64,000 nt of DNA from Tropicimonas isoalkanivorans. GTDB lineage: Bacteria; Pseudomonadota; Alphaproteobacteria; Rhodobacterales; Rhodobacteraceae. Each line of letters opens with the position of its first letter. Position 1 is the first letter of the stretch. Shown one piece after another: positions 1 to 64,000 of the stretch. Both the position numbers and the translations under genes were made by a program. The DNA lies in NCBI RefSeq assembly GCF_900112335.1, contig NZ_FOLG01000001.1:1-64000 (forward strand), given 5' to 3'. The notes under the pieces are model-generated. The model was not told the DNA's origin and did not search any database. It saw nothing but the letters and a program-made list of their open reading frames with translations.

Positions 1-217
1 GCGGTGGCCGCCAGCGTCACACCCGGCCGCGCGCTGCGCTACGCCGGGGGCTCCGCGCGCGGCCTCCTACACCAAGCGTTGGGACACTACCAAACAAGAA
101 GAAGACAGTCACGACTGGGTAACGCTCAGGCCATCTGAGATGTCTTCTTGTTTTTCAATTGATTTGATGTGGAAAACGCCCAGGCGTTACAATTGGTAGC
201 GGGGGCACCACAATAGA
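1..217. other. Window edge: GC-rich end then AT-richer spacer
   Basis: The first ~75 bases are very GC-rich and open in frame 1 to a stop at 136-138, so they could be the tail of a gene starting outside the window; the product is not recognisable. Composition then drops. A 9-bp inverted repeat (99-107 with 141-149, arms AAGAAGACA/TGTCTTCTT) and a perfect 14-bp palindrome AACGCCCAGGCGTT (175-188) lie just upstream of the 806 aa gene. They could be regulatory or mark an element boundary; nothing proves either. Confidence 0.4.
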
Positions 218-2638
218 ATGACAACCCGTCTTTCAGGTACAACAAGTCTTCGCCCGATACGCTTTGGCTTCTTGGTCCGTCCAAGCGACAAGAAATCCGT
301 CAGCCGCATCATGCGCTGGTCCACATGTCTTTGGGGTGGGCGTTGCAACCCGATTATCCCGGTAGGTCGCTACCCGGCGCACTGGCGATCAAGTGAGCCT
401 TTTCTTCGCAAGCCAGACAGGGAAGTTGCACGAGACTACATGCGCTTTTTTGAGCCAGACATCATTGTTGAGGCGGAGCCAGGCTTAGCGGAGTCAATTG
501 GCTTCGATGCTGTTTCCAACTCAAGTTTGGAATCGCAGCTTATATCACTTGATGAACTCCACTCGAAGAAATGGACCGGCCATCGGATGGACCTGTACGT
601 TGGTCAATCTGTGGTCGACATATATCAAGCCGACTATGAGGCGCGGCATCAATTTGTTCTTCGAGAAGATGTGCCAGCGCTTTTGTTCAAGGAAGATCGG
701 CTGGCGCCACTTGTGGAGGCAATATTCGGCGCATTTCCGAGAGACGAGGATGCAGACTATTTCAAGAAATTCTACGAAAACGCCTATTCTCCGAAGTTGG
801 CAGCCGCAGGTCCGGATACCTGGCTGTCGGTTTTTGAAGGTAAGGCAAAGCCGCCATTTTATCCGACCTTCTTGGACTTGGAAATTGAACCCAAGACTCG
901 TAGAGAAGCGACGTTTTTCATATTTGATCACACCAAGACGAGCGACTTGATCGACTACTGGAATACTAGGCTTTTTGAGACGCCTGTGTTCCCAGTTCCG
1001 CTGTGTTGGCTGGACGAATTGAAAGGCTTTGTCTCAAAAGCGATCAACTCCAATCATCGTCCGATCCCGAACAACAGCTTTGGGACAATGTTTACCAGCC
1101 AGGTGGTTTTCGCTCGGAGCGTCAAAGAGGAGGTTGCGAAGGCTGTCGTTGAAGTGTTCTCTTCTGATTGTCCCGACGGTTCCTTTTTCATTGGTCGCTC
1201 CACGCATCCTAAACACACCGATGACTGGCATGGACCTAGATGTGCGCGTCACAGCGTCAAGTCAGATGAGGCCCGCTTGTCTCTGGAAGTCGAAGGAGGA
1301 TCAGTCTCGTTTCCCATGCCATATCCCAAGTTTGCCGAGAGATTTGGCGGCGGACGTTATCGCTGGGCAAATGTCGTCAACCTAAGCGCACACGGTCCGA
1401 GTGACATGGCACTCTGCTACCCTTCAAATATCGAGGACCGCACCTTTCCGCACCTTGCGATGGGGCAGCAGGGTCCGATTGTTTCACGCGAAGGTTGGGT
1501 TCTTCTTGAACACTACCATGAGAGCAGCGGCTATCTGCGAATAGACTCGGGTACAGATGCCATTTGTCGTTGGCTGAAGAAGAAGGGAATTGAGGCTAAG
1601 CCCTCTTCCGCCGGTCGTATTGCGTCACAAATGGTTGAGAAGCTTGCATCCCTTCGTGCCGCTGACTTGATCGCGGACAAGGATACGATCCAGATTTTGA
1701 ACAAGATGGCGATGCAGGAACGTACAAGCAATTCGAAGTCTACGTCCAATACCAAGACATTTGAAGGTCGAACTGCAGATACCGGACGATGGCACGAACT
1801 TATAAAGAAGAGGGCGAAGAACACCCTTCGCTTTCGAGTTTCGCTTGAGCAGTTCACGAGCCGAGGCATCTTAAAGTTGGGTCTTGGGCTGAATTGCCCA
1901 CACTGTACCCACAGCAACTGGTACGGACTTGATGGAGTCGATTACATCGTAACCTGCGAACGCTGTCTTAAGGAATTTTCATATCCGCAGGGCAGCAAGG
2001 AGCCACGCTGGAAGTACCGTGTGACCGGGCCATTTTCTGTCCCAAACTTTGCTGAAGGTGCCTACGCTGTAACGCTTACGCTAGCCACGTTTGCGAAGAG
2101 CCTATCTCCAGTTGGAGACATAGGCATGACCATGACCACCGGTTTGAACCTCAAGTGCGACGCATTTGAACGGGAGATTGATTTCGCCTTTTGGTACCGT
2201 AAAGAGCGAATGCTCGATCAAAAAGGCGAACCGCATTTTGTTGTTGGTGAAGCCAAAAGTTTTGCAGAGGAAGCGATCGAGAAGGGCGATCTTGAAGCGC
2301 TTCAAGTGGTGGCAAAAGAACTCCCTGGAACCGTATTGGTCGTATCAGTTTTGAAAGAGAAATTCTCGGAAAAAGAAAAGCGGCTGTTGGAGAAGCTGGT
2401 TCGTTGGGGTTGGGTATCGGTTGAAGGGCGTATGAGAGCACCTGTGATCATGCTGACAGGCGTTGAACTCTTCGCTGACTGGACGGTTGAAAAGTCATGG
2501 CAACAGAAAGGAGCTCCGTACCCGGCTGACGCTGACAGGAGCGTATTTTCAGATTTGGAATTGTTTGCGTTGGAGACGCAGCGCATCCACCTAGGCATCG
2601 ACTACTATGACGAGCTTAGGAAGAGGCGCCGAACCTAA
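218..2638 (+). CDS. Large zinc-ribbon protein with PD-(D/E)xK-like nuclease motif; candidate defence protein
   Basis: 806 aa protein of unrecognised family. Near the N-terminus is a striking LWGGRCNPIIPV segment in a basic context (about residues 38-50). The middle third has no motif I recognise. A zinc-ribbon candidate, CPHC (560-563) and CERC (580-583), is followed by FEREIDFAFW with D655 and then GEAKS with E678 and K680. The order acidic D, spacer, E-x-K inside alternating hydrophobic strands is the signature of PD-(D/E)xK nuclease folds. The gene is visibly AT-richer than its neighbours and sits alone against the 3' end of tRNA-Asn, the usual integration side for islands. Nuclease activity and an anti-phage role are inferences; a DNA repair or structural role is possible. 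The ATG at 218 has only a weak GCGGGGG-type RBS. Confidence 0.65.
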   Translation: MTTRLSGTTSLRPIRFGFLVRPSDKKSVSRIMRWSTCLWGGRCNPIIPVGRYPAHWRSSEPFLRKPDREVARDYMRFFEPDIIVEAEPGLAESIGFDAVSNSSLESQLISLDELHSKKWTGHRMDLYVGQSVVDIYQADYEARHQFVLREDVPALLFKEDRLAPLVEAIFGAFPRDEDADYFKKFYENAYSPKLAAAGPDTWLSVFEGKAKPPFYPTFLDLEIEPKTRREATFFIFDHTKTSDLIDYWNTRLFETPVFPVPLCWLDELKGFVSKAINSNHRPIPNNSFGTMFTSQVVFARSVKEEVAKAVVEVFSSDCPDGSFFIGRSTHPKHTDDWHGPRCARHSVKSDEARLSLEVEGGSVSFPMPYPKFAERFGGGRYRWANVVNLSAHGPSDMALCYPSNIEDRTFPHLAMGQQGPIVSREGWVLLEHYHESSGYLRIDSGTDAICRWLKKKGIEAKPSSAGRIASQMVEKLASLRAADLIADKDTIQILNKMAMQERTSNSKSTSNTKTFEGRTADTGRWHELIKKRAKNTLRFRVSLEQFTSRGILKLGLGLNCPHCTHSNWYGLDGVDYIVTCERCLKEFSYPQGSKEPRWKYRVTGPFSVPNFAEGAYAVTLTLATFAKSLSPVGDIGMTMTTGLNLKCDAFEREIDFAFWYRKERMLDQKGEPHFVVGEAKSFAEEAIEKGDLEALQVVAKELPGTVLVVSVLKEKFSEKEKRLLEKLVRWGWVSVEGRMRAPVIMLTGVELFADWTVEKSWQQKGAPYPADADRSVFSDLELFALETQRIHLGIDYYDELRKRRRT

Positions 2639-2762
2639 ATCGCTGAAGCCCCTTGATGCTGTTGCTCTGCGACGCCCATGTTGCTTCGATCTAGAGACCA
2701 GAGATGTCGGCAGCCCGAAAAAGCCGATCCGGGCAGTGTTTGCTGTACTTATTCTGTACTCG

Positions 2763-2796
2763 GAAAGAAAAAGGACTTAGCGGATGTGTGCTAAGT
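2763..2796 (-). terminator. Rho-independent terminator of tRNA-Asn
   Basis: Read on the minus strand, a perfect 7-bp stem ACTTAGC/GCTAAGT with an 8-nt loop is followed by CCTTTTTCTTT. It begins about a dozen bases after the CCA end of tRNA-Asn, so it most likely ends that transcript. Confidence 0.75.
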
Positions 2797-2808
2797 GCTT
2801 GATTTTTA

Positions 2809-2883
2809 TGGCTCCGGCGGTAGGGATCGAACCTACGACCAATTGATTAACAGTCAACTGCTCTACCGCTGAGCTACGCCGGA
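2809..2883 (-). tRNA. tRNA-Asn(GTT)
   Basis: 75-nt cloverleaf with the CCA encoded. The acceptor TCCGGCG pairs with CGCCGGA, the anticodon stem-loop reads TTGACTGTTAATCAA with anticodon GTT, and the T-arm contains GGTTCGATCC. Its 3' end faces the AT-rich 806 aa gene, so it is a plausible integration target, although no second copy of the tRNA 3' end is seen inside the window. Confidence 0.95.
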
Positions 2884-2932
2884 ACACGGGGGGCGATATA
2901 GCAACGGCTCTCGGGGGCGTCCAGTGGAATTC

Positions 2933-3853
2933 TCACATTTCTGAAGACGGGTTCACCGAGCCTTTGCCAGTGCGGAAGCGAGCGCTTGGGGTCAGCGGGC
3001 CGTCGGGTCGGACCAGGTCTCGGTTGATCAGGTCAATCAGGTGGGAAAGCACGGTTCGCCCGGCTGCGGGTAGCAGGGCGGTTGGGATGTCCTTGTAGAT
3101 TTGACGGGTCAGGTCCGCCACGGTCATCGTGGTGGCACCGAGTTGCGCCAAGATCTCGGCCTCGCGCTTGCGGCGATGTGACATCAGCCACGCGATGCGG
3201 TCTGCAGGCGACGCCACCGGGGCGCCGTGGCCGGGATAGTAAATGCGGTCGCGTCGTCTCGCGAGGCGGTCGCAGGACGCCATGAACGCTGTCAGGTCTC
3301 CGTCGGGCGGCGAAACCATGGACGATGCCCAGCCCATGACGTGATCGCCCGTGAAAAGCGCGTCCTGCCAAGCGAAGGCCATGTGGTTCGAGGTGTGGCC
3401 CGGTGTGTGGAGTGCCTCGATTCGCCAGCCGCGACCCTCGACCACGTCTGCATCTCGCAACCGGACATCCGGGACGAAATCCATGTCCGCCCCTTCGCCG
3501 CCGCCGATCAGGCCTTCTGCGGCCAGTCGCACCATTAGCGGAGATCGACCATCCTCGTGACGACCGAAGGCGTGGATTGGGGCGCCGGTGTCCTGTGCAA
3601 TCTGCCGTGCCAAGGGCGAATGGTCGAGATGGGAGTGCGTGACGAATATGTGCGTGATTCTCTCGCCCTTACCGAGCGCAGACGCGAGGGCGGCTCGATG
3701 ACTCGGCAGGGCGGGTCCGGGATCGATGACGGCGACGTCGCCCTCGCCGACGATGTAGGTGTTGGTGCCGTGAAAGGTCATCGGCGAGGGATTGGGCGCC
3801 AGGACGCAACGCAGCCCCGGTTCCGGGCGGGTCAGGACAGGGCTGTCGGTCAT
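2933..3853 (-). CDS. MBL-fold metallo-hydrolase
   Basis: 306 aa protein of the metallo-beta-lactamase fold (LACTB2/glyoxalase II-like group). The metal-binding signature THSHLDHSP is present, with downstream histidines in LHTPGHTSNH, the aspartate in FTGDHVMG and the final YYPGHG. The C-terminal ~70 residues form the winged-helix-like tail seen in LACTB2 relatives. The start was set at ATG 3851-3853 because CCGGAG lies about 10 nt upstream; the frame stays open far upstream but that part is antisense to the kinase gene. It is divergent from the histidine kinase with only 42 bp between start codons, so the two may share a control region. The substrate is unknown. Confidence 0.85.
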   Translation of the reverse strand: MTDSPVLTRPEPGLRCVLAPNPSPMTFHGTNTYIVGEGDVAVIDPGPALPSHRAALASALGKGERITHIFVTHSHLDHSPLARQIAQDTGAPIHAFGRHEDGRSPLMVRLAAEGLIGGGEGADMDFVPDVRLRDADVVEGRGWRIEALHTPGHTSNHMAFAWQDALFTGDHVMGWASSMVSPPDGDLTAFMASCDRLARRRDRIYYPGHGAPVASPADRIAWLMSHRRKREAEILAQLGATTMTVADLTRQIYKDIPTALLPAAGRTVLSHLIDLINRDLVRPDGPLTPSARFRTGKGSVNPSSEM

Positions 3854-3895
3854 TTCGGCATTTCTCCGGAGGCACAGGGGCGATAGCGTTCTGCC

Positions 3896-5218
3896 ATGAA
3901 ACTCGACTGGCTCAAACGCCCTATGCCGCGTGGGCTCTACGGACGAGCGGCGCTGATCCTGGTGGTGCCGGTGACGGTGCTCATGGTGGTGGTGTCGCTG
4001 GTTTTCATTCAGCGGCATTTCGAGGGCGTCACGCAGCAGCTGACCAGCGGCATCGTTCTGGAGCTGCGCGAGGTGGTCGAGGTCATTGAGGCCGCTCCAG
4101 ACCTTGGGGCCGGTCTGGCGGAAGCGGAACCGCTGGTGACGACGCTGGGCATCCAACTTGCTCCGGCGGACAAGCCTCAGACTGGCGACCGCCGGGTGTT
4201 TTATGACGTCTCCGGGCGGATGGTGATCGACACGCTGCGCGACGGCCTGCCTGAAGTTCGCGCGGTCGATCTCCGCCAATCGAGCCGCCGGGTTATCGTT
4301 CAACTCGACACCCGCCATGGGCCCTTGGAGGCGACAGTGGATCGACGCCGGGCGTCGGCCTCCAACCCGCATCAGTTCCTGGTGTTGATGGCGTCGATCG
4401 GGGTGCTGATGACTGGGATCGCCTATCTCTACCTGCGCAACCAGCTTCGGCCGATCACCCGGTTGGCGGAGGCGGCGGAGGCCTTCGGCAAGGGGCGGGT
4501 GGTTCGGTACCGTCCCTCCGGCGCGCTGGAGGTGCGGGCAGCGGGACGGGCCTTCCTTGACATGCGGGCGCGGATCGAGCGGCAGATCGAGCAGCGGACC
4601 CTCATGCTGTCGGGCGTCAGCCACGACCTACGGACGCCGATCACCCGGCTGAAGCTTGCCCTGTCGATGATGCCGGAGGGGCAGGACGTCGAGGATATGC
4701 AGCGCGACGTGGCGGAGATGGAGGGGCTGATCGACTCCTTCCTGGACTTCGCCCGCTCGGACCAGGAGGAGGACCCGGCGCCTGTCGTGCCTGTGGATCT
4801 GGCTCGAAAGGTCGTCGAGCGGGCGGCTCGCGGGCGCGGAGAGGTCTCGCTGTCGGCCGGGGACGAGGCTGGCCAGGAGGTGCTGCTGCGGGAGCAGGCG
4901 GTGGAACGGGCGCTCGGCAATCTGGTGGGCAACGCGCTCCGGTACGGGGAGCGGGCGGCGGTCTCGGTGGCCTGCACGGGGCGGACGGTCGTGTTCTCGG
5001 TCGAGGACGACGGGCCGGGGATTCCGGAGGGTGACCGGGAGCGGGCGGTGCAGCCTTTCACCCGCCTCGATGCGGCCCGCAATCAGGACCGCGGGTCCGG
5101 CGTGGGTCTGGGATTGTCGCTGGCCCGCGATATTGCGCGGCGGCATGGGGGGGCACTCCGGCTCTCGGACAGCGAGACCCTGGGGGGGCTGAAGGCGGAG
5201 CTGGTGATCCCGCGGTAG
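3896..5218 (+). CDS. EnvZ-like sensor histidine kinase
   Basis: 440 aa inner-membrane kinase. TM1 is about residues 17-38, followed by a periplasmic sensor region to ~160, TM2 (about 162-180) and a HAMP linker. The HisKA box SHDLRTPITRL has the phospho-acceptor at H243. The ATPase domain carries the N box (LGNLVGNALRYG) and G boxes (DDGPGIP, GSGVGLGLS). The overall order matches EnvZ/OmpR-type kinases. No response regulator gene is adjacent, so its partner lies elsewhere or upstream genes have been rearranged. The 3' end is followed by the SIR2-TPR gene after ~150 bp. Confidence 0.85.
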   Translation: MKLDWLKRPMPRGLYGRAALILVVPVTVLMVVVSLVFIQRHFEGVTQQLTSGIVLELREVVEVIEAAPDLGAGLAEAEPLVTTLGIQLAPADKPQTGDRRVFYDVSGRMVIDTLRDGLPEVRAVDLRQSSRRVIVQLDTRHGPLEATVDRRRASASNPHQFLVLMASIGVLMTGIAYLYLRNQLRPITRLAEAAEAFGKGRVVRYRPSGALEVRAAGRAFLDMRARIERQIEQRTLMLSGVSHDLRTPITRLKLALSMMPEGQDVEDMQRDVAEMEGLIDSFLDFARSDQEEDPAPVVPVDLARKVVERAARGRGEVSLSAGDEAGQEVLLREQAVERALGNLVGNALRYGERAAVSVACTGRTVVFSVEDDGPGIPEGDRERAVQPFTRLDAARNQDRGSGVGLGLSLARDIARRHGGALRLSDSETLGGLKAELVIPR

Positions 5219-5371
5219 GGATGCGTCCCATGGATGGGACAGGGTGTAACGCGCAGGATTACAATGGGTTGCGGATGCGGATTAACGGTTTTTTAAAGGT
5301 GTTCCCGTTATGTCCCATGGAGGCAACACGGTTCGGGCCATCCGCGGTGGGGCCGCTGGAGAGGAGGCTGT

Positions 5372-7354
5372 ATGAACATCAAAGACGTGACCGGGCACAT
5401 TCGGCAGGCCAGGAACGTCACCTTCATCATCGGCGCAGGTGCTTCGATCAGCGCGGGCATCCCGAACGCGCGGGACCTCGTTTGGCGCATCCGGAGGGAC
5501 AATTCGCACTGCCTCGGCCATCTCGATGAGGCCGGGCGGAACGACTACGGCAAGGCGATGGCGGCGCTGTCGCCGGGAGATCGGGAGGCGCTAATCCAGC
5601 CCCTCCTGGACGAATCGCGGCTCAACTGGGGGCATGTCGCTCTGGCCTGCGTGCTGTTGCAGCCGCAAGTGCGCCGCGTGCTGACATTCAACTTCGATTT
5701 CCTGCTGGAACGCGCTTTGGTGCTGCTGGGGGAGCATCTGCCGGTCTATGATTTCGGCGTATCGCCAACGCGCGAGATCCAACGGCTTGCCGATAAGGCG
5801 ATCGTCCACCTGCATGGCCAGAGTTATGGCTTGCGCCTGCTCAACTCGGAAGGTGAGACCGCAGATCACGCTCGGGAACTGGGGCCGTTGCTGTCGGACA
5901 GCCTGCGTAACCACCTGACTGTTGTGATCGGCTACAGCGGCAGCGTTGACGCGGCCTTTCCCAGCATGGTCGAGGCCTACAATTCCATGTTTCCGTTGCT
6001 CTGGCTCGGCCATGATCGCGAACCAGCCGACCACCTCGAACCGCTTCTAGGGAAGGACTACGCGACCTATGTCGGAGGCTGCGATTTCGACCGGGTGATG
6101 ATCGAAATTGCGCGGGGCCTCGATTGCTGGCCGCCGGTGATCTTCACCAACCCGCCAATGCACGTGCGCCAGTTGTTAGGAGAGATGCCCGATTTTCCAG
6201 TCTGCAACAAAGCCGGTCCGGACGTTCTCAGTGAAACGCGACGGAGGCTCGGCGAGGCGGCGGACAGCTGGGAGGCTGGGCGCTCCATAGAAGAGCAGGC
6301 AGCGGATGCCTTCCTCGCGGGCGATGCAGCGCCAGACCTAGACCTGAGCTTAACATCGGAAAAACTCCGAGAGTTCGTGGCATGGAGCCTTGTCAACGAA
6401 GGGGTTTCTCTCCGTACGGAGGCCGAAGCGCTCGACGGCGTTGTGCGGTCAGAAAAATTGGCGGAAGCCTGCGAAAAATACGAGGCTGCTCTCAAGATCA
6501 AAACGGACATGCACGCTGCCCTCAACAATTGGGGAAATGCTCTTGCCGCGCAAGCCGTGGCCCTCAAGGGCGCTGAGCGGTTGAAGAAACTTGCCGAGGC
6601 CCGCGAAAAGTACGCGGAGGCGATTGCGATAAAGCCGGATCATGACGATGCGTTATATAACTGGGGAATTGCGCTGCTGGACGAGGCCATGGCGATGGAT
6701 GGTGCGGCCCGGTCGGAAAAACTGGATGAGGCCTGCGCCAAGTTCGCGGCGGCACTGGAGATCAAACCGGACGACCATGCAGCTCTCCACAGTTGGGGAT
6801 ATGCACGTGTGGAGCAAACGAGGACCGTCGGGCGAACTGAACGGTCAGAGAAACTCGCTGAGGCTTGCGCAAAGTACGCGGAAGCGACTGCGATAAAGCC
6901 GGACAAACACGAGGCGCTCACCAATTGGGGCGTTGCATTGGCCTTGGAGGCCGTAGAGCTCAACGGATCCGCCCGGGCTGACAAATTCACTGAAGCTCGT
7001 GAAAAGTTCGAAGTCGCGCTGAAAATTAAGCCGAACGATTACGACGCGCTCGCCAATTGGGGCGCCTCTTTGGTGAGCGAGGCCGAAGCGCTCGACGGGG
7101 GCGCCCGTGCGGCGAAGCTGGCTGAGGCGGAGGAAAGGATCTGTGAGGCGGAGGCGATCTCCGGCAAACCGAGTTACAATCTCGCCCGTGTTTACGCCCT
7201 TCTCGGGGAGGTTGTAGCGGCGCTGGACAAGTTGGAGGCCTGCGCGATCGCCGAGACACTTCCGAACACGGCGGCGCTGAAGGCGGATTTGGAGGCTCTG
7301 CGAGGTGAGCCTCGGTTTAAGGCGTTTCTAAATCGAGACGGCGGAGCCGGGTGA
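5372..7354 (+). CDS. SIR2-like domain fused to TPR repeats; candidate NADase defence protein
   Basis: 660 aa. Residues 15-230 form a SIR2-like Rossmann domain: GAGAS at 21-25 followed by AGIP, TFNFD with N107 and D109, and VHLHG with H148, the position of the sirtuin catalytic histidine. From ~370 to ~610 there are about five degenerate TPR-like units with a near-regular ~50-residue period, each marked by ALxNWG, an EKLxEA helix and IKPD. This architecture, an NAD-binding or NAD-degrading head on a TPR sensor, is known from SIR2-type anti-phage proteins that deplete NAD+; function here is inferred. The start has a strong RBS (GGAGAGGAGG). It is a single-gene insertion between housekeeping genes, ending 3 nt from the convergent aminotransferase. 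Confidence 0.8.
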   Translation: MNIKDVTGHIRQARNVTFIIGAGASISAGIPNARDLVWRIRRDNSHCLGHLDEAGRNDYGKAMAALSPGDREALIQPLLDESRLNWGHVALACVLLQPQVRRVLTFNFDFLLERALVLLGEHLPVYDFGVSPTREIQRLADKAIVHLHGQSYGLRLLNSEGETADHARELGPLLSDSLRNHLTVVIGYSGSVDAAFPSMVEAYNSMFPLLWLGHDREPADHLEPLLGKDYATYVGGCDFDRVMIEIARGLDCWPPVIFTNPPMHVRQLLGEMPDFPVCNKAGPDVLSETRRRLGEAADSWEAGRSIEEQAADAFLAGDAAPDLDLSLTSEKLREFVAWSLVNEGVSLRTEAEALDGVVRSEKLAEACEKYEAALKIKTDMHAALNNWGNALAAQAVALKGAERLKKLAEAREKYAEAIAIKPDHDDALYNWGIALLDEAMAMDGAARSEKLDEACAKFAAALEIKPDDHAALHSWGYARVEQTRTVGRTERSEKLAEACAKYAEATAIKPDKHEALTNWGVALALEAVELNGSARADKFTEAREKFEVALKIKPNDYDALANWGASLVSEAEALDGGARAAKLAEAEERICEAEAISGKPSYNLARVYALLGEVVAALDKLEACAIAETLPNTAALKADLEALRGEPRFKAFLNRDGGAG

Positions 7355-7357
7355 ATC

Positions 7358-8527
7358 TCAAGCCTTCTGCAAAAACGCGTCCATTCGCTCCAGCGCGCGG
7401 GAGATGTTTTCGCGGCTGTTGGCGTAGCTGAGGCGGATGTAGCCTTCGCCGAGGGTGCCGAAGTCCGGGCCGCCGATGGTGGCGACGCCGGTTTGTTCGA
7501 GGAGCGCGGAGGCGAGGGGTTTGGCTTGCCAGCCGGTGTCGGTGACGTTGGGGAAGGCGTAGAAGGCGCCCTTGGGGACGATGCAGCTGACGCCGGGGAG
7601 GGCGTTCAGGCCCTCCACCACGAGTTTGCGGCGTGCGTCGAATTCCGCGACCATCGTGGCGACGGCATCCTGCGGGCCGGTGAGGGCCTCCAGGGCGGCG
7701 TATTGGGAGGGCGTGTTCACGCAGGACCAGGCATTGACCGCGAGTTTGCGGGCCTTGTCGTGGAGGCCGTCGGGCCAGACGGCGTAGCCCAGCCGCCAGC
7801 CGGTCATGGCGTAGGTCTTGGACCAGCCGTTGAGCAGGATCAGGCGGTCGCGGATCTGGGGGAAGGTCAGGAGGCTGACGTGTTCCTCGCCGTCGTAGAG
7901 CATCTGGTCGTAGATCTCGTCGGACAGAATGGCGACGTCGGGGTGGGCCTCAAGCCCGCTGACGAGGCGTTCGATCTCGGCCCGCGGCGTGACGCCGCCG
8001 CAGGGGTTCGCGGGCGAGTTTAGGATCAGCAGGCGGGTCTGGGGGGTGATGAGGGACAGCGTCTCCTCCGCGGAGAAGGCGAAGCCGTTGGATTCGCGGA
8101 TCGGCACCGGGATGGGGCGCGCGCCAGTGAAGTCGATCATCGAGCGGTAGATGGGGAAGCCCGGGTCGGGGTAGAGGATGTCGGCCCCCGGCTCGCCGAA
8201 CATCAGGATGGCGGCGAACATGGTCACCTTGCCGCCGGGAACGACGAGGACGCGGTCGGGGCGCACCTCGGTGCCGAAGCGGCGGTCGAGGTCGGCGGCG
8301 ACGGCCTCGCGCAGGGCGGGGAGGCCGGTCGCATCGGTGTAGCCGTGGTGGCCGTCGCGCAGGGCCTTGACGGCGGCCTCCACGATATTGGGCGGGGTTG
8401 GGAAATCGGGCTGGCCGATGCCGAGGTTGATGACGTCCATGCCGCCGGCCGCGAGGGCGCTGGCGCGGGCCAGGACGGCGAAGGCGTTCTCCTCGCCGAT
8501 CCGGTCGAATCCTGCGATTGTCTTCAT
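7358..8527 (-). CDS. PLP-dependent aminotransferase (class I/II)
   Basis: 389 aa, fold-type I aminotransferase of the aspartate/aromatic group. N174 (NSPANPCGG), D203 (LSDEIYD), the PLP lysine K237 (GWSKTYAMTGWRLGY) and the C-terminal substrate-binding arginine (GYIRLSYA) are in the expected places. Full length for the family. It lies 39 nt downstream of the FAH-family gene on the same strand, so the two probably form a small catabolic operon. The exact amino donor cannot be read from the sequence. Confidence 0.88.
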   Translation of the reverse strand: MKTIAGFDRIGEENAFAVLARASALAAGGMDVINLGIGQPDFPTPPNIVEAAVKALRDGHHGYTDATGLPALREAVAADLDRRFGTEVRPDRVLVVPGGKVTMFAAILMFGEPGADILYPDPGFPIYRSMIDFTGARPIPVPIRESNGFAFSAEETLSLITPQTRLLILNSPANPCGGVTPRAEIERLVSGLEAHPDVAILSDEIYDQMLYDGEEHVSLLTFPQIRDRLILLNGWSKTYAMTGWRLGYAVWPDGLHDKARKLAVNAWSCVNTPSQYAALEALTGPQDAVATMVAEFDARRKLVVEGLNALPGVSCIVPKGAFYAFPNVTDTGWQAKPLASALLEQTGVATIGGPDFGTLGEGYIRLSYANSRENISRALERMDAFLQKA

Positions 8528-8566
8528 CGGTCTCTCCTTGCCGACCTTGGGCGCCGTGTCGGGGGG

Positions 8567-9415
8567 TCAGGCCTGCCAGGCCACCACGGCCTGACGCTGT
8601 TCGCCGAGGCCCTGGATGCCCAGGCGCATCTGGTCGCCGGGCTGCAGGAACTGGGGCGGCTTCATGCCCATGCCGACGCCCGGCGGCGTTCCGGTGGAGA
8701 TGACGTCGCCGGGTTCCAGCGTGATGAACCGGCTGAGGTGGGCGACGACCTCGGCGACGGAGAAAATCATGGTGCGGGTGTTGCCGGTCTGGCGGCGGTC
8801 GCCGTTGACGTCGAGGAAGAGGTCCAGTGCCTGCGGGTCCGGCACCTCGTCGGGGGTGACGAGCCAGGGGCCGATGGGGGCGAAGGTGTCGCAGGATTTG
8901 CCCTTCACCCACTGCCCGCCGCGCTCGATCTGGAAGGCGCGTTCAGAGACGTCGTTGACGACGCAGTAGCCCGCGACGTGGTCCAGCGCGGCCTCCTCGG
9001 TCACATGCTGGGTGCGGCGGCCGATGACCACGCCGAGCTCCACCTCCCAGTCGGTCTTGGTTCCTCCCTTGGGGATCATCACGGCATCGTTGGCGCCGGT
9101 CGGGGGGCAGACCTTCATGAAGAGGATCGGCATCTCCGGGATCGCCGCGCCCGTTTCGGCGGCGTGGTCGGCATAGTTGAGTCCGATGCAGAAGATCCGG
9201 CGGATGTCGGCGAGGATCGGTGCATAGTCGCCGTCGGCGGCGGTCAGGGTGGGGAGGTCATCGAGGACAAGCGCTTCGAGGGGGGCGAGGCCACCGTAGG
9301 CGATGGTGTCGCTGGTGACGTCGTCGAGGTGCCCGGCAAGGCTGCGCAGGGTGCCCTCGCCATCGACTGCGGCGGGCACGATGCCGTCGGCGGTACGGAT
9401 ACGGCAGAATTTCAT
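8567..9415 (-). CDS. Fumarylacetoacetate hydrolase family protein
   Basis: 282 aa. It contains the FAH fold core: GLNYADHAAE, the metal-binding acidic series (DWEVELGVVIG) and the C-terminal STGTPPGVGMG with GDxxxxxIxGLG-like strand. These enzymes hydrolyse or decarboxylate beta-keto acids using Mg2+ or Mn2+; members include 5-oxopent-3-ene-1,2,5-tricarboxylate decarboxylases and acylpyruvases, and the substrate here is not determined. The start at ATG 9413-9415 was chosen because GAGGGAGG lies 6 nt upstream; the frame is open further but shows non-coding composition. It is likely cotranscribed with the downstream aminotransferase. Confidence 0.85.
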   Translation of the reverse strand: MKFCRIRTADGIVPAAVDGEGTLRSLAGHLDDVTSDTIAYGGLAPLEALVLDDLPTLTAADGDYAPILADIRRIFCIGLNYADHAAETGAAIPEMPILFMKVCPPTGANDAVMIPKGGTKTDWEVELGVVIGRRTQHVTEEAALDHVAGYCVVNDVSERAFQIERGGQWVKGKSCDTFAPIGPWLVTPDEVPDPQALDLFLDVNGDRRQTGNTRTMIFSVAEVVAHLSRFITLEPGDVISTGTPPGVGMGMKPPQFLQPGDQMRLGIQGLGEQRQAVVAWQA

Positions 9416-9989
9416 TGTGGCCTCCCTCTGGAACAGGATCCTGTCGGCAGCGCGGAGCGGCGCCGCCGGGAACGCCGCGATGGAACCGGATTCCGAGAGC
9501 GGCTGCAAGCCGGTTCGGACCGGAAGCGGACCGCAGCCAAGACCTGAACAGGGACAGCCGCGCAGGAATTGCGCTGGTCGGATGGCGCTGGCAGGACCAA
9601 ATTGGTGACCGCAATGAGCCGCAACATGAAGCCAATGGGTAATTCGCAAGTAGCAATGATCGAAGCACTTTGGCATCTCGGAGATCTGGGACACTTGAGA
9701 GGGCGATGAAACGTCTGCGGGCACGGGGAGCCAATGTTGTCAGCGAAGAAGGCAGAGCGTTTAAGTGTCGCCAGTATTGGGAGGTAATAGTGTCGTGACC
9801 GTAAAACGCCCACCCAATACACCTAGCCTGACGGGCTAACCGCGTAGCAGGCCTAGGCGCGCGCACGGCATGCGCGATTTTCAAAGGACTCTCCGCATCC
9901 TGCATCACGCTTGTGGGACTTGGTGCCAATGCCCGGCGTTCCGCGCGGGCGATTGCGAGGGAATGGGGTTTTGCGTTTGGGCTGTGGCT
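9416..9989. other. Gene-poor, AT-richer intergenic stretch
   Basis: About 570 bp with no open frame that has convincing codon use or a recognisable product on either strand. The part from ~9600 to 9830 is AT-richer than the surroundings. The promoter of the FAH-aminotransferase pair must be at its left end. The rest may be decayed accessory DNA. Confidence 0.5.
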
Positions 9990-10388
9990 TCAAAAAAGCT
10001 GTTTCACACCAAACCAAAGCAATCCGAGTAAGCCCAGGAGGACGAACAGGCTGAAGGCAAAGGCAATCAGCGTGCCGATAACGGAAGCGATCCCGATGAA
10101 TATGAACGAGACAGATTTTTGTATTGTCTCGAGCAATGTAGTGAACGGCCGGGCGATCCAACCCAAAACATCAGCGACAAGGTCCCAAAAACCAACTCTC
10201 GCCAGGACGATGCCAAGGGTTACCCAACCAGCCCACCCGCAGACCCCTGCAACGTCACTATCTGTTTGAACGGCGACGACCGCGCCCGGAAAAATGCCGA
10301 TCAGCGCGTTGATTAAATGCCAAGCGATCCGATTCACCCGCGTCATCTGCTGGGCGTCAGTTTCTTCGTCGTCTCGGCCCTTCATCAT
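9990..10388 (-). CDS. Small hypothetical membrane protein
   Basis: 132 aa, not recognised. After a short charged N-terminus (MMKGRDDEETD) there are three to four hydrophobic segments: about residues 20-42, 48-72 and a long double stretch near 92-130 rich in F, I, L and G. Two adjacent ATG codons are possible starts and neither has a strong RBS. AT-richer than most neighbours and isolated between two gene-poor stretches, so an accessory origin is likely. Confidence 0.55.
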   Translation of the reverse strand: MMKGRDDEETDAQQMTRVNRIAWHLINALIGIFPGAVVAVQTDSDVAGVCGWAGWVTLGIVLARVGFWDLVADVLGWIARPFTTLLETIQKSVSFIFIGIASVIGTLIAFAFSLFVLLGLLGLLWFGVKQLF

Positions 10389-10776
10389 GACTTTCAGTTC
10401 TTGCCTTTCGCTCTGTCACGGAAGCCAAGGCCTGACACAGATCGGACTTTCCATTCGGCTTCAAGGTCCTCTAACGCCATGCGTTGCAAAGACACTGTTG
10501 CACAAATTGGCTTAAGGCCAAGGCTCCCCTTGCCCCGGTCGTACTTTCTCCACGGCCTCTGTGACAACTATTTCGGGCGCGGTATCGCCGTTCTGGAATG
10601 AGCCATGTCGTGCCATTGCTCTGAGCGACAACGGCGAATGATGCGGACCTAGAGTTCCGCAACCCGGCCGTGAAAGTCCTTCGCCATGAGCCGCTGAACG
10701 CAAAGTGGTGAACAATTCGGGGAGACGCGGTTAACGTCACCCAAAGCCATCAAAAAAATGGGATAAAGAGAATTTG
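10389..10776. other. Gene-poor stretch upstream of CAT tRNA, with possible IS end remnant
   Basis: No supported gene. The string GACACTGTTGCACAAATTGG (10491-10510) resembles terminal inverted repeats of IS5/IS6-type elements, but no partner repeat or transposase is visible, so at most it is a relic. The remainder shows only short frames with atypical composition. Confidence 0.4.
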
Positions 10777-10853
10777 TGGTAGGCCCGGAGGGACTTGAAC
10801 CCCCAACCAAAGCGTTATGAGCGCTCTGCTCTAACCAATTGAGCTACAGGCCC
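10777..10853 (-). tRNA. tRNA with CAT anticodon (Ile2 or Met)
   Basis: 77-nt cloverleaf with encoded CCA. The acceptor GGGCCTG pairs with CGGGCCT (position 1-72 is G-U), the anticodon loop is CTCATAA with anticodon CAT, and the T-arm has GGTTCAAGTCC. CAT is shared by elongator Met, initiator Met and the lysidine-modified Ile2. The non-initiator D-arm and acceptor suggest Ile2 or elongator Met; I lean to Ile2 but cannot settle it. Confidence 0.9.
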
Positions 10854-10987
10854 GTGTCGGGACTGCCTAGCAGGTTGCCCGCCGGGGTCAAGCCATATGG
10901 CGCGGGCTGGGGGGACGGCGGCATAGACACGGGGGGCGAGCCTTGCTAACTCGCGCCACGAACTTCTTCTGGCGAAAGGGCGAGCCG

Positions 10988-12034
10988 GTGAGTGCAGGCA
11001 AGAACGGACTGACCTATGCGGATGCCGGCGTGGATATCGACGCGGGCAATGCGCTCGTGGAGCGGATCAAACCCGCGGCGAAATCGACGGACCGGGCCGG
11101 TGTGATGGCGGGGCTCGGGGGCTTTGGCGGGCTTTTCGATCTGAAGGCCGCCGGCTACCGCGATCCGGTGCTGGTGGCCGCGACCGATGGTGTGGGCACC
11201 AAGCTCAAGATCGCGATCGACACCGGGCATGTCTCCGGCGTGGGTGTCGACCTGGTGGCGATGTGCGTCAACGACCTGGTTTGCCAGGGGGCCGAGCCGC
11301 TGTTCTTCCTCGATTACTTTGCCTGCGGCGCGCTTGACGTCGATCGCGCGGCGCTTGTCGTCGAAGGGATCGCGGAGGGCTGCCGGCAGGCGGGCTGCGC
11401 GCTGATCGGCGGCGAAACGGCGGAAATGCCCGGCATGTATGCCAAGGAGGATTTCGACCTCGCGGGCTTTGCCTTGGGCGCCATGGAGCGGGGCCGGGCG
11501 CTGCCTGCGGACGTCGCGGACGGGGACGTGCTGCTGGGGCTCGCGTCGTCGGGCGTGCACTCCAACGGCTATTCGCTGGTGCGAAAGATCGTGGAGGTGC
11601 AGGGGCTCGACTGGGAGTCCGCCGCGCCATTTGGTGGCGGGCCGCTTGGGCAGGCGCTGCTCGCGCCGACGCGGATCTACGTGCAGTCCGCGCTGGCGGC
11701 GATCCGCGCTGGCGGGGTGCGGGGGCTTGCCCACATCACCGGCGGCGGCCTGACGGAGAACCTGCCGCGCGTTCTGCCCGAGGGGCTGGGCGCGGAGATC
11801 GACCTCAGGTCCTGGACATTGCCGCCCGTGATCTCCTGGCTGGCAACGGCCGGCGGGCTCATGCAGGCAGAGATGCTGAAGACCTTCAACGCCGGGATCG
11901 GCATGGTGCTGGTCGTCGCGCCGGACCGGGCGGACGCGTTGACCGCGACGCTGGAGGCCGAAGGGGAACAGGTGCACCGGATCGGCCGGGTGGAGCCGGG
12001 GCAGGGAGTTCGGTACACCGGGGCGCTGGTGTGA
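10988..12034 (+). CDS. purM: Phosphoribosylformylglycinamidine cyclo-ligase (AIR synthase)
   Basis: 348 aa. It closes the imidazole ring of FGAM to give AIR, the fifth step of purine synthesis. Family hallmarks are [15 protein letters not shown] at the start, [32 protein letters not shown] and [13 protein letters not shown] place the start at GTG 10988 ([13 protein letters not shown] follows) because family members begin there and GAAAGGG lies just upstream; a TTG/ATG-type start at 10943 would add 15 atypical residues. It overlaps purN by 4 nt (GTGA), so the two are translationally coupled. Confidence 0.95.
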
Positions 12035-12624
12035 AGCGGGTCGCCATCCTGATCTCGGGCGGCGGCTCCAACATGCTGGCGCTGCTCGACAGCATGGAGG
12101 ATGCGGGCCACCCCGCCGAGCCCTGCCTTGTTGCGTCGAACGACCCTGAGGCTCCGGGGCTGGCGAAGGCGGCCGCGCGCGGAGTGCCGACGGCCGGGCT
12201 CGACCATCGGCCCTTTGGCAAGGATCGGGCGGCGTTCGAGGCGGAACTGCATAAGATCATCGAGTCCCACGGGGCGGACATGATTTGCCTTGCCGGGTTC
12301 ATGCGGGTGCTGACGGCCGGGTTCGTGTCCGGGTGGTCCGGGCGGATGCTCAATATCCATCCATCGCTGCTGCCGAAGTATCGCGGGCTGCACACGCACG
12401 CGCGGGCGCTGGAGGCGGGCGACGCCGAACATGGCTGCACGGTGCATGAAGTGACGCCGGAGCTGGACGATGGCCCGATCCTCGGGCAGGCGCGGGTTCC
12501 GGTGGAGCCGGGCGACACGCCGGACACGCTGGCCGCGCGGGTCCTGACGATGGAACACAAGCTTTATCCCGCCGTGCTGCGGCGTTTCGCAGCGGGTGAT
12601 CGAAGACCCGTCTGGCTCCCCTGA
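12031..12624 (+). CDS. purN: Phosphoribosylglycinamide formyltransferase (GART)
   Basis: 197 aa. Transfers formyl from 10-formyl-THF to GAR, step three of purine synthesis. Visible features are the phosphate-binding [16 protein letters not shown], the catalytic [13 protein letters not shown] with Asn and His, and the [13 protein letters not shown] segment with the catalytic Asp. It starts with GTG inside the stop of purM. The purMN pair is a common alphaproteobacterial operon, separate here from purCSQ 11 kb away. Confidence 0.95.
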
Positions 12625-12718
12625 CAATGCTTTTCTTTGGTTGATTTTAGCCGTATGACGGAAACACCGGGAATATAACCCGATTTTTGGCAGAAGCAGT
12701 ACGATAAGAGTCCCTTGC

Positions 12719-13876
12719 ATGCGAACAATTACCACGACCGAAGAACTCGCCGCCTTTTGCGAGGCGGCGCGGAGTGGCGCATACGTTACGATTGACACCG
12801 AATTCCTGAGAGAACGCACCTACTATTCAAAGCTTTGTCTTGTGCAGATGGCCCTGCCGGACGACGGCGATGCCGTGCTGGTCGATCCCATCGTGGGAGG
12901 GGACAAGCTGTCGATGGAGCCGCTTTACGCGCTGTTCCGTGACACCTCCGTGGTGAAAGTATTTCACGCCGCGCGGCAGGATCTGGAGATCTTCTTTCAC
13001 GAGGGCGGAGTCTTTCCCCAGCCGTTGTTCGACACGCAGGTGGCTGCGATGGTCTGCGGCTTCGGCGAGCAGGTGGGCTACGAGACCCTGGTGCGGAAGA
13101 TCGCGCGGGCGAGCGTGGACAAGACATCGCGCTTCACCGACTGGTCCCGCAGGCCGCTGTCGGAGGCGCAGCAGGCTTACGCGCTGGCAGATGTGACGCA
13201 CCTTCGGGTGATCTACGAGCACCTCGCGCTGGATCTCGAACGCTCCGGACGGAAGCATTGGCTGGAGGAAGAGCTGTCGGTTCTGACCGAACCGGGGACG
13301 TATGTGATCGAGCCGAGGGAAGCGTGGCGGCGGGTCAAGACGCGCACGCATTCGGGCCGGTTTCTGGCCATTGTGCGGGAGCTGGCGGAGTTTCGCGAGA
13401 CCTACGCGCAGAGCCACAACATTCCCCGCAACCGGGTGTTCAAGGACGATGCGCTGCTCGAACTGGCCTCGACCAAGCCGCGCACGCCGAGTGATCTGAG
13501 CAAGTCGCGAATGCTGCTGCGGGACGCCCGCAAGGGGGCGATCGCGGAGGGAATCCTGGCCGCCATCGCCGCCGGCATCGATACGCCGCCGGAGGATCAG
13601 CCCGAAGCCGACAACAGGCGCAACGGGCTGCAGGTGAACCCGGCGCTGGCCGATCTGTTGCGTGTGCTGCTGAAGGCGAAGTCGGAGGAATCCGGGGTCG
13701 CCCAGAAGCTGATCGCGACGTCGTCGGACCTCGACGATATTGCCGCGGGCCAGCGGGACGGCGCAGCGCTCAAGGGCTGGCGGCGGGAGGTGTTCGGCGC
13801 GGACGCTCTGCGGCTCTGCGCGGGCGAGATCGCGCTGGCGGCGCGTGGCGCCGCGGTGGTGGTTCTGGACGTCTGA
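12719..13876 (+). CDS. rnd: Ribonuclease D
   Basis: 385 aa. 3'-5' exoribonuclease that matures tRNA and other small RNAs. DEDDy exonuclease motifs are present: D26-T-E28 (IDTEFLRE), FHAARQDLE, and the YALADVTHL motif with the catalytic Tyr and Asp. An HRDC domain follows (about 205-290, FRETYAQSHNIPRNRV). Length is typical. Monocistronic, 94 nt after purN, with an ATG preceded by only a weak RBS. Confidence 0.92.
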   Translation: MRTITTTEELAAFCEAARSGAYVTIDTEFLRERTYYSKLCLVQMALPDDGDAVLVDPIVGGDKLSMEPLYALFRDTSVVKVFHAARQDLEIFFHEGGVFPQPLFDTQVAAMVCGFGEQVGYETLVRKIARASVDKTSRFTDWSRRPLSEAQQAYALADVTHLRVIYEHLALDLERSGRKHWLEEELSVLTEPGTYVIEPREAWRRVKTRTHSGRFLAIVRELAEFRETYAQSHNIPRNRVFKDDALLELASTKPRTPSDLSKSRMLLRDARKGAIAEGILAAIAAGIDTPPEDQPEADNRRNGLQVNPALADLLRVLLKAKSEESGVAQKLIATSSDLDDIAAGQRDGAALKGWRREVFGADALRLCAGEIALAARGAAVVVLDV

Positions 13877-13880
13877 CGCG

Positions 13881-13899
13881 CCGGGGGCGGTGCCCCCGG
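13881..13899. terminator. GC hairpin between convergent rnd and lipoprotein gene
   Basis: Perfect 8-bp stem CCGGGGGC/GCCCCCGG with loop GGT, in the 31 bp between the two stop codons. There is no T-run on either side, so it may act as an RNA 3' end stabiliser or weak bidirectional terminator. Confidence 0.5.
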
Positions 13900-13907
13900 G
13901 AGGCCCC

Positions 13908-14387
13908 TCAGCGGCTGGAGGCGACGCTGTTGTTGGCGGCGACGACCGTGATCCGCCGGACGTTGTAGAGCGTCTGGTCAGTCAGGTAGGTGCCGGCCAC
14001 GACCTCCCGCGATTGCTGGTTGACCACGGGATTCGGCACAGGCGGCGGGATGATCTTGAATTCCAGCCTGATTTCGCCGTCCTTGGCTGCGACCTCTCCG
14101 GTGACCGTCTGATAGGTCGAGACGAGGTCGGCTTTCCAATATCCTTGAGTCGGAGGCAGGCCGACCGCGGTGACGATGGCGCCGCCGGGAACCCGCTCCA
14201 CATCCATAGACAGAACCTGCGAGACCAGCGGACGCCGTTCCGTCTTGTCCTCGTAGCCATCATCTGGCGCCAAGGTTGTGCGTGATGCGTTTCCGCCGCC
14301 CCAGCTCCAGTTTACCGGGTTGTAGCGGGACTGGCACCCGGTGAGGACCAAGGCGGCCGCGAGGCCCGCAACAATCTGCACTTTCAT
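13908..14387 (-). CDS. Hypothetical lipoprotein
   Basis: 159 aa. Signal peptide with lipobox (ALVLTGC, lipidated Cys about residue 18) after a KVQ start, so it is exported and lipid-anchored. The mature part begins with SRYNPVNWSWGG and then a domain I do not recognise, containing paired strands (AIVTAVGLPPTQGYWKADL and a PPPVPNPV turn). The start at 14387 was chosen because it gives the signal peptide; the upstream frame is antisense-like. Divergent from sufE over 143 bp. Confidence 0.75.
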   Translation of the reverse strand: MKVQIVAGLAAALVLTGCQSRYNPVNWSWGGGNASRTTLAPDDGYEDKTERRPLVSQVLSMDVERVPGGAIVTAVGLPPTQGYWKADLVSTYQTVTGEVAAKDGEIRLEFKIIPPPVPNPVVNQQSREVVAGTYLTDQTLYNVRRITVVAANNSVASSR

Positions 14388-14530
14388 ATCGGGTCCCCGT
14401 CCGTCCCTTGCCGTCGGCCTCCGGCTTAGCGAAAAGCGTGTCAGTTGAAAAGGCTGCGCAGGCGTTCCGTCCACTGGACCCGCGCCGCGTGGGGCCATAG
14501 ATACACCGGAGAGCAGCGAGCGGAGCGATC

Positions 14531-14956
14531 ATGGCCCAGGACGCCTTTGAAGACATCGTCGAAACCTTCGAATTCCTGGACGACTGGGAGGACCGCTATC
14601 GCCACGTGATCGACATGGGCAAGGCGATGGACCCGCTGGCGGAGAACCTGCGGGTGCCGGCCACCAAGGTGGAGGGCTGTGCCAGCCAGGTCTGGCTGGT
14701 GCCGGAGATCGACGGGCAGGGGCCGGGGGCGGTGTTCCGGTTCAAGGGCGACAGCGACGCGATGATCGTCCGGGGGCTGATCGCGATCCTGAAGGCGCTC
14801 TATTCCGGGTTGCCGGTGTCGGACGTGCTGTCGGTGGAGGCGCAGGCGGAGCTGGCCCGGCTTGGGCTGGACGAACACTTGTCCTCCCAGCGCTCCAACG
14901 GGCTGAAGGCCATGGTGCAGCGAATCCGTTTGCTTGCGGAGAAGGCAGCGGCCTGA
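14531..14956 (+). CDS. sufE: SufE family Fe-S cluster assembly protein
   Basis: 141 aa. SufE accepts persulfide sulfur from the SufS cysteine desulfurase for Fe-S cluster assembly. The conserved acceptor Cys is C50 in VEGCASQVW, and the family signature LRVPATKVEGC and DSDAMIVRGLIAIL follow. Length is typical. It is away from any suf operon, which is usual in this group. The RBS is a modest GAGCGGAG. Confidence 0.92.
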   Translation: MAQDAFEDIVETFEFLDDWEDRYRHVIDMGKAMDPLAENLRVPATKVEGCASQVWLVPEIDGQGPGAVFRFKGDSDAMIVRGLIAILKALYSGLPVSDVLSVEAQAELARLGLDEHLSSQRSNGLKAMVQRIRLLAEKAAA

Positions 14957-14983
14957 GACCCGGCCTCCCCGGGCATCGGTTTT

Positions 14984-15006
14984 GGCCGCCGCGGTGGGCG
15001 GCGGCC
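14984..15006. terminator. Hairpin between convergent sufE and RTX peptidase gene
   Basis: Perfect 9-bp stem GGCCGCCGC/GCGGCGGCC with loop GGTGG, in the 68 bp between stop codons. No T-run follows on either strand, so termination strength is unknown. Confidence 0.5.
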
Positions 15007-15024
15007 GGTGTATGCGGGGCGGGA

Positions 15025-16890
15025 CTAGACGGTGTCGAAGTAGTCGCTTCCGACGACGCTTAGCGCCAGATCCTCCAGCGTCACGTCAAGCACGCGCACC
15101 GATCCGCCGAGTGTGGTGGAGAGCAGCACGTCGTCCCCGTCCTGCGCAGCGTTGGCGATGTCGTTCTGCTTGAACCGAAGAACGTCCACCCCCGATTCCA
15201 GCGCATAGATGACGTCGTCGCCAGTTCCGGCGCCGGCGTTGATGACGAAGCGGTCCTTCACGCTGTCGCCCGTGGCGCCGCTGACGTCCCAGCCGCCGGC
15301 CAGGAGGCGGGCAACGGTGGCGTCGCCGCCGACCATCACGTCGTCGTCCGCCCCACCCACGAGGCGATCCTTGCCGGCGCCGCCCACAAGCGCATCGTTT
15401 CCGCCACCGCCGAGCAGATTGTCGGCATCCGCGCCGCCCGCGAGCAGGTCGTCGCCGAGGCCACCGGACAGACGGTCGTCGCCCGGCCCGCCGACGATCG
15501 TGTCGTCGCCCTCGCCGCCGCGCACGTTGTCATCGCCCGAGCCGGCGTCGATCCAGTCGTCCCCGAGGCTGCCGATGACCGTGTCGTTGCCTGCGAGCGC
15601 ATAGATCGTGTCGGATTGCCCGGTCCCAACGAGCCGGTCGTCGCCGATGGTGCCGACGATGCCGGGCAGGGCCTGCAGCAGGTGCGGCCCCATCGTGGGA
15701 TCGCCGTGCATGGTCATGCCGTTGAACCAGTCGAGCGCCCAGTCCTCCGCCGGGGCGTCCGTCGCGGCGGCGTACATGTCGAACCAGGCGAGGAAGGCCT
15801 GCCCGAGCGTCGCGCCGCTCACCTGCGGCTGGTAGAAATCGGCGAAGTTGAGCATGGAGCCCGTTTTCGTGCTGCCAATGGTGTTCAGCACGCCGTCGCT
15901 CAGCATCGTGTAGGTGGCAGCGAGGTTCGATGCGGCGGTGTAATTGGCCGAGCTGCAGTTGAACAGGTTGATGAAGGCCGGTTGCGGGTTGAACGCGACC
16001 AGCTCGGCGGCTGAGACGCCGCCCCCGCCAATGCCGGAAATCGAAAGACCAGAAGACCATGCGTGGATCTGTTGAACCAGTGTCTCAACATTTTCCTGGA
16101 TCAAACTGGTATAGACCGCCTCCGTCGTCAGGGCCGTGTCGCGAATGTCGGTGACGTCGTCATACAGGCCGGAGAGCGAAAGGACGTCGTTCACGAAGCC
16201 CGACCAGTCGTCGTCCGCAAACCAGATGGCGCGGTCCTCATAGCCGAGCGCGCCGGTCCGTGCGGCGTGCAGCTTGTCGAAGTAGGCGTTGATCAGGTCC
16301 GCTTCGCTCTTGTCGGTCAGCGAGCCGAGTTGGCTGGCGGTGATCCGGGAAAGGTAGATCTCCGGCCCCACGTCACCGGTCCCGTCGAGATGGGCGTCCG
16401 CGCCGGTGGAGAAGAAGTTGTACTCACCGTCGAGGTCCATGAGGTAGAGGTCGTGTGGGTACTCGACCAGAACCTCCCTGTTGTCCCAGCTATCGTAGGA
16501 CGCGAAGGTCCGGAACGGCAGGTCCCCCACGAGCAGCGCGCCTTCGAGCCCGGTGGTCATCCAATGGTATTGCAGGTCATAGCGGAGATTGTCGGCGTCG
16601 CCGGCGTATTCGACGATCCGGACGCTATAGCCTTCGGCTTCGAGGTCGTCGGCATACTGGCCGAGGGAGACGCTGATGTCGGCGAGCAATCCCTGTTCGA
16701 CATAGATGTTGAAGACGCCCGAGCCTGCGTAGGTGCCCGCCGGGGCCGCAAGGGACTCGGCGTCAACCGACGGGCCGCCGATGATGCCGCGTTCGACCAG
16801 GTTTTTCAGGCTGTTGGGGCCGTCACCGTTGATGGCGGCAAGCGAGTCCGCGATGAGATCTTGTACGCGTTCGGTGGAATCCGTTGCCAT
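15025..16890 (-). CDS. Secreted RTX protein with gingipain (C25/clan CD)-like peptidase domain
   Basis: 621 aa. Residues ~55-405 resemble a C25-type caspase-fold peptidase: LVGDLPFRTF strand, EYPHDLYLMDLDGEYN, a candidate catalytic H276 in IHAWSSG, and C312 in FINLFNCSSANY with the hydrophobic strand before it. The WFNGMTMHGDPTM tail segment is typical of C25 proteins. From ~415 to ~550 are RTX nonapeptides (GGxGxDxLxG), then a C-terminal region without Cys ending in FDTV, the form of a type I secretion signal. No signal peptide is present, consistent with type I secretion; no transporter lies nearby. The start at 16890 follows an exceptionally strong GAGGAGGAGG. Peptidase activity is inferred. 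Confidence 0.75.
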   Translation of the reverse strand: MATDSTERVQDLIADSLAAINGDGPNSLKNLVERGIIGGPSVDAESLAAPAGTYAGSGVFNIYVEQGLLADISVSLGQYADDLEAEGYSVRIVEYAGDADNLRYDLQYHWMTTGLEGALLVGDLPFRTFASYDSWDNREVLVEYPHDLYLMDLDGEYNFFSTGADAHLDGTGDVGPEIYLSRITASQLGSLTDKSEADLINAYFDKLHAARTGALGYEDRAIWFADDDWSGFVNDVLSLSGLYDDVTDIRDTALTTEAVYTSLIQENVETLVQQIHAWSSGLSISGIGGGGVSAAELVAFNPQPAFINLFNCSSANYTAASNLAATYTMLSDGVLNTIGSTKTGSMLNFADFYQPQVSGATLGQAFLAWFDMYAAATDAPAEDWALDWFNGMTMHGDPTMGPHLLQALPGIVGTIGDDRLVGTGQSDTIYALAGNDTVIGSLGDDWIDAGSGDDNVRGGEGDDTIVGGPGDDRLSGGLGDDLLAGGADADNLLGGGGNDALVGGAGKDRLVGGADDDVMVGGDATVARLLAGGWDVSGATGDSVKDRFVINAGAGTGDDVIYALESGVDVLRFKQNDIANAAQDGDDVLLSTTLGGSVRVLDVTLEDLALSVVGSDYFDTV

Positions 16891-17005
16891 TGTCCTCCTC
16901 CTCCTCTGCAGAGGCACCGCCGCGTTTGGGCGGCGCAGGCATTGCGGGGACAATTATACCGGAACGCGGGAACTTCGCCTTGACGGTGGACAATGGGGGC
17001 CGGGA

Positions 17006-17665
17006 TCAGGCCCCGGGAGCTGCGCCCTGCGCGAGCGCGTGCGCGAGGTCACCGTAACCGGTGAAGCGGCGTTCGTGGGCGAGGCCGAGCCGGGCGGCGC
17101 AGTCCCGTGCCTTGGCATCGAGAACGGGATCGTCCACCTGAGCCTGATGCACGAGCGTGGTGTAGTGGGCGAAGTAGGTGTGGCGCAGGTCCGGGTGGCG
17201 GTCCAGCCCAAGAGGTCGCCAGACGAAGGCGTCGAACTGGCGGACGAGGAAATCGGTCAGGTAGAAGGCCGTGACCTCCGCCCGGTCCGCGAAGGCGGCG
17301 TTGCCCTCGTAGAAGCTGTAGCAGTGGGGGCCGGCGATCATCTCCACGCCGAGCCGGTCGCAGGTGGCCTGCAACTGCCCGCCGGTGCCGCAGTCGGCAT
17401 AGGCGACGAAGATGCGGTCGAAGGCGTCCCGGTGCTTGAGGATGGCGGCCTCCACCGCCGGGGTGATCCGTTCGGGGTGAGTGTGCAGGATCGCCGGCAG
17501 GCAGGTGAGCGCGATGTGGTCCCAGCCGTTGGCGGCCTTGAGGGCCAGGATCTCCCGGGCGAGGGCGCCGCAGCCGATCACCAGGACCCGCTCCGCCGCG
17601 ATGTCGGGGGCGAGGCCGTGCTCTGTGAGCGCGCTGTCGCTGGGGAGCGGAGGGGCGGAGGGCAT
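17006..17665 (-). CDS. DUF1638 family protein
   Basis: 219 aa cytosolic protein. DUF1638 features include VLVIGCGALAREIL near the N-terminus, LPAILHTHPERITPAV, FVAYADCGTGG, and MIAGPHCYSFYEG. The conserved Cys and His suggest metal or cofactor binding. DUF1638 genes often sit beside corrinoid methyltransferase genes; here the corrinoid protein gene is two genes upstream on the same strand. I set the start at ATG 17663-17665 because the upstream extension lacks family residues. Its function is unknown; a role in B12-linked methyl transfer is inferred. Confidence 0.78.
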   Translation of the reverse strand: MPSAPPLPSDSALTEHGLAPDIAAERVLVIGCGALAREILALKAANGWDHIALTCLPAILHTHPERITPAVEAAILKHRDAFDRIFVAYADCGTGGQLQATCDRLGVEMIAGPHCYSFYEGNAAFADRAEVTAFYLTDFLVRQFDAFVWRPLGLDRHPDLRHTYFAHYTTLVHQAQVDDPVLDAKARDCAARLGLAHERRFTGYGDLAHALAQGAAPGA

Positions 17666-17672
17666 GTGGCCC

Positions 17673-17852
17673 TCAGCGGTCGCGGCGGGCAAGGCCACGC
17701 CAGGCCAGCGCCAGCAGCATCGCGCCGGTGACGAAGAGCCGCCAGGCATTCGCGTGATCGGCGCCGGGCAGAACCTCGGTGGCGATGGCGACGGTCAAGG
17801 CGGCGAGGCCGAGGACGCCGGCGAGCAGGGCGACGAAGACTTTCCAGGGCAT
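17673..17852 (-). CDS. Small two-TM membrane protein
   Basis: 59 aa. It begins MPWKVFVALLAGVLG and has two hydrophobic stretches (about residues 5-24 and 38-53), ending in a basic ARRDR tail. The start is supported by AAAGGAGG just upstream. It lies between the corrinoid protein gene and the DUF1638 gene, 7 nt from the latter, so it is probably part of the same transcript. No function is known. Confidence 0.7.
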   Translation of the reverse strand: MPWKVFVALLAGVLGLAALTVAIATEVLPGADHANAWRLFVTGAMLLALAWRGLARRDR

Positions 17853-17925
17853 GGTGCCTCCTTTTTCCCGATCACACATAGGGATCGGAACCGGGCATGT
17901 CAGCCCATCGCCGCCTGCCTTTCGG

Positions 17926-18630
<705 letters not shown>

Positions 18631-18809
18631 GTACGCACTCCGGGCAGGCAGGCGGCGGATTGGCCGCCGTCGGTTAGGTCCACCTTCGATGGTAGCGGAA
18701 ATTCCGACGCGACAAATAGCGACATGCGCGGAGGCGTGAACGACGTTGGTCCACGGCGGCTGGATGATGAACCTTGCGTCATGTTCTCTTTATGTTCTAA
18801 ATTCCCCGG

Positions 18810-19901
18810 ATGACTGACAGCGACCCCGCCAACCTTCCGCACGCTCGCCTGAGGGCGCGGGCGGCGCGTTCGAACCGTCCCGGGCGCTACGAGGGCTACG
18901 CGCGCGAATCGGTGGATGACGGGTGGGCGGGTGATGAAGAGCCGCCGCCGCCGCTCCGGACGGAGGTGCGGGAGGAGCGGCCGCGCTCGGTGCTGACGCG
19001 CAACCGGTCCCCGGACGTAGGGTTCGACCGATCGGTGAACCCGTACCGGGGGTGCGAACATGGGTGCATCTATTGCTTCGCCCGCCCGACCCACGCCTAT
19101 CTGGGCCTGTCGCCGGGGCTGGACTTCGAGACGAAGCTGATTGCGAAGCCGGATGCGCCTGAGATCCTCCGCCGCGAGATTTCCAAGCCCAGCTACCGGC
19201 CTGAACCGGTCGCCTTTGGCACCAACACGGACCCGTATATGCCGATCGAGCGGGAGCGGCGGATCACCCGAGGGTGCCTGGAGGTGCTGCAAGAGTTCCG
19301 CCATCCGCTGACCGTGGTGACAAAGGGCACGCTGGTGGAGCGCGACGCGGATATCCTGGGGGAGATGGGGCAGGCGGGGCTGGCGCAGGCGGCCGTGTCG
19401 GTGACCACGCTGGATGCCGGGCTGGCGCGCGCAATGGAGCCGCGCGTCCCGTCCCCGGCGCGCAGGCTGCGGGCCATCGAACGGCTGGCGCGTGCGGGAT
19501 GTCCGGTGCGGGTGTCCGTCTCGCCCATCGTGCCGGGGCTGACGGACCACGAGATCGAGGCGATTCTGCAGGCGGCGCGCGATGCGGGGGCGGCGTATGC
19601 GACGATGATCGTGCTGCGGTTGCCGCTGGAGGTGGCGGACCTGTTCCAGGAGTGGCTGGCCCACGCCCGCCCGGATCGGGCGGCCCGCGTCATGGCGCGG
19701 GTGCGGGAGGTGCAGGGCGGCGCCGATTATGACGCAACCTGGGGTACGCGGATGACCGGGCAGGGAACCTATGCGGAGCTGTTGCAGCAGCGGTTCACCC
19801 TCGCGCTCAAGCGCACCGGCCTGTCGCGGGAGGCGCCGAAGCTCAGGACGGACCTGTTCAGGGTGCCGCCAAAGGCCGGCGATCAGCTCGCGCTGTTCTG
19901 A
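18810..19901 (+). CDS. PA0069 family radical SAM protein
   Basis: 363 aa. The radical SAM cluster motif is C82, C86, C89 (YRGCEHGCIYCFARP), which binds the [4Fe-4S] cluster that cleaves SAM. Downstream FGTNTDPYMPIE, VTKGTLVERD and SPIVPGLTD match the SplB-like PA0069 group. Its substrate is unknown. An ATG start gives a long polar N-terminus before the domain, normal for this family. Its 3' end overlaps a degenerate gene remnant on the other strand. Confidence 0.85.
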   Translation: MTDSDPANLPHARLRARAARSNRPGRYEGYARESVDDGWAGDEEPPPPLRTEVREERPRSVLTRNRSPDVGFDRSVNPYRGCEHGCIYCFARPTHAYLGLSPGLDFETKLIAKPDAPEILRREISKPSYRPEPVAFGTNTDPYMPIERERRITRGCLEVLQEFRHPLTVVTKGTLVERDADILGEMGQAGLAQAAVSVTTLDAGLARAMEPRVPSPARRLRAIERLARAGCPVRVSVSPIVPGLTDHEIEAILQAARDAGAAYATMIVLRLPLEVADLFQEWLAHARPDRAARVMARVREVQGGADYDATWGTRMTGQGTYAELLQQRFTLALKRTGLSREAPKLRTDLFRVPPKAGDQLALF

Positions 19902-20194
19902 TACTGGGGCCCGGCCGCATGACCCGCCAAGCCCGCGCCGTGGGATAACAGGACAAGCGGGAATATCCCGTCGCGTATCGGTGCGCGCAGTCTGGCCGGC
20001 GTCCCTTCGAAGAAAATGGTCTCGCCCAGGGTAACGGTGTCGTCGCCCGTTGAGGCCGGGTACCAGATCGTCACCTCCAGATCGGTGTTCCGTTCTTCGG
20101 AGGCGACCGAAATGACCCTAACCCCCGCAGTGTCGCTCGCAGCGAGTGTTTGAGCGCAGGACGCGATGAGACTCACGGCGGCCACGCTGGCCAA
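19883..20194 (-). pseudogene. Truncated dienelactone-hydrolase-like alpha/beta hydrolase
   Basis: About 103 codons. The sequence after a possible signal peptide (ASVAAVSLIASC) matches the N-terminal part of COG4188-type hydrolases: VTIWYPAS, ETIFFEGTPARL, and FPLVLLSHGAG, the strand before the nucleophile elbow. The remaining two thirds, including the Ser-Asp-His residues, are missing: the frame ends inside the 3' end of the radical SAM gene. There is no clear ATG or RBS (only TTG/CTG codons). I read it as a 5' gene remnant left by a deletion. Confidence 0.65.
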
Positions 20195-20450
20195 TCTCGT
20201 CAGTTAGGAGGCACCGGTTCATTGAACGTACACACGGGTGGGACACGCAACCATTGTCGCCGAGACCGCACATCGGCGTCTCGCACTGCAGGATTCTGAG
20301 CGCCTCGCCTCCAGGGTCCGGTTTGGGGATGATGACGGGCGGTCGATACTGTCTGGCGCGGAGGTTGTCGGCGGTTGGCCAAGAGCAGCCCCTGCTGGGG
20401 CGACCCGTTGCGCGTGCCGCCCGGAGTGGACCAGCAGCCTCGGCGCCGGA

Positions 20451-21464
20451 TCAACCGCGCCGGCGCCTGCGGGGGCGTTGCGTGCTCGGATCTGCCGGGC
20501 CGGTGCCGTCGCTGGACGAGGAGAAGCCGCCGAGCGTTCCCGTGATCTGTTCCAGCGTCGGGCGCGGCCCCCGTGGCGTGGTTTCCAGCGCGGCGCGCAT
20601 GGCGCGGAGGTGGTCGGCAGTGGTGCCGCAGCAGCCGCCGATGATCGTGGCGCCCGCATCGCGCGCGAGTACGGCATAGTGCGCCATAAGCTCCGGCGTG
20701 CCGTCGTAGTGGATGTGGCCGTCGACGTATTTCGGGATGCCTGCGTTGCCCTTCGCCACCACCGGAATCTCCGGCCCCATGGCGGAGAAGCCGAGTACGG
20801 TGCGCAGCAAGTCGGACGCGCCCACGCCGCAGTTGGCGCCGAAGGCGAGCGGCGCGTGGTCCAGCTTGCCCACGAGCGTCACCATGTCGGCGGAGGTCAC
20901 GCCCATCATGGTACGTCCCGCTGTATCGAAGCTCATCGTGCCGACCCATGGCATCCCGGCAAGCGCGGCTGCCTCGGCGGCGGCGCGATATTCCTCGGGG
21001 GCGGAGATGGTTTCGACCCAGAGTACGTCCGCGCCTCCCGCCTTCAGGCCCTCGGCCTGTTCGTGGAACATCTCCACGGCGGTCTCGTGGGTCAGCGGAC
21101 CCATCGGCGCCATGATCTCTCCCGTCGGCCCCATGGAGCCGGCGACGACCACGGGCCGGCCGGCAGCGTCGGCCACCTCGCGGCCAAGCTCGGCGGCGCG
21201 CTGGTTGAGGTCTCCCACGCGGCCCTGGGCCTCGTGCAGCTTGAGCCGGGCGGCGGTGCCGCCGAAGGAGTTTGTGAGGAAGATGTCGCTGCCCGCGTCC
21301 ACCGCGCCGCGATAGAGGGCACGGATACGGTCCGGGTGGTCGGCGTTCCAAAGCTCCGGTGCGTCGCCGGATTGCAACCCCATGTTGAAGAGGGTGGTGC
21401 CGGTGGCGCCGTCGGCCATCAGCCAGTCGCGGTCGGCAAGCAGGCGGGAAAGAGCGTCGGTCAT
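20451..21464 (-). CDS. bmt: Homocysteine S-methyltransferase (betaine-homocysteine/split MetH type)
   Basis: 337 aa. TIM-barrel Hcy-binding domain with the zinc ligands C212 (GANCGVG) and C278-C279 (IGGCCGTT), N-terminal LMADGATGTTL and TNSFGGTAARL. It transfers methyl to homocysteine to give methionine. In Rhodobacteraceae this protein is annotated as betaine-homocysteine methyltransferase but can act as the homocysteine module of a three-part, B12-dependent methionine synthase; the corrinoid protein 2 kb away supports that. The C-terminus has a basic PRRRRRG tail. The ~256 bp between its stop and the hydrolase remnant hold no recognisable gene. Confidence 0.85.
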   Translation of the reverse strand: MTDALSRLLADRDWLMADGATGTTLFNMGLQSGDAPELWNADHPDRIRALYRGAVDAGSDIFLTNSFGGTAARLKLHEAQGRVGDLNQRAAELGREVADAAGRPVVVAGSMGPTGEIMAPMGPLTHETAVEMFHEQAEGLKAGGADVLWVETISAPEEYRAAAEAAALAGMPWVGTMSFDTAGRTMMGVTSADMVTLVGKLDHAPLAFGANCGVGASDLLRTVLGFSAMGPEIPVVAKGNAGIPKYVDGHIHYDGTPELMAHYAVLARDAGATIIGGCCGTTADHLRAMRAALETTPRGPRPTLEQITGTLGGFSSSSDGTGPADPSTQRPRRRRRG

Positions 21465-21487
21465 TGCAAAAGGTCCGTTCCGAATCC

Positions 21488-21515
21488 TGGCGCGCTCATG
21501 TCATGATCGGCGCCA
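21488..21515 (-). promoter_or_regulatory. Hairpin in the leader of the homocysteine methyltransferase gene
   Basis: In the transcript, TGGCGC and GCGCCA form a perfect 6-bp stem with a 16-nt loop containing CATGACATG, ending 23 nt before the start codon. The topology is like a small SAM-binding pseudoknot, but the sequence does not match the SAM-II or SAM/SAH consensus I know. It could control translation; unproven. Confidence 0.3.
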
Positions 21516-21604
21516 CGAGGCAAACGGATTGCCTGCCGCGGTGCAGCGCAATCGGGCGGCGGGCAGGGGTCCCGCTCGCCGCCAAAGCCGTCTCGCCGGT
21601 TCGG

Positions 21605-21934
21605 TCAGAGCATCGTGCGGATTTTTCCCTCGCGGGCGCGGGTGCGCGCTTCCGCCAGGAACTCGTCCATCCGTTCGCGGATACGTTCCTCGGGGCGCAG
21701 GTCGCCCAGGTCGGCTTTCAGCTTTGCCAAGACAGCCGGCTCGCCGCCGTCCTCGAGGTCCACGCGGATGATGTCCTTGGCATAGCGCACGGCCTCCTCG
21801 GCGCTCATTCCCAGGATTGCCGCGGCCCAGAAGCCGATCTGCTTGTTGCGGGAGGACTGGGCCATGAACTCCAGTTCCGCCTCGTGCACGAATTTCGCCT
21901 CGTAGGCGGCTTCGCGATCGTCAAACGTGGTCAT
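21605..21934 (-). CDS. DUF1476 protein, F1-ATPase zeta-type inhibitor
   Basis: 109 aa. Zeta subunits block ATP hydrolysis by the alphaproteobacterial F1FO-ATPase. The family pattern is clear: TTFDDREAAYEAKFVHE at the N-terminus, NKQIGFWAAAILGM, and the C-terminal helices. Predicted mostly alpha-helical and soluble. The start at 21934 has GGAAGG just upstream. It lies before purC as in many Rhodobacterales, though transcribed the other way. Confidence 0.9.
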   Translation of the reverse strand: MTTFDDREAAYEAKFVHEAELEFMAQSSRNKQIGFWAAAILGMSAEEAVRYAKDIIRVDLEDGGEPAVLAKLKADLGDLRPEERIRERMDEFLAEARTRAREGKIRTML

Positions 21935-22016
21935 CCTTCCGGTCTCCCCTCCGCAATACCGTTTCGATTCCAAATGTATGGGAGCGCTCGGGCCTTGCCT
22001 AGTGCGACCCGCGGCC

Positions 22017-23114
22017 CTAACCCTCCCGACCGAACAATTCCGCCAGCCGGGCCGCGGCGGCGTGCTTCTGCGCTGGTGTGCGGCGGCCCCGGTCGATCAT
22101 CTGGCGGGCGTCCGCGAGGGCGCTGTCGATATCGCCGGAGACGAGGCGCGCCGTGAGGCTGTCGAGCCAGGCGACCTGGATCTCCGGGGGCAGGGCCGAT
22201 TCCGCGGCCTCCACCAGGATACGGGTCACTTCGTCCTCCCATGAGCGCTCGGGGTCGTCGGGCTCTGCGGAGGCGCTGACCGGTTCGGCCGGGACTGGCT
22301 CCGGGGCTGCCTGCGGGGCGGGCGCTGGCGGGGTGACGGGCTCGGGTTTCGGTGTCCGGGCCTCGATCACGGAGCGGGCGGAGGACAGCGGGGCTCCGCC
22401 GGGCGCGTCCGACAATTCCAGGACGGTGAGCGTGTCCGGCATCTCCATGAAGAGGCTTTCCGGGTCGACGCCGAGCGATTCCAGAATCACCGACTGGCGC
22501 GCCGGGGTCATGATTTCCGAGGCGGTCACGCCGGGGGGCGGGAGGCTGTCCGTCTCGACCGGGTGGGGCATGCCGGAGTCGATGCCGTGCCAGTCCGCCT
22601 CCGGCGCGGTTCCGCTGGGGCTGAAGGAGATGGCGCGCCGGGTCATCCGGCCATCCTGGTAGATGTGAAAGGCAAAGTGGGCGCCGGGGTGCCGCCCGCC
22701 GGAGTAGCGGAAGTAGAACATCTCGTCGCCCCGCAACTGCGCGCTGAGAGCCTCGCAGAAATGGGACGTCTCGTCGTCGCCCTCGCGAAACTCGATCAGC
22801 GTCAGGCCGGCGACGCCGATCGGCGAAGACAGGCGCACCGGGCTGACGGGGCCGCTGAAGCCCATGTCCGTCGCGACGGGACGGGTGAGCGGGCCGGCGC
22901 CGAGCGTGCCCGGCGGCTGAATGGACAGCGTCGACCGGGTGGTGCCGGGTGCGGCCCCGCCGCCGGAAAAGCGCCGCAGGAGTCGGGAGAGGACGCCGCC
23001 GCCCTCCGGGTTGGCGCGGGAGGGGGCGGCCTGCGCTCGGGCCAGTGCCTCCGCTATCTCGGCCGGAGATCGCACCGAAAGCGCGAAGTCGATGAGCGCG
23101 AAATCCTCGGTCAT
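22017..23114 (-). CDS. Hypothetical protein with proline/alanine-rich linker
   Basis: 365 aa, not recognised. The N-terminal 20 residues (EDFALIDFALSVRSPAEIAEAL) look structured, then a Gly/Pro linker. A central folded part (about 100-190) has LIEFREGDDETSHFCEAL and MFYFRYSGGRHPGAHFAFHIYQDG. A Pro/Ala-rich linker (about 260-300) precedes a C-terminal helical segment ending in a leucine-rich ARLAELFG. No signal peptide or TM. A strong RBS GAGGAGG supports the start. It lies between the zeta inhibitor and purC on the opposite strand from purC. Function unknown. Confidence 0.75.
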   Translation of the reverse strand: MTEDFALIDFALSVRSPAEIAEALARAQAAPSRANPEGGGVLSRLLRRFSGGGAAPGTTRSTLSIQPPGTLGAGPLTRPVATDMGFSGPVSPVRLSSPIGVAGLTLIEFREGDDETSHFCEALSAQLRGDEMFYFRYSGGRHPGAHFAFHIYQDGRMTRRAISFSPSGTAPEADWHGIDSGMPHPVETDSLPPPGVTASEIMTPARQSVILESLGVDPESLFMEMPDTLTVLELSDAPGGAPLSSARSVIEARTPKPEPVTPPAPAPQAAPEPVPAEPVSASAEPDDPERSWEDEVTRILVEAAESALPPEIQVAWLDSLTARLVSGDIDSALADARQMIDRGRRTPAQKHAAAARLAELFGREG

Positions 23115-23236
23115 GTCGAAATGCCTCCTCGCTGCACGTCCAACGCCCCCGGGACGCCGCAGCGCGGCTACAGTCTGTCAGGGGCCTCGGGCTGTCAACT
23201 CGGTGGCGGCACAGGTGTTCACATTCCGGCCAATGC

Positions 23237-23265
23237 TTGCGACGCCGCGTGGCTTGGCTTATAGG
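23237..23265 (+). promoter_or_regulatory. Putative sigma70-type promoter of purC operon
   Basis: TTGCGA (23237-23242) and TATAGG (23260-23265) with a 17-nt spacer, about 50 nt upstream of purC. The match to consensus is partial. No PurR-like operator is evident. Confidence 0.4.
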
Positions 23266-23317
23266 GCAGCACTAAACCGGCTCCTGGACGTACCAGAGGG
23301 GCCGAGGAAAGGATTCC

Positions 23318-24079
23318 ATGGCACGTCGCAAGAAAATTTACGAAGGCAAGGCCAAGATTCTCTACGAAGGACCCGAACCGGGCACGCTCGTGCAGTACTT
23401 CAAGGACGACGCCACCGCCTTCAACGCCGAAAAGAAGGACGTGATCGAGGGCAAGGGGGTGCTGAACAACCGCCTGTCCGAGTTCTTCATGACGGGGCTG
23501 AACAACCTCGGGGTGCCGACGCACTTCATCAAGCGCCTCAACATGCGCGAGCAACTCATTCGCGCCGTTGAGATTATTCCGCTCGAAGTGGTGGTTCGAA
23601 ACATCGCCGCCGGGTCGATCTCCAAGCGCCTGGGGATCGAGGAGGGCACGCCGTTGCCCCGGCCCATCGTCGAGTTCTACTACAAGGACGACGCCCTGGG
23701 CGACCCGATGGTCACCGAGGAACACATCATCGCCTTCGGCTGGGCCTCCCAGCAGGACCTCGATGACATCGTGGCGCTGGCGCTGCGGGTCAACGATTTC
23801 GTGTCCGGCATCATGATGGGCGTTGGAATCAAGCTGGTGGACTTCAAGATCGAGATCGGCCGGATCTGGGAAGGCGATTACATGCGGCTGGTTGTGGCCG
23901 ACGAGATCAGCCCGGATTCCTGCCGCCTGTGGGACGCCCACACCGGGCAGAAGCTCGACAAGGACGTGTTCCGCCGCGACCTGGGCAACTTGGCCGACGC
24001 CTATACCGAGGTGGCCCGCCGGCTGGGCGTGTTGCCGCAGAACGGAGTACCGCGGGGCAAGCCCACGCTCATCAATTGA
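23318..24079 (+). CDS. purC: SAICAR synthase (phosphoribosylaminoimidazole-succinocarboxamide synthase)
   Basis: 253 aa. ATP-dependent ligation of aspartate to CAIR in purine synthesis. Family hallmarks are [11 protein letters not shown] at the N-terminus, [34 protein letters not shown] and the metal/substrate segment [12 protein letters not shown]. Length is standard. Preceded by GAGGAAAGG as RBS. First gene of purC-purS-purQ. Confidence 0.97.
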
Positions 24080-24147
24080 AAGCCCGTCCTCCTTTCGGGA
24101 GGCGCAGGCTTGAGCCTAAACGACACGCGACACAAGGACGAGCAGAC

Positions 24148-24387
24148 ATGAAGGCGACCGTGACCGTCATGCTGAAGACCGGGGTTCTGGACCCCCAGGG
24201 CGAGGCAGTGAAATCCGCGCTCGGAGCGCTTGGTTTCGCCGGTGTGGACGCCGTGCGCCAGGGCAAAGTGATCGAGCTGGACCTCGAGGAGACGGACGCC
24301 GCCGCCGCCGAGGCCGCGGTGACGGAGATGTGCGACAAGCTGCTCGCCAACACGGTCATCGAAAGCTACCGGATCGAGATCGCCTGA
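24148..24387 (+). CDS. purS: FGAM synthase subunit PurS
   Basis: 79 aa. Small dimeric subunit that links PurL and PurQ in the three-part FGAM synthase. [17 protein letters not shown] at the N-terminus and the terminal [12 protein letters not shown] are typical. Its stop TGA overlaps the ATG of purQ (TGATG), so the two are translationally coupled. The purL gene is not in the window. Confidence 0.95.
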
Positions 24388-25055
24388 TGCGCGCCGCCGT
24401 CGTTACCTTCCCCGGTTCGAACTGCGACCGCGACCTTGCCGTGGCTTTCGAGGCGGCGGGCTTCGAGGTTGCGCGCGTCTGGCACAAGGACACCACGCTG
24501 CCCGACGGGCTCGACGTGATCGGCCTGCCCGGGGGCTTTTCCTTTGGCGACTACCTGCGGTGCGGGGCGATCGCCGCCAACGCGCCGATCTGCCGTGAGG
24601 TTAAGGCCTTCGCCGAGCGCGGGGGGCATGTGCTGGGCATCTGCAACGGCTTCCAGATCCTGCTGGAGACCGGCCTGCTGCCGGGGGCGCTGATGCGCAA
24701 TGCGAGCCTGCATTTCGTGTGCAAGCCGGTGCCCCTGCGGGTGGAGACGGCCAGTTCGCCGTTTACCGCAGGCTACGGCGCCGGCACGGAGATCACCATT
24801 CCGGTTGCCCACCACGACGGCAACTACCAGGCGGATTCCGAGACGCTCGCGCGGCTGGCGGGCGAAGGGCAGGTGGCGTTCCGTTACCTCGACAATCCCA
24901 ATGGCTCCGCGGGGGACATCGCCGGGGTGCTGTCCGAGAACCGCCGGGTGCTTGGCATGATGCCCCACCCGGAGCGCGCCATCGACCCGCTGCACGGCGG
25001 TATCGACGGCCGGCCGCTGTTCACCGGGCTGACCGAGGCGTTGGTCTCGGCCTGA
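24387..25055 (+). CDS. purQ: FGAM synthase glutaminase subunit PurQ
   Basis: 222 aa. Class I glutamine amidotransferase that feeds ammonia to PurL. Catalytic nucleophile C86 in GICNGFQIL, and the His-Glu pair in [11 protein letters not shown]-terminal [11 protein letters not shown] and [14 protein letters not shown] are family markers. The start is the ATG overlapping the purS stop; the earlier in-frame codons belong to purS sequence. Confidence 0.96.
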
Positions 25056-25186
25056 CGACTGCCGCGGCCCGAGCAGGCGCATGAGCGCAGCTCGGGGGCC
25101 GGCTGTCACGCGGCCCCGCGGATATCCGCGCATGTGCCCCAAAGGTGGCGCTTGGGTTCCAAGGCATATTCGCTTAAGATTCAGGC

Positions 25187-26953
25187 ATGTCCGACACTGC
25201 TCTCACCCCGGTGACCCCGCCCGATCCGCCGCGATGGCGGCTGCGGGTCGTGGCGCTGGTGATTGTGGTGCTGGCGGCGGTGACGCTTTATGTGACCAAC
25301 CTGTGGCTGACGGACCGATTCACGGAAACGACGCGGAACCGTGCGGAGCTGCGCCTTGCGCTTTATTCCGGGAACGTTATCAGCGAGTTGCAGCGCAATT
25401 CTGTTGTACCGCTTTTACTTGCGCAGGACCCGGCGCTGATTGGTGCGCTCAATTCGGGCGACTTCTCCCAGAGTTCGCAGCGGCTGATTTCTTTCCGCGA
25501 CGAGATCGGCGCGGCCTCTCTGCTCATGCTGGACCGGGACGGGCGGGCCGTCGCCGCGACGGACCGCAACCTGATCGGCAGCCAGCACCGGCAACAGCCC
25601 TTTTTCGTCGACGCGCTGCGTGCCAACGACACGGTCTTTTCCGTCGTGGAGACGGAAAGCGGGGCCAAGGTCTTCACGTATTCGCGAAAGATCACGTCGG
25701 ATCGCGAGGTGATCGGGGTGATCGTGGTCGAGGTGGACCTGCAGAAATTCCAGAGCAGCTGGGCCGGCATTGCCGACGCGGTGCTTGTGACCGACAGCGA
25801 GGGCACGATCATCCTGGCAACAGAGCCACGGTGGCGGGGCAAGACGATCAGCGGCGCCTTGGAACAGACCTCGCCGCCCTCCGCCATCGCGCGCGCGCTC
25901 CATGCCACGACGGACTGGTCGCTGACGATGCCGGACGCCTACATCCTCGGCGAGGCGGTCATGCGCTCCGAGGGGCGGATCCCGTTCCAGGGGTGGCGGA
26001 TCAGCAGTTTCACCACCTACAGTTCGGTGCGGGAGCGGGTGAACGGGGTTCTGGCGCTGGAGATCATGGGCTTCGCGCTGTTGCTGGCGGCGGCGTTCTA
26101 TTTCATGAGCCGCAAGGCGGTGACACGGTCGCGGCTGTTCCAGCGGGAATCGGCGGACCTTCGGCGCCTGAACCAGCGGCTGCAGCGGGAGATCGAGGAA
26201 CGGGAGCGGGCCGAGAAGAACCTGGAGGTGGCCGAGCAGACGCTGGCGCAAAGCTCCAAGCTTGCCGCTCTGGGTGAGATGTCGGCGGCGGTGAGCCACG
26301 AGTTGAACCAGCCGTTGGCCGCGATGAAGACGTACCTGGCCGGCGCGCGACTGCTGTTGCAGCGCAAGCGGCCGGAGGAGGCGTTGAGCTCGTTTCAGCG
26401 GATCGACGACCTGATCGGCCGCATGGGCGCGATCACGCGGCAGCTCAAGTCCTATGCCCGGAAGGGCGAGGAGGCGTTCGAGCCGGTCGATGTGCGGGAG
26501 GCCGTCTCCTCCGCGCTGGCGATGATGGAGCCGCAGCTCAAGAGCCGGCACGTCGCCATCGTGCGGACGCTGCCCTCCGAGCCCGTGATCGTCCGGGTCG
26601 ACCGGCTCAGGCTGGAGCAGGTGCTCATCAACCTGTTCCGCAATGCGCTTGACGCCACGAAACAGACGCCGGACCCGACGATCGAACTGTCGCTCTGGGC
26701 CGGGGAGACGGCGACGCTGAGCGTGCGCGACAACGGGCACGGGATCGAAGACCTCGAGTCGCTGTTCGAGCCGTTCTACACGACCAAACAAGCTGGTGAT
26801 GGCGTCGGTCTTGGCCTTGCCATTTCGTCGGGGATCGTTAACGACTTCGGCGGCCGTCTGACAGCACGCAACTCGCCGGACGGCGGAGCGGTGTTCGAAG
26901 TGCGGCTGCCGATTGCGCCGCGCGACGTGGGCACTGTAAAGGCCGCCGAGTAG
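25187..26953 (+). CDS. dctB: DctB-type sensor histidine kinase
   Basis: 588 aa. TM1 is about residues 21-40; a large periplasmic double-PAS-like sensor domain (45-285) contains LLMLDRDGRAVAATDR and YILGEAV; TM2 is about 288-307, followed by a coiled coil (315-355). The phospho-acceptor is H371 in SAAVSHELNQPL, a form typical of DctB. ATPase motifs include LINLFRNALDAT, DNGHGIE and DGVGLGLAI. Known DctB proteins sense C4-dicarboxylates and phosphorylate DctD; the adjoining downstream gene is DctD-like. The ligand is inferred, and no dctPQM transporter genes are present. Confidence 0.85.
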   Translation: MSDTALTPVTPPDPPRWRLRVVALVIVVLAAVTLYVTNLWLTDRFTETTRNRAELRLALYSGNVISELQRNSVVPLLLAQDPALIGALNSGDFSQSSQRLISFRDEIGAASLLMLDRDGRAVAATDRNLIGSQHRQQPFFVDALRANDTVFSVVETESGAKVFTYSRKITSDREVIGVIVVEVDLQKFQSSWAGIADAVLVTDSEGTIILATEPRWRGKTISGALEQTSPPSAIARALHATTDWSLTMPDAYILGEAVMRSEGRIPFQGWRISSFTTYSSVRERVNGVLALEIMGFALLLAAAFYFMSRKAVTRSRLFQRESADLRRLNQRLQREIEERERAEKNLEVAEQTLAQSSKLAALGEMSAAVSHELNQPLAAMKTYLAGARLLLQRKRPEEALSSFQRIDDLIGRMGAITRQLKSYARKGEEAFEPVDVREAVSSALAMMEPQLKSRHVAIVRTLPSEPVIVRVDRLRLEQVLINLFRNALDATKQTPDPTIELSLWAGETATLSVRDNGHGIEDLESLFEPFYTTKQAGDGVGLGLAISSGIVNDFGGRLTARNSPDGGAVFEVRLPIAPRDVGTVKAAE

Positions 26954-26994
26954 ATTTTGAGTACGACTTGGATCGCCCAAGGAGGGGTGTGACG

Positions 26995-28326
26995 ATGGCA
27001 AAGGCAATGAAAATCGCGATCGTCGACGACGAACAGGACATGCGCCAGTCGATCAGCCAGTGGCTCGCGCTGAGCGGGTTCGACACGGAGAGCTTCGCGA
27101 CGGCGGAAGAGGCCCTGAAGCGGATCGGCGCGGATTATCCCGGCGTCGTGGTGTCCGACGTGCGGATGCCGGGAATGGACGGGATGGCCTTTCTGAAGCG
27201 GCTGATGAGCCAGGACAGCGCGCTGCCTGTCATCATCATCACCGGCCACGGCGACGTTCCGATGGCGGTGGAGGCGATGCGCATGGGGGCGTTCGACTTC
27301 CTCGAGAAGCCGTTCAACCCGGAGCGGATGACCGAGCTTGCCAAGCGGGCCACGCAAAAGCGGAGGCTGGCGCTGGACGCACGCGCGCTCAGGCGGGACC
27401 TGTCCGGCGGCACGCAGATCATGGACAAGCTGATCGGCGCGAGCCCGGCGATGGACCGCCTGCGGGAGGATATCCTGGACCTGGGCCAGGCCGATGGTCA
27501 CGTGCTGATCGACGGCGAAACGGGCACCGGCAAGACGCTGGCGGCGCACGCGCTGCACGCGGTGGGCTCTCGGGCCTCCAAGCCGTTCGTGCTCGTGCAG
27601 TGCGGCGCGTATCCGGACGAGGAACTGGGCGCGGTGCTGTTCGAGGGCGACCCCGACGCCGGCATCCTGCCGCTTGTCGAGCAGGCGCGTGGCGGCACGC
27701 TGTGCCTTGAGGATGTCGAGGCGTTGAGCCCGGCGGTGCAGGCACGGCTGCTGAATTTCATCAACGATCAGGGTGCGCCCGCGGAAACCCGCATTGTCGC
27801 GGTCTCCAACCTGCAGGAGCAGGGCAAGACCAGCGAGGACATGCTGCGCCCGGATCTGTTCTACCGGCTGGCCGCGATGCGCATCACCCTGCCGCCGCTG
27901 CGCCAGAGGGGTGAGGACATCCTGCAGCTTTTTACCCGATTCACGGAGCAGTTTGCCGACGAGTACGGCTGCGATGCCCCGCAGGTGGGCGCGCAGGAGG
28001 CTGCGCAGCTTTTGCAGGCGCCCTGGCCGGGCAACGTGCGGCAGCTCATCAACGTGGCGGAGCGCGCCGTCCTGCAGTCTCGGCGCGGCTCGGGCACCAT
28101 CGCCTCTCTGCTGATGGCGGAGAGCGAGGCGGTGGAGCCGGTGATGACCACCGAGGGCAAGCCGCTGAAGGAATACGTTGAAGCCTTTGAGCGAATGCTG
28201 ATCGACAACACGATGCGGCGCCACAAGGGGTCCATCGTCGCGGTGATGGACGAGCTTTGCCTGCCGCGCCGGACGCTGAACGAGAAGATGGCGAAGTACG
28301 GGCTGCAACGGTCCGATTACCTGTAA
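26995..28326 (+). CDS. dctD: DctD-like response regulator lacking the GAFTGA loop
   Basis: 443 aa. Receiver domain 1-120 with acidic pocket D11-D12, phospho-acceptor D55 (VSDVRMPGMDG) and T-loop residues. The AAA+ domain has Walker A GETGTGKT (174-181). The region that normally carries ESELFGHEKGAFTGA reads ELGAVLFEGDPDAGILP (about 210-226), so the sigma54-contacting loop is absent, and Walker B ends CLEDVE instead of LDE. The C-terminal Fis-like HTH (RRTLNEKMAKYGL) is intact. Such a protein should not open sigma54 promoters in the normal way and may act with sigma70, as R. capsulatus NtrC does. The start is ATG 26995 after AGGAGGGG. Confidence 0.85.
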   Translation: MAKAMKIAIVDDEQDMRQSISQWLALSGFDTESFATAEEALKRIGADYPGVVVSDVRMPGMDGMAFLKRLMSQDSALPVIIITGHGDVPMAVEAMRMGAFDFLEKPFNPERMTELAKRATQKRRLALDARALRRDLSGGTQIMDKLIGASPAMDRLREDILDLGQADGHVLIDGETGTGKTLAAHALHAVGSRASKPFVLVQCGAYPDEELGAVLFEGDPDAGILPLVEQARGGTLCLEDVEALSPAVQARLLNFINDQGAPAETRIVAVSNLQEQGKTSEDMLRPDLFYRLAAMRITLPPLRQRGEDILQLFTRFTEQFADEYGCDAPQVGAQEAAQLLQAPWPGNVRQLINVAERAVLQSRRGSGTIASLLMAESEAVEPVMTTEGKPLKEYVEAFERMLIDNTMRRHKGSIVAVMDELCLPRRTLNEKMAKYGLQRSDYL

Positions 28327-28333
28327 GGTGCCG

Positions 28334-28388
28334 CGGCACGGTCCGTGCCGAAAGGGATCGCGCCGGGCGCCTGGATCGGGTGCCCGGC
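28334..28388 (+). terminator. Two tandem hairpins after dctD
   Basis: CGGCACG/CGTGCCG with a 3-nt loop (28334-28350) is followed by GCCGGGC/GCCCGGC (28362-28368 with 28382-28388). The second is followed by ACTTTGAG, only a short T-run. They probably mark the end of the dctBD transcript. Confidence 0.5.
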
Positions 28389-28785
28389 ACTTTGAGATTG
28401 TATTCTGACCAAAACTGCCGATATTGTCGGCCTACAGGTCCTGGTGGGCGATGTTTTACGTTCAGCGGACCACCCAAATTTCACTGGACCTGTCCGGAGC
28501 CGGCCATAAGCCGGCGGGCAGGAACAGGGTTACCGGTCAAAAAGGCCAATGGTCCGCGTATGTTGTGGACCGAACCTCACACATTGGTGCGCCGCGCTCG
28601 ACCGTGGCAGCATCGGAGACAAGAACCGCGATGGAACGCGAGAGGGAAAACCACGGAGCAGGCAGGGCGGGCGAAACCGCCGCTGCCGCCGTTGGCGTGC
28701 CCGCCGTTCCCGCCCCATACACATGCCCTGACATCATTCCCGCGCCTGACCGGACGCGGACGCCGCCAGGGCGCGAAAGACTTAC
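28389..28785 (+). other. Gene-free leader of rne
   Basis: About 400 bp with no supported gene. RNase E mRNAs in other bacteria have long 5' untranslated leaders that the enzyme cleaves to autoregulate; this stretch could serve that role. I see no specific motif that proves it. Confidence 0.4.
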
Positions 28786-31700
28786 ATGGCAAAGAAGATG
28801 CTTATCGACGCCACCCACGCGGAAGAGACCCGCGTCGTGGTGGTGGACGGCAACAAGGTCGACGAGTTCGATTTCGAGACCTCCAGCAAACGGCAACTCG
28901 CCGGCAATATCTATCTAGCGAAGGTCACCCGTGTGGAGCCGTCGCTCCAGGCGGCGTTCGTGGACTACGGCGGAAACCGCCACGGGTTCCTGGCTTTCTC
29001 CGAGATCCATCCGGACTACTACCAGATCCCGGTTGCGGACCGGCAGGCGCTGCTGGCCGAGGAAAAGGCCATCGCGCAATCGGAGGACGATGACGACTCC
29101 GACGAGCCGAAGAAAAGTTCACGCTCCCGCCGCCGCAGTTCCAGAAGCCGGCAGAAGGACACCGGAGAGGCAAAGAAGCCCGAGCAGGCGCCCGCGACGT
29201 CACTTGAGGGCGTCGAAGGCATGGATGTCGTCGATTTCGATGACGAAGACAGCAGCGAAGGCGCCGCCAAATCGCCGTTCGTGATCGAGGACAGCCACGG
29301 GTCTGCCCGAAAGGACGCCGGGGAGACCGCGCCTGCTGGCGCAGAGGAAACGGCCCCGGCGGAGCAACAGGACGCCGCGCCGGCAGCCGAGAGTGCTGCA
29401 CCGATGTCGGAAGCTGGCGGCAAGGAAGACGTGCCGGCCGCCGAGGCGTCGGAAGTTTCGGAGGCGCCTGAAGGCGAGACGCCCGAAGCGGCTCAAACGG
29501 ACGCTTCGGAGGAAACCCCGGAGGCGTCTTCGGAGGACGATGCGGAGGCCGACGCACCGCGCCGGCCCATTGCGGCGCGCAACGAGGATCGTCAGGACGA
29601 CGTGCTGTCTTCCGGCGAGGTCGATGCTGCGGGCGACGTGGCGCCGGAGGCCGACGGCCCGGTGGGTGAAACCGGTGAAGGCGATCCGTCGCCCGAGACG
29701 GCTGCTGAAGACGAAGCCTCCGCCGAGGAGTCCAACGACGCCGGGGAAGATGAGGCCTCCGAGGAGGCAGGCGACGGCGACGACGATGACGACAATGGCC
29801 ACGATCCCGCCAGCGAGATCGAGTCCGTCGCCGAAGAGGACGTACAGGAAGAAATCCAGCGGCCGCGCAAGCCGCGGATGCGCCGGTACAAGATTCAGGA
29901 GGTCATCAAGGTCCGCCAGATCATGCTGGTGCAGGTCGTCAAGGAGGAGCGCGGCAACAAGGGCGCGGCGCTCACGACCTATCTGAGCCTTGCCGGTCGC
30001 TACTGCGTCCTGATGCCGAACACGGCGCGCGGCGGCGGCATTTCCCGCAAGATCACCAACTCGGTGGACCGCAAGAAACTCAAGGAAATCGCCAGCGAGA
30101 TCGACGTGCCGGAAGGCGCGGGCCTGATCATCCGGACGGCGGGCGCCAAGCGGACGAAATCGGAGATCAAGCGCGACTACGAATATCTCAAGCGCCTGTG
30201 GGAGCAGATCCGCGCCCTGACGCTGAAGAGCATCGCCCCCGCGCCGATCTATGAGGAAGGCAACCTCATCAAGAGGTCCATCCGCGACCTCTACAACCGC
30301 GACATCGACGAGGTGTTCGTGGAGGGGGACGAGGGCTACCGCGTGGCCAAGGACTTCATGAAGATGATCATGCCGTCCCACGCCAAGAACGTGAAGCACT
30401 ACCAAGACCAGATGCCGCTGTTCGCACGCTACCAGGTGGAGAGCTACCTGGCCGCGATGTTCAACCCGGTGGTCCAGTTGAAGTCCGGCGGCTACATCGT
30501 GATCGGCGTGACGGAGGCCTTGGTGGCCATCGACGTGAACTCCGGCCGCGCGACCAAGGAAGGCTCCATCGAGGAGACCGCGCTCAAGACCAACCTGGAA
30601 GCGGCCGAGGAGGTGGCGCGTCAGCTTCGCCTGCGCGACCTGGCGGGGCTGATCGTGATCGACTTCATCGACATGGAGGAGCGTAAGAACAACGCTGCCG
30701 TCGAGAAGCGCTTCAAGGAGAAGCTGAAGACGGACCGCGCGCGCATCCAGGTGGGCCGGATCTCGGGCTTCGGGCTACTGGAGATGAGCCGGCAGCGGCT
30801 TCGCCCGGGGATGCTGGAGGCGACGACGCAGCCATGTCCGCATTGTCACGGCACCGGCCTGCTGCGCTCGAGCGACAGCATCGGCTTGCAGATCCTGCGC
30901 CAGTTGGAAGAGGAGGGCGGGCGCAAGCGCTCCCGCGAGGTGCTGGTGAAGGTTCCGCCGGCGATCTGTAACTTCCTGATCAACCAGAAGCGGGAGCGGA
31001 TTGCCCATATCGAAGCAATCTATGGCATGGCCGTGCGGCTGGAGGCCGACCCGGCGCTGATCCCTCCGGATTTCACGATGGAGAAATTCAAGACGGCCAC
31101 CCGCGCCGTTCCCGAGCCTTCGTCGGCTGTTGTGTCGGTCGATATCTCCGACATGCCGGAGATAGAGGATGCGGAGGAAGAGGCGGTCGAGGTGGAGGCC
31201 GAGGCCACCGAGGCCGAGGCCACGCCGACAGAGACCGAAGACACGGACGCTCCCAAGAAGAAGCGCCGCCGCCGTCGCCGCCGCCGGGGGTCCTCGGGTC
31301 AGGACAATGGCGAGAACCAGCAGTCCGGTGACGACGACAGCTCGTCGGACGACACCCAGTCGGACGAGACAACGCCGGAAGCTGTGGAGGAGTCCACGGG
31401 CGAACCGTCGTCGGAGGAGAGCGGCAAAGAGCAGAAGCCGTCGCGGTCCCGCCGCCGGTCCCGCTCGCGGTCGCGCAAATCCGAGGACGAGAGCGCGGCG
31501 GTGCCCGAGACTGCCAGTGGCGATGCAGAGGCAGCCAGTGGCGACGGGGCCGGGGCGCCGGCCGAACCGACGGCCGAGGCGGCGGCGAGCCCTGAAAGTG
31601 CCGGCGAAGAAACTCCGGTGGCGGCTGCGTCTGCTGAGCTTCCGTCCGTGGAGGAAGCGGCCGCTGTTGAGCCCGCTGAGCCTGTCGAGGAAGCGGCGCC

Positions 31701-31998
31701 TGTGGAAGCGGCGGCGCCTGATGAGGCACAGACCCCGGTCGAAGTGACGCCAGCGGAGCCGGAACAAGAGCCGATGCTTGCCGCTGAGGAGCCGGAAGCT
31801 GCTGAAGGTGCGGTCGAACCGGCGCCCGAAGCCTCCGGAACCGCTGCTCCGGAAACGAAGGCAGCCGAAAGCGCTGCGCCGGAGGCCGTCGAGGCCCCTG
31901 CGCAGGAGCCGGAACTGGCGGAAGCCTTGGAGGCGGAATCGGCAGACGACGAGCCGTCGAAGCCGAAACGGCGGGGCTGGTGGTCCGTGGGCCGCTAG
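28786..31998 (+). CDS. rne: Ribonuclease E
   Basis: 1070 aa endoribonuclease, the core of RNA degradation and rRNA/tRNA processing. The S1 domain starts as GNIYLAKVTRVEPSLQAAFVDYG (read in pieces) and is interrupted at about residue 92 by a ~265-residue acidic, Ala/Glu-rich disordered insertion, resuming at RPRKPRMRRYKIQEVI. The catalytic core includes the 5' sensor, DNase I-like residues (IDVNSG and IDFIDME) and the Zn-link CPHCHG (about 684). The C-terminal third is low-complexity with arginine blocks (RRRRRRR type), the degradosome scaffold. A long insertion in S1 is seen in other alphaproteobacterial RNase E proteins. The start has no strong RBS. Confidence 0.95.
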   Translation: MAKKMLIDATHAEETRVVVVDGNKVDEFDFETSSKRQLAGNIYLAKVTRVEPSLQAAFVDYGGNRHGFLAFSEIHPDYYQIPVADRQALLAEEKAIAQSEDDDDSDEPKKSSRSRRRSSRSRQKDTGEAKKPEQAPATSLEGVEGMDVVDFDDEDSSEGAAKSPFVIEDSHGSARKDAGETAPAGAEETAPAEQQDAAPAAESAAPMSEAGGKEDVPAAEASEVSEAPEGETPEAAQTDASEETPEASSEDDAEADAPRRPIAARNEDRQDDVLSSGEVDAAGDVAPEADGPVGETGEGDPSPETAAEDEASAEESNDAGEDEASEEAGDGDDDDDNGHDPASEIESVAEEDVQEEIQRPRKPRMRRYKIQEVIKVRQIMLVQVVKEERGNKGAALTTYLSLAGRYCVLMPNTARGGGISRKITNSVDRKKLKEIASEIDVPEGAGLIIRTAGAKRTKSEIKRDYEYLKRLWEQIRALTLKSIAPAPIYEEGNLIKRSIRDLYNRDIDEVFVEGDEGYRVAKDFMKMIMPSHAKNVKHYQDQMPLFARYQVESYLAAMFNPVVQLKSGGYIVIGVTEALVAIDVNSGRATKEGSIEETALKTNLEAAEEVARQLRLRDLAGLIVIDFIDMEERKNNAAVEKRFKEKLKTDRARIQVGRISGFGLLEMSRQRLRPGMLEATTQPCPHCHGTGLLRSSDSIGLQILRQLEEEGGRKRSREVLVKVPPAICNFLINQKRERIAHIEAIYGMAVRLEADPALIPPDFTMEKFKTATRAVPEPSSAVVSVDISDMPEIEDAEEEAVEVEAEATEAEATPTETEDTDAPKKKRRRRRRRRGSSGQDNGENQQSGDDDSSSDDTQSDETTPEAVEESTGEPSSEESGKEQKPSRSRRRSRSRSRKSEDESAAVPETASGDAEAASGDGAGAPAEPTAEAAASPESAGEETPVAAASAELPSVEEAAAVEPAEPVEEAAPVEAAAPDEAQTPVEVTPAEPEQEPMLAAEEPEAAEGAVEPAPEASGTAAPETKAAESAAPEAVEAPAQEPELAEALEAESADDEPSKPKRRGWWSVGR

Positions 31999-32027
31999 GA
32001 CGCGTGCCGGACAGTCATGACAAACGA

Positions 32028-32060
32028 CAGGGCCGCGACGCAAACCGTCGCGGCCCTGTT
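32028..32060 (+). terminator. Rho-independent terminator of rne
   Basis: Perfect 13-bp stem CAGGGCCGCGACG/CGTCGCGGCCCTG with a 5-nt loop CAAAC, followed by TTTG. It lies about 30 nt past the rne stop. Confidence 0.85.
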
Positions 32061-32170
32061 TGCACCCGAAAGGCCGCTGGCGCCCAAGCTGTGGCCACGG
32101 CAATGTGACGCGATGGGGTCGTGACCCGCCGCGCGGAGATTGCTAGGCGGGACACGGAGAGGGAGAGCGA

Positions 32171-32923
32171 ATGCCCGGACTGGACATCATCGACGCCGGT
32201 TTGCTGCCGGCAATGGCCATCGCGCTCATCGCGGGGCTCATCAGCTTTCTGAGCCCCTGCGTGCTGCCCATCGTGCCTCCGTATCTGGCCTACATGGGCG
32301 GCGTGTCGATGAACGACATGTCGGCGGGGCCCTCGGCGCGGGGCAAGGTTATCCTGACCGCGCTTTTCTTCGTGATGGGCCTGTCCACGGTGTTCCTGTT
32401 CCTGGGCTTCACCGCATCGGCCTTCGGGGCGTTCTTCCTGCAGAACCAGGGGGCGTTCAATACCATTGCCGGTATTTTGGTGATGGTGTTCGGACTACAT
32501 TTCCTCGGCATCATCCGCATCCCCTTCCTGGACCGGGAGGCGCGGCTGGACGTGGGCGACCAGGGCGGGTCGGCGTTCGGGGCCTATGTGCTGGGCCTCG
32601 CCTTCGCCTTCGGATGGACGCCGTGCATCGGGCCGCAACTGGGTGCGATCCTTTCGCTGGCGGCGTCCGAGGCGGACATGACCCGCGGAACGGTCCTGTT
32701 GGCTGTCTACGCCATCGGGCTGGGCCTGCCGTTCCTGCTGGTCGCCGCGTTCTTCCCGAGCCTGACCGGGGTCATGGCCTGGATGAAACGGCACATGGCC
32801 CGCATCGAACGGGTAATGGGCCTGCTGCTCTGGACCATCGGGCTGATGATGCTGACGGGCGGCTTCTCGCAGTTCTCCTATTGGCTGCTGGAAACTTTCC
32901 CCGGCCTGGCGCAGCTCGGTTGA
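32171..32923 (+). CDS. ccdA: Cytochrome c biogenesis protein CcdA
   Basis: 250 aa, six predicted TM segments. CcdA moves reducing equivalents from cytosolic thioredoxin across the inner membrane to keep apocytochrome thiols reduced. The two redox cysteines are C30 (LSPCVLPIVPPY) and C152 (GWTPCIGPQLGA), each in the family motif. The start follows GAGAGGGAGAG. Downstream of rne, a neighbourhood also found in other Rhodobacteraceae. Confidence 0.93.
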   Translation: MPGLDIIDAGLLPAMAIALIAGLISFLSPCVLPIVPPYLAYMGGVSMNDMSAGPSARGKVILTALFFVMGLSTVFLFLGFTASAFGAFFLQNQGAFNTIAGILVMVFGLHFLGIIRIPFLDREARLDVGDQGGSAFGAYVLGLAFAFGWTPCIGPQLGAILSLAASEADMTRGTVLLAVYAIGLGLPFLLVAAFFPSLTGVMAWMKRHMARIERVMGLLLWTIGLMMLTGGFSQFSYWLLETFPGLAQLG

Positions 32924-32969
32924 CGCGCCGCTTATTGCCAAACGGTCTCCACTTCCCACTTGAGATGAC

Positions 32970-33494
32970 ATGGTGACGGAAAATCCAGATCCGCCCGAGG
33001 CGGTGGTTGAGAAGCGCGAGGCGTTTCTGCGGGATGCGTTTTGGCTTGGTCTGGTGCTCAAGCTCCTCCACAGCCTGATCGAGATCCTGTGCGGCTTCGC
33101 GCTGCTGTGGGTGAGCCATGAGGCGCTCCTGCATTTCGCTCAGGCCGTCACGGCCATCTTCTTGGTGGGGCACCCGTCCGATCTGGTCGCCAATGCCCTG
33201 CGCACCGCCGCAGAACGATTCAATGGGAGCGAGCAGAGTTTCGCGGCCTGGTATCTGTTGAGCCATGGCGTGGTGAAGGCGGACTTGGTCGCGGGGGTAC
33301 TTGCGGACAGGCGATGGGCCTATCCGGCGTTCATGGCGGCGCTGATCCTTTTCATCGCCTACCAGGTCTACCGGATGTTCTTTGGTCCGCCCTGGGCGCT
33401 GCTGGCGTTGACCGTGATCGACGTTATCGTGCTGGGTCTGACCTGGCACGAGTGGCGGTATCGGCAGAGCCAACGGAGCGGCCAACCGGAATGA
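32970..33494 (+). CDS. DUF2127 family membrane protein
   Basis: 174 aa. Predicted four-TM protein: LGLVLKLLHSLIEILCG begins the first segment (the DUF2127 motif with L-L-H-x2-E-I), a second at ~75-92, a third at ~130-148 and a fourth near ~150-165, with a basic tail. Function unknown. It lies 47 nt after ccdA and may share its transcript. The ATG at 32970 and GTG at 32973 are both possible starts. Confidence 0.75.
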   Translation: MVTENPDPPEAVVEKREAFLRDAFWLGLVLKLLHSLIEILCGFALLWVSHEALLHFAQAVTAIFLVGHPSDLVANALRTAAERFNGSEQSFAAWYLLSHGVVKADLVAGVLADRRWAYPAFMAALILFIAYQVYRMFFGPPWALLALTVIDVIVLGLTWHEWRYRQSQRSGQPE

Positions 33495-33516
33495 AAAACG
33501 GGGGCCGAGGCCCCCG
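33494..33516. terminator. Bidirectional terminator between DUF2127 gene and acnA
   Basis: Perfect 8-bp stem CGGGGGCC/GGCCCCCG with a 2-nt loop (33499-33516). On the minus strand it is followed by TTTTT, which makes it a good acnA terminator; on the plus strand CTTT follows, weaker. Confidence 0.8.
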
Positions 33517-33545
33517 CTTTGGCTGTTTGGCGATCTGGCGCCGGC

Positions 33546-36323
<2,778 letters not shown>

Positions 36324-36520
36324 GAGATGGCCTCCCTTACATGTCCAGGGGTTCGCTAGTGCTGCATGTGCCTGAGGATTCCCCTTCGTTCAAGGGAATA
36401 TCGAGGGGGTGAGACAATTTTGTATACCATGGCACACCGTTTTTCCGGGATTGCCTGTCCCGGCCGCTTGTCGGAAAAAAGCAGGCGACGAAAGTCACGG
36501 AGCAGCGGGGAGGCAGGACC

Positions 36521-37015
36521 ATGACGGACGGAACCGGCAACACGGCGGAAACGGTCGCGCTGGAGGCGGCGGTCTACGCGCTTTCGGAGAAGCTCGACGC
36601 GATCGACGCCCGGCTGGAACGGATGGACGCCAAGCTGGAACGGATGCTCGGCCTCTACGACGCCATTGGGATCATCGCCGCGGGCGTTCCGCCACGGCTC
36701 GTGGCGGCGCTCTACGCGATGACGCCCGCCGAGCATGTGGCCCTGCAGATGGTGCTGGACAACCGATCCAACCGGGAAATTTCCGTGTGCCTGGATGTGC
36801 CGGAAGCGCAAGTGAAGACCTGGATTGATTCCATGATTGCAAAGCTCGGCGTCAAGGACCGGAGGGACATACGCGCGCTCATGTACCCGGTCATGGCGAA
36901 GGTGCCGGCCGCCGACTACATCCGGGCGAGCGGCGGAATTCCGAAGGACTGGAACGACAAGTACGGGGTGGGCGGCATTCCGGACCCCTTCCGGCGCATC
37001 TATCATCCGGATTGA
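36521..37015 (+). CDS. LuxR-type HTH protein with N-terminal coiled coil
   Basis: 164 aa. Residues 15-45 form a heptad-like coiled coil (LSEKLDAIDARLERMDAKLE). Residues 67-122 match a GerE/LuxR-type helix-turn-helix: MTPAEHVALQMV, SNREISVCLDVPEAQVKTW and IAKLGVKDRRDIRA, aligning with the SNKEIA and VKVHVSNILRKLGV pattern of the family. No receiver or acyl-homoserine-lactone domain is attached; the C-terminal 40 residues are unique. It likely binds DNA as a coiled-coil dimer. It is divergent from acnA over ~200 bp and could regulate it; that is inference. RBS is GCAGGA-like. Confidence 0.6.
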   Translation: MTDGTGNTAETVALEAAVYALSEKLDAIDARLERMDAKLERMLGLYDAIGIIAAGVPPRLVAALYAMTPAEHVALQMVLDNRSNREISVCLDVPEAQVKTWIDSMIAKLGVKDRRDIRALMYPVMAKVPAADYIRASGGIPKDWNDKYGVGGIPDPFRRIYHPD

Positions 37016-37133
37016 ACGGCTGTCGGTCGCGCCACGGTTACTGGCGCGATGGCAACTCCCACGGAGTCTTGATTGGTTGTTGCAGGGGGGAGGGGGTAAG
37101 ACCAAGCCTCGTAAGGTTAACGAAAGACGATCC

Positions 37134-37850
37134 ATGAGACCCACTGCTCTGATCGCCGGAGGGCTGGCGGCACTAACCATTCTGGGAGCCAGCGCAGCGG
37201 TACAGGCCGACGAATCGGACGGTCTGGTGGTGGTGGAGCTTTTCACCTCGCAGGGCTGTTCCTCGTGCCCGCCGGCCGATGCGCTCCTGGAACGGCTCGC
37301 CCAGCGCGACGACGTTCTGCCGCTGGCGCTGCATGTGGATTACTGGGATTACATTGGCTGGGCAGACAGTTTCGCGCGGCCCGAGCACACCAAGCGGCAA
37401 AAGGCTTACGCCCACCTCGCGGGGAGCCGGACGATCTACACCCCGCAGATGGTGATCGACGGCGTCGAGCAGATCGTCGGTGCCCGCCCGATGGAAGTGG
37501 CCGACGCGGTCATGCGGCACCTGGAGCACCAGCAGGAAATTGACGTCGACGTGTCCCGCGAGGGTGCCGCGCTGCGCATTCTGGCGGCGCCGCCAGAACA
37601 GTCGCACGGCACTATGCTCGTTCAACTCGTCCGGTACATGCCGAAGCGCACTGTCGCAATCGAGCGCGGCGAGAATGCGGGCAAGACGCTGGAATACGCC
37701 AATATCGTCACCGACTGGCGGGTCCTCGGCGAATGGTCCGGGATGGACCCGCTGGAAATTTCCGCCGATGCCGAAGGGGATGACGCGGCTGCGGTGATCA
37801 TCCAGCAGGCCGAGACCGGCAAGATCCTAGGCGCTGCCAACCTGCGCTGA
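37134..37850 (+). CDS. DUF1223 family thioredoxin-like secreted protein
   Basis: 238 aa. Signal peptide (about residues 1-23, ending AVQA), then a thioredoxin-like domain with the CxxC motif in ELFTSQGCSSCPPAD, DYWDYIGW and TIYTPQMVIDG. The family is periplasmic; its function is unknown but the CxxC suggests redox activity. I take ATG 37134 because it gives the signal peptide and has GAAAGACG upstream; the frame runs open to 36837 but that overlaps the HTH gene. Convergent with the acyltransferase. Confidence 0.82.
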   Translation: MRPTALIAGGLAALTILGASAAVQADESDGLVVVELFTSQGCSSCPPADALLERLAQRDDVLPLALHVDYWDYIGWADSFARPEHTKRQKAYAHLAGSRTIYTPQMVIDGVEQIVGARPMEVADAVMRHLEHQQEIDVDVSREGAALRILAAPPEQSHGTMLVQLVRYMPKRTVAIERGENAGKTLEYANIVTDWRVLGEWSGMDPLEISADAEGDDAAAVIIQQAETGKILGAANLR

Positions 37851-37859
37851 TCCCTGAGT

Positions 37860-38834
37860 TCAGGACGACTTGCGGCGGGGCAGGGCGGCTGGATGAAGGC
37901 CCGGTTTCATGCCCTTTCCCCCGTTCCACTTGCGCTTCCAGCGGCGGTGAATCCAGAACCATTGGCCCGGGTGCGCTTCGATGCGCGCTTCTATCGAGCG
38001 GTTGAAGGCGGCGGTCATGGCTTCGGCGTCGCTCGCCGGGATCTCCGGCTCCACCTCGACCCGGAAGGTCAGACCGTCGGGAGCGCGAATACCGTAGAAC
38101 GGGATCAGGGGGGCGCGGAGTTTCAGGGCCAGTTCCGCCGCTGACAGGCCGGTCATCGCCGGTTTGCCGAGAAACGGCATTTCGACCCCACCGCCCACGT
38201 AGAGGTCGTTCAAAATGATCGCCGCGCCGCCGTTCTTCAGGTGCCGCAGGAGTTGTCCCATCCCTTGCCGCCCCTGCGGAAAGAGCGGCCCGCCGCCAAC
38301 CTTCTCGGCCACGTCGACATAGGTGCGGTTGATGTAGGGGTTCCCCATCGGGCGATAGAGCGCGCCGACGTTCCACCCCTGCTTGATCAGACAAAGGCGC
38401 GCCGCTTCGTAGTTTCCGAAGTGCCCGGTGACGAGGACGACCGGCCGCCCTTGCTCGGCGGCGGCCTGAAGCGTCTGGAGGCCCGGGCCGGTGGGGGCGA
38501 CGCCGTCCATCCGGCGCGCGAGGTCCGCCATCGAAAAATGTTCGATCAGCGCCCTGCCGAAGTTGTTGCCAGCCGCCGCCGCGATCTCGCTCCGGCGTGC
38601 CTCGGACAAGTCCGGCCAGACGTAGTCGAGGTTTTCCAGCATCCGCTGGTGATAGGAGGTCAGCCGGCTCGCAGCCTTTTGCGCGATCGCCCCGAAGAGG
38701 GGCACCCGGCGCTCGTACGGCAGCCTGAGGGCGGCCCAGAGCGCCGCGCGCAGAGCGCGATCCTGTAGCAATGCGCCAGTGGTGGCGTTCGTGGCCTCAG
38801 CGCCACCGGTATCGGGTTTGGATCGATGTGCCAT
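37860..38834 (-). CDS. LpxL/HtrB-like lysophospholipid (lipid A) acyltransferase
   Basis: 324 aa. Inner-membrane acyltransferase fold with the H-x4-E catalytic motif in VTGHFGNYE, followed by YRPMGNPYI and the phosphate-binding ILNDLYVGGGVEMPFLGKPA; the C-terminus has a basic tail. These enzymes add the late acyl chains of lipid A. The start is set at ATG 38834 because GAGGAC lies 6-9 nt upstream; an in-frame ATG at 38858 would add 8 residues. Monocistronic. Confidence 0.85.
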   Translation of the reverse strand: MAHRSKPDTGGAEATNATTGALLQDRALRAALWAALRLPYERRVPLFGAIAQKAASRLTSYHQRMLENLDYVWPDLSEARRSEIAAAAGNNFGRALIEHFSMADLARRMDGVAPTGPGLQTLQAAAEQGRPVVLVTGHFGNYEAARLCLIKQGWNVGALYRPMGNPYINRTYVDVAEKVGGGPLFPQGRQGMGQLLRHLKNGGAAIILNDLYVGGGVEMPFLGKPAMTGLSAAELALKLRAPLIPFYGIRAPDGLTFRVEVEPEIPASDAEAMTAAFNRSIEARIEAHPGQWFWIHRRWKRKWNGGKGMKPGLHPAALPRRKSS

Positions 38835-39263
38835 GGCCGTCCTCGCGGGGCGAGACATAGGCGGACGCGGGTCCGATCACAAGGGTTGGGTCCGCGCGCG
38901 CCTGTAGCGGCGTTTTAGCGGGCGCGGGCGGCGGGAAGGGGAGCACGACCCGGGGCGATCTTTACATACGGCAGGGGGGGACGCGCCGAAGCGGACATCT
39001 GCCGTCGCAAGGGCCACCAACGCTTCAGTGGTCGGCGCCTTTCAAAGAGTAAAGCTGGAGATCCCTCGCCGTCGTTGGGTCTTCGGCGGCGCCGACGCGC
39101 CGCCAGGACATATACGTGTCCGGAGCGCCCAAAGAACGGCGCAGCCCGGATGCTGATCAAGAATTTGAACGGCGGTGCCGCGCCCAAGCGAGGCGGAACG
39201 CAGCACTCTTTCCGTGCCGCGATTGTTCTCCTGTTCTCGAGGAATCGCCACCAGTCCAGCCGC
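38835..39263. other. Gene-free stretch between acyltransferase and fliG genes
   Basis: About 430 bp. Short open frames are present on both strands but none has a recognisable product or good RBS. It is the space upstream of one gene and downstream of the other; I see no terminator with a T-run. Confidence 0.5.
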
Positions 39264-40364
39264 TTATCCCTCTTCGGCGACGAGCAGCAATTCGCCCGAC
39301 TCCACCATCTGCCGGATTTCGGACACCACGACGTTCATTGCGTCTTCGCCTGCCTCGGCCTTGACCGGACCGGCGTCCTGCATCTCCTCCTTCACAGCGT
39401 CTGCCAGCCGCTTCGACATGTTCTCCAGGAGAAAGTCCCGCGCGGCTTCCATCATCTTGTCCCCGGCGGCGAAAGACAGCGCGGCGACGAGAACGGGCTG
39501 ATCGATCGCGCGAACGATGCGGGGCACGTCGCGGGGGGTGACGCGCGAGGGGATGTGCGCGAAGGTGAAGATCGCCCGGCGCACCTCCGCCGCGAATTCC
39601 GCATCCGTTTCATCGAGTCCTTCGAGCACGTCATCGCGGGTCGCCGCGCGGCTGTAGTTCAGGATCGCGCCGACCCGCTGGACGGGCCCGTCGTCAAAGG
39701 CGCCGGTCGGCTCGGAGTCGAACTGGGCGGCCAGCGACAAACCGATCCGCCGGACGGTCTCCGGCTGAATGCCGCTGGTCCGAGAGATGGCGTAGGAGAG
39801 CACCCGCGCGCGTGGGCCGGGGATCTGCCCGAGCAACTCTGCCGCCTGCGCGACGCGGAGCTTGGAGAGCATGACTGCGCCGACCTCGGCGCTTTCCTCC
39901 TCCAGCACCCGCAGCAGACGTTCCGGCGCCAGACTGGAGATGCGCTCCCACGGGTCGCCACGGGCCGCCACCCCGGCCTCGCGCCGCAAGCGCGCCGCGG
40001 TGGAGGGGCTGATGTGGCCGTCCAGCATACCGAGCGCCCCCTCGATCCCGCCGGGAAAGGTCAGGCCGACGGCCTCCATCTCCTCCACAAATTCGCGCAC
40101 GACCGCGCCAACCGTGTCGCGGTCGATCAGCCGGAGTTCGCCGAACTGTTCGGTCAATTCGGCTTGCGCCTCCTCCGGCAGCGCATCCAGCGGCACCTTT
40201 TCGCCCTCGGATAGCAGCAGGCGAACGATGACCGCCGCCTTCTGGCGACGGCTCAGCGCCATTCGCGACGGCCGGTCCTGCTGGCCAATTGCCACGGGGG
40301 CCGGCACAGACCCACCCATCGCGTTCAGGTCTGCAATGGGAATCGGGGCAAGGCTGTCCATCAC
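39264..40364 (-). CDS. fliG: Flagellar motor switch protein FliG
   Basis: 366 aa. FliG sits on the MS ring and forms the torque-generating contact with MotA. The middle and C-terminal ARM-like domains are visible: LSRRQKAAVIVRLLL, LAAQFDSEPTGAF, and the C-terminal DVPRIVRAIDQPVLVAAL and NMSKRLADAVKEEM with charged helix residues. Divergence from gammaproteobacterial FliG is large but the overall architecture fits. It stands alone, not in a flagellar operon. A CtrA-like box lies 50 nt upstream. Confidence 0.88.
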   Translation of the reverse strand: MMDSLAPIPIADLNAMGGSVPAPVAIGQQDRPSRMALSRRQKAAVIVRLLLSEGEKVPLDALPEEAQAELTEQFGELRLIDRDTVGAVVREFVEEMEAVGLTFPGGIEGALGMLDGHISPSTAARLRREAGVAARGDPWERISSLAPERLLRVLEEESAEVGAVMLSKLRVAQAAELLGQIPGPRARVLSYAISRTSGIQPETVRRIGLSLAAQFDSEPTGAFDDGPVQRVGAILNYSRAATRDDVLEGLDETDAEFAAEVRRAIFTFAHIPSRVTPRDVPRIVRAIDQPVLVAALSFAAGDKMMEAARDFLLENMSKRLADAVKEEMQDAGPVKAEAGEDAMNVVVSEIRQMVESGELLLVAEEG

Positions 40365-40413
40365 GTCGAAAGATCCTGAGGCATTTCGTGTCAGGATCGT
40401 AAAAGGACGCTCG

Positions 40414-40428
40414 TTAACAGCGCGTTAC
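40414..40428 (-). promoter_or_regulatory. CtrA-like box upstream of fliG
   Basis: TTAACAGCGCGTTAC fits the CtrA consensus TTAA-N7-TTAA with one mismatch (TTAC). CtrA controls flagellar genes in many Rhodobacterales. The site lies about 50 nt upstream of the fliG start. Binding is not shown. Confidence 0.5.
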
Positions 40429-40472
40429 CGCGAAACCTCTCGGCAGAGGGCCAGTGGGGTGCGGTGTCGGGA

Positions 40473-40637
40473 TCAGCTCGAAACTTGTTTTGTGCAGGAC
40501 CCCGTCTGAGCGTCGTACAACGTGCCCTGCGGACAGTTTGTCGCACTTTGGCTAGGGTGTCTCACACTGCAATCCGCCCCTGCAAAGGTAGGGAGCGCGG
40601 CCAGAGCGAGCGCGGCGAGCATGGTCTTCAACTGCAT
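40473..40637 (-). CDS. Small exported cysteine-containing protein
   Basis: 54 aa. Signal peptide MQLKTMLAALALAALPTFAGA, mature part ~33 aa with three Cys (DCSVRHPSQ, TNCPQGTLYD, GSCTKQ), possibly disulfide-linked. Small proteins of this type are common in Rhodobacterales and of unknown function. The start at 40637 has AGGAGG with suitable spacing; the ATG two codons earlier is too close. Confidence 0.65.
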   Translation of the reverse strand: MQLKTMLAALALAALPTFAGADCSVRHPSQSATNCPQGTLYDAQTGSCTKQVSS

Positions 40638-40854
40638 GGGCATCCTCCTGTTCGCATGAGGAAGGCTACCACGCGGACCCCGTTTCGCAAAGCCACAGAA
40701 CGGCCGGCCACGCGGCTGGGCCGCTACCGCTTTGTCCGGCTTAAGTGAATTTTCACAGCTTCTCGCCAAGGGTCTGCGTCGAGGCCGATCCCCGACCCGG
40801 GTCGGCGCGCGGGGCATGTGGTTCCGTCCACGCTCTAACCAGTGAGGGCCGTCA

Positions 40855-43800
40855 ATGGCATTTCTTCGCAATGTGCGCCTGTCGATAAAACTCCCGTTGA
40901 TCATGGCCCTGCTAGGATCGGTGGCAATCTCCGTCACGGCGGTTCTGGGGTGGATGGACATGCGTCGCCAATCCGTCGACCGGGCAACCTCCCAGCTGAG
41001 CTTTGCGACCCGTGCGCGGGGAGACGACATCGAGGCGTTCTTCGAGAAGGTGGCGGCTCAGGTGGACATTCAGGCCGGTACAATGACGACGCGAAAGGCG
41101 CTCAGGACTCTCGGTCTGGGCTTCCGCTATATCGACAACAGCAATCCTGGCGCGGCGGTCCGCAAGCTCTACGTGGACCGGAACCCGTACCGCGCCGGTT
41201 CGAGGGAAGACCTGATCGATGCCGGCGACGCATCGCAGTACTCCCAGAACCACGCGCAGTTCCATGGCCAGTTTCTGGAGTTCATGCGTCGCAACGATTT
41301 CCTGGACACGATGCTGATCGACCCAGACGGCAACATTATCTATTCCGTCATGAAGGGGGAAGACTTCGGAACGAACGTGTTGTCGAACCCGGATGTCCCC
41401 GGCGTGCGGGAGGCGTATCAGGCCGCCCTCGCGAAGGGGGAGGACGAGGTCGTCATCTCCGATTTTCAGCATTATGGGCCCATGGGAGATACTCTGGTGG
41501 CCTTCGCCGCAGAGACGTTGAACGGTCCCAACGAGAAACCCTTCGGCGTCTTCGTGGCGCTGCTGCCGATCGCTCCGATCGATGCCATCCTCAATGAGTC
41601 GAATGGGTTGCCGGACCAAACGCAGATCTACCTCGTGGGGCCCGATGGGGCCTTGCGCAACAACCCGGGCATCTCGTCCAACCTGCGCGCATTCGAGACA
41701 TCGGTCGGGACGCCTGCGGCTCGCTCCGCCCTCAAGGGCTCGGCCGGCGTCGTGCAGCAGGCGTCCCTCACCGGGCAGCCCGCGCTGGCCGCGTATGATA
41801 CCGTCAGCGTCGGTGGGTCCGACTGGGCCATCGTCGGCGAGGAGCCGCTGGAGGCGTTGCACGCCGCGTCGACGGAATACATCTCCGACGTAGCCCTCCA
41901 GACGAGCGCGCTTTTGGTCCTTATCTGCGGCATCGGCTGGGCGGCCTCCCGCGAGATCTCCCGCCCCCTCGGCCGCGTACGTGATGCGATGTCTTCCGTC
42001 CGGGACGGCGATCTTGAGCGCGATATTCCCGATACCGGGCGCAGCGATGACGTGGGCGACATCGCAAAGACGCTCGCAAGCTTCAGGGAAAGACTTCTGG
42101 ACGCCAAAACACTTGAGCAGGAGAACATTCGCAACAGCGCGGCCCTGAGCGGATGCTCCGCCGCCATGATGATGACCGATCGCGAGTTGCGGATCGTGTA
42201 CATCAACGAGACGCTCCGGAAAATCGTCACCGACCACGCCGACCAATTCCGAGGCGTCTGCCCGGAGTTCGAACCAGAGGCTTTGATCGGGCAGTCGATG
42301 GATATCTTCCACAAGGATCCCGAGCGTGTCCGCCTGATGATCGAGGATCCCGAGAGATTGCCCATGACGGCGGATATCGTGGTCGGGAACGTCAATTTCG
42401 CTCTCACCGTCAGCGCTATCACCGACCGCGACGGGACGTACCTGGGCAACGTTGTCGAATGGACCGATGTCACCGAGCAGCGGTTGCAGAATGCGCTCCT
42501 CAAGGCCATCGAAAGTCACTTCGTGACGGCGCATATCGCGTCCGACGGACGGATCATGACATCGAACCGGACCTTCGGTGACCTTGTCGGGCGGGAGGCG
42601 TCGGAAATCGAGGGCGCGAATGCCTTCGACATGATCGAGATCGAGGTCGACGGGCCGGACACGCCCGATGTTGCGGGGGCGCTGAATGGTGGCAGACCGG
42701 TAAACGGGACCTTCCGTCTCGCGGCACGTGACGGGGCGGAAAAATGGGTGGAGGGCGGTTTCACCCCGGTCCTGGATGGCCGCGGCACTGCCACGCGCAT
42801 CCTGTTCGTGGCGTCGGACACGACAGAGGCGGTCTTGCAGTTGCACCGGGCGGCGGAGGCCAGAGAACGGATGGAAGCGGCCCAAAGTCATGTGGTGGAA
42901 GCCTTGCGCACCGGGCTGAACGGTCTTGCCGACGGCAATCTGACCGTCGCCATCGAACAGGCCTTCGCACCGCAATACGAGCAGCTGCGGTCCGATTTCA
43001 ACGCCTCCGTCTCCCGCCTGGAGGATGCGATCGCCCTGGTGGTGGCGAATGCCGCCTCGATCCGGAGCGAGACCAACGACATCAATTCGGCCGCCGAGGA
43101 TCTGTCCCGGCGCACCGAGAAACAGGCCGCAACGCTCGAGGAAACGGCCGCCGCGCTGGACGAGTTGACGACCAGCGTGAAAAGCGCAGCCGACGGGGCG
43201 ACGCTCGCCAAGAAGATCGTCGACGAAGCACGCAAAGATGCGGAGAAAAGCGGAGATGTCGTCCAGCAGGCGGTCGTCGCCATGGGGGAGATTTCCTCTT
43301 CTTCCGAGCAGATCTCCAAGATCATCGGCGTCATCGACGACATTGCGTTCCAGACCAATCTGCTCGCCCTGAACGCGGGGGTCGAAGCGGCACGGGCCGG
43401 TGAGGCAGGGCGCGGGTTCGCCGTCGTCGCCTCCGAAGTCCGCGCCCTTGCGCAACGGTCGTCGGCTGCTGCGCGGGAAATCGCGGACCTCATTTCGGCC
43501 AGCGGCGAAAATGTCGGACGCGGTGTGGCCCTCGTGGGTCAGACGGGCGACGCCCTTAAAAAAATATTCGAAACGGTCAATGACATCGCCAACCATGTCT
43601 CGGAGATCGCCGTGTCTGCCCAGGAGCAGTCGACCGGCCTGGCCGAGATCAACACGGCCGTCAATCAACTGGATCAGGTGACCCAACAGAACGCGGCCAT
43701 GTTCGAGCAGACCTCGGCCGCGAGCAATGCTCTGTCGCGGGAAGCGCAGGTTCTGAATGACACGATGACCCGCTTTCGGATCCGGTCGACCGGCCCCGCG

Positions 43801-43929
43801 CTGGCCACACCGGAGGCGACGGAAAAGCCGGTCAGGGACCGCGCCGCCCCGATCGTTCGGGCTAGGGTCTCCGGCCAGGCTCTCGCCGTCGCACTGCCAG
43901 CGGAGGAGGAGGACTGGGAGGAATTCTGA
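40855..43929 (+). CDS. Methyl-accepting chemotaxis protein with PAS domains
   Basis: 1024 aa receptor. TM1 is about residues 13-35; a long periplasmic sensor domain (40-340) with dCache-like features; TM2 about 347-366; HAMP; two PAS-like domains (about 425-545 and 555-660) before the signalling domain. The tip of the hairpin is IDDIAFQTNLLALNAGVEAA, strongly conserved. The C-terminus ends EEEDWEEF, a near-match to the NWETF tail that docks CheR and CheB. It is the first gene of a receptor-cheB-cheD group. The ligand is unknown. Confidence 0.88.
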   Translation: MAFLRNVRLSIKLPLIMALLGSVAISVTAVLGWMDMRRQSVDRATSQLSFATRARGDDIEAFFEKVAAQVDIQAGTMTTRKALRTLGLGFRYIDNSNPGAAVRKLYVDRNPYRAGSREDLIDAGDASQYSQNHAQFHGQFLEFMRRNDFLDTMLIDPDGNIIYSVMKGEDFGTNVLSNPDVPGVREAYQAALAKGEDEVVISDFQHYGPMGDTLVAFAAETLNGPNEKPFGVFVALLPIAPIDAILNESNGLPDQTQIYLVGPDGALRNNPGISSNLRAFETSVGTPAARSALKGSAGVVQQASLTGQPALAAYDTVSVGGSDWAIVGEEPLEALHAASTEYISDVALQTSALLVLICGIGWAASREISRPLGRVRDAMSSVRDGDLERDIPDTGRSDDVGDIAKTLASFRERLLDAKTLEQENIRNSAALSGCSAAMMMTDRELRIVYINETLRKIVTDHADQFRGVCPEFEPEALIGQSMDIFHKDPERVRLMIEDPERLPMTADIVVGNVNFALTVSAITDRDGTYLGNVVEWTDVTEQRLQNALLKAIESHFVTAHIASDGRIMTSNRTFGDLVGREASEIEGANAFDMIEIEVDGPDTPDVAGALNGGRPVNGTFRLAARDGAEKWVEGGFTPVLDGRGTATRILFVASDTTEAVLQLHRAAEARERMEAAQSHVVEALRTGLNGLADGNLTVAIEQAFAPQYEQLRSDFNASVSRLEDAIALVVANAASIRSETNDINSAAEDLSRRTEKQAATLEETAAALDELTTSVKSAADGATLAKKIVDEARKDAEKSGDVVQQAVVAMGEISSSSEQISKIIGVIDDIAFQTNLLALNAGVEAARAGEAGRGFAVVASEVRALAQRSSAAAREIADLISASGENVGRGVALVGQTGDALKKIFETVNDIANHVSEIAVSAQEQSTGLAEINTAVNQLDQVTQQNAAMFEQTSAASNALSREAQVLNDTMTRFRIRSTGPALATPEATEKPVRDRAAPIVRARVSGQALAVALPAEEEDWEEF

Positions 43930-43999
43930 CCGCTGGCATGACCTCCCAGTCGTCGCAAGCGCGCAGAGTATTCGCCGCGTAACCGTTTGGAGCCATGAA

Positions 44000-45031
44000 A
44001 TGAAAAAGCGTGTCGTTATCGTCGACGACTCTAGGTCGATGCGGGGGCTGATCCACCAGTGCCTGTTGGCCGACGGTCGGTTCGACATTGTGGGGGAGGC
44101 CTCGGAGCCTTTCGAGGCCCGGGCGGTCATTCGCGAGACGAACCCGGACGTCATCACTCTCGACGTCGAGATGCCGCGGATGGACGGGCTGACGTTCCTG
44201 GAAAAGCTCATGCGGCTCCGGCCGATCCCGGTCGTCATGCTCTCGACGGAAACCCACCGCGGCAGCGCTGCGGCAATCGAGGCGCTTTCGCTCGGTGCCG
44301 TGGACTGTATCGGCAAGCCCCGCGCGGGGGAGCCGGGCGCGCTGGCCGATCTTGCCGAGCGTGTCTTCGTCGCGGCCTGCGCGCACCTGCCGAGCCGCGA
44401 GCCACGGGCCGCGCCGTCATCAGCGGCCTTCCGTTGGAATGGAAAGACGGTGCTCATCGGCGCCTCCACCGGGGGCGTCGACGCGCTGGAGCGCATCCTG
44501 TGCGAGATGCCCGCGAATGCCCCGCCCATCCTGATCGCGCAACACATGCCAAAGGGGTTTCTGGAGAGTTTCGCCGAACGGCTCTCCCGCCGGATTGCTC
44601 CGAAGGTGGGCCTTGCGCGCGGGCGTGAAGAGCTGCAGCCGGGGCGCGTACTCATTGCCCCGGGAGGCGCGCATCATCTGGTCCTCACAACGGAGCGCGT
44701 AGGGGCGAAATCCACCTGTCGCCTCGATCCGGGCGAGAAATGCAATGGCCATCGTCCCTCGGTGGATGTGCTGTTCCGGTCGGCCGTACCCATGGCGTCC
44801 CGTGTGGTGCCGGTCCTGTTGACCGGGATGGGCCGGGACGGGGCGGATGGCATGATGCGCCTCCGAAGGGAGGGCGCGGAGACCATTGCACAGGATCGCG
44901 CCAGCTGCGTCGTCTACGGCATGCCCCGCGTCGCGGTCGAACTCGGGGCCGTCAGCCAGTCCGTGCCGCTCGGGCGGATTGCAAGCGCTATCCTCGAGCA
45001 GACCAGCGCCAAGGAGCGAGCGGCCACATGA
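44000..45031 (+). CDS. cheB: Chemotaxis protein-glutamate methylesterase CheB
   Basis: 343 aa. Receiver domain with phospho-acceptor D55 (TLDVEMPRMDG) and a C-terminal methylesterase/deamidase domain with the Ser-His-Asp triad: S156 (IGASTGGVDAL), H182 (QHMPKGF) and the Asp in TGMGRDGADGM. It removes methyl groups from chemoreceptors. The start has GGAG upstream; an out-of-frame ATG 5 nt earlier is ignored. It overlaps cheD (ATGA). Confidence 0.95.
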   Translation: MKKRVVIVDDSRSMRGLIHQCLLADGRFDIVGEASEPFEARAVIRETNPDVITLDVEMPRMDGLTFLEKLMRLRPIPVVMLSTETHRGSAAAIEALSLGAVDCIGKPRAGEPGALADLAERVFVAACAHLPSREPRAAPSSAAFRWNGKTVLIGASTGGVDALERILCEMPANAPPILIAQHMPKGFLESFAERLSRRIAPKVGLARGREELQPGRVLIAPGGAHHLVLTTERVGAKSTCRLDPGEKCNGHRPSVDVLFRSAVPMASRVVPVLLTGMGRDGADGMMRLRREGAETIAQDRASCVVYGMPRVAVELGAVSQSVPLGRIASAILEQTSAKERAAT

Positions 45032-45555
45032 TGGAGCCGTCGGACACGGTCGTGCATGTCGGCCAGGGGGAAATGGCGGTGTCGGATTGTGCCGACACCA
45101 TGTTGAGCACGGTTTTGGGCTCCTGCGTGACCGCCTGCATCCGGGACCCGATGCGCAAGATTGGCGGCATGAACCATATTCTCCTTCCCGACGGGGTGGA
45201 GAGCGACGTGCGGCGGCAGCTTTACGGTACGAATTCGATGGAGTTGCTGATCAATCGGCTGCTCCACGGGGGCGCGGACCGGAGACGTCTTGAGGCGAAG
45301 GTCTTCGGCGGGGCGCGTCTGATCGCGGGGTTGAGCGATGTCGGGCAAAGAAACTGCGACTTCGTCCTCGCATTCTGTGCGCGAGAAGGGATCCCCGTCA
45401 CGGCCTCCAGCCTTGGTGGAACCGCGGCGCGGCGGGTGCAGTTCTGGCCGCATATGGGCAAGGCGCGTCAACGGCTCGTGCCGACATCCATGGTCGACGA
45501 GCGAAAGCAGCCTCGAGAGATCTCGCCGCTGTCGGACGTCGAGTTGTTCGCGTAA
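45028..45555 (+). CDS. cheD: Chemoreceptor glutamine deamidase CheD
   Basis: 175 aa. Deamidates receptor glutamines. Catalytic C33 in LGSCVTACI, H50 in GGMNHILLPDG, with a Thr just before in STVLGSC. The family C-terminus around SSLGGTAARRVQFWP is clear. It starts at the ATG inside the cheB stop overlap, so translation is coupled. No cheA, cheW, cheY or cheR is in the window. Confidence 0.93.
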   Translation: MMEPSDTVVHVGQGEMAVSDCADTMLSTVLGSCVTACIRDPMRKIGGMNHILLPDGVESDVRRQLYGTNSMELLINRLLHGGADRRRLEAKVFGGARLIAGLSDVGQRNCDFVLAFCAREGIPVTASSLGGTAARRVQFWPHMGKARQRLVPTSMVDERKQPREISPLSDVELFA

Positions 45556-46494
45556 AAGGGAGACCTGCGTTTCGCAAATCCCGGTATCCTGCGTGCCGTG
45601 GGGTGGGTGCAGGGGATGGCATCCGCGCTCATCGTCGAACCCATCGGGCGAGCGAATTTGAAGAGTTTTCCATGCGCCTTTTGGACCTGCCACGCATTGG
45701 TCAGATCGCGATGACGCCACGACGGTGCGACCAGCGAGATGCCTCGCCGCTTTCTCCGCCCGGCTGTCGATACGGAACGCGCGTAGCCGCGGTGGAATTG
45801 CAAGAGTCTGCGGGCCTCCCAGCCACTCCAGAGGATCGCAGACATCGGGTTTGCGACCCGTAGGAAGAGGTGTGCTCAGGGGACGGGGCGACGGTGACGA
45901 TCGGGCGGTCCCCTCGTACCTGTGCCGCCAGGCGGTCAATTGGTGCAGGGCGCGCATTCAGGGCAGCCGGTAGGACCGGCGGGACTTTCCGCCTTTCGGC
46001 GGACGGCGGCGATCTGGCCGCGGAGACGGGACGAGCAAACGGTTTTTTTGAGGGTGGTCTCCGGCCGGACGGCTACAGGACGACGCATGATGTGGCTGTA
46101 TTTGGGAAAAGCGCTTCAGGTTTCGCCATGCGCGTCAATTGAGCGAGGCGGCGTACCCGGGGCCGACGCGAAGTTGCTTGGCTATAGTCGGCCCCGCGCA
46201 GCATCCACGGGTCCCAGATCTTTCAAATGTTGCACGTCGAGTGGCGCGAAGGTCGGTGAAATGACGCGGGGGCGAGCGATTAGACGGGCTCGCCCAGACT
46301 GTATCAAGACGGTGCCCAAGACGGTGCTGGTCGCGCGGTCACACGTCCGAAACCGGAATGGCTCTGGCCCGTCGCCGAGGGTTCGGCGTACCGTGGAGAC
46401 GGCGAGACGGGCAGAACCTGCTGGACGTTGGCGCCGAGGGACGACACAGATGCGCGGTGCGGCGCGGCGGCCGCGCACAGCAAGGAGACGCGAC
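45556..46494. other. Gene-free stretch of ~940 bp after cheD
   Basis: No frame on either strand gives a recognisable product or a good RBS, and composition is GC-rich without codon periodicity that I can follow. A small GC hairpin CCGCC/GGCGG and a T7 run near 46030-46040 are present but not joined into a clear terminator. It could be decayed coding DNA or an unrecognised RNA gene. Confidence 0.45.
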
Positions 46495-46704
46495 GTGAAG
46501 CTGCTAGACCGCAACGACCCGTTTTTCGCCCCGCTCTGGCGACGCGTGGTCATCGTGGCCGTGACGCTGGCCTGGAGCGTCTTTGAGTTCGTGGCCGGCT
46601 CTCCCTTTTGGGGAATCCTCGTCGGGGCCATCGGGATTTACTGCGTTTACCAACTGTTCGTCGTCTTCGAACCTCGGGAGCCGGGGGACAGCGATCCGTC
46701 GTGA
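46495..46704 (+). CDS. Small membrane protein (DUF3329-like)
   Basis: 69 aa starting with GTG (KLLDRNDPFFAPLWRRV). AAGGAG lies 7 nt upstream. Two hydrophobic segments: about residues 18-35 and 39-57 (WGILVGAIGIYCVYQLFVV), then an acidic tail. The N-terminal DPFFAPLWRR motif recurs in small alphaproteobacterial membrane proteins. Function unknown. Convergent with the sugar dehydrogenase gene. Confidence 0.65.
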   Translation: MKLLDRNDPFFAPLWRRVVIVAVTLAWSVFEFVAGSPFWGILVGAIGIYCVYQLFVVFEPREPGDSDPS

Positions 46705-46719
46705 CGCTGCGCGAACGCC

Positions 46720-47925
46720 CTAGTCCGATGGCGTCAGGCGCCAGAGCGCGCCGTTGTCAGCATCCGTGAGCACCATCACCGACCCGTCGTTCGCCACGTC
46801 GACATCGCGAATGCGGGCCTCGTCCTGCAGATGGCGAGCCTCGCCCGTGACGCGCCCATCCTCCAGCGTGAGCCTGACGAGCGCTTTGCTTGCCAACCCG
46901 CCGATCAGGAAGCTCCCCTGCCACTCCGGGAAAACGTCGCCTTCGTAGAGCGCCATTCCACTCGGTGCGATCACCGGATCCCAGTAGTACACCGGCTGCT
47001 CCATGCCGTCTTTCGCGGTCAGGCCCTCGCCGACCGGCGCGCCGGAATAGGTCTCGCCGTAACTGATGACGGGCCAACCGTAGTTTCGGCCGGGCTCAGG
47101 ACGGTTCAGTTCGTCGCCGCCTTGTGGGCCGTGCTCGACGGTCCAAAGCGCGCCGTCCGGGCCAATCGCTGCGGACTGAAGATTGCGGTGCCCATAGGAC
47201 CAGATCTCGGGCCGGCCGCCGTCGATGTCCGGGTTGCCCTCAGCCGGCCCGCCTTCCGGCGATAGACGGAGCACTTTCCCGAGATGGGTCGTCACGTCCT
47301 GCGCCAGATCACGCGGGCCGAAGCGCTCTCCGGTGGTCACGAACAGCGCGCCATCGGGGGAGAAGACCAGCCGGGAGCCGTAGTGCGCGGTAGAGTCCCA
47401 GGCCGGTTCCTGATGGAAGATGACCTCGACGTCTTCCAGTTGCGTGTCGTCCGGGGAAAGCACGCCCGTGGCCACGGCCGTTCCGGTTTTACCACCGTCG
47501 CGCGGCTCAGCGAAGCTCCACCAGACACGGCGAGTCTCGTCGAAATCCTCGCGGATCGTCACGTCCAGCAAGCCCCCCTGGCGGCGGCTGTCCACATCGG
47601 GGAGGCCTGCAATGGGATCGGACAGGGTTCCGTCCGCCGACACGATCCGCAGTCTGCCCGGCCGTTCGGTGACAAGCCAGCGGCCGTCCGGCAGTTGGTC
47701 CATCCCCCAAGGGTGCGACAGCCCTTCGGCCACCGTCTCGCGGGAGAGGGCTACGGGATCGTCGATCACCGGGGCGCGCGTCTGCTCGGGGAAGGCCGGC
47801 TGCTGGTCCGGTGCGTTCGGTGGGGCCTCGTTGAAATCCTGTGCGCAAGCTTGCGTCGCCAGTGCGACGGTGAGGGCGCAGGCAAGGGCGGGGTGGCTGG
47901 GCAGGGCGGGCAGTGTGCGGCTCAT
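46720..47925 (-). CDS. PQQ-dependent sugar dehydrogenase-like protein
   Basis: 401 aa. Signal peptide (about 1-28, ending AQA and CAQ), then a six-bladed beta-propeller of the soluble glucose/aldose dehydrogenase family: HPWGMDQLPDGRWLVTERPG, RQGGLLDVTI, LFVTTGERFG, EIWSYGHRNLQSAAIGPDG (read in pieces), YGWPVISYGETYSG and the final blade. The group oxidises aldoses with PQQ in the periplasm; the substrate here is not determined. Positions match SGDH/YliI homologues. Preceded by GGAGG. Confidence 0.85.
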   Translation of the reverse strand: MSRTLPALPSHPALACALTVALATQACAQDFNEAPPNAPDQQPAFPEQTRAPVIDDPVALSRETVAEGLSHPWGMDQLPDGRWLVTERPGRLRIVSADGTLSDPIAGLPDVDSRRQGGLLDVTIREDFDETRRVWWSFAEPRDGGKTGTAVATGVLSPDDTQLEDVEVIFHQEPAWDSTAHYGSRLVFSPDGALFVTTGERFGPRDLAQDVTTHLGKVLRLSPEGGPAEGNPDIDGGRPEIWSYGHRNLQSAAIGPDGALWTVEHGPQGGDELNRPEPGRNYGWPVISYGETYSGAPVGEGLTAKDGMEQPVYYWDPVIAPSGMALYEGDVFPEWQGSFLIGGLASKALVRLTLEDGRVTGEARHLQDEARIRDVDVANDGSVMVLTDADNGALWRLTPSD

Positions 47926-48010
47926 CTCGTTTCCTCCGGTGTGTCCTCACCTGAAAGGGTGGGGCAGACCGCGACCGTTTCCATGTAAAACAGTCGCAAA
48001 AACGCGTGAG

Positions 48011-50014
48011 CTAGGGCAGCTGACCGTCGAGCGAGAGCAGGCCAGGGTCCTCCGGCAGCTTGGTCAGCGCCTCGTCGAGAGTTTCGCGCGCCAGGTCTTC
48101 CTCGCCGCTGGCCGACTGGAGCCGAACGAGCATGGACCAGGCCGCAGCGAGGTGCGGATCCATGCGCACGGCCTCCCTGAAGGCTTCAAGCGCGCCGGGC
48201 AGATCGCGTTTGGTCATGGCCATTCCGCCAAGGATCATTTGCGTTTCCGGATAATCCGCATTCGACGCAAGGGTCGCCTGCCATTCCTCCATGGCTGTCG
48301 AGAGCGCTTCGGTTACCTCCGCCGGCAATGCGTCGGCCGATACGGCGAGCATCTCGCGGGCCGCAGTGATCCGAACAACGCGAACGTCGTCCATGAGCAG
48401 GGGCCACACGCGTTCAACCATGTCCGTCAGCGGGGCAGGGCGCTGGATCGCGAGGGCATTGCTTCGCACCAGGGGATCGGGGTCGTTCAGAAGTCCGGCC
48501 AAGCGATCGGCCTGCTCCGGCGTGGCGGAGGGGGCCAGCAGTTCCAGCGCGGTGGCGCGGACGATGCCGGGCAGGGTCTCGGCCAGCGCGATCTTGGCCA
48601 GGTCGTCGCCGACATCGGCTACGCTGCCGGTCGGCTCCCCCCCTTGGGCGGCATGGAAGACCGCAGCGAAGGGGGCTTCGCGATAGGCCGAGTTCGGGAA
48701 ACGTCGGTCGAGTTCCTCCTGCGCCCAGTACGGTCCCTCCGCGGCATGGCAGTCGGTACAGGCGTTGGGCGCACCGGTGGCAACGGTGAGGTCCGGGCGG
48801 GGGACGCGGAACGAGTGGTCGTGCCGGCGGTCGACCCCCATGACGTCGCGTGCGGCCATGTGGCAGGAGACGCATTGCGCGCCGTCCGACCCCTCAGGAT
48901 GGAAGTGGTGGTCGGGCGAGTCGTAGGGTGCGCGGCGCAGGTCGGGGAAGTCTGGCGTGCCCCCAGGCGAATGGCAGGCGGTGCAGACGGCATTCCCGGT
49001 TGCCACGGGTGTCGCGCCGTGCACCTCGTGGCAATCGGAACAGGTCACGCCACTGGCCTGTTTCGAGGACTGCAGGAACGAGCCATATTCGTAGGCCTCA
49101 CCCATGATCTGACCGTCCGGATAGTAGAGCGGCGGGCGCAGGGTGGAGAGGACGAGGGCGTCATTGAACGGCGTGCCGGGAACCGGGGAGTGGCTGAAGA
49201 GCGGGCTGCGGGCGGCGTGGCAGGAGGCGCAGAGTTCGATCTCGGCATTCGGGTCCGTGGGCTTGAAGTCAATGGTCAGCCCGGTCGGCCCCAGCCCCTC
49301 CGGTGGATCGGCGTTATCGCTGGATGCGCGCCTCTGCGCCCAGTCGAGATGCGCCGAGGCGGGGCCATGGCAGGCCTCGCAACCGACGCCGATCTCCTGC
49401 GCTGTGCTGGCATAGCGTTGGGTTTCCGCGTCGTAGTTGCGGCTGAAGTTCGTGCTGTGGCACTCCGCGCAGCGGGCGTTCCAGGTCCGGTACGGGCCGG
49501 TCCAACTGTCGCCGTTTGCCGCCGGCAGCGCGTCCTCCGGCGTGATCTGGAACCAGCGCTGACCAACTGTGTCCCAGGCGAGGTCGAAGCTTTGGAGGCG
49601 GCCCGGCTCCGTTTCGATGAGGTATTGCTGCACGGGCGACGTGCCGACCACGCCCGCGACCGGCCATCGCGTCATCTGGTCGTCGGGTCCGACGCTCTCG
49701 ATATAAAACGTGTTATCCCTGCGGGTGAAGGTCGTCTTCATCCCGCGGTGGGCCGAGGTCGCGGTGTTGAAATCGCCAAGAACGTTTGACGCCGTCGGCT
49801 GTGTCCAGGCGAGATGGTGGGGCGAGTCCGTCCAGGCAACGGTCTGGTCCGCGTGGCATTCCGCACATGCGGAACTGCCAACGTATGCCGGCGCAATCGG
49901 ATCCGCGCCTTCCGGCGTATCCGTTTCAGCCGCATGGACGGCCGCCGCAGTCCCTGCAATAACAATCAACGCGCCCCGGAGCGCAGCCCTCCAGCGCCAC
50001 GTGCGACTCGCCAT
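48011..50014 (-). CDS. Octaheme c-type cytochrome with C-terminal TPR region
   Basis: 667 aa. Signal peptide (about 1-28) and eight CxxCH heme motifs at C50, C182, C212, C262, C325, C344, C381 and C419 (e.g. CAECH, CEACH, CASCH, CTDCH). Spacing and the H-rich segment near 368-372 and 398-400 fit a multiheme electron-transfer protein of the cytochrome c554/NrfA-like class. Residues ~440-660 carry HEAT/TPR-like repeats ending FREAVRMDPHLAAAW. It is periplasmic. A role as oxidoreductase or electron carrier is inferred; no partner dehydrogenase or reductase is obvious apart from the neighbouring sugar dehydrogenase. Confidence 0.85.
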   Translation of the reverse strand: MASRTWRWRAALRGALIVIAGTAAAVHAAETDTPEGADPIAPAYVGSSACAECHADQTVAWTDSPHHLAWTQPTASNVLGDFNTATSAHRGMKTTFTRRDNTFYIESVGPDDQMTRWPVAGVVGTSPVQQYLIETEPGRLQSFDLAWDTVGQRWFQITPEDALPAANGDSWTGPYRTWNARCAECHSTNFSRNYDAETQRYASTAQEIGVGCEACHGPASAHLDWAQRRASSDNADPPEGLGPTGLTIDFKPTDPNAEIELCASCHAARSPLFSHSPVPGTPFNDALVLSTLRPPLYYPDGQIMGEAYEYGSFLQSSKQASGVTCSDCHEVHGATPVATGNAVCTACHSPGGTPDFPDLRRAPYDSPDHHFHPEGSDGAQCVSCHMAARDVMGVDRRHDHSFRVPRPDLTVATGAPNACTDCHAAEGPYWAQEELDRRFPNSAYREAPFAAVFHAAQGGEPTGSVADVGDDLAKIALAETLPGIVRATALELLAPSATPEQADRLAGLLNDPDPLVRSNALAIQRPAPLTDMVERVWPLLMDDVRVVRITAAREMLAVSADALPAEVTEALSTAMEEWQATLASNADYPETQMILGGMAMTKRDLPGALEAFREAVRMDPHLAAAWSMLVRLQSASGEEDLARETLDEALTKLPEDPGLLSLDGQLP

Positions 50015-50217
50015 GGTCGCCGCCCCTTTATCATCCCGGGAATATCCTAGCGCAGGAGCGCGGCGACACGCCAGCGCCGCGACTGTCCGTCCCGGTCTCT
50101 TTGCCGTGACGGAGCCGACCGGGTGGCGGGAACGCGGTTGCCGCGCACCGCGGCGGTGCTACCTTCCGCGCAACCTCATTGCAACGCGCGCGAGGACGCG
50201 GGAAGGACGGATTGCTC

Positions 50218-51108
50218 ATGAAAGCCAAAGACCTCGCAGCTCGCCACCGTGTCGAGGACGGCGAGAAATTTCGACTGAAGGATGTCGACCCCGCGGACAC
50301 GGCCGGCGTCGACGTGGACAAGTCCGATGCGAAGAAGCTGATAAAGGACTGCAAGAAGTCCCTGCGAAAGCTGCAGGAGCGGCTCTACGCCGAGAACAAA
50401 TCCTCCGTCTTGATGGTGTTGCAGGCAATGGACGCCGGCGGCAAGGACAGCGCCATCGAGCACGTCATGAGCGGCATCAACCCGCAGGGCTGCGATGTGC
50501 ATTCGTTCAAGCAGCCGGGCCCGGTGGAACTTGACCACGACTTCCTGTGGCGCCACGCCATTTCGCTTCCGTCCCGCGGGCGGATCGGGATCTTCAACCG
50601 GTCGCATTACGAGGAGGTTCTGGTCGTTCGGGTCAACCCGTCCATTCTGGAGGCGCGGGACCTGCCGGCGAAGGCGTTCGACGACGATTTCTGGGAGATG
50701 CGGTTCGAGGATATCCGGGCGTTCGAACGCCACCTCGCCAACAGTCGCACCGCGGTGCTGAAAGTTTTTCTGCACATCTCCAAGGAGGAGCAGGCGCGTC
50801 GGTTCCTGGATCGGATCGACGAGGCGGACAAGAACTGGAAGTTCTCCGCAAGCGACATCGAGGTGCGCGAGCGGTGGGACGACTACATGCGTGCATACGA
50901 GGACATGATCCGGAAGACTGCGCGCCCCCACGCGCCCTGGTACGTGGTTCCGGCCAACAACAAGTGGTACGCGCGAATGGTCATCTCCAGCGTCCTGACG
51001 GAGACACTCGAACGGCTCGATCCGCAGTTCCCGGAGGTCGATGGCGATTTTCGGTCCAGAATGGCCGAGGCCCGCAAGACGCTTGCGCGCGACGCGGGCA
51101 AGCGCTGA
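50218..51108 (+). CDS. ppk2: Polyphosphate kinase 2 family protein
   Basis: 296 aa. PPK2 enzymes transfer phosphate between polyphosphate and nucleotides. Walker A is in QAMDAGGKDSAIEHVMSG; the lid and Walker B segments PGPVELDHDFLWRHA, IGIFNRSHYEEVLVVRV and the RWDDYMRAYEDM helix match. The start at ATG 50218 has GGAAGGA upstream; 13 more open codons at 50179 lack an RBS. Subclass and preferred nucleotide cannot be fixed by eye. Confidence 0.9.
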   Translation: MKAKDLAARHRVEDGEKFRLKDVDPADTAGVDVDKSDAKKLIKDCKKSLRKLQERLYAENKSSVLMVLQAMDAGGKDSAIEHVMSGINPQGCDVHSFKQPGPVELDHDFLWRHAISLPSRGRIGIFNRSHYEEVLVVRVNPSILEARDLPAKAFDDDFWEMRFEDIRAFERHLANSRTAVLKVFLHISKEEQARRFLDRIDEADKNWKFSASDIEVRERWDDYMRAYEDMIRKTARPHAPWYVVPANNKWYARMVISSVLTETLERLDPQFPEVDGDFRSRMAEARKTLARDAGKR

Positions 51109-51145
51109 CCGGGGCGCCCCGATAGGCTTAGGAAGGACGACGGCC

Positions 51146-51646
51146 ATGGCCACTCACTCTTCGGTATCGCTGAGGCCCGGCGAGGAATGTCTGGAGGAAC
51201 CGCTCTGGCTGGAAGAAAACGCCCGACTCTGCTTCATCGGGCGCGTCCGAACGCCGTGGGGTCCCGAGGACTGCCCCGGCAACATTGCTGCGGCGCGGGC
51301 GACGGGGCAGGGGGCGCGGATCGAGCTTGCCGATGGGATGGAGCGCGGGCTCGTCGGGCTCTCCGTAGGACAGCCGATGGTCGCGGTGTACTGGATGGAC
51401 CACGCGCGACGGGATCTGATTGTCCAAGCCCCGCGCCATTGCGACGGCCCTCGTGGGACCTTCGCGTTGCGCTCGCCGCACCGGCCGAACCCGATCGCGC
51501 TGTCAGTGGTGACGATCCGCGCGATCGACGCCGCGGCCGGCGTGCTGGAGATCGACGCACTGGATTGCTTTGACGGGACGCCCTTGCTGGACCTCAAGCC
51601 ATGGCTCCCAACGGTCGATGCGCCGCACCGGGAGCAGACCGAATAG
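51146..51646 (+). CDS. trmO: tRNA (N6-threonylcarbamoyladenosine37-N6)-methyltransferase TrmO (TsaA-like)
   Basis: 166 aa. TrmO methylates t6A37 of tRNA-Thr using SAM. The fold signature is visible: IGRVRTPWGPEDCPGN at the N-terminus and the TsaA motif SPHRPNPIALSVV, with LEIDALDCFDGTPLLDLKPW at the C-terminus. It begins 37 nt after ppk2 with its own RBS GGAAGGA and probably shares that transcript. Confidence 0.85.
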   Translation: MATHSSVSLRPGEECLEEPLWLEENARLCFIGRVRTPWGPEDCPGNIAAARATGQGARIELADGMERGLVGLSVGQPMVAVYWMDHARRDLIVQAPRHCDGPRGTFALRSPHRPNPIALSVVTIRAIDAAAGVLEIDALDCFDGTPLLDLKPWLPTVDAPHREQTE

Positions 51647-52372
51647 GCGGAAAGTGCTCCGAACGAATCAGTTGGACCGGCAAGACTTGGCTGAAAGAAG
51701 CACAATCGTACCTCGTTCTGCCCAATTGGTGCGCTGCACCGCCCTCCAATGACTGCCTCATTTTTGCCACGAATGTTTACAAACCAGTAACACTCGGCGG
51801 GGTGAATGGGTGGCTTTTGTTGACTGCAGCGAAACAAAACCGAGGGCCGGGTTGAGACGCGATTCGTACCTTAACCTTCGGAATGCCGGGAATTACCGCG
51901 ATGCGACGGCGAGATAGCCGCGTTGGGGTGCCGCCGCGGCGGGTCACAGCAGGAAACAATGAGCCCCGCGCTCGCGCGACAAACGCGTCAACACCTCTCC
52001 GCGAACCTCACGCGACACGCCACGGTTCTGCCCACTTTCGGACATTTTTGCTTCCGCGTCGCAGCGCCTACGGGTTAAGATTTCCTTACCCGATGAGGGG
52101 GATCTACGAAGGCCACGGGAGCTGCCGCTGAATAGACCGTGACGCTGCTGACTGCGAAACAGGACGAAAGGTAAAAGGGTTCCGCACCCATGCGGGGCCG
52201 CCGCGAAGGCTGGGAATGATACGTCCAATGGACGATCCCGGATTAATTTTTGCGGATTGATGAAACCTTTCTGAATTTGCTGCGGTGCAACATTCGAGGC
52301 GGTTAACGGTTTCGGTTGGGGAATGCCCCACGTGGTCGAAATCGAACGCAACGCATGGAAGCGATCTAGCAG
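51647..52372. other. ~725 bp intergenic region before the Hint gene
   Basis: No supported gene; short frames lack RBS and codon bias. Some parts are AT-richer (51,770-51,850 and 52,230-52,310). A CtrA-like box sits inside it at 52075-52089. Confidence 0.5.
52075..52089 (+). promoter_or_regulatory. CtrA-like box upstream of the Hint gene
   Basis: TTAAGATTTCCTTAC matches TTAA-N7-TTAA with one mismatch, about 285 nt upstream of the next start codon. By comparison with the fliG box it could place this gene under CtrA control; unproven. Confidence 0.35.
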
Positions 52373-53029
52373 ATGATTGACCCGCAGCAGCGCACATCTA
52401 CGGAGGCCGGTCGCACGCCGGTGCCGGCGTGGTCGTCGCGGGTTTGCTGCTTCACTCCGGGCACGATTGTGGCGACGCCGGCGGGAGAACGCCCGGTGGA
52501 AGATCTGAAAGCGGGCGATGCGATTGTGACCCGAGACCACGGTATCCAGAAGATCCGTTGGCATGGCCGCAAAGACGTCTCCTCTGCCCTCGTGGCAAAG
52601 GCGCCGCAGCTCCAGCCGGTGCGCATCGGTGCCGGTGCCCTGGGTAACGGATTGCCGGAGCGGGACATGGTCGTGTCGCCGAACCACCGGATGTTACTCG
52701 TGGGCAGGCAGGCCGATCCTTGCCTGCAGGATGACGAGGTTCTGGTCGCTGCGAGACATCTTGTCTCCGCCAGCAAAGGCATCGGCCGCCTGAGGGCGGG
52801 CGGTGTGAGCTACATTCATTTCATGTGCGACAAGCACGAGATCGTCCGCGCCGACGGTGTGTGGACGGAGAGTTTTCAACCCTCCGATGAGGCCATCAAG
52901 GGGTTGGGAAGCGCGCAGCGGACCGAGATCTTCGAGATCTTTCCCAATCTGCGCACATCGACAGGGCGCGCCGCATATGTGGCGGCCCGCAAATCGCCGC
53001 GCGCAAGCGAGGTGGCAGTATTACATTGA
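52373..53029 (+). CDS. Hint-domain protein
   Basis: 218 aa. A Hint (Hedgehog/intein) module: CFTPGTIVATPAGERPVEDL with the nucleophile-type Cys, KAGDAIVTRDHGIQKIRWHGR, and the later NHRMLLVG and YIHFMCDKHEIVRADG (the H-x-H/HEIV block). Such modules self-cleave or self-ligate in other systems; in Rhodobacterales many free-standing Hint_2 proteins exist with unknown function. No secretion signal or RTX repeat is attached here. The start has GGAAG upstream. Confidence 0.8.
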   Translation: MIDPQQRTSTEAGRTPVPAWSSRVCCFTPGTIVATPAGERPVEDLKAGDAIVTRDHGIQKIRWHGRKDVSSALVAKAPQLQPVRIGAGALGNGLPERDMVVSPNHRMLLVGRQADPCLQDDEVLVAARHLVSASKGIGRLRAGGVSYIHFMCDKHEIVRADGVWTESFQPSDEAIKGLGSAQRTEIFEIFPNLRTSTGRAAYVAARKSPRASEVAVLH

Positions 53030-53188
53030 TTGGGTACGAGTGTTTTTCCGGTGGTATTGCGAGTGTTTTGAACGGGTAAGTGGTGCGGTAATGGGTGCGG
53101 ACGAGTAATTTTCAGACAGTAATTACGTAATGAGTGCGCTTTAAGTGACGAGTTCTGCCCCTATTAGCGGGCGTCGTGGGGGTGACTG

Positions 53189-53216
53189 AGCGGGAGAGCC
53201 TGGGGGCTCTCCCGCT
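53189..53216. terminator. Strong hairpin after the Hint gene
   Basis: Perfect 12-bp stem AGCGGGAGAGCC/GGCTCTCCCGCT with a 4-nt loop. No T-run follows on either strand. The 350-bp region around it (53,030-53,380) has no gene; a 10-bp palindrome ATTACGTAAT lies at 53122-53131. Confidence 0.5.
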
Positions 53217-53380
53217 GCAGTCAGGTTACAGAATATCCGCCCAATTTCTTGGGTGCCTGAAAAGACTCACTATTTCGTAAAGTTTCACGCCATGGCAATC
53301 GACCAGCCCGTCCGGCTGGTTCGTAAGCTATTCTGCCTGCACAACAAAATGGCCGCGAACGCGCGACCGTAGAGGCAGGC

Positions 53381-53722
53381 ATGAACTTGGAAGATGATAC
53401 GGGCCCGTGGCGGCCCGCGCGGGGAGCGATACTCTCCGGAACCGTCACGACATTCAAACGTGATGACGTCGTGGACACTGAGGATGGGTGCAAACCTGCT
53501 GTGAGGCTTCGGCCGGGCGACCGGTTGGCCGTCGGCGGGGCAGGGTCCCAGCAGCCCATTCTATGGGTTGCGATCGGCGCCGACGTCCGCGTGTTCCTGG
53601 CCGAGGGTCAAACGCGTCGCCTCGGCTGCCCGATCGTCGGGCGCGTTTCGTCCCAAACCGGGAAATTGGTGATGGATGGCGGGCGGGTGCCGGCACCGGC
53701 TGCGCGACTGGTGCTGCACTAA
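53381..53722 (+). CDS. Short Hint-like protein
   Basis: 113 aa. The core GTVTTFKRDDVVDTEDG, AVRLRPGDRLAVGG and QPILWVAIG aligns with the first half of a Hint domain (xxPGT..TPDG..PVEDLRPGDRVLT..G.QPVRWIG), but the nucleophile Cys is replaced by Ser-Gly context and the second half is missing. It may be a stand-alone half-Hint fold, or a degraded paralogue of the gene 350 bp upstream. The start has AGAGG. Confidence 0.5.
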   Translation: MNLEDDTGPWRPARGAILSGTVTTFKRDDVVDTEDGCKPAVRLRPGDRLAVGGAGSQQPILWVAIGADVRVFLAEGQTRRLGCPIVGRVSSQTGKLVMDGGRVPAPAARLVLH

Positions 53723-53744
53723 CCATTCGGGCTGGGCTCAGCGA

Positions 53745-54536
53745 TCACCTTGCCCAGTCCGGCTTCCGTTTCGCGAGAAACGCGTCGATCCCCTCGTCGG
53801 TATCCCGCCAGAGCATGTTTTGCGTCATCACTTCCGCAGCGTGGGCATAGGCCGCGTCCATCTCAAGGTCGATCTGGTCGTAGAAGGCGCGTTTGCCGAT
53901 CTTTACCGCCGCATCCAGTTTCCCAGCGACCGTTTTGGCCAGGTCCAATGTCTTTTCGCGCAGCTCAACGTGTGAAACCACGTGATTGACCAGCCCGACC
54001 TCGCGTGCCCGGTCGGCGATGATGAAGGCTCCAGTGGTCAGCATTTCGAAGGCCACCTTGCGCGGCACGTTGCGGGTGAGGGCGACCATGGGCGTTGAGC
54101 AGAACAGCCCGATGTTGACGCCGTTGACGCCGAACCGCGTTCCCTCCGCGGCAACCGCCATGTCGCAGGAGGCGACGAGCTGGCAGCCGGCGGCAGTGGC
54201 GATGCCGTGCACCTCGGCTATGACCGGTTGCGGCAAACGTTGCAGGCCGAGCATCACGTCGGCGCACCGGCGGAAAAGATCGGCGAAGTAGGACGCGCCG
54301 GAATCCTCGGCCTGCCGCCCGAGTTGCATTTCCTTCAGGTCGTGGCCGGCGCAGAAAACCTTTCCTGCACCGCGCAGGATGACGACGCGCGTGTCGCGGT
54401 CGTTTTCCAGGGCGGCGATCTCCGCGCTCAATGCCGCCAGGAGGTCGTCGGACAGCGCATTCAGTGCGTCGGGGCGGTTCAAGGTCAGTGCCGCGATGCC
54501 GTCACGGTCCGCCCGCACCAGGATTTCGTCAGCCAT
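53745..54536 (-). CDS. Enoyl-CoA hydratase/isomerase family protein
   Basis: 263 aa crotonase fold. Hallmarks are LNRPDALNALSDDLL at the N-terminus, the oxyanion-hole segments FCAGHDLKEM and ATAAGCQLVASCDMAVAAE, and the C-terminal MLWRDTDEGIDAFL. The AGHDL form and the GLFCSTPMVALTRNV segment resemble the ECHDC3-type group more than FadB. Predicted role in CoA-thioester metabolism; the substrate is unknown. Ends 22 bp from the short Hint gene. Confidence 0.85.
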   Translation of the reverse strand: MADEILVRADRDGIAALTLNRPDALNALSDDLLAALSAEIAALENDRDTRVVILRGAGKVFCAGHDLKEMQLGRQAEDSGASYFADLFRRCADVMLGLQRLPQPVIAEVHGIATAAGCQLVASCDMAVAAEGTRFGVNGVNIGLFCSTPMVALTRNVPRKVAFEMLTTGAFIIADRAREVGLVNHVVSHVELREKTLDLAKTVAGKLDAAVKIGKRAFYDQIDLEMDAAYAHAAEVMTQNMLWRDTDEGIDAFLAKRKPDWAR

Positions 54537-54645
54537 TCATTCCTCCCGAGGTTTCCCGAACAGTACCCGGCGGGCGACAAACCGGAAGACCCATTGTGGT
54601 CGGTTGTGATTGGCGGATACCTGGTGTTCTGCCGCTCGAATTTGG

Positions 54646-54659
54646 GGTATTATTATACC
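54646..54659. promoter_or_regulatory. Perfect palindrome upstream of rplM
   Basis: GGTATTATTATACC (5-bp arms, 4-nt spacer), in an AT-rich pocket ~140 nt upstream of rplM. It could bind a dimeric regulator or be a promoter element. A TTGACC with suitable position lies at 54718-54723 downstream of it. Confidence 0.3.
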
Positions 54660-54799
54660 GTAATTACAAGTGACTGTTTTTGATAGAAAAATTTGATACC
54701 TTTGCACTTGACCGAACGGCGGAAATCCTTAGAACCGCTCCATCAATCGCCTCGGGCGCCGTTTTGGTCGCCCCCCGACGAAGCACAAGAGCAAGAACC

Positions 54800-55258
54800 A
54801 TGAAAACCTACACCGCGACCCCCGCGGAGATCGAAAAGAAATGGATCATCATCGACGCCGAGGGTGTCGTGCTGGGCCGTCTCGCCTCGATCGTCGCAAA
54901 TCGCCTGCGCGGCAAGCACAAGGCGACCTTCACCCCGCACATGGACATGGGCGACAATGTCATCGTGATCAACGCCGACAAGGTGCAGATCACCGGCAAC
55001 AAGCGCGCCAAGCCGAACTACTGGCACACCGGGTATCCGGGCGGCATCAAGTCCCGCACCACGGATCAGATCCTGAAGGGCGAGCATCCTGAGCGCGTCG
55101 TCATGCAGGCCGTCAAGCGGATGCTGCCGGGCAACCGTCTCAGCCGCCAGCAGATGACCAACCTGCGCGTCTACGCCGGCACCGAGCATCCGCATGAGGC
55201 CCAGCAGCCCGAAGTGCTCGATGTCAAAGCCATGAACAAGAAGAACACCCGGAGCTGA
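54800..55258 (+). CDS. rplM: 50S ribosomal protein L13
   Basis: 152 aa. Recognised by [19 protein letters not shown] at the N-terminus, [19 protein letters not shown] (read in pieces), [11 protein letters not shown] and the [12 protein letters not shown] segment. The start at ATG 54800 agrees with family members; the frame is open further upstream without homology. Followed 5 nt later by rpsI, the usual L13-S9 pair. Confidence 0.97.
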
Positions 55259-55263
55259 GGCAC

Positions 55264-55752
55264 ATGGTCGAAGAAGTTAAATCCCTCGCCGAACTCGGCG
55301 AAGTCGCCGAAGGCACCGTTCCCGGCGTCGAGATCGAAGCGCCCCGCGAGCCCGTCCGGGACGAGCTGGGCCGCGCTTATGCCACCGGCAAGCGGAAGGA
55401 CGCGGTTGCCCGCGTCTGGATCAAGCCGGGCTCTGGCAAGGTCACCGTCAACGGGCGGGACATCACCGTCTATTTCGCACGTCCGGTGCAGCAGCTGATC
55501 CTGAACCAACCGTTCCAGGTCGCTGGTGTGGAAGGCGAATTCGACGTGGAAGCCACCGTCAAGGGCGGCGGTTTGTCCGGTCAGGCCGGCGCGGTGAAGC
55601 ACGGCATCTCCAAGGCGCTGCAGCTCTACGATCCGAGCCTGCGCTCGTCGCTCAAGGCTGCCGGTTTCCTGACCCGCGATGCCCGCGTCGTGGAGCGCAA
55701 GAAGTTCGGTCGCCGCAAGGCCCGCCGGAGCTTCCAGTTCTCCAAGCGCTGA
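55264..55752 (+). CDS. rpsI: 30S ribosomal protein S9
   Basis: 162 aa. Begins with an acidic extension ([12 protein letters not shown]) typical of alphaproteobacteria, then [18 protein letters not shown], and ends [13 protein letters not shown], the conserved S9 C-terminus. RBS GAGG. Cotranscribed with rplM. Confidence 0.97.
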
Positions 55753-55777
55753 CCTGCGCGAGACAGTATCCAAGGAA

Positions 55778-55804
55778 AGGGCCGCACATGTTGCGGCCCT
55801 TTTT
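55778..55804 (+). terminator. Rho-independent terminator of rplM-rpsI
   Basis: 9-bp stem AGGGCCGCA/TGCGGCCCT with a 5-nt loop, followed by TTTTT. About 25 nt past the rpsI stop. Confidence 0.9.
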
Positions 55805-55862
55805 GTTGGCGAAAAGCCGGGGTCGTGATCCTGGGCTACGTGCGCATGGGCGAGGCAGGGTC

Positions 55863-55887
55863 GGCGCCGGCCTGCTGGACCGGCGCC
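55863..55887. terminator. Hairpin after the peptide-binding protein gene
   Basis: 8-bp stem GGCGCCGG/CCGGCGCC with a 9-nt loop, just beyond the stop codon of the minus-strand gene. No T-run, so it is only a likely 3' end structure. Confidence 0.4.
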
Positions 55888-55895
55888 TTGGGGGA

Positions 55896-57707
55896 TCACT
55901 CCTCCACCCACCAGACATCCGGCATAAAGCCGATCCAGTCGCCGTACATCGAGATCTTGTCTTCGGGGTACTTCAGCGACGCTTTGTGGGCGATGCGGCC
56001 GACCGGGGAATACCAGATGGGGATCACGTAGCGCCCTGTCGTCAGCACCCGGTCCAGCGCCTTCACCGTGGCTTGGAAGTCGTCCTGGTCCTCAGCATTC
56101 AGCATGGTGTCGATCAGGTCCTCCACCACCGGGTTGTCCATACCCATCCAGTTGCGCGTGCCTGGCTTGGTCACGCCCTCGCTTCCCCAGTAGAGAGTCT
56201 GCTCGTTGCCGGGGCTCAGCGACATGAGCCGGACGTAATAGGCCATGTCGAAATCGTAGTTGTCCGTCCGCTCGGTGTACTGGGCGGAATCCACAGTCAC
56301 GATGTTGGCGACGACGCCGATCCGTTTGAGCTGCTGTGCGTAGAGCTCGGCGATGTTGATCGTCTGCGTTGCGCCGGACCGCAGCAGGATGTCGAATTCG
56401 AGAGCCTCCCCGTCGGCTTTCTTCATCACGCCGTCCTGCACCGTCCAGCCGGCCTGTTGCAGAATGCGTAGGGCTTTGCGGGTGTTGGACCTGTTGGCCT
56501 CCGTGCCGTCCGAGACGGGCAGGGCGTAGCCTTCCAGGGCGCCGGGCAGCAGTTGGTCGGCGTACGGCTCCAGCAGGTCCTTCACCTTGCCCTCGGCGGG
56601 GCCGTGCGACATCGCCAGCACCGAGTTCGTGTAGTAGGAGCCGATGCGGGGCTCTTCGCCGCCATTGATCGCGTCGTTGATGAATTCGAAGTTGAACGCG
56701 TGGATCAGGGCGTCCCGCACCCGCCAGTCGTCGAAGGGGGCGCGGCGGGTGTTCATCACCAGCCCACGCATGCCGCCGGGCCGCTCGTGCGGAATTTCCG
56801 ACAGGACGACGTCTCCCGATCGGACGGCGGGGAAGTCGTAGGCCGTGCGCCATTTAGACAGGTTCAATTCCCGATTGGCGGAGAGCTCCCCGGCGCGAAA
56901 TGCCTCGAAGGCAACGTCGGCGTCGCCGAACCATTCATAGCGGATCTCGCCGATATTGTGCTGGCCGCGGTTGAACGGAAGGTCCTCCCCCCACCAGTCG
57001 GGGTCCTTCACCAAGGTCATGAACCGACCCGGCTCGTATGCGCCAATGACGTAGGGTCCCGAGCCGATCGGGGCTTCGAGCGAACTCTGGTCGAAGGGTT
57101 GGTCGCCCTCCACCTTTTTCAGGATCGGTCGTAGTCCGAGGATGAGCGGCAATTCCCTGTCGGGCGTGTTGAAGGTGAAGCGGACCGTCCGCTCGTCCAC
57201 GGCTTCCGCACTCGCCACCTTCGTCCAGGCGCCTTGGTAGCGGGGGTGGCCCAGCGTCCCGAGCGTCTCCATGGACCAGAGCACATCCTCGACCGTGACG
57301 GGCGAGCCGTCGGAGAAATGGGCTTTGGGTCGCAGCGTGAATTCGACCCATTCCCGGTCCGGGCCGGTCTCGACTGATTCGGCCAACAAACCGTAAAGTG
57401 TGAACGGTTCATCGTAACTTCTGCCCATCAGGCTCTCGTAACCGTAGTACCGCTGCCCGTAGACGGAGTTGCCTTTGAGGATAAATGGATTGAGACTGTC
57501 GAAGCCACCGACCTCCGAGGACACGATCCGGCCACCTTTTGGGGCATCGGGATTGACGTACGGCAGAGACACAAAATCCGGTGGCAGAGCCGGCTCCCCA
57601 TACATAGCTATGCCATGCGATGGATCGGCCGAAACGAATCCCCCTGGGGCCGCCAATGCGAGCGCGATGCCTAAAGGTTCCAAAAGCCTGAAAAAATCCC
57701 GTACCAT
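55896..57707 (-). CDS. Extracellular peptide/oligopeptide-binding protein (SBP_bac_5)
   Basis: 603 aa periplasmic binding protein of ABC importers (YejA/OppA group). Signal peptide is about 1-27 (ending FVSA). Family features are HGIAMYGEPALPPDF, GGRIVSSEVGGFDSLNPF, the binding-cleft segments and a C-terminal YPEDKISMYGDWIG. No permease or ATPase genes are adjacent, so it either works with a distant transporter or is an orphan. Divergent from a small-RNA-like unit over ~80 bp. Confidence 0.87.
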   Translation of the reverse strand: MVRDFFRLLEPLGIALALAAPGGFVSADPSHGIAMYGEPALPPDFVSLPYVNPDAPKGGRIVSSEVGGFDSLNPFILKGNSVYGQRYYGYESLMGRSYDEPFTLYGLLAESVETGPDREWVEFTLRPKAHFSDGSPVTVEDVLWSMETLGTLGHPRYQGAWTKVASAEAVDERTVRFTFNTPDRELPLILGLRPILKKVEGDQPFDQSSLEAPIGSGPYVIGAYEPGRFMTLVKDPDWWGEDLPFNRGQHNIGEIRYEWFGDADVAFEAFRAGELSANRELNLSKWRTAYDFPAVRSGDVVLSEIPHERPGGMRGLVMNTRRAPFDDWRVRDALIHAFNFEFINDAINGGEEPRIGSYYTNSVLAMSHGPAEGKVKDLLEPYADQLLPGALEGYALPVSDGTEANRSNTRKALRILQQAGWTVQDGVMKKADGEALEFDILLRSGATQTINIAELYAQQLKRIGVVANIVTVDSAQYTERTDNYDFDMAYYVRLMSLSPGNEQTLYWGSEGVTKPGTRNWMGMDNPVVEDLIDTMLNAEDQDDFQATVKALDRVLTTGRYVIPIWYSPVGRIAHKASLKYPEDKISMYGDWIGFMPDVWWVEE

Positions 57708-57786
57708 TTCGGCAACAATCCCTCTCTGCCCTTGTTTCTTTGGCCCGGAGGCTATGCCTTGCTGTCAAGGTTTTCAAACTTTTACC

Positions 57787-57815
57787 TTGGACTCCGACGC
57801 GCGTTTGCGTATAAC
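57787..57815 (+). promoter_or_regulatory. Consensus-like sigma70 promoter of orphan sRNA
   Basis: TTGGAC (57787-57792) and TATAAC (57810-57815), separated by exactly 17 nt, one of the best promoter matches in the window. No coding gene lies between it and the terminator 60 nt later. Confidence 0.6.
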
Positions 57816-57821
57816 TAAGTC

Positions 57822-57897
57822 ACTGCTCGATAGGTTTCTTGCCTGTATGAAACCTGCCTCAATGACTTGACGCCCGCCTTGTGCGGGCGTTTTTTTT
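57822..57897 (+). ncRNA. Putative small RNA with intrinsic terminator
   Basis: Between the promoter and a strong terminator (7-bp stem CGCCCGC/GCGGGCG, 5-nt loop, then eight T; 57871-57897) lies about 75 nt without an open frame. It has a hairpin AGGTTTC/GAAACCT (57832-57838 with 57849-57855, 10-nt loop). The nearest upstream plus-strand gene, rpsI, has its own terminator 2 kb away, so this terminator is otherwise unexplained. Probably a trans-acting small RNA; target unknown. The exact 5' end is an estimate. Confidence 0.6.
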
Positions 57898-58095
57898 GGA
57901 CCGTCGGGCCGGTTTCCGCAAGCCCCGAAAATGCCTCAATCGCGCCATCGTCATGTCCGAATTGAAGCGGCGTCCGCGGCGCTCTCGCGGAGGTTATTGG
58001 ACCCTGCGGCGTGGCGTCTTACCTGAGCGATCTCTGATTTTCATTTCGCGGGCGCAGCATGTACGCTGCGCCGGTAGAGCAATGGGGAGAATGCA

Positions 58096-58869
58096 ATGTC
58101 GCTACAAGGTAAAACCGCGGTCATCACGGGCTCGAATTCCGGGATCGGGCTCGGCGTGGCGTGGGAGTTGGCGCGGGCGGGTGCGGACGTGGTTCTGAAC
58201 TCGTTCACCGACAACGACGAGGACCACGAACTGGCGGAAAAGATCGCCAAGGAAACGGACACGAAGGCCCGTTACATCAAGGCGGACATGTCGAAGGGCG
58301 ACGAATGCCGTGCTCTTATCGAGCAAGCTGGCGCCTGCGATATCCTGGTGAACAATGCCGGTATCCAGTACGTGGCGGCGATCGACGAATTTCCGGTGGA
58401 GAAATGGGACGCGATCATCGCGATCAACCTGAGTTCCTCCTTTCACACCACCGCGGCGGCCTTGCCCAAGATGCGTTCGGCGGGCTGGGGCAGGGTCATC
58501 AACATCGCCTCTGCCCATGGGCTGACCGCCTCGCCGTACAAATCGGCCTATGTCTCGGCCAAGCATGGTGTGGTCGGCATGACCAAGGTGATTGCACTGG
58601 AGACCGCGCAGGAGCCGATCACGGCCAACGCGATCTGTCCGGGCTACGTGCTGACGCCGCTCGTGGAGGCGCAGATCCCGGACACGATGCGGGAGTATGA
58701 CATGAGCCGCGAGGACGTGATCAAGAACGTCATGCTGGAGCGGCAGCCCTCCAAGGAATTCGCCACGGTGGAGCAACTGGGGGGCACCTGTGTGTTCCTC
58801 TGTTCGCCGGCGGCCGACCAGATCACCGGGACCACGATCAGCGTGGACGGCGGCTGGACGGCGCTCTGA
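58096..58869 (+). CDS. bdhA: D-3-hydroxybutyrate dehydrogenase
   Basis: 257 aa short-chain dehydrogenase. NAD-binding TGSNSGIG (11-18), NNAG, and the catalytic S139, Y152, K156 (SAHGLTASPYKSAY and following). The C-terminal QPSKEFATVEQLGG and GTTISVDGGWTAL are typical of 3-hydroxybutyrate dehydrogenase, which interconverts 3-hydroxybutyrate and acetoacetate. RBS GGGGAGA. Followed by the patatin gene. Confidence 0.9.
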   Translation: MSLQGKTAVITGSNSGIGLGVAWELARAGADVVLNSFTDNDEDHELAEKIAKETDTKARYIKADMSKGDECRALIEQAGACDILVNNAGIQYVAAIDEFPVEKWDAIIAINLSSSFHTTAAALPKMRSAGWGRVINIASAHGLTASPYKSAYVSAKHGVVGMTKVIALETAQEPITANAICPGYVLTPLVEAQIPDTMREYDMSREDVIKNVMLERQPSKEFATVEQLGGTCVFLCSPAADQITGTTISVDGGWTAL

Positions 58870-58930
58870 GCGGCGCGTCACGCAAGGGGGGCCAGCCCCC
58901 CGTCGCGGCCCTCGGGGCCGCGACTCCCCC

Positions 58931-58954
58931 CGGGATATTTTCAGACACAAGAAG
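58931..58954 (+). repeat. Dispersed 24-bp intergenic element, copy A
   Basis: CGGGATATTTTCAGACACAA then GAAG. It shares 21 of 24 positions with copy B near 62.75 kb on the other strand. It lies after a run of GC hairpins and ends 8 nt before the patatin start codon. Such elements are frequent between genes in Rhodobacteraceae. Confidence 0.6.
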
Positions 58955-58962
58955 TGGGCGTC

Positions 58963-60015
58963 ATGGGCGATATCAAGCGGATCAATCTGGCGCTGCAGGG
59001 GGGCGGCGCGCATGGCGCTTTTACCTGGGGCGTTCTCGACCGGCTTCTGGACGAGGAAGATGTGGAGATCGCCGCGATCTCGGGCACCTCAGCCGGGGCG
59101 CTGAACGGGGCGGCGCTGAAGGCGGGACTGGTGGCCGATGGTGAAGGACGCGACCGGGAGGCGGCGCGCGCCAATCTCGACTGGCTCTGGCAGCAGGTGT
59201 TGGGTGTCAACGATTTCAGGATGACACACTGGTTCGCCCCTTTCGCACCGCCGACCACGGTATTTTCCCAGCTGACTGAACTGTCGCCATTTTACGGCCT
59301 GATGGACCTGGCGAGCCGCGTCTTCAGCCCGTATTCGTCCGGGCCGTTCTACTCCAACCCACTGGAGCGGATCGTGTCACGGTTCGAATATGGCAAGGTC
59401 TGTGCCCACGTGGGGCCTTCCTTCTATGTGGCCGCGACCAATGTGCGGACCGGGAAGATCCGGGTCTTCTCGGGGTCTGAGATCGACACGCGCTCGATCC
59501 TGGCCTCTGGCTGCCTGCCGACACTTTTCCGTGCCATCGAAATCCCGGATCCGGCGACCGGCACCGTCGAGGCGTATTGGGATGGTGGATATACGGGCAA
59601 TCCGCCGCTTTACCCGATGTTCCGCCATGACCTGCCGGCCGACATCGTCGTTGTGAACATCAATCCTCTGGAACGCCCCGAGGTGCCGTGCACGCCAATG
59701 GAGATCCAGAACCGGATCAACGAGATCAGCTTCAACTCGTCGCTTCTGAGAGAGATGCGGGCAATCCAGTTCGTGCACGATCTCGTCGATCAGGGCGTTC
59801 TGGACCGCGGACAGATGCGCGACCCGCTGATCCACATGATCGCCGACGACGACTTCATGCGCGATCTGTCAGTGGCCACCAAGATCGTGCCGTCCGCGAT
59901 CGTCATCTACCGGCTCAAGGCGGCGGGCAGGGCGGCGGCTGACCGCTTTCTGGCCGAGCACAAGCAGGATTTGAACGTTCGGGAAACGGTGAACCTGCAG
60001 TCGATGTTCGGCTGA
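58963..60015 (+). CDS. Patatin-like phospholipase family protein
   Basis: 350 aa. Patatin Ser-Asp dyad: GxSxG as G41-T-S43-A-G45 (SGTSAGALNG) and the Asp in YWDGGYTGNPP; oxyanion-type LALQGGGAHGAF at the N-terminus. Serine acyl hydrolase, possibly of lipids or polyhydroxybutyrate; it follows bdhA in the same direction, which suggests a PHB/ketone-body link (inference). I use ATG 58963; an in-frame GTG at 58954 would add three residues. Confidence 0.85.
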   Translation: MGDIKRINLALQGGGAHGAFTWGVLDRLLDEEDVEIAAISGTSAGALNGAALKAGLVADGEGRDREAARANLDWLWQQVLGVNDFRMTHWFAPFAPPTTVFSQLTELSPFYGLMDLASRVFSPYSSGPFYSNPLERIVSRFEYGKVCAHVGPSFYVAATNVRTGKIRVFSGSEIDTRSILASGCLPTLFRAIEIPDPATGTVEAYWDGGYTGNPPLYPMFRHDLPADIVVVNINPLERPEVPCTPMEIQNRINEISFNSSLLREMRAIQFVHDLVDQGVLDRGQMRDPLIHMIADDDFMRDLSVATKIVPSAIVIYRLKAAGRAAADRFLAEHKQDLNVRETVNLQSMFG

Positions 60016-60024
60016 CCAACCGGG

Positions 60025-60810
60025 TCAGGCGCCCAGCCGGTCCTTCTGGCGTTCCGCCTCCACGGCAAGCGGGATGCCGTCCGGCCGGGGCGGCGTCGTC
60101 GCTGTCCTGTCGGCCGGGTAGACAAGGCCGGCGGAGATCACCAGTTTGGCGGCATCCTCGATGGACATGTCTAGATAGATGAGATCCGCTTCCGGGACGA
60201 AGAGCAGATAGCCCGAGGTCGGGTTTGGTGTCGTCGGCAGGAAGACGGACATGATCCGTTCGTCGCGCGGGACGCGGCGGTGGATTTCCCCTTTGGCAGA
60301 CGTCGAGACGAAGGCGATAGCCCAGAGGCCGGGGCGCGGGTACTCGATCAGGCAAGCCTTGTCGAAGTTCGTCTCCGTCTGGGCGAAGACCGTTTCAGCG
60401 ATCTGTTTCACGCCGCCGTAGATCGTGCGGACGATGGGCATCCGTTCGACGATGCCTTCGGCCAAATCGATCAGCGACCGGCCGATGACGCCCTTGGCGA
60501 TCCAGCCGACGACCACCGAGAAAATCAGGAAGAAGACAACGCCGACGCCGCGAACGTTGATGGTCGTGTCCTCGCCGAAGAAGTCGCGGATGATCGTCTC
60601 GGGCTTGTAAGGATCCGGGACGAACGGAAGAACGAAGCTGTCCACCCAGCCGACGACCGTCCAGATCAGCCAGACCGTCAGGCCAACCGGCGCAATGACC
60701 ACCAGGCCGGTCAGGAACGAGGAGCGCAGGTTGGCAAGAAGGCCGGGCTTGCGACGTGGATGGGCCGGGGGGAGGTCGCGGCCGTGATCGGGGTAGGGGC
60801 TTTGGGGCAT
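60025..60810 (-). CDS. DUF502 family membrane protein
   Basis: 261 aa. Two TM segments (about 31-56 and 89-113) flank a periplasmic loop; the RTIYGGVKQIAETVF motif of DUF502 follows. C-terminal region is cytoplasmic and ends in a variable polar tail. Function unknown; homologues are widespread in bacteria. Ends 9 bp from the patatin stop. Confidence 0.82.
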   Translation of the reverse strand: MPQSPYPDHGRDLPPAHPRRKPGLLANLRSSFLTGLVVIAPVGLTVWLIWTVVGWVDSFVLPFVPDPYKPETIIRDFFGEDTTINVRGVGVVFFLIFSVVVGWIAKGVIGRSLIDLAEGIVERMPIVRTIYGGVKQIAETVFAQTETNFDKACLIEYPRPGLWAIAFVSTSAKGEIHRRVPRDERIMSVFLPTTPNPTSGYLLFVPEADLIYLDMSIEDAAKLVISAGLVYPADRTATTPPRPDGIPLAVEAERQKDRLGA

Positions 60811-60895
60811 CGGAGTCCGGCAGATGAGGTGTGCCGCAAGCTATGCAGCGGGTGGCTCCGGCGCAAGATGGCGACTGGTACGGGTGGCCCCGAAA

Positions 60896-61810
60896 TCAGG
60901 CCGGGGCGGCGATGTGGGCGGCGATTGCCGACGCAAGACGCGCGTTGTTCAACACGAGGGCAATGTTTGCGTCCAGCGAGCGGCCGTCGGTCAACTCGAA
61001 GATGCGCTGAAGCAGGAACGGGGTCACGTCCTTCGCGGCGATCCCCTGCGCGTCGGCCTCCGCCTGTGCCTGCGCGATCACCGGGGCGAGGTCTTCGGCG
61101 GGGATCTCGTCGGCTTCGGGGATCGGATTGGCCACCAGTTGCCCGCCCGGCAGGCCGAGGGTGCCGCGCATCACGTGGGCGGCGGCGATTTCGGCCGCGG
61201 TGTCCATCCGCAGGGGCGCGCGCAGGCCGGAGGAACGGGACCAGAAGGCGGGCAACGCATCCTGCCCGACGGCGATGACCGGCACGCCCAGGGTCTCCAG
61301 CACTTCGAGCGTCTTCGGCAGATCGAGGATCGCTTTCGCGCCGGCGGCAACCACGGTCACCGGCGTCGCCGCCAATTCCTGCAGGTCGGCAGAAATGTCG
61401 AAGCTGGTCTCCGCGCCCTTGTGTACGCCGCCGATTCCCCCTGTCGCGAAAACGGAAATGCCAGCCAGGTGCGCTGCGATCATGGTCGCCGCGACGGTGG
61501 TTGCGCCGGTTCCGCCCGTGGCGAGGCAGACGGCTAGGTCGGCCCGGCTGAGTTTGGCCACATCGCGCGCCTGCGCCAAGGCTTCCAGCCGCTCCGGATC
61601 GAGGCCGACGTGGAGCCGGCCCTCCAGCACCGCGATGGTCGCTGGCACCGCGCCCGCTTCGCGCACGGTGGCTTCGACCTTTTGCGCTGTCTCCAGGTTC
61701 TGCGGCCAAGGCATGCCGTGGGTGATGATCGTGCTTTCCAGGGCCACCAGTGGGCGGCCCTTCGCGACGGCGTCCGCAACTTCGGGCGACAGGGTCAGGG
61801 GGGGCGTCAT
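60896..61810 (-). CDS. psuG: Pseudouridine-5'-phosphate glycosidase
   Basis: 304 aa. Splits pseudouridine 5'-phosphate into ribose 5-phosphate and uracil. Family hallmarks are ALESTIITHGMPWPQN, LATGGTGATTVAATM, FATGGIGGVHKGAE and VVAAGAKAILDL with the catalytic Lys. Starts 1 nt after the psuK stop on the same strand (psuK-psuG operon). Confidence 0.93.
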   Translation of the reverse strand: MTPPLTLSPEVADAVAKGRPLVALESTIITHGMPWPQNLETAQKVEATVREAGAVPATIAVLEGRLHVGLDPERLEALAQARDVAKLSRADLAVCLATGGTGATTVAATMIAAHLAGISVFATGGIGGVHKGAETSFDISADLQELAATPVTVVAAGAKAILDLPKTLEVLETLGVPVIAVGQDALPAFWSRSSGLRAPLRMDTAAEIAAAHVMRGTLGLPGGQLVANPIPEADEIPAEDLAPVIAQAQAEADAQGIAAKDVTPFLLQRIFELTDGRSLDANIALVLNNARLASAIAAHIAAPA

Positions 61811-61811
61811 G

Positions 61812-62699
61812 TTATTCGGTCTCCGATATATAGGCGGCGGTCACGCCGAGCGCGCGCTCCAGCGCGAAAATGCCGGTGAGCCCACGCGCTTCTGCGGCGA
61901 TGTGGGCGGCCATGAAGGTATCTCCCGCCCCGGTCACGCGTGTAACTACCACCTGAGGCGGCACCGCGGTAAGCACACCGGCCGCGCTTGCCTCCGCCAT
62001 GGGCGCCGCGCCGTCGGTCACCAGCGCCCGCCGGGCGCCGCGCGCCACCAGCGCTTCTGCCGCGTGCCGGGCGGAGGGGAAGCGGTCGTCGCAGATCAGC
62101 CCCGCCTCGATCCGGTTGACGTAGAGGGTTCCGGCCGGGTGCCGCAACAGCGGCAGCAAGCGCCCGGCCTTGCCGGGGGATGCCGGTGCAATCCGCAGAT
62201 CCGCCTGTGCAAAGAGCGGGCTGTCGGCAATTCGCGAGAGCAGATCTTCTGTCAGGTTGCCATCTACGGCCACGATCCCGGAGTGCGGCCGCTCGGCGGA
62301 GCCAAGCCGGCCATCGATCAGCGGCGCCAGGATCGCATCGCCCGCCCGTTCCAGCGAATGCGCATCGGCCACTGCGGCGATCAGGCCGTTCTCGGCCTCG
62401 ATCGCCATGTATTGATCGGTCGGAAGGTCCTCCGACCAGGTGACATGCGCGGTGTCCATCCCGAGCGCTTTGGCCGCGGATGCGAGCTCCTGTCCGGGAG
62501 CATCGCGCCCCAGCACGGTCAGCAGGGATGGCCGCATCCCCTCCCGGCAGAGCGCCATGGCAATGTTCATCGCCACGCCGCCCGGCACGCGAGTAATCCG
62601 GCCCGGAACGTCGTGGCCCACGGCCATGGAGCGCGGGGTCCGCCCGATCACGTCCCACAGGACGGATCCGATGCACAGTATGTCCGGACGGCTTTCCAT
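61812..62699 (-). CDS. psuK: Pseudouridine kinase (PfkB family)
   Basis: 295 aa. PfkB carbohydrate/nucleoside kinase: ILCIGSVLWDVIGR at the N-terminus, PGGVAMNIAMAL, and the ATP/anion-hole motif VTGAGDTFMAAHIA. Adjacent psuG supports pseudouridine as substrate: it phosphorylates pseudouridine before glycosidic cleavage. The start was placed at ATG 62699; 26 upstream open codons run through a repeat element and are not homologous. Confidence 0.9.
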   Translation of the reverse strand: MESRPDILCIGSVLWDVIGRTPRSMAVGHDVPGRITRVPGGVAMNIAMALCREGMRPSLLTVLGRDAPGQELASAAKALGMDTAHVTWSEDLPTDQYMAIEAENGLIAAVADAHSLERAGDAILAPLIDGRLGSAERPHSGIVAVDGNLTEDLLSRIADSPLFAQADLRIAPASPGKAGRLLPLLRHPAGTLYVNRIEAGLICDDRFPSARHAAEALVARGARRALVTDGAAPMAEASAAGVLTAVPPQVVVTRVTGAGDTFMAAHIAAEARGLTGIFALERALGVTAAYISETE

Positions 62700-62742
62700 G
62701 GCCGCAAATGACCCAGCCTGCGGCAGCAGCGCAAGCGCGATC

Positions 62743-62766
62743 CTTCTTGTGTCCGGAAATATCCCC
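62743..62766 (-). repeat. Dispersed 24-bp intergenic element, copy B
   Basis: Read on the minus strand: GGGGATATTTCCGGACACAA then GAAG, 21 of 24 identical to copy A. It is preceded by GCCTCCGGC, a combination common upstream of genes in Rhodobacteraceae. It lies in the leader of psuK. Confidence 0.6.
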
Positions 62767-62797
62767 GCCGGAGGCAAAAAAACTTTCGGCGCGGCGC

Positions 62798-63145
62798 TTA
62801 GCCTTTCAGCGCGTATCTGTCCGCCTCTTCGAAGACGTCAATCACGATCGATCCTGCCTTCACCCTGGCCGAATGCTCCGCGCCTGCTGGGATGTCATAG
62901 CTCTGCCCGGGCATGTAGGTGCGGGTCTGTCCATCCACTGTCAGGGTCACCTCACCCTCGATCACCGTGCCCCATTGCCCCTTGTGGGCATGGGGCGGCA
63001 GGTCGAAATCGGTATGGAACAGGAAGAACACGGCCAATGCATCGTCCGACCGGATCGCCTTTGCTTCGACCTGAGATTCCGGGAATGGGATGTCCAGCGC
63101 TGGCAGCGCCTGCAGGAAGTTGGGTAGGGGCACCGGGGTCTCCAT
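62798..63145 (-). CDS. Cupin domain protein
   Basis: 115 aa. Single cupin beta-barrel: the metal-binding region PPHAHKGQWGTVIEGEV (motif 1) and PGQSYDIPAGAEHSARV (motif 2). Probably a small metal-binding sugar/acid-modifying or regulatory protein; function unknown. Short RBS. Divergent from rpsB. Confidence 0.8.
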   Translation of the reverse strand: METPVPLPNFLQALPALDIPFPESQVEAKAIRSDDALAVFFLFHTDFDLPPHAHKGQWGTVIEGEVTLTVDGQTRTYMPGQSYDIPAGAEHSARVKAGSIVIDVFEEADRYALKG

Positions 63146-63350
63146 TTATTGCGCGGCGACCCTAGCAGGAAATTTCTCCAAGGGTAGGAAAACCGGGGCA
63201 GGGGGTTGCGCAACGGGCGGCGATGGAGTAATGCGCGCCCACTTCACAGGCGGGGCCTGGGCCATCGGGGGAGACATCCCCGTTCGGTCCGCCGGTTGGG
63301 AGAGATCCCTGAATGCCCCGCTGAGGATGCGAAACCGGAAAGGATAGGAC

Positions 63351-64000
63351 ATGGCGCTTCCTGAGTTCACTCTGCGTCAGCTGCTCGAAGCTGGCGTTCA
63401 CTTTGGTCACCAGACCCAGCGGTGGAATCCCCGCATGGGCGAGTACATCTACGGCGACCGCAACGGCATTCATATCGTCGACCTGACGCAGACCGTCCCG
63501 ATGCTGGACCAGGCTCTGATGGTCGTGCGCGACACCGTCGCCAAGGGCGGACGGATCCTGTTCGTCGGCACCAAGCGGCAGGCTCAGAAGCCGATCGCCG
63601 ACGCCGCCGAGCGCTGCGCGCAGTATTACATGAACCACCGCTGGCTGGGCGGCACGCTCACCAACTGGAAGACCGTTTCCCAGTCGATCGACCGCCTGCG
63701 CGCGATTGACGAGCAGATGGCTCTGGGGGCCGAAGGCCTGACCAAGAAAGAGCGCCTGCACATGGAGCGCGACCAGCAGAAGCTGCAAGCCTCGCTCGGC
63801 GGTATCCGCGAGATGGGCGGCATTCCGGACCTGCTGTTCGTGATCGACGTCAACAAGGAAGACCTCGCCATTGCCGAAGCGAAGAAGCTCGGCATTCCGG
63901 TGGTCGCCGTGGTCGACACCAACTGCTCGCCCGAGGGCGTGGACTACGTGATCCCGGGCAATGACGACGCCGCCCGCGCGATCGCGCTCTATTGCGACCT
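63351..64000 (+). CDS. rpsB: 30S ribosomal protein S2 (partial, runs off window)
   Basis: 216 full codons visible. Recognised by [38 protein letters not shown], and [11 protein letters not shown]-type strands (here [11 protein letters not shown]) with [11 protein letters not shown] and [19 protein letters not shown]. The start ATG has GGAAAGGA upstream. The 3' end lies beyond the window; rpsB is usually followed by tsf. Confidence 0.97.

Follow-up and report, generated by a model that had tools for sequence, protein, structure and literature searches.

A putative PD-(D/E)xK-type nuclease with a zinc ribbon and a possible defence role, located at the end of a tRNA-Asn-integrated element in Tropicimonas isoalkanivorans

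The stretch of DNA analysed here (the window) comprises 64,000 nucleotides from Tropicimonas isoalkanivorans and begins contig C15 of that genome. Near its left end, an intact open reading frame (ORF) with an ATG start encodes a protein of 806 aa (Table 1). A sequence-only reading of the window had described this protein as pairing a zinc ribbon with a PD-(D/E)xK-like motif, and the ORF and all residues concerned (CPHC...CERC at 560-583, D655 and E678-A-K680) were recovered in the translation of 218-2638, in which LWGGRCNPIIPV occupies residues 38-49. The deviating composition noted in that reading was also found, with a GC content of 0.511 for the ORF against 0.646 for the whole window. Of 247 equally long slices taken at steps of 250, one was at or below this value, and every such slice starting at position 2900 or beyond had a GC content of at least 0.601. 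The ORF had further been said to abut the 3' end of a tRNA. This holds for a tRNA-Asn gene on the minus strand, the 3' end of which (2809) consequently faces the end of the ORF at a distance of 170 bp.

Table 1. Features at the left end of the window (positions in the window)
Feature	Position	Strand	Evidence
End of a multi-copy insertion sequence; the contig starts here and the other end closes contig C8	1..91	.	100% identical copies
8-bp target duplication AAACAAGA, which also precedes the insertion sequence on C8	92..99	.	Junction sequences
3' remnant of the partner gene (441 aa), covering residues ~406-441	92..199	+	C15:89-196, E 5.8e-16; L016 reading
Gene of the 806-aa protein	218..2638	+	ORF, translation, residue conservation
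N-terminal signature W39-GGRCNPIIPV, within the uncharacterised first ~540 residues	332..364	+	G41 and D81 invariant in 14/14
Zinc ribbon CxxC-x16-CxxC, residues 560-583	1895..1966	+	Four Cys in 16/16; sub-threshold zinc-ribbon matches in single relatives
PD-(D/E)xK-like core E653-x-D655 ... G677-E678-x-K680	2174..2257	+	E653, D655 and E678 in 16/16; K680 in 13/16
tRNA-Asn (GTT), integration target	2809..2883	-	tRNA-Asn and the same downstream gene, without the ORF, in relatives
Attachment-site copy in tRNA-Asn, right end of the element	2809..2855	.	47 bp identical to C8:208634-208680

The second copy of the tRNA-Asn 3' end, on contig C8, is the left attachment site. An integrase gene (C8:208821-209945), with matches to Arm-DNA-bind_3 and Phage_int_SAM_1 above the Pfam cut-off, was located 140 bp inside it, followed by ORFs with Prim-Pol-like (below the cut-off), DUF5906 (above the cut-off) and DUF3800 domains and by a gene referred to here as the partner gene. 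A direct repeat of the tRNA 3' end and an adjacent integrase, the two marks of a tRNA-integrated element, were both present. The element most likely spans from C8:208634 through the contig break to position 2855 of the window, giving ~16 kb, to which the unassembled middle of an insertion sequence has to be added, and the 806-aa gene is the last gene of the element. Judged by its gene content, the element may be a phage satellite or a prophage remnant. The gene that follows the tRNA here was found in eight relatives. In six of them a tRNA-Asn is no more than about 110 bp away from it, in one it is at 2.3 kb, and in the eighth stretch there is none; none of the eight stretches around this gene contained a match to the family of the 806-aa protein. 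The gene on the far side of the element, on C8, was present in one of the eight, and the empty site was seen from the tRNA side only. Outside the element, the window holds a 660-aa ORF (5372-7354) with an N-terminal SIR2-like domain and C-terminal TPRs, which matched the PADLOC models for pAgo-associated SIR2 and PDC-S65 and is a candidate for a separate defence gene.

The distribution of the family was surveyed in genomes, plasmids and viruses. In a set of 84,980 species, each represented by one genome, close relatives were found at four loci, in Palleronia (L002), Roseobacter (L003), Roseicyclus (L004) and a member of the Minwuiaceae (L005), with best-segment identities to the window protein of 92-94% for the first three and 52% for the last. 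Three of 72,556 plasmid records matched (Photobacterium, L007, 31%; Bradyrhizobium, L008, 22% and partial; a weak match in Sphingomonas, L009), as did none of 50,697 phage records. Viral contigs yielded one relative (L010, 32%), and two further viral scans returned the contig of L010 again or nothing. In searches of whole genomes, the family of the host gave 2 of 295 (the own genome and a weak broken match), its class 1 of 385 with profile A1 (the own genome) and its phylum 5 of 398 with profile A2 at E 0.01. The more diverse profile A6 gave 3 of 78 in the class of genome G751 and 9 of 301 in the order, the host's own genome being among the nine; all these counts take in the own genome wherever it was searched, and some partial genes. 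When L032 was used as seed, three plasmid records were retrieved, two from Burkholderia glumae and one from Piscirickettsia salmonis. The second Burkholderia record (H11) and the weak Sphingomonas match are outside the loci analysed here, and a match in genome G013 (24 bits, one internal stop) was dropped because it contained no ORF of at least 220 aa. From these counts the family is rare, patchy and widespread, with members in alpha-, beta- and gammaproteobacteria. In a tree of 14 members, the window protein groups with L002-L004, next to L005 and then L007 and L010; L055 and L008 fall outside these, and L032, L053, L054, L038 and L039 make up the other side. The deep order of this tree is unsure because the branches are long.

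The 806-aa gene is under purifying selection, with dN/dS values of 0.15 against L002, 0.21 against L004 and 0.13 against L003 (first 760 codons). The Roseobacter copy (L003:10001-12313) stops at 770 aa, although its tblastn match spans residues 1-806, which indicates either a frameshift or a sequencing error. Another member, L056:8246-9322, is truncated at 358 aa and lies after a 124-aa ORF; by eye, it adjoins an ORF resembling an IS3-type transposase. The presence of several broken copies fits a costly gene, and decay as well.

The upstream partner gene was found to be interrupted in T. isoalkanivorans. Its first ~408 codons are on C8 (C8:219906-221186, E 7.8e-241) and its last ~33 are in the window. 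Both junctions run into repeat ends, with AAACAAGA flanking both sides, and the gene is thus broken by an insertion. The 91 bp at the start of the window are found with 100% identity at six places in the genome (window included), as is the end of the insertion sequence on C8 (C8 included, some copies being shortened by contig ends). Related terminal repeats, GGTAGTG, occur at both junctions, and a transposase fragment on C8 resembles IS256; we take the insertion sequence to be IS256-like. C8 and C15 very likely join, given the partner gene that they share, the duplicated 8 bp and the two attachment sites. The 806-aa gene is now located downstream of the insertion sequence.

Accordingly, the description of the protein as a stand-alone effector does not match the state of its nearest kin. 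In Roseobacter (L003), an intact partner ORF of 441 aa ends 18 bp ahead of the family gene; in Roseicyclus (L004), the partner region consists of two ORF pieces of 105 and 208 aa; and in Palleronia (L002), an insertion-sequence-like ORF is found at the partner's place. Upstream of the more distant members L005, L007, L010 and L054, the partner is missing. The first interpretation, right as to the motifs and plausible as to function, lacked both the partner and the element, most of which lie beyond the window. Comparison with L003 gave a dN/dS of 0.10 for the partner over 407 codons, from which it appears to have been under selection until recently. A single-protein search of the 295 genomes of the host's family found the partner in the own genome only. 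A homologue with 34% identity over 99% of the length is encoded on an Azospirillum plasmid, and two Rhodococcus plasmids encode homologues of the N-terminal third. By eye, the Azospirillum homologue (454 aa, L011:8935-10299) lies between phage-like ORFs and an integrase-like ORF and near a DUF2971-like ORF; no family nuclease was found among the ORFs listed at this locus.

Residue conservation was counted across 16 members, i.e., 14 treated as full length, among them L003 (entered as such despite ending at 770 aa), and two C-terminal fragments; fragments without the whole region (L035, L037, L056 and L058) were excluded. Overall identity among these members is as low as 16-20%. Nevertheless, C560, C563, C580 and C583, which form the two CxxC knuckles of the zinc ribbon, and E653, D655 and E678 were identical in all 16, window included. 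In the 14 members treated as full length, N567 was invariant along with these seven residues, as were G41, D81, P192, D243, W248, N249, P402, G426, S463 and G466, while W39 and N44/P45 of the N-terminal signature differ in distant members. In PD-(D/E)xK nucleases, E-x-D is separated by some 20 residues from a hydrophobic run followed by G-E-x-K. The order and spacing of the conserved D and (D/E)xK in the family are right for this pattern. Conservation across the family thus bears out the zinc ribbon and the PD-(D/E)xK-like motif, for both of which the profile evidence is weak. We consider that the 806-aa protein is probably a PD-(D/E)xK-type nuclease whose nuclease domain is preceded by a large uncharacterised N-terminal part and a zinc ribbon.

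Profile searches gave this assignment little additional weight. The 806-aa protein had no match at E 1 in Pfam, PADLOC, NCBIfam or the PDB sequences and none at 0.1 in PHROGs, in agreement with the earlier remark, made on the large N-terminal part, that no family could be named; this applies to four libraries and the PDB sequences. The C-terminal part of the window protein alone gave no Pfam match even at E 10, and no significant match of the full protein to a known PD-(D/E)xK family profile was found. When the C-terminal parts of 11 members were compared with Pfam, the sub-threshold matches were to zinc ribbons, with a best E of 0.0016, to Hjc in two members, of which the better reached 0.065, to REase-ARP at 0.082 and to DUF4143 at 0.12. 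Families unrelated to nucleases scored as well or better (DUF6214, 0.0042; DUF1450, 0.0077; tRNA_bind_3, 0.014), which makes the Pfam evidence for a nuclease weak. With PADLOC at E 0.1, six of seven other members or fragments gave nothing and the fragment L036 gave 12.7 bits (E 0.031). Searches of the PDB sequences with alignments A1, A6, A7 and A9 returned nothing, or matches at the level of zinc ribbons or of chance, and NCBIfam gave nothing useful. No title or abstract describing the family was found in the open-access literature, nor any match to four protein accessions of relatives; within that scope, the family is apparently undescribed.

Structure prediction had been proposed as a check of the nuclease core. 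AlphaFold2 models were obtained, but with mean pLDDT values of 39.2 for the full protein (five-row alignment) and 48.1 for the C-terminal part alone they are too poor to confirm such a core. In the full model, the C-terminal region consists of a helix (614-629), strands (637-640, 658-661 and 674-678), a helix (689-701) and a further strand (706-711). This order is compatible with the alpha-beta-beta-beta-alpha-beta core of PD-(D/E)xK proteins, at a confidence that allows nothing beyond compatibility. In the C-terminal model, the zinc-ribbon stretch (about 555-594) reached 52-65 and the core (about 595-684) 26-38, with most core strands missing.

The protein had been proposed as an anti-phage or anti-plasmid effector, and the genomic context of its relatives agrees with this: members are located in an integrated element, a putative prophage and plasmids, and some neighbours are recognised by PADLOC. 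No library names the family itself as one of nucleases or of defence. Homologues confined to housekeeping contexts, which would have spoken against the proposal, were not what we observed. The plasmid of L007 carries TraI and TrbB genes, and L038 follows three tyrosine recombinases on a conjugative plasmid. L005 starts about 160 bp past a tRNA-Arg, with no room for a partner, and L037 overlaps a DUF2130 ORF by 4 bp. In our reading, L054 is located among ordinary chromosomal genes. PADLOC scans of hand-picked neighbours, run without a random-gene control, gave matches at L008, L039 and L003. In Bradyrhizobium (L008), the surrounding cluster contains IetA, IetS, AbiJ, PDC-S64 and an annotated PrlF-YhaV pair; the Piscirickettsia plasmid (L039) carries an MkoA-like gene and a ZorD/Dpd/DISARM-like helicase nearby; and 5.5 kb downstream of L003 lies a SIR2 gene (L003:17963-19378) that matches the ThsA and PDC-S25 models. 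The same scans gave nothing of note for hand-picked neighbours at L004, L007, L032 and L037 or for two ORFs of the own element. By eye, the SIR2 gene at L003 is near ORFs resembling phage structural genes.

In two members, L032 and L053, a STAND-like ATPase ORF is located upstream with a 9-bp gap (L032:530-4210 and L053:318-3998). The ATPase of L032 matched AAA_16 at E 0.0011, below Pfam's cut-off, and the ORF of L053 is in two pieces. The large ORF upstream of L056 was considered as a further STAND gene and rejected, as its translation looks like a ribonucleotide reductase; it was not grouped with L032 and L053. A common ancestry of the partner's N-terminal domain and the N-terminus of the STAND-like ATPases, suggested by a pattern seen by eye, was also dropped (hhalign probability 4.7%).

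These settings bear on whether the nuclease might serve the mobile element itself, in excision, replication or competition with a helper phage, rather than defend the host. The integrase, the DUF5906 ORF and the sub-threshold Prim-Pol ORF, in what is possibly a phage satellite or prophage remnant, would suit such a role. So would L010, which follows MuB-like ORFs and in our reading lies in the early region of a Mu-like prophage. Other members, however, are found among chromosomal genes, beside a tRNA-Arg, in a putative defence island and on plasmids of conjugative and other kinds, and such unrelated settings fit poorly with a job in the life cycle of one element. We therefore regard a service to the element as rather unlikely.

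It is more doubtful still that the protein is a nucleic-acid-binding regulator or scaffold, in which a nuclease fold has lost or is losing its activity. Several members are broken, and three of the 16 have T in place of K680 (L032, L053 and L054, the first two being those with the STAND-like partner, whose coordinates are given above); from their sequence, these three may be inactive. On the other hand, E653, D655 and E678 are kept throughout, and K680 is kept in 13 members including the window protein and its near kin. A toxin-type cargo restrained by its partner, acting in abortive infection or addiction without direct cutting of invading DNA, would agree with the two-gene unit in L003 (also in L004, although its partner is split in two) and with the annotated YhaV toxin gene adjoining L008, but is similarly improbable, because the gene is intact here while the partner is broken, so that the partner is no indispensable antidote, and no partner was seen upstream of L005, L007, L010 and L054.

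We thus return to the reading of the 806-aa protein as a metal-dependent nuclease on a mobile element, defending against phages or other mobile DNA, a proposal from the sequence to which we give about an even chance. The defence function as such was inferred from context and is held with the same middling confidence. This reading is favoured by the residues invariant in 16/16 members, the purifying selection, the attachment-site repeat with its integrase, the patchy distribution and the defence neighbours. Against it count the missing library name, the lack of a usable model, T680 in three members and the chromosomal setting of L054. In the mechanism that we propose, the target would be held or sensed by the zinc ribbon together with the large N-terminal region, and cleavage of nucleic acid would fall to the C-terminal domain (roughly residues 614-750, with D655, E678 and K680 as catalytic residues). 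The nuclease would be activated or aimed via the N-terminal region, to which an upstream partner is added in some lineages; its target would be phages or other mobile DNA, and the gene would travel as cargo of the tRNA-Asn element. The 441-aa partner of the nearest relatives, which contains a GGPDGGRD domain, would at a guess be a sensor or regulator. With an intact nuclease gene and an interrupted partner, this strain may have a system that is silent, altered or able to work without the partner; we infer that the break weakens or alters it.

A bolder and distinctly tentative idea is that a single defence effector, built of the N-terminal WGG region, the zinc ribbon and the PD-(D/E)xK domain, is coupled to upstream genes that differ with the lineage and encode a GGPDGGRD-domain protein, a STAND-like ATPase or a DUF2130 protein, or to no such gene, with the N-terminal region acting as a docking or sensing module that serves several alarm systems. 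If this coupling is true, the strain represents a natural insertion-sequence break of one partnership. The intact partner of the L003 type and the naturally broken one here make the partner's role directly testable. Should the protein prove to be a defence nuclease, its family, as yet unnamed, is one that the defence models tried here missed, and the large N-terminal region of unassigned fold may be the recognition part.

Among known systems, the family resembles the PD-(D/E)xK nucleases of the Hjc, Mrr and NERD types in the motif, i.e., E-x-D, about 20 residues, a hydrophobic run and (G)E-x-K. Unlike these, it is fused to a zinc ribbon and to an N-terminal region of ~540 residues without known relative, and has no significant profile match. 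Similar to Mokosh, IetAS, Thoeris and STAND-type systems, it is accessory and mobile, is found near such genes at some loci and has an ATPase-like or other gene upstream, whereas neither the window protein nor its 441-aa partner matches a PADLOC model. P4-like and PICI-type phage satellites are reported to carry defence cargo (PMC9122126). The element described here shares with them an integrase, DUF5906, cargo at the far end and insertion at a tRNA, a likeness drawn from gene content. Overall, the conserved family would best be explained as one of mobile, partner-swapping defence nucleases.
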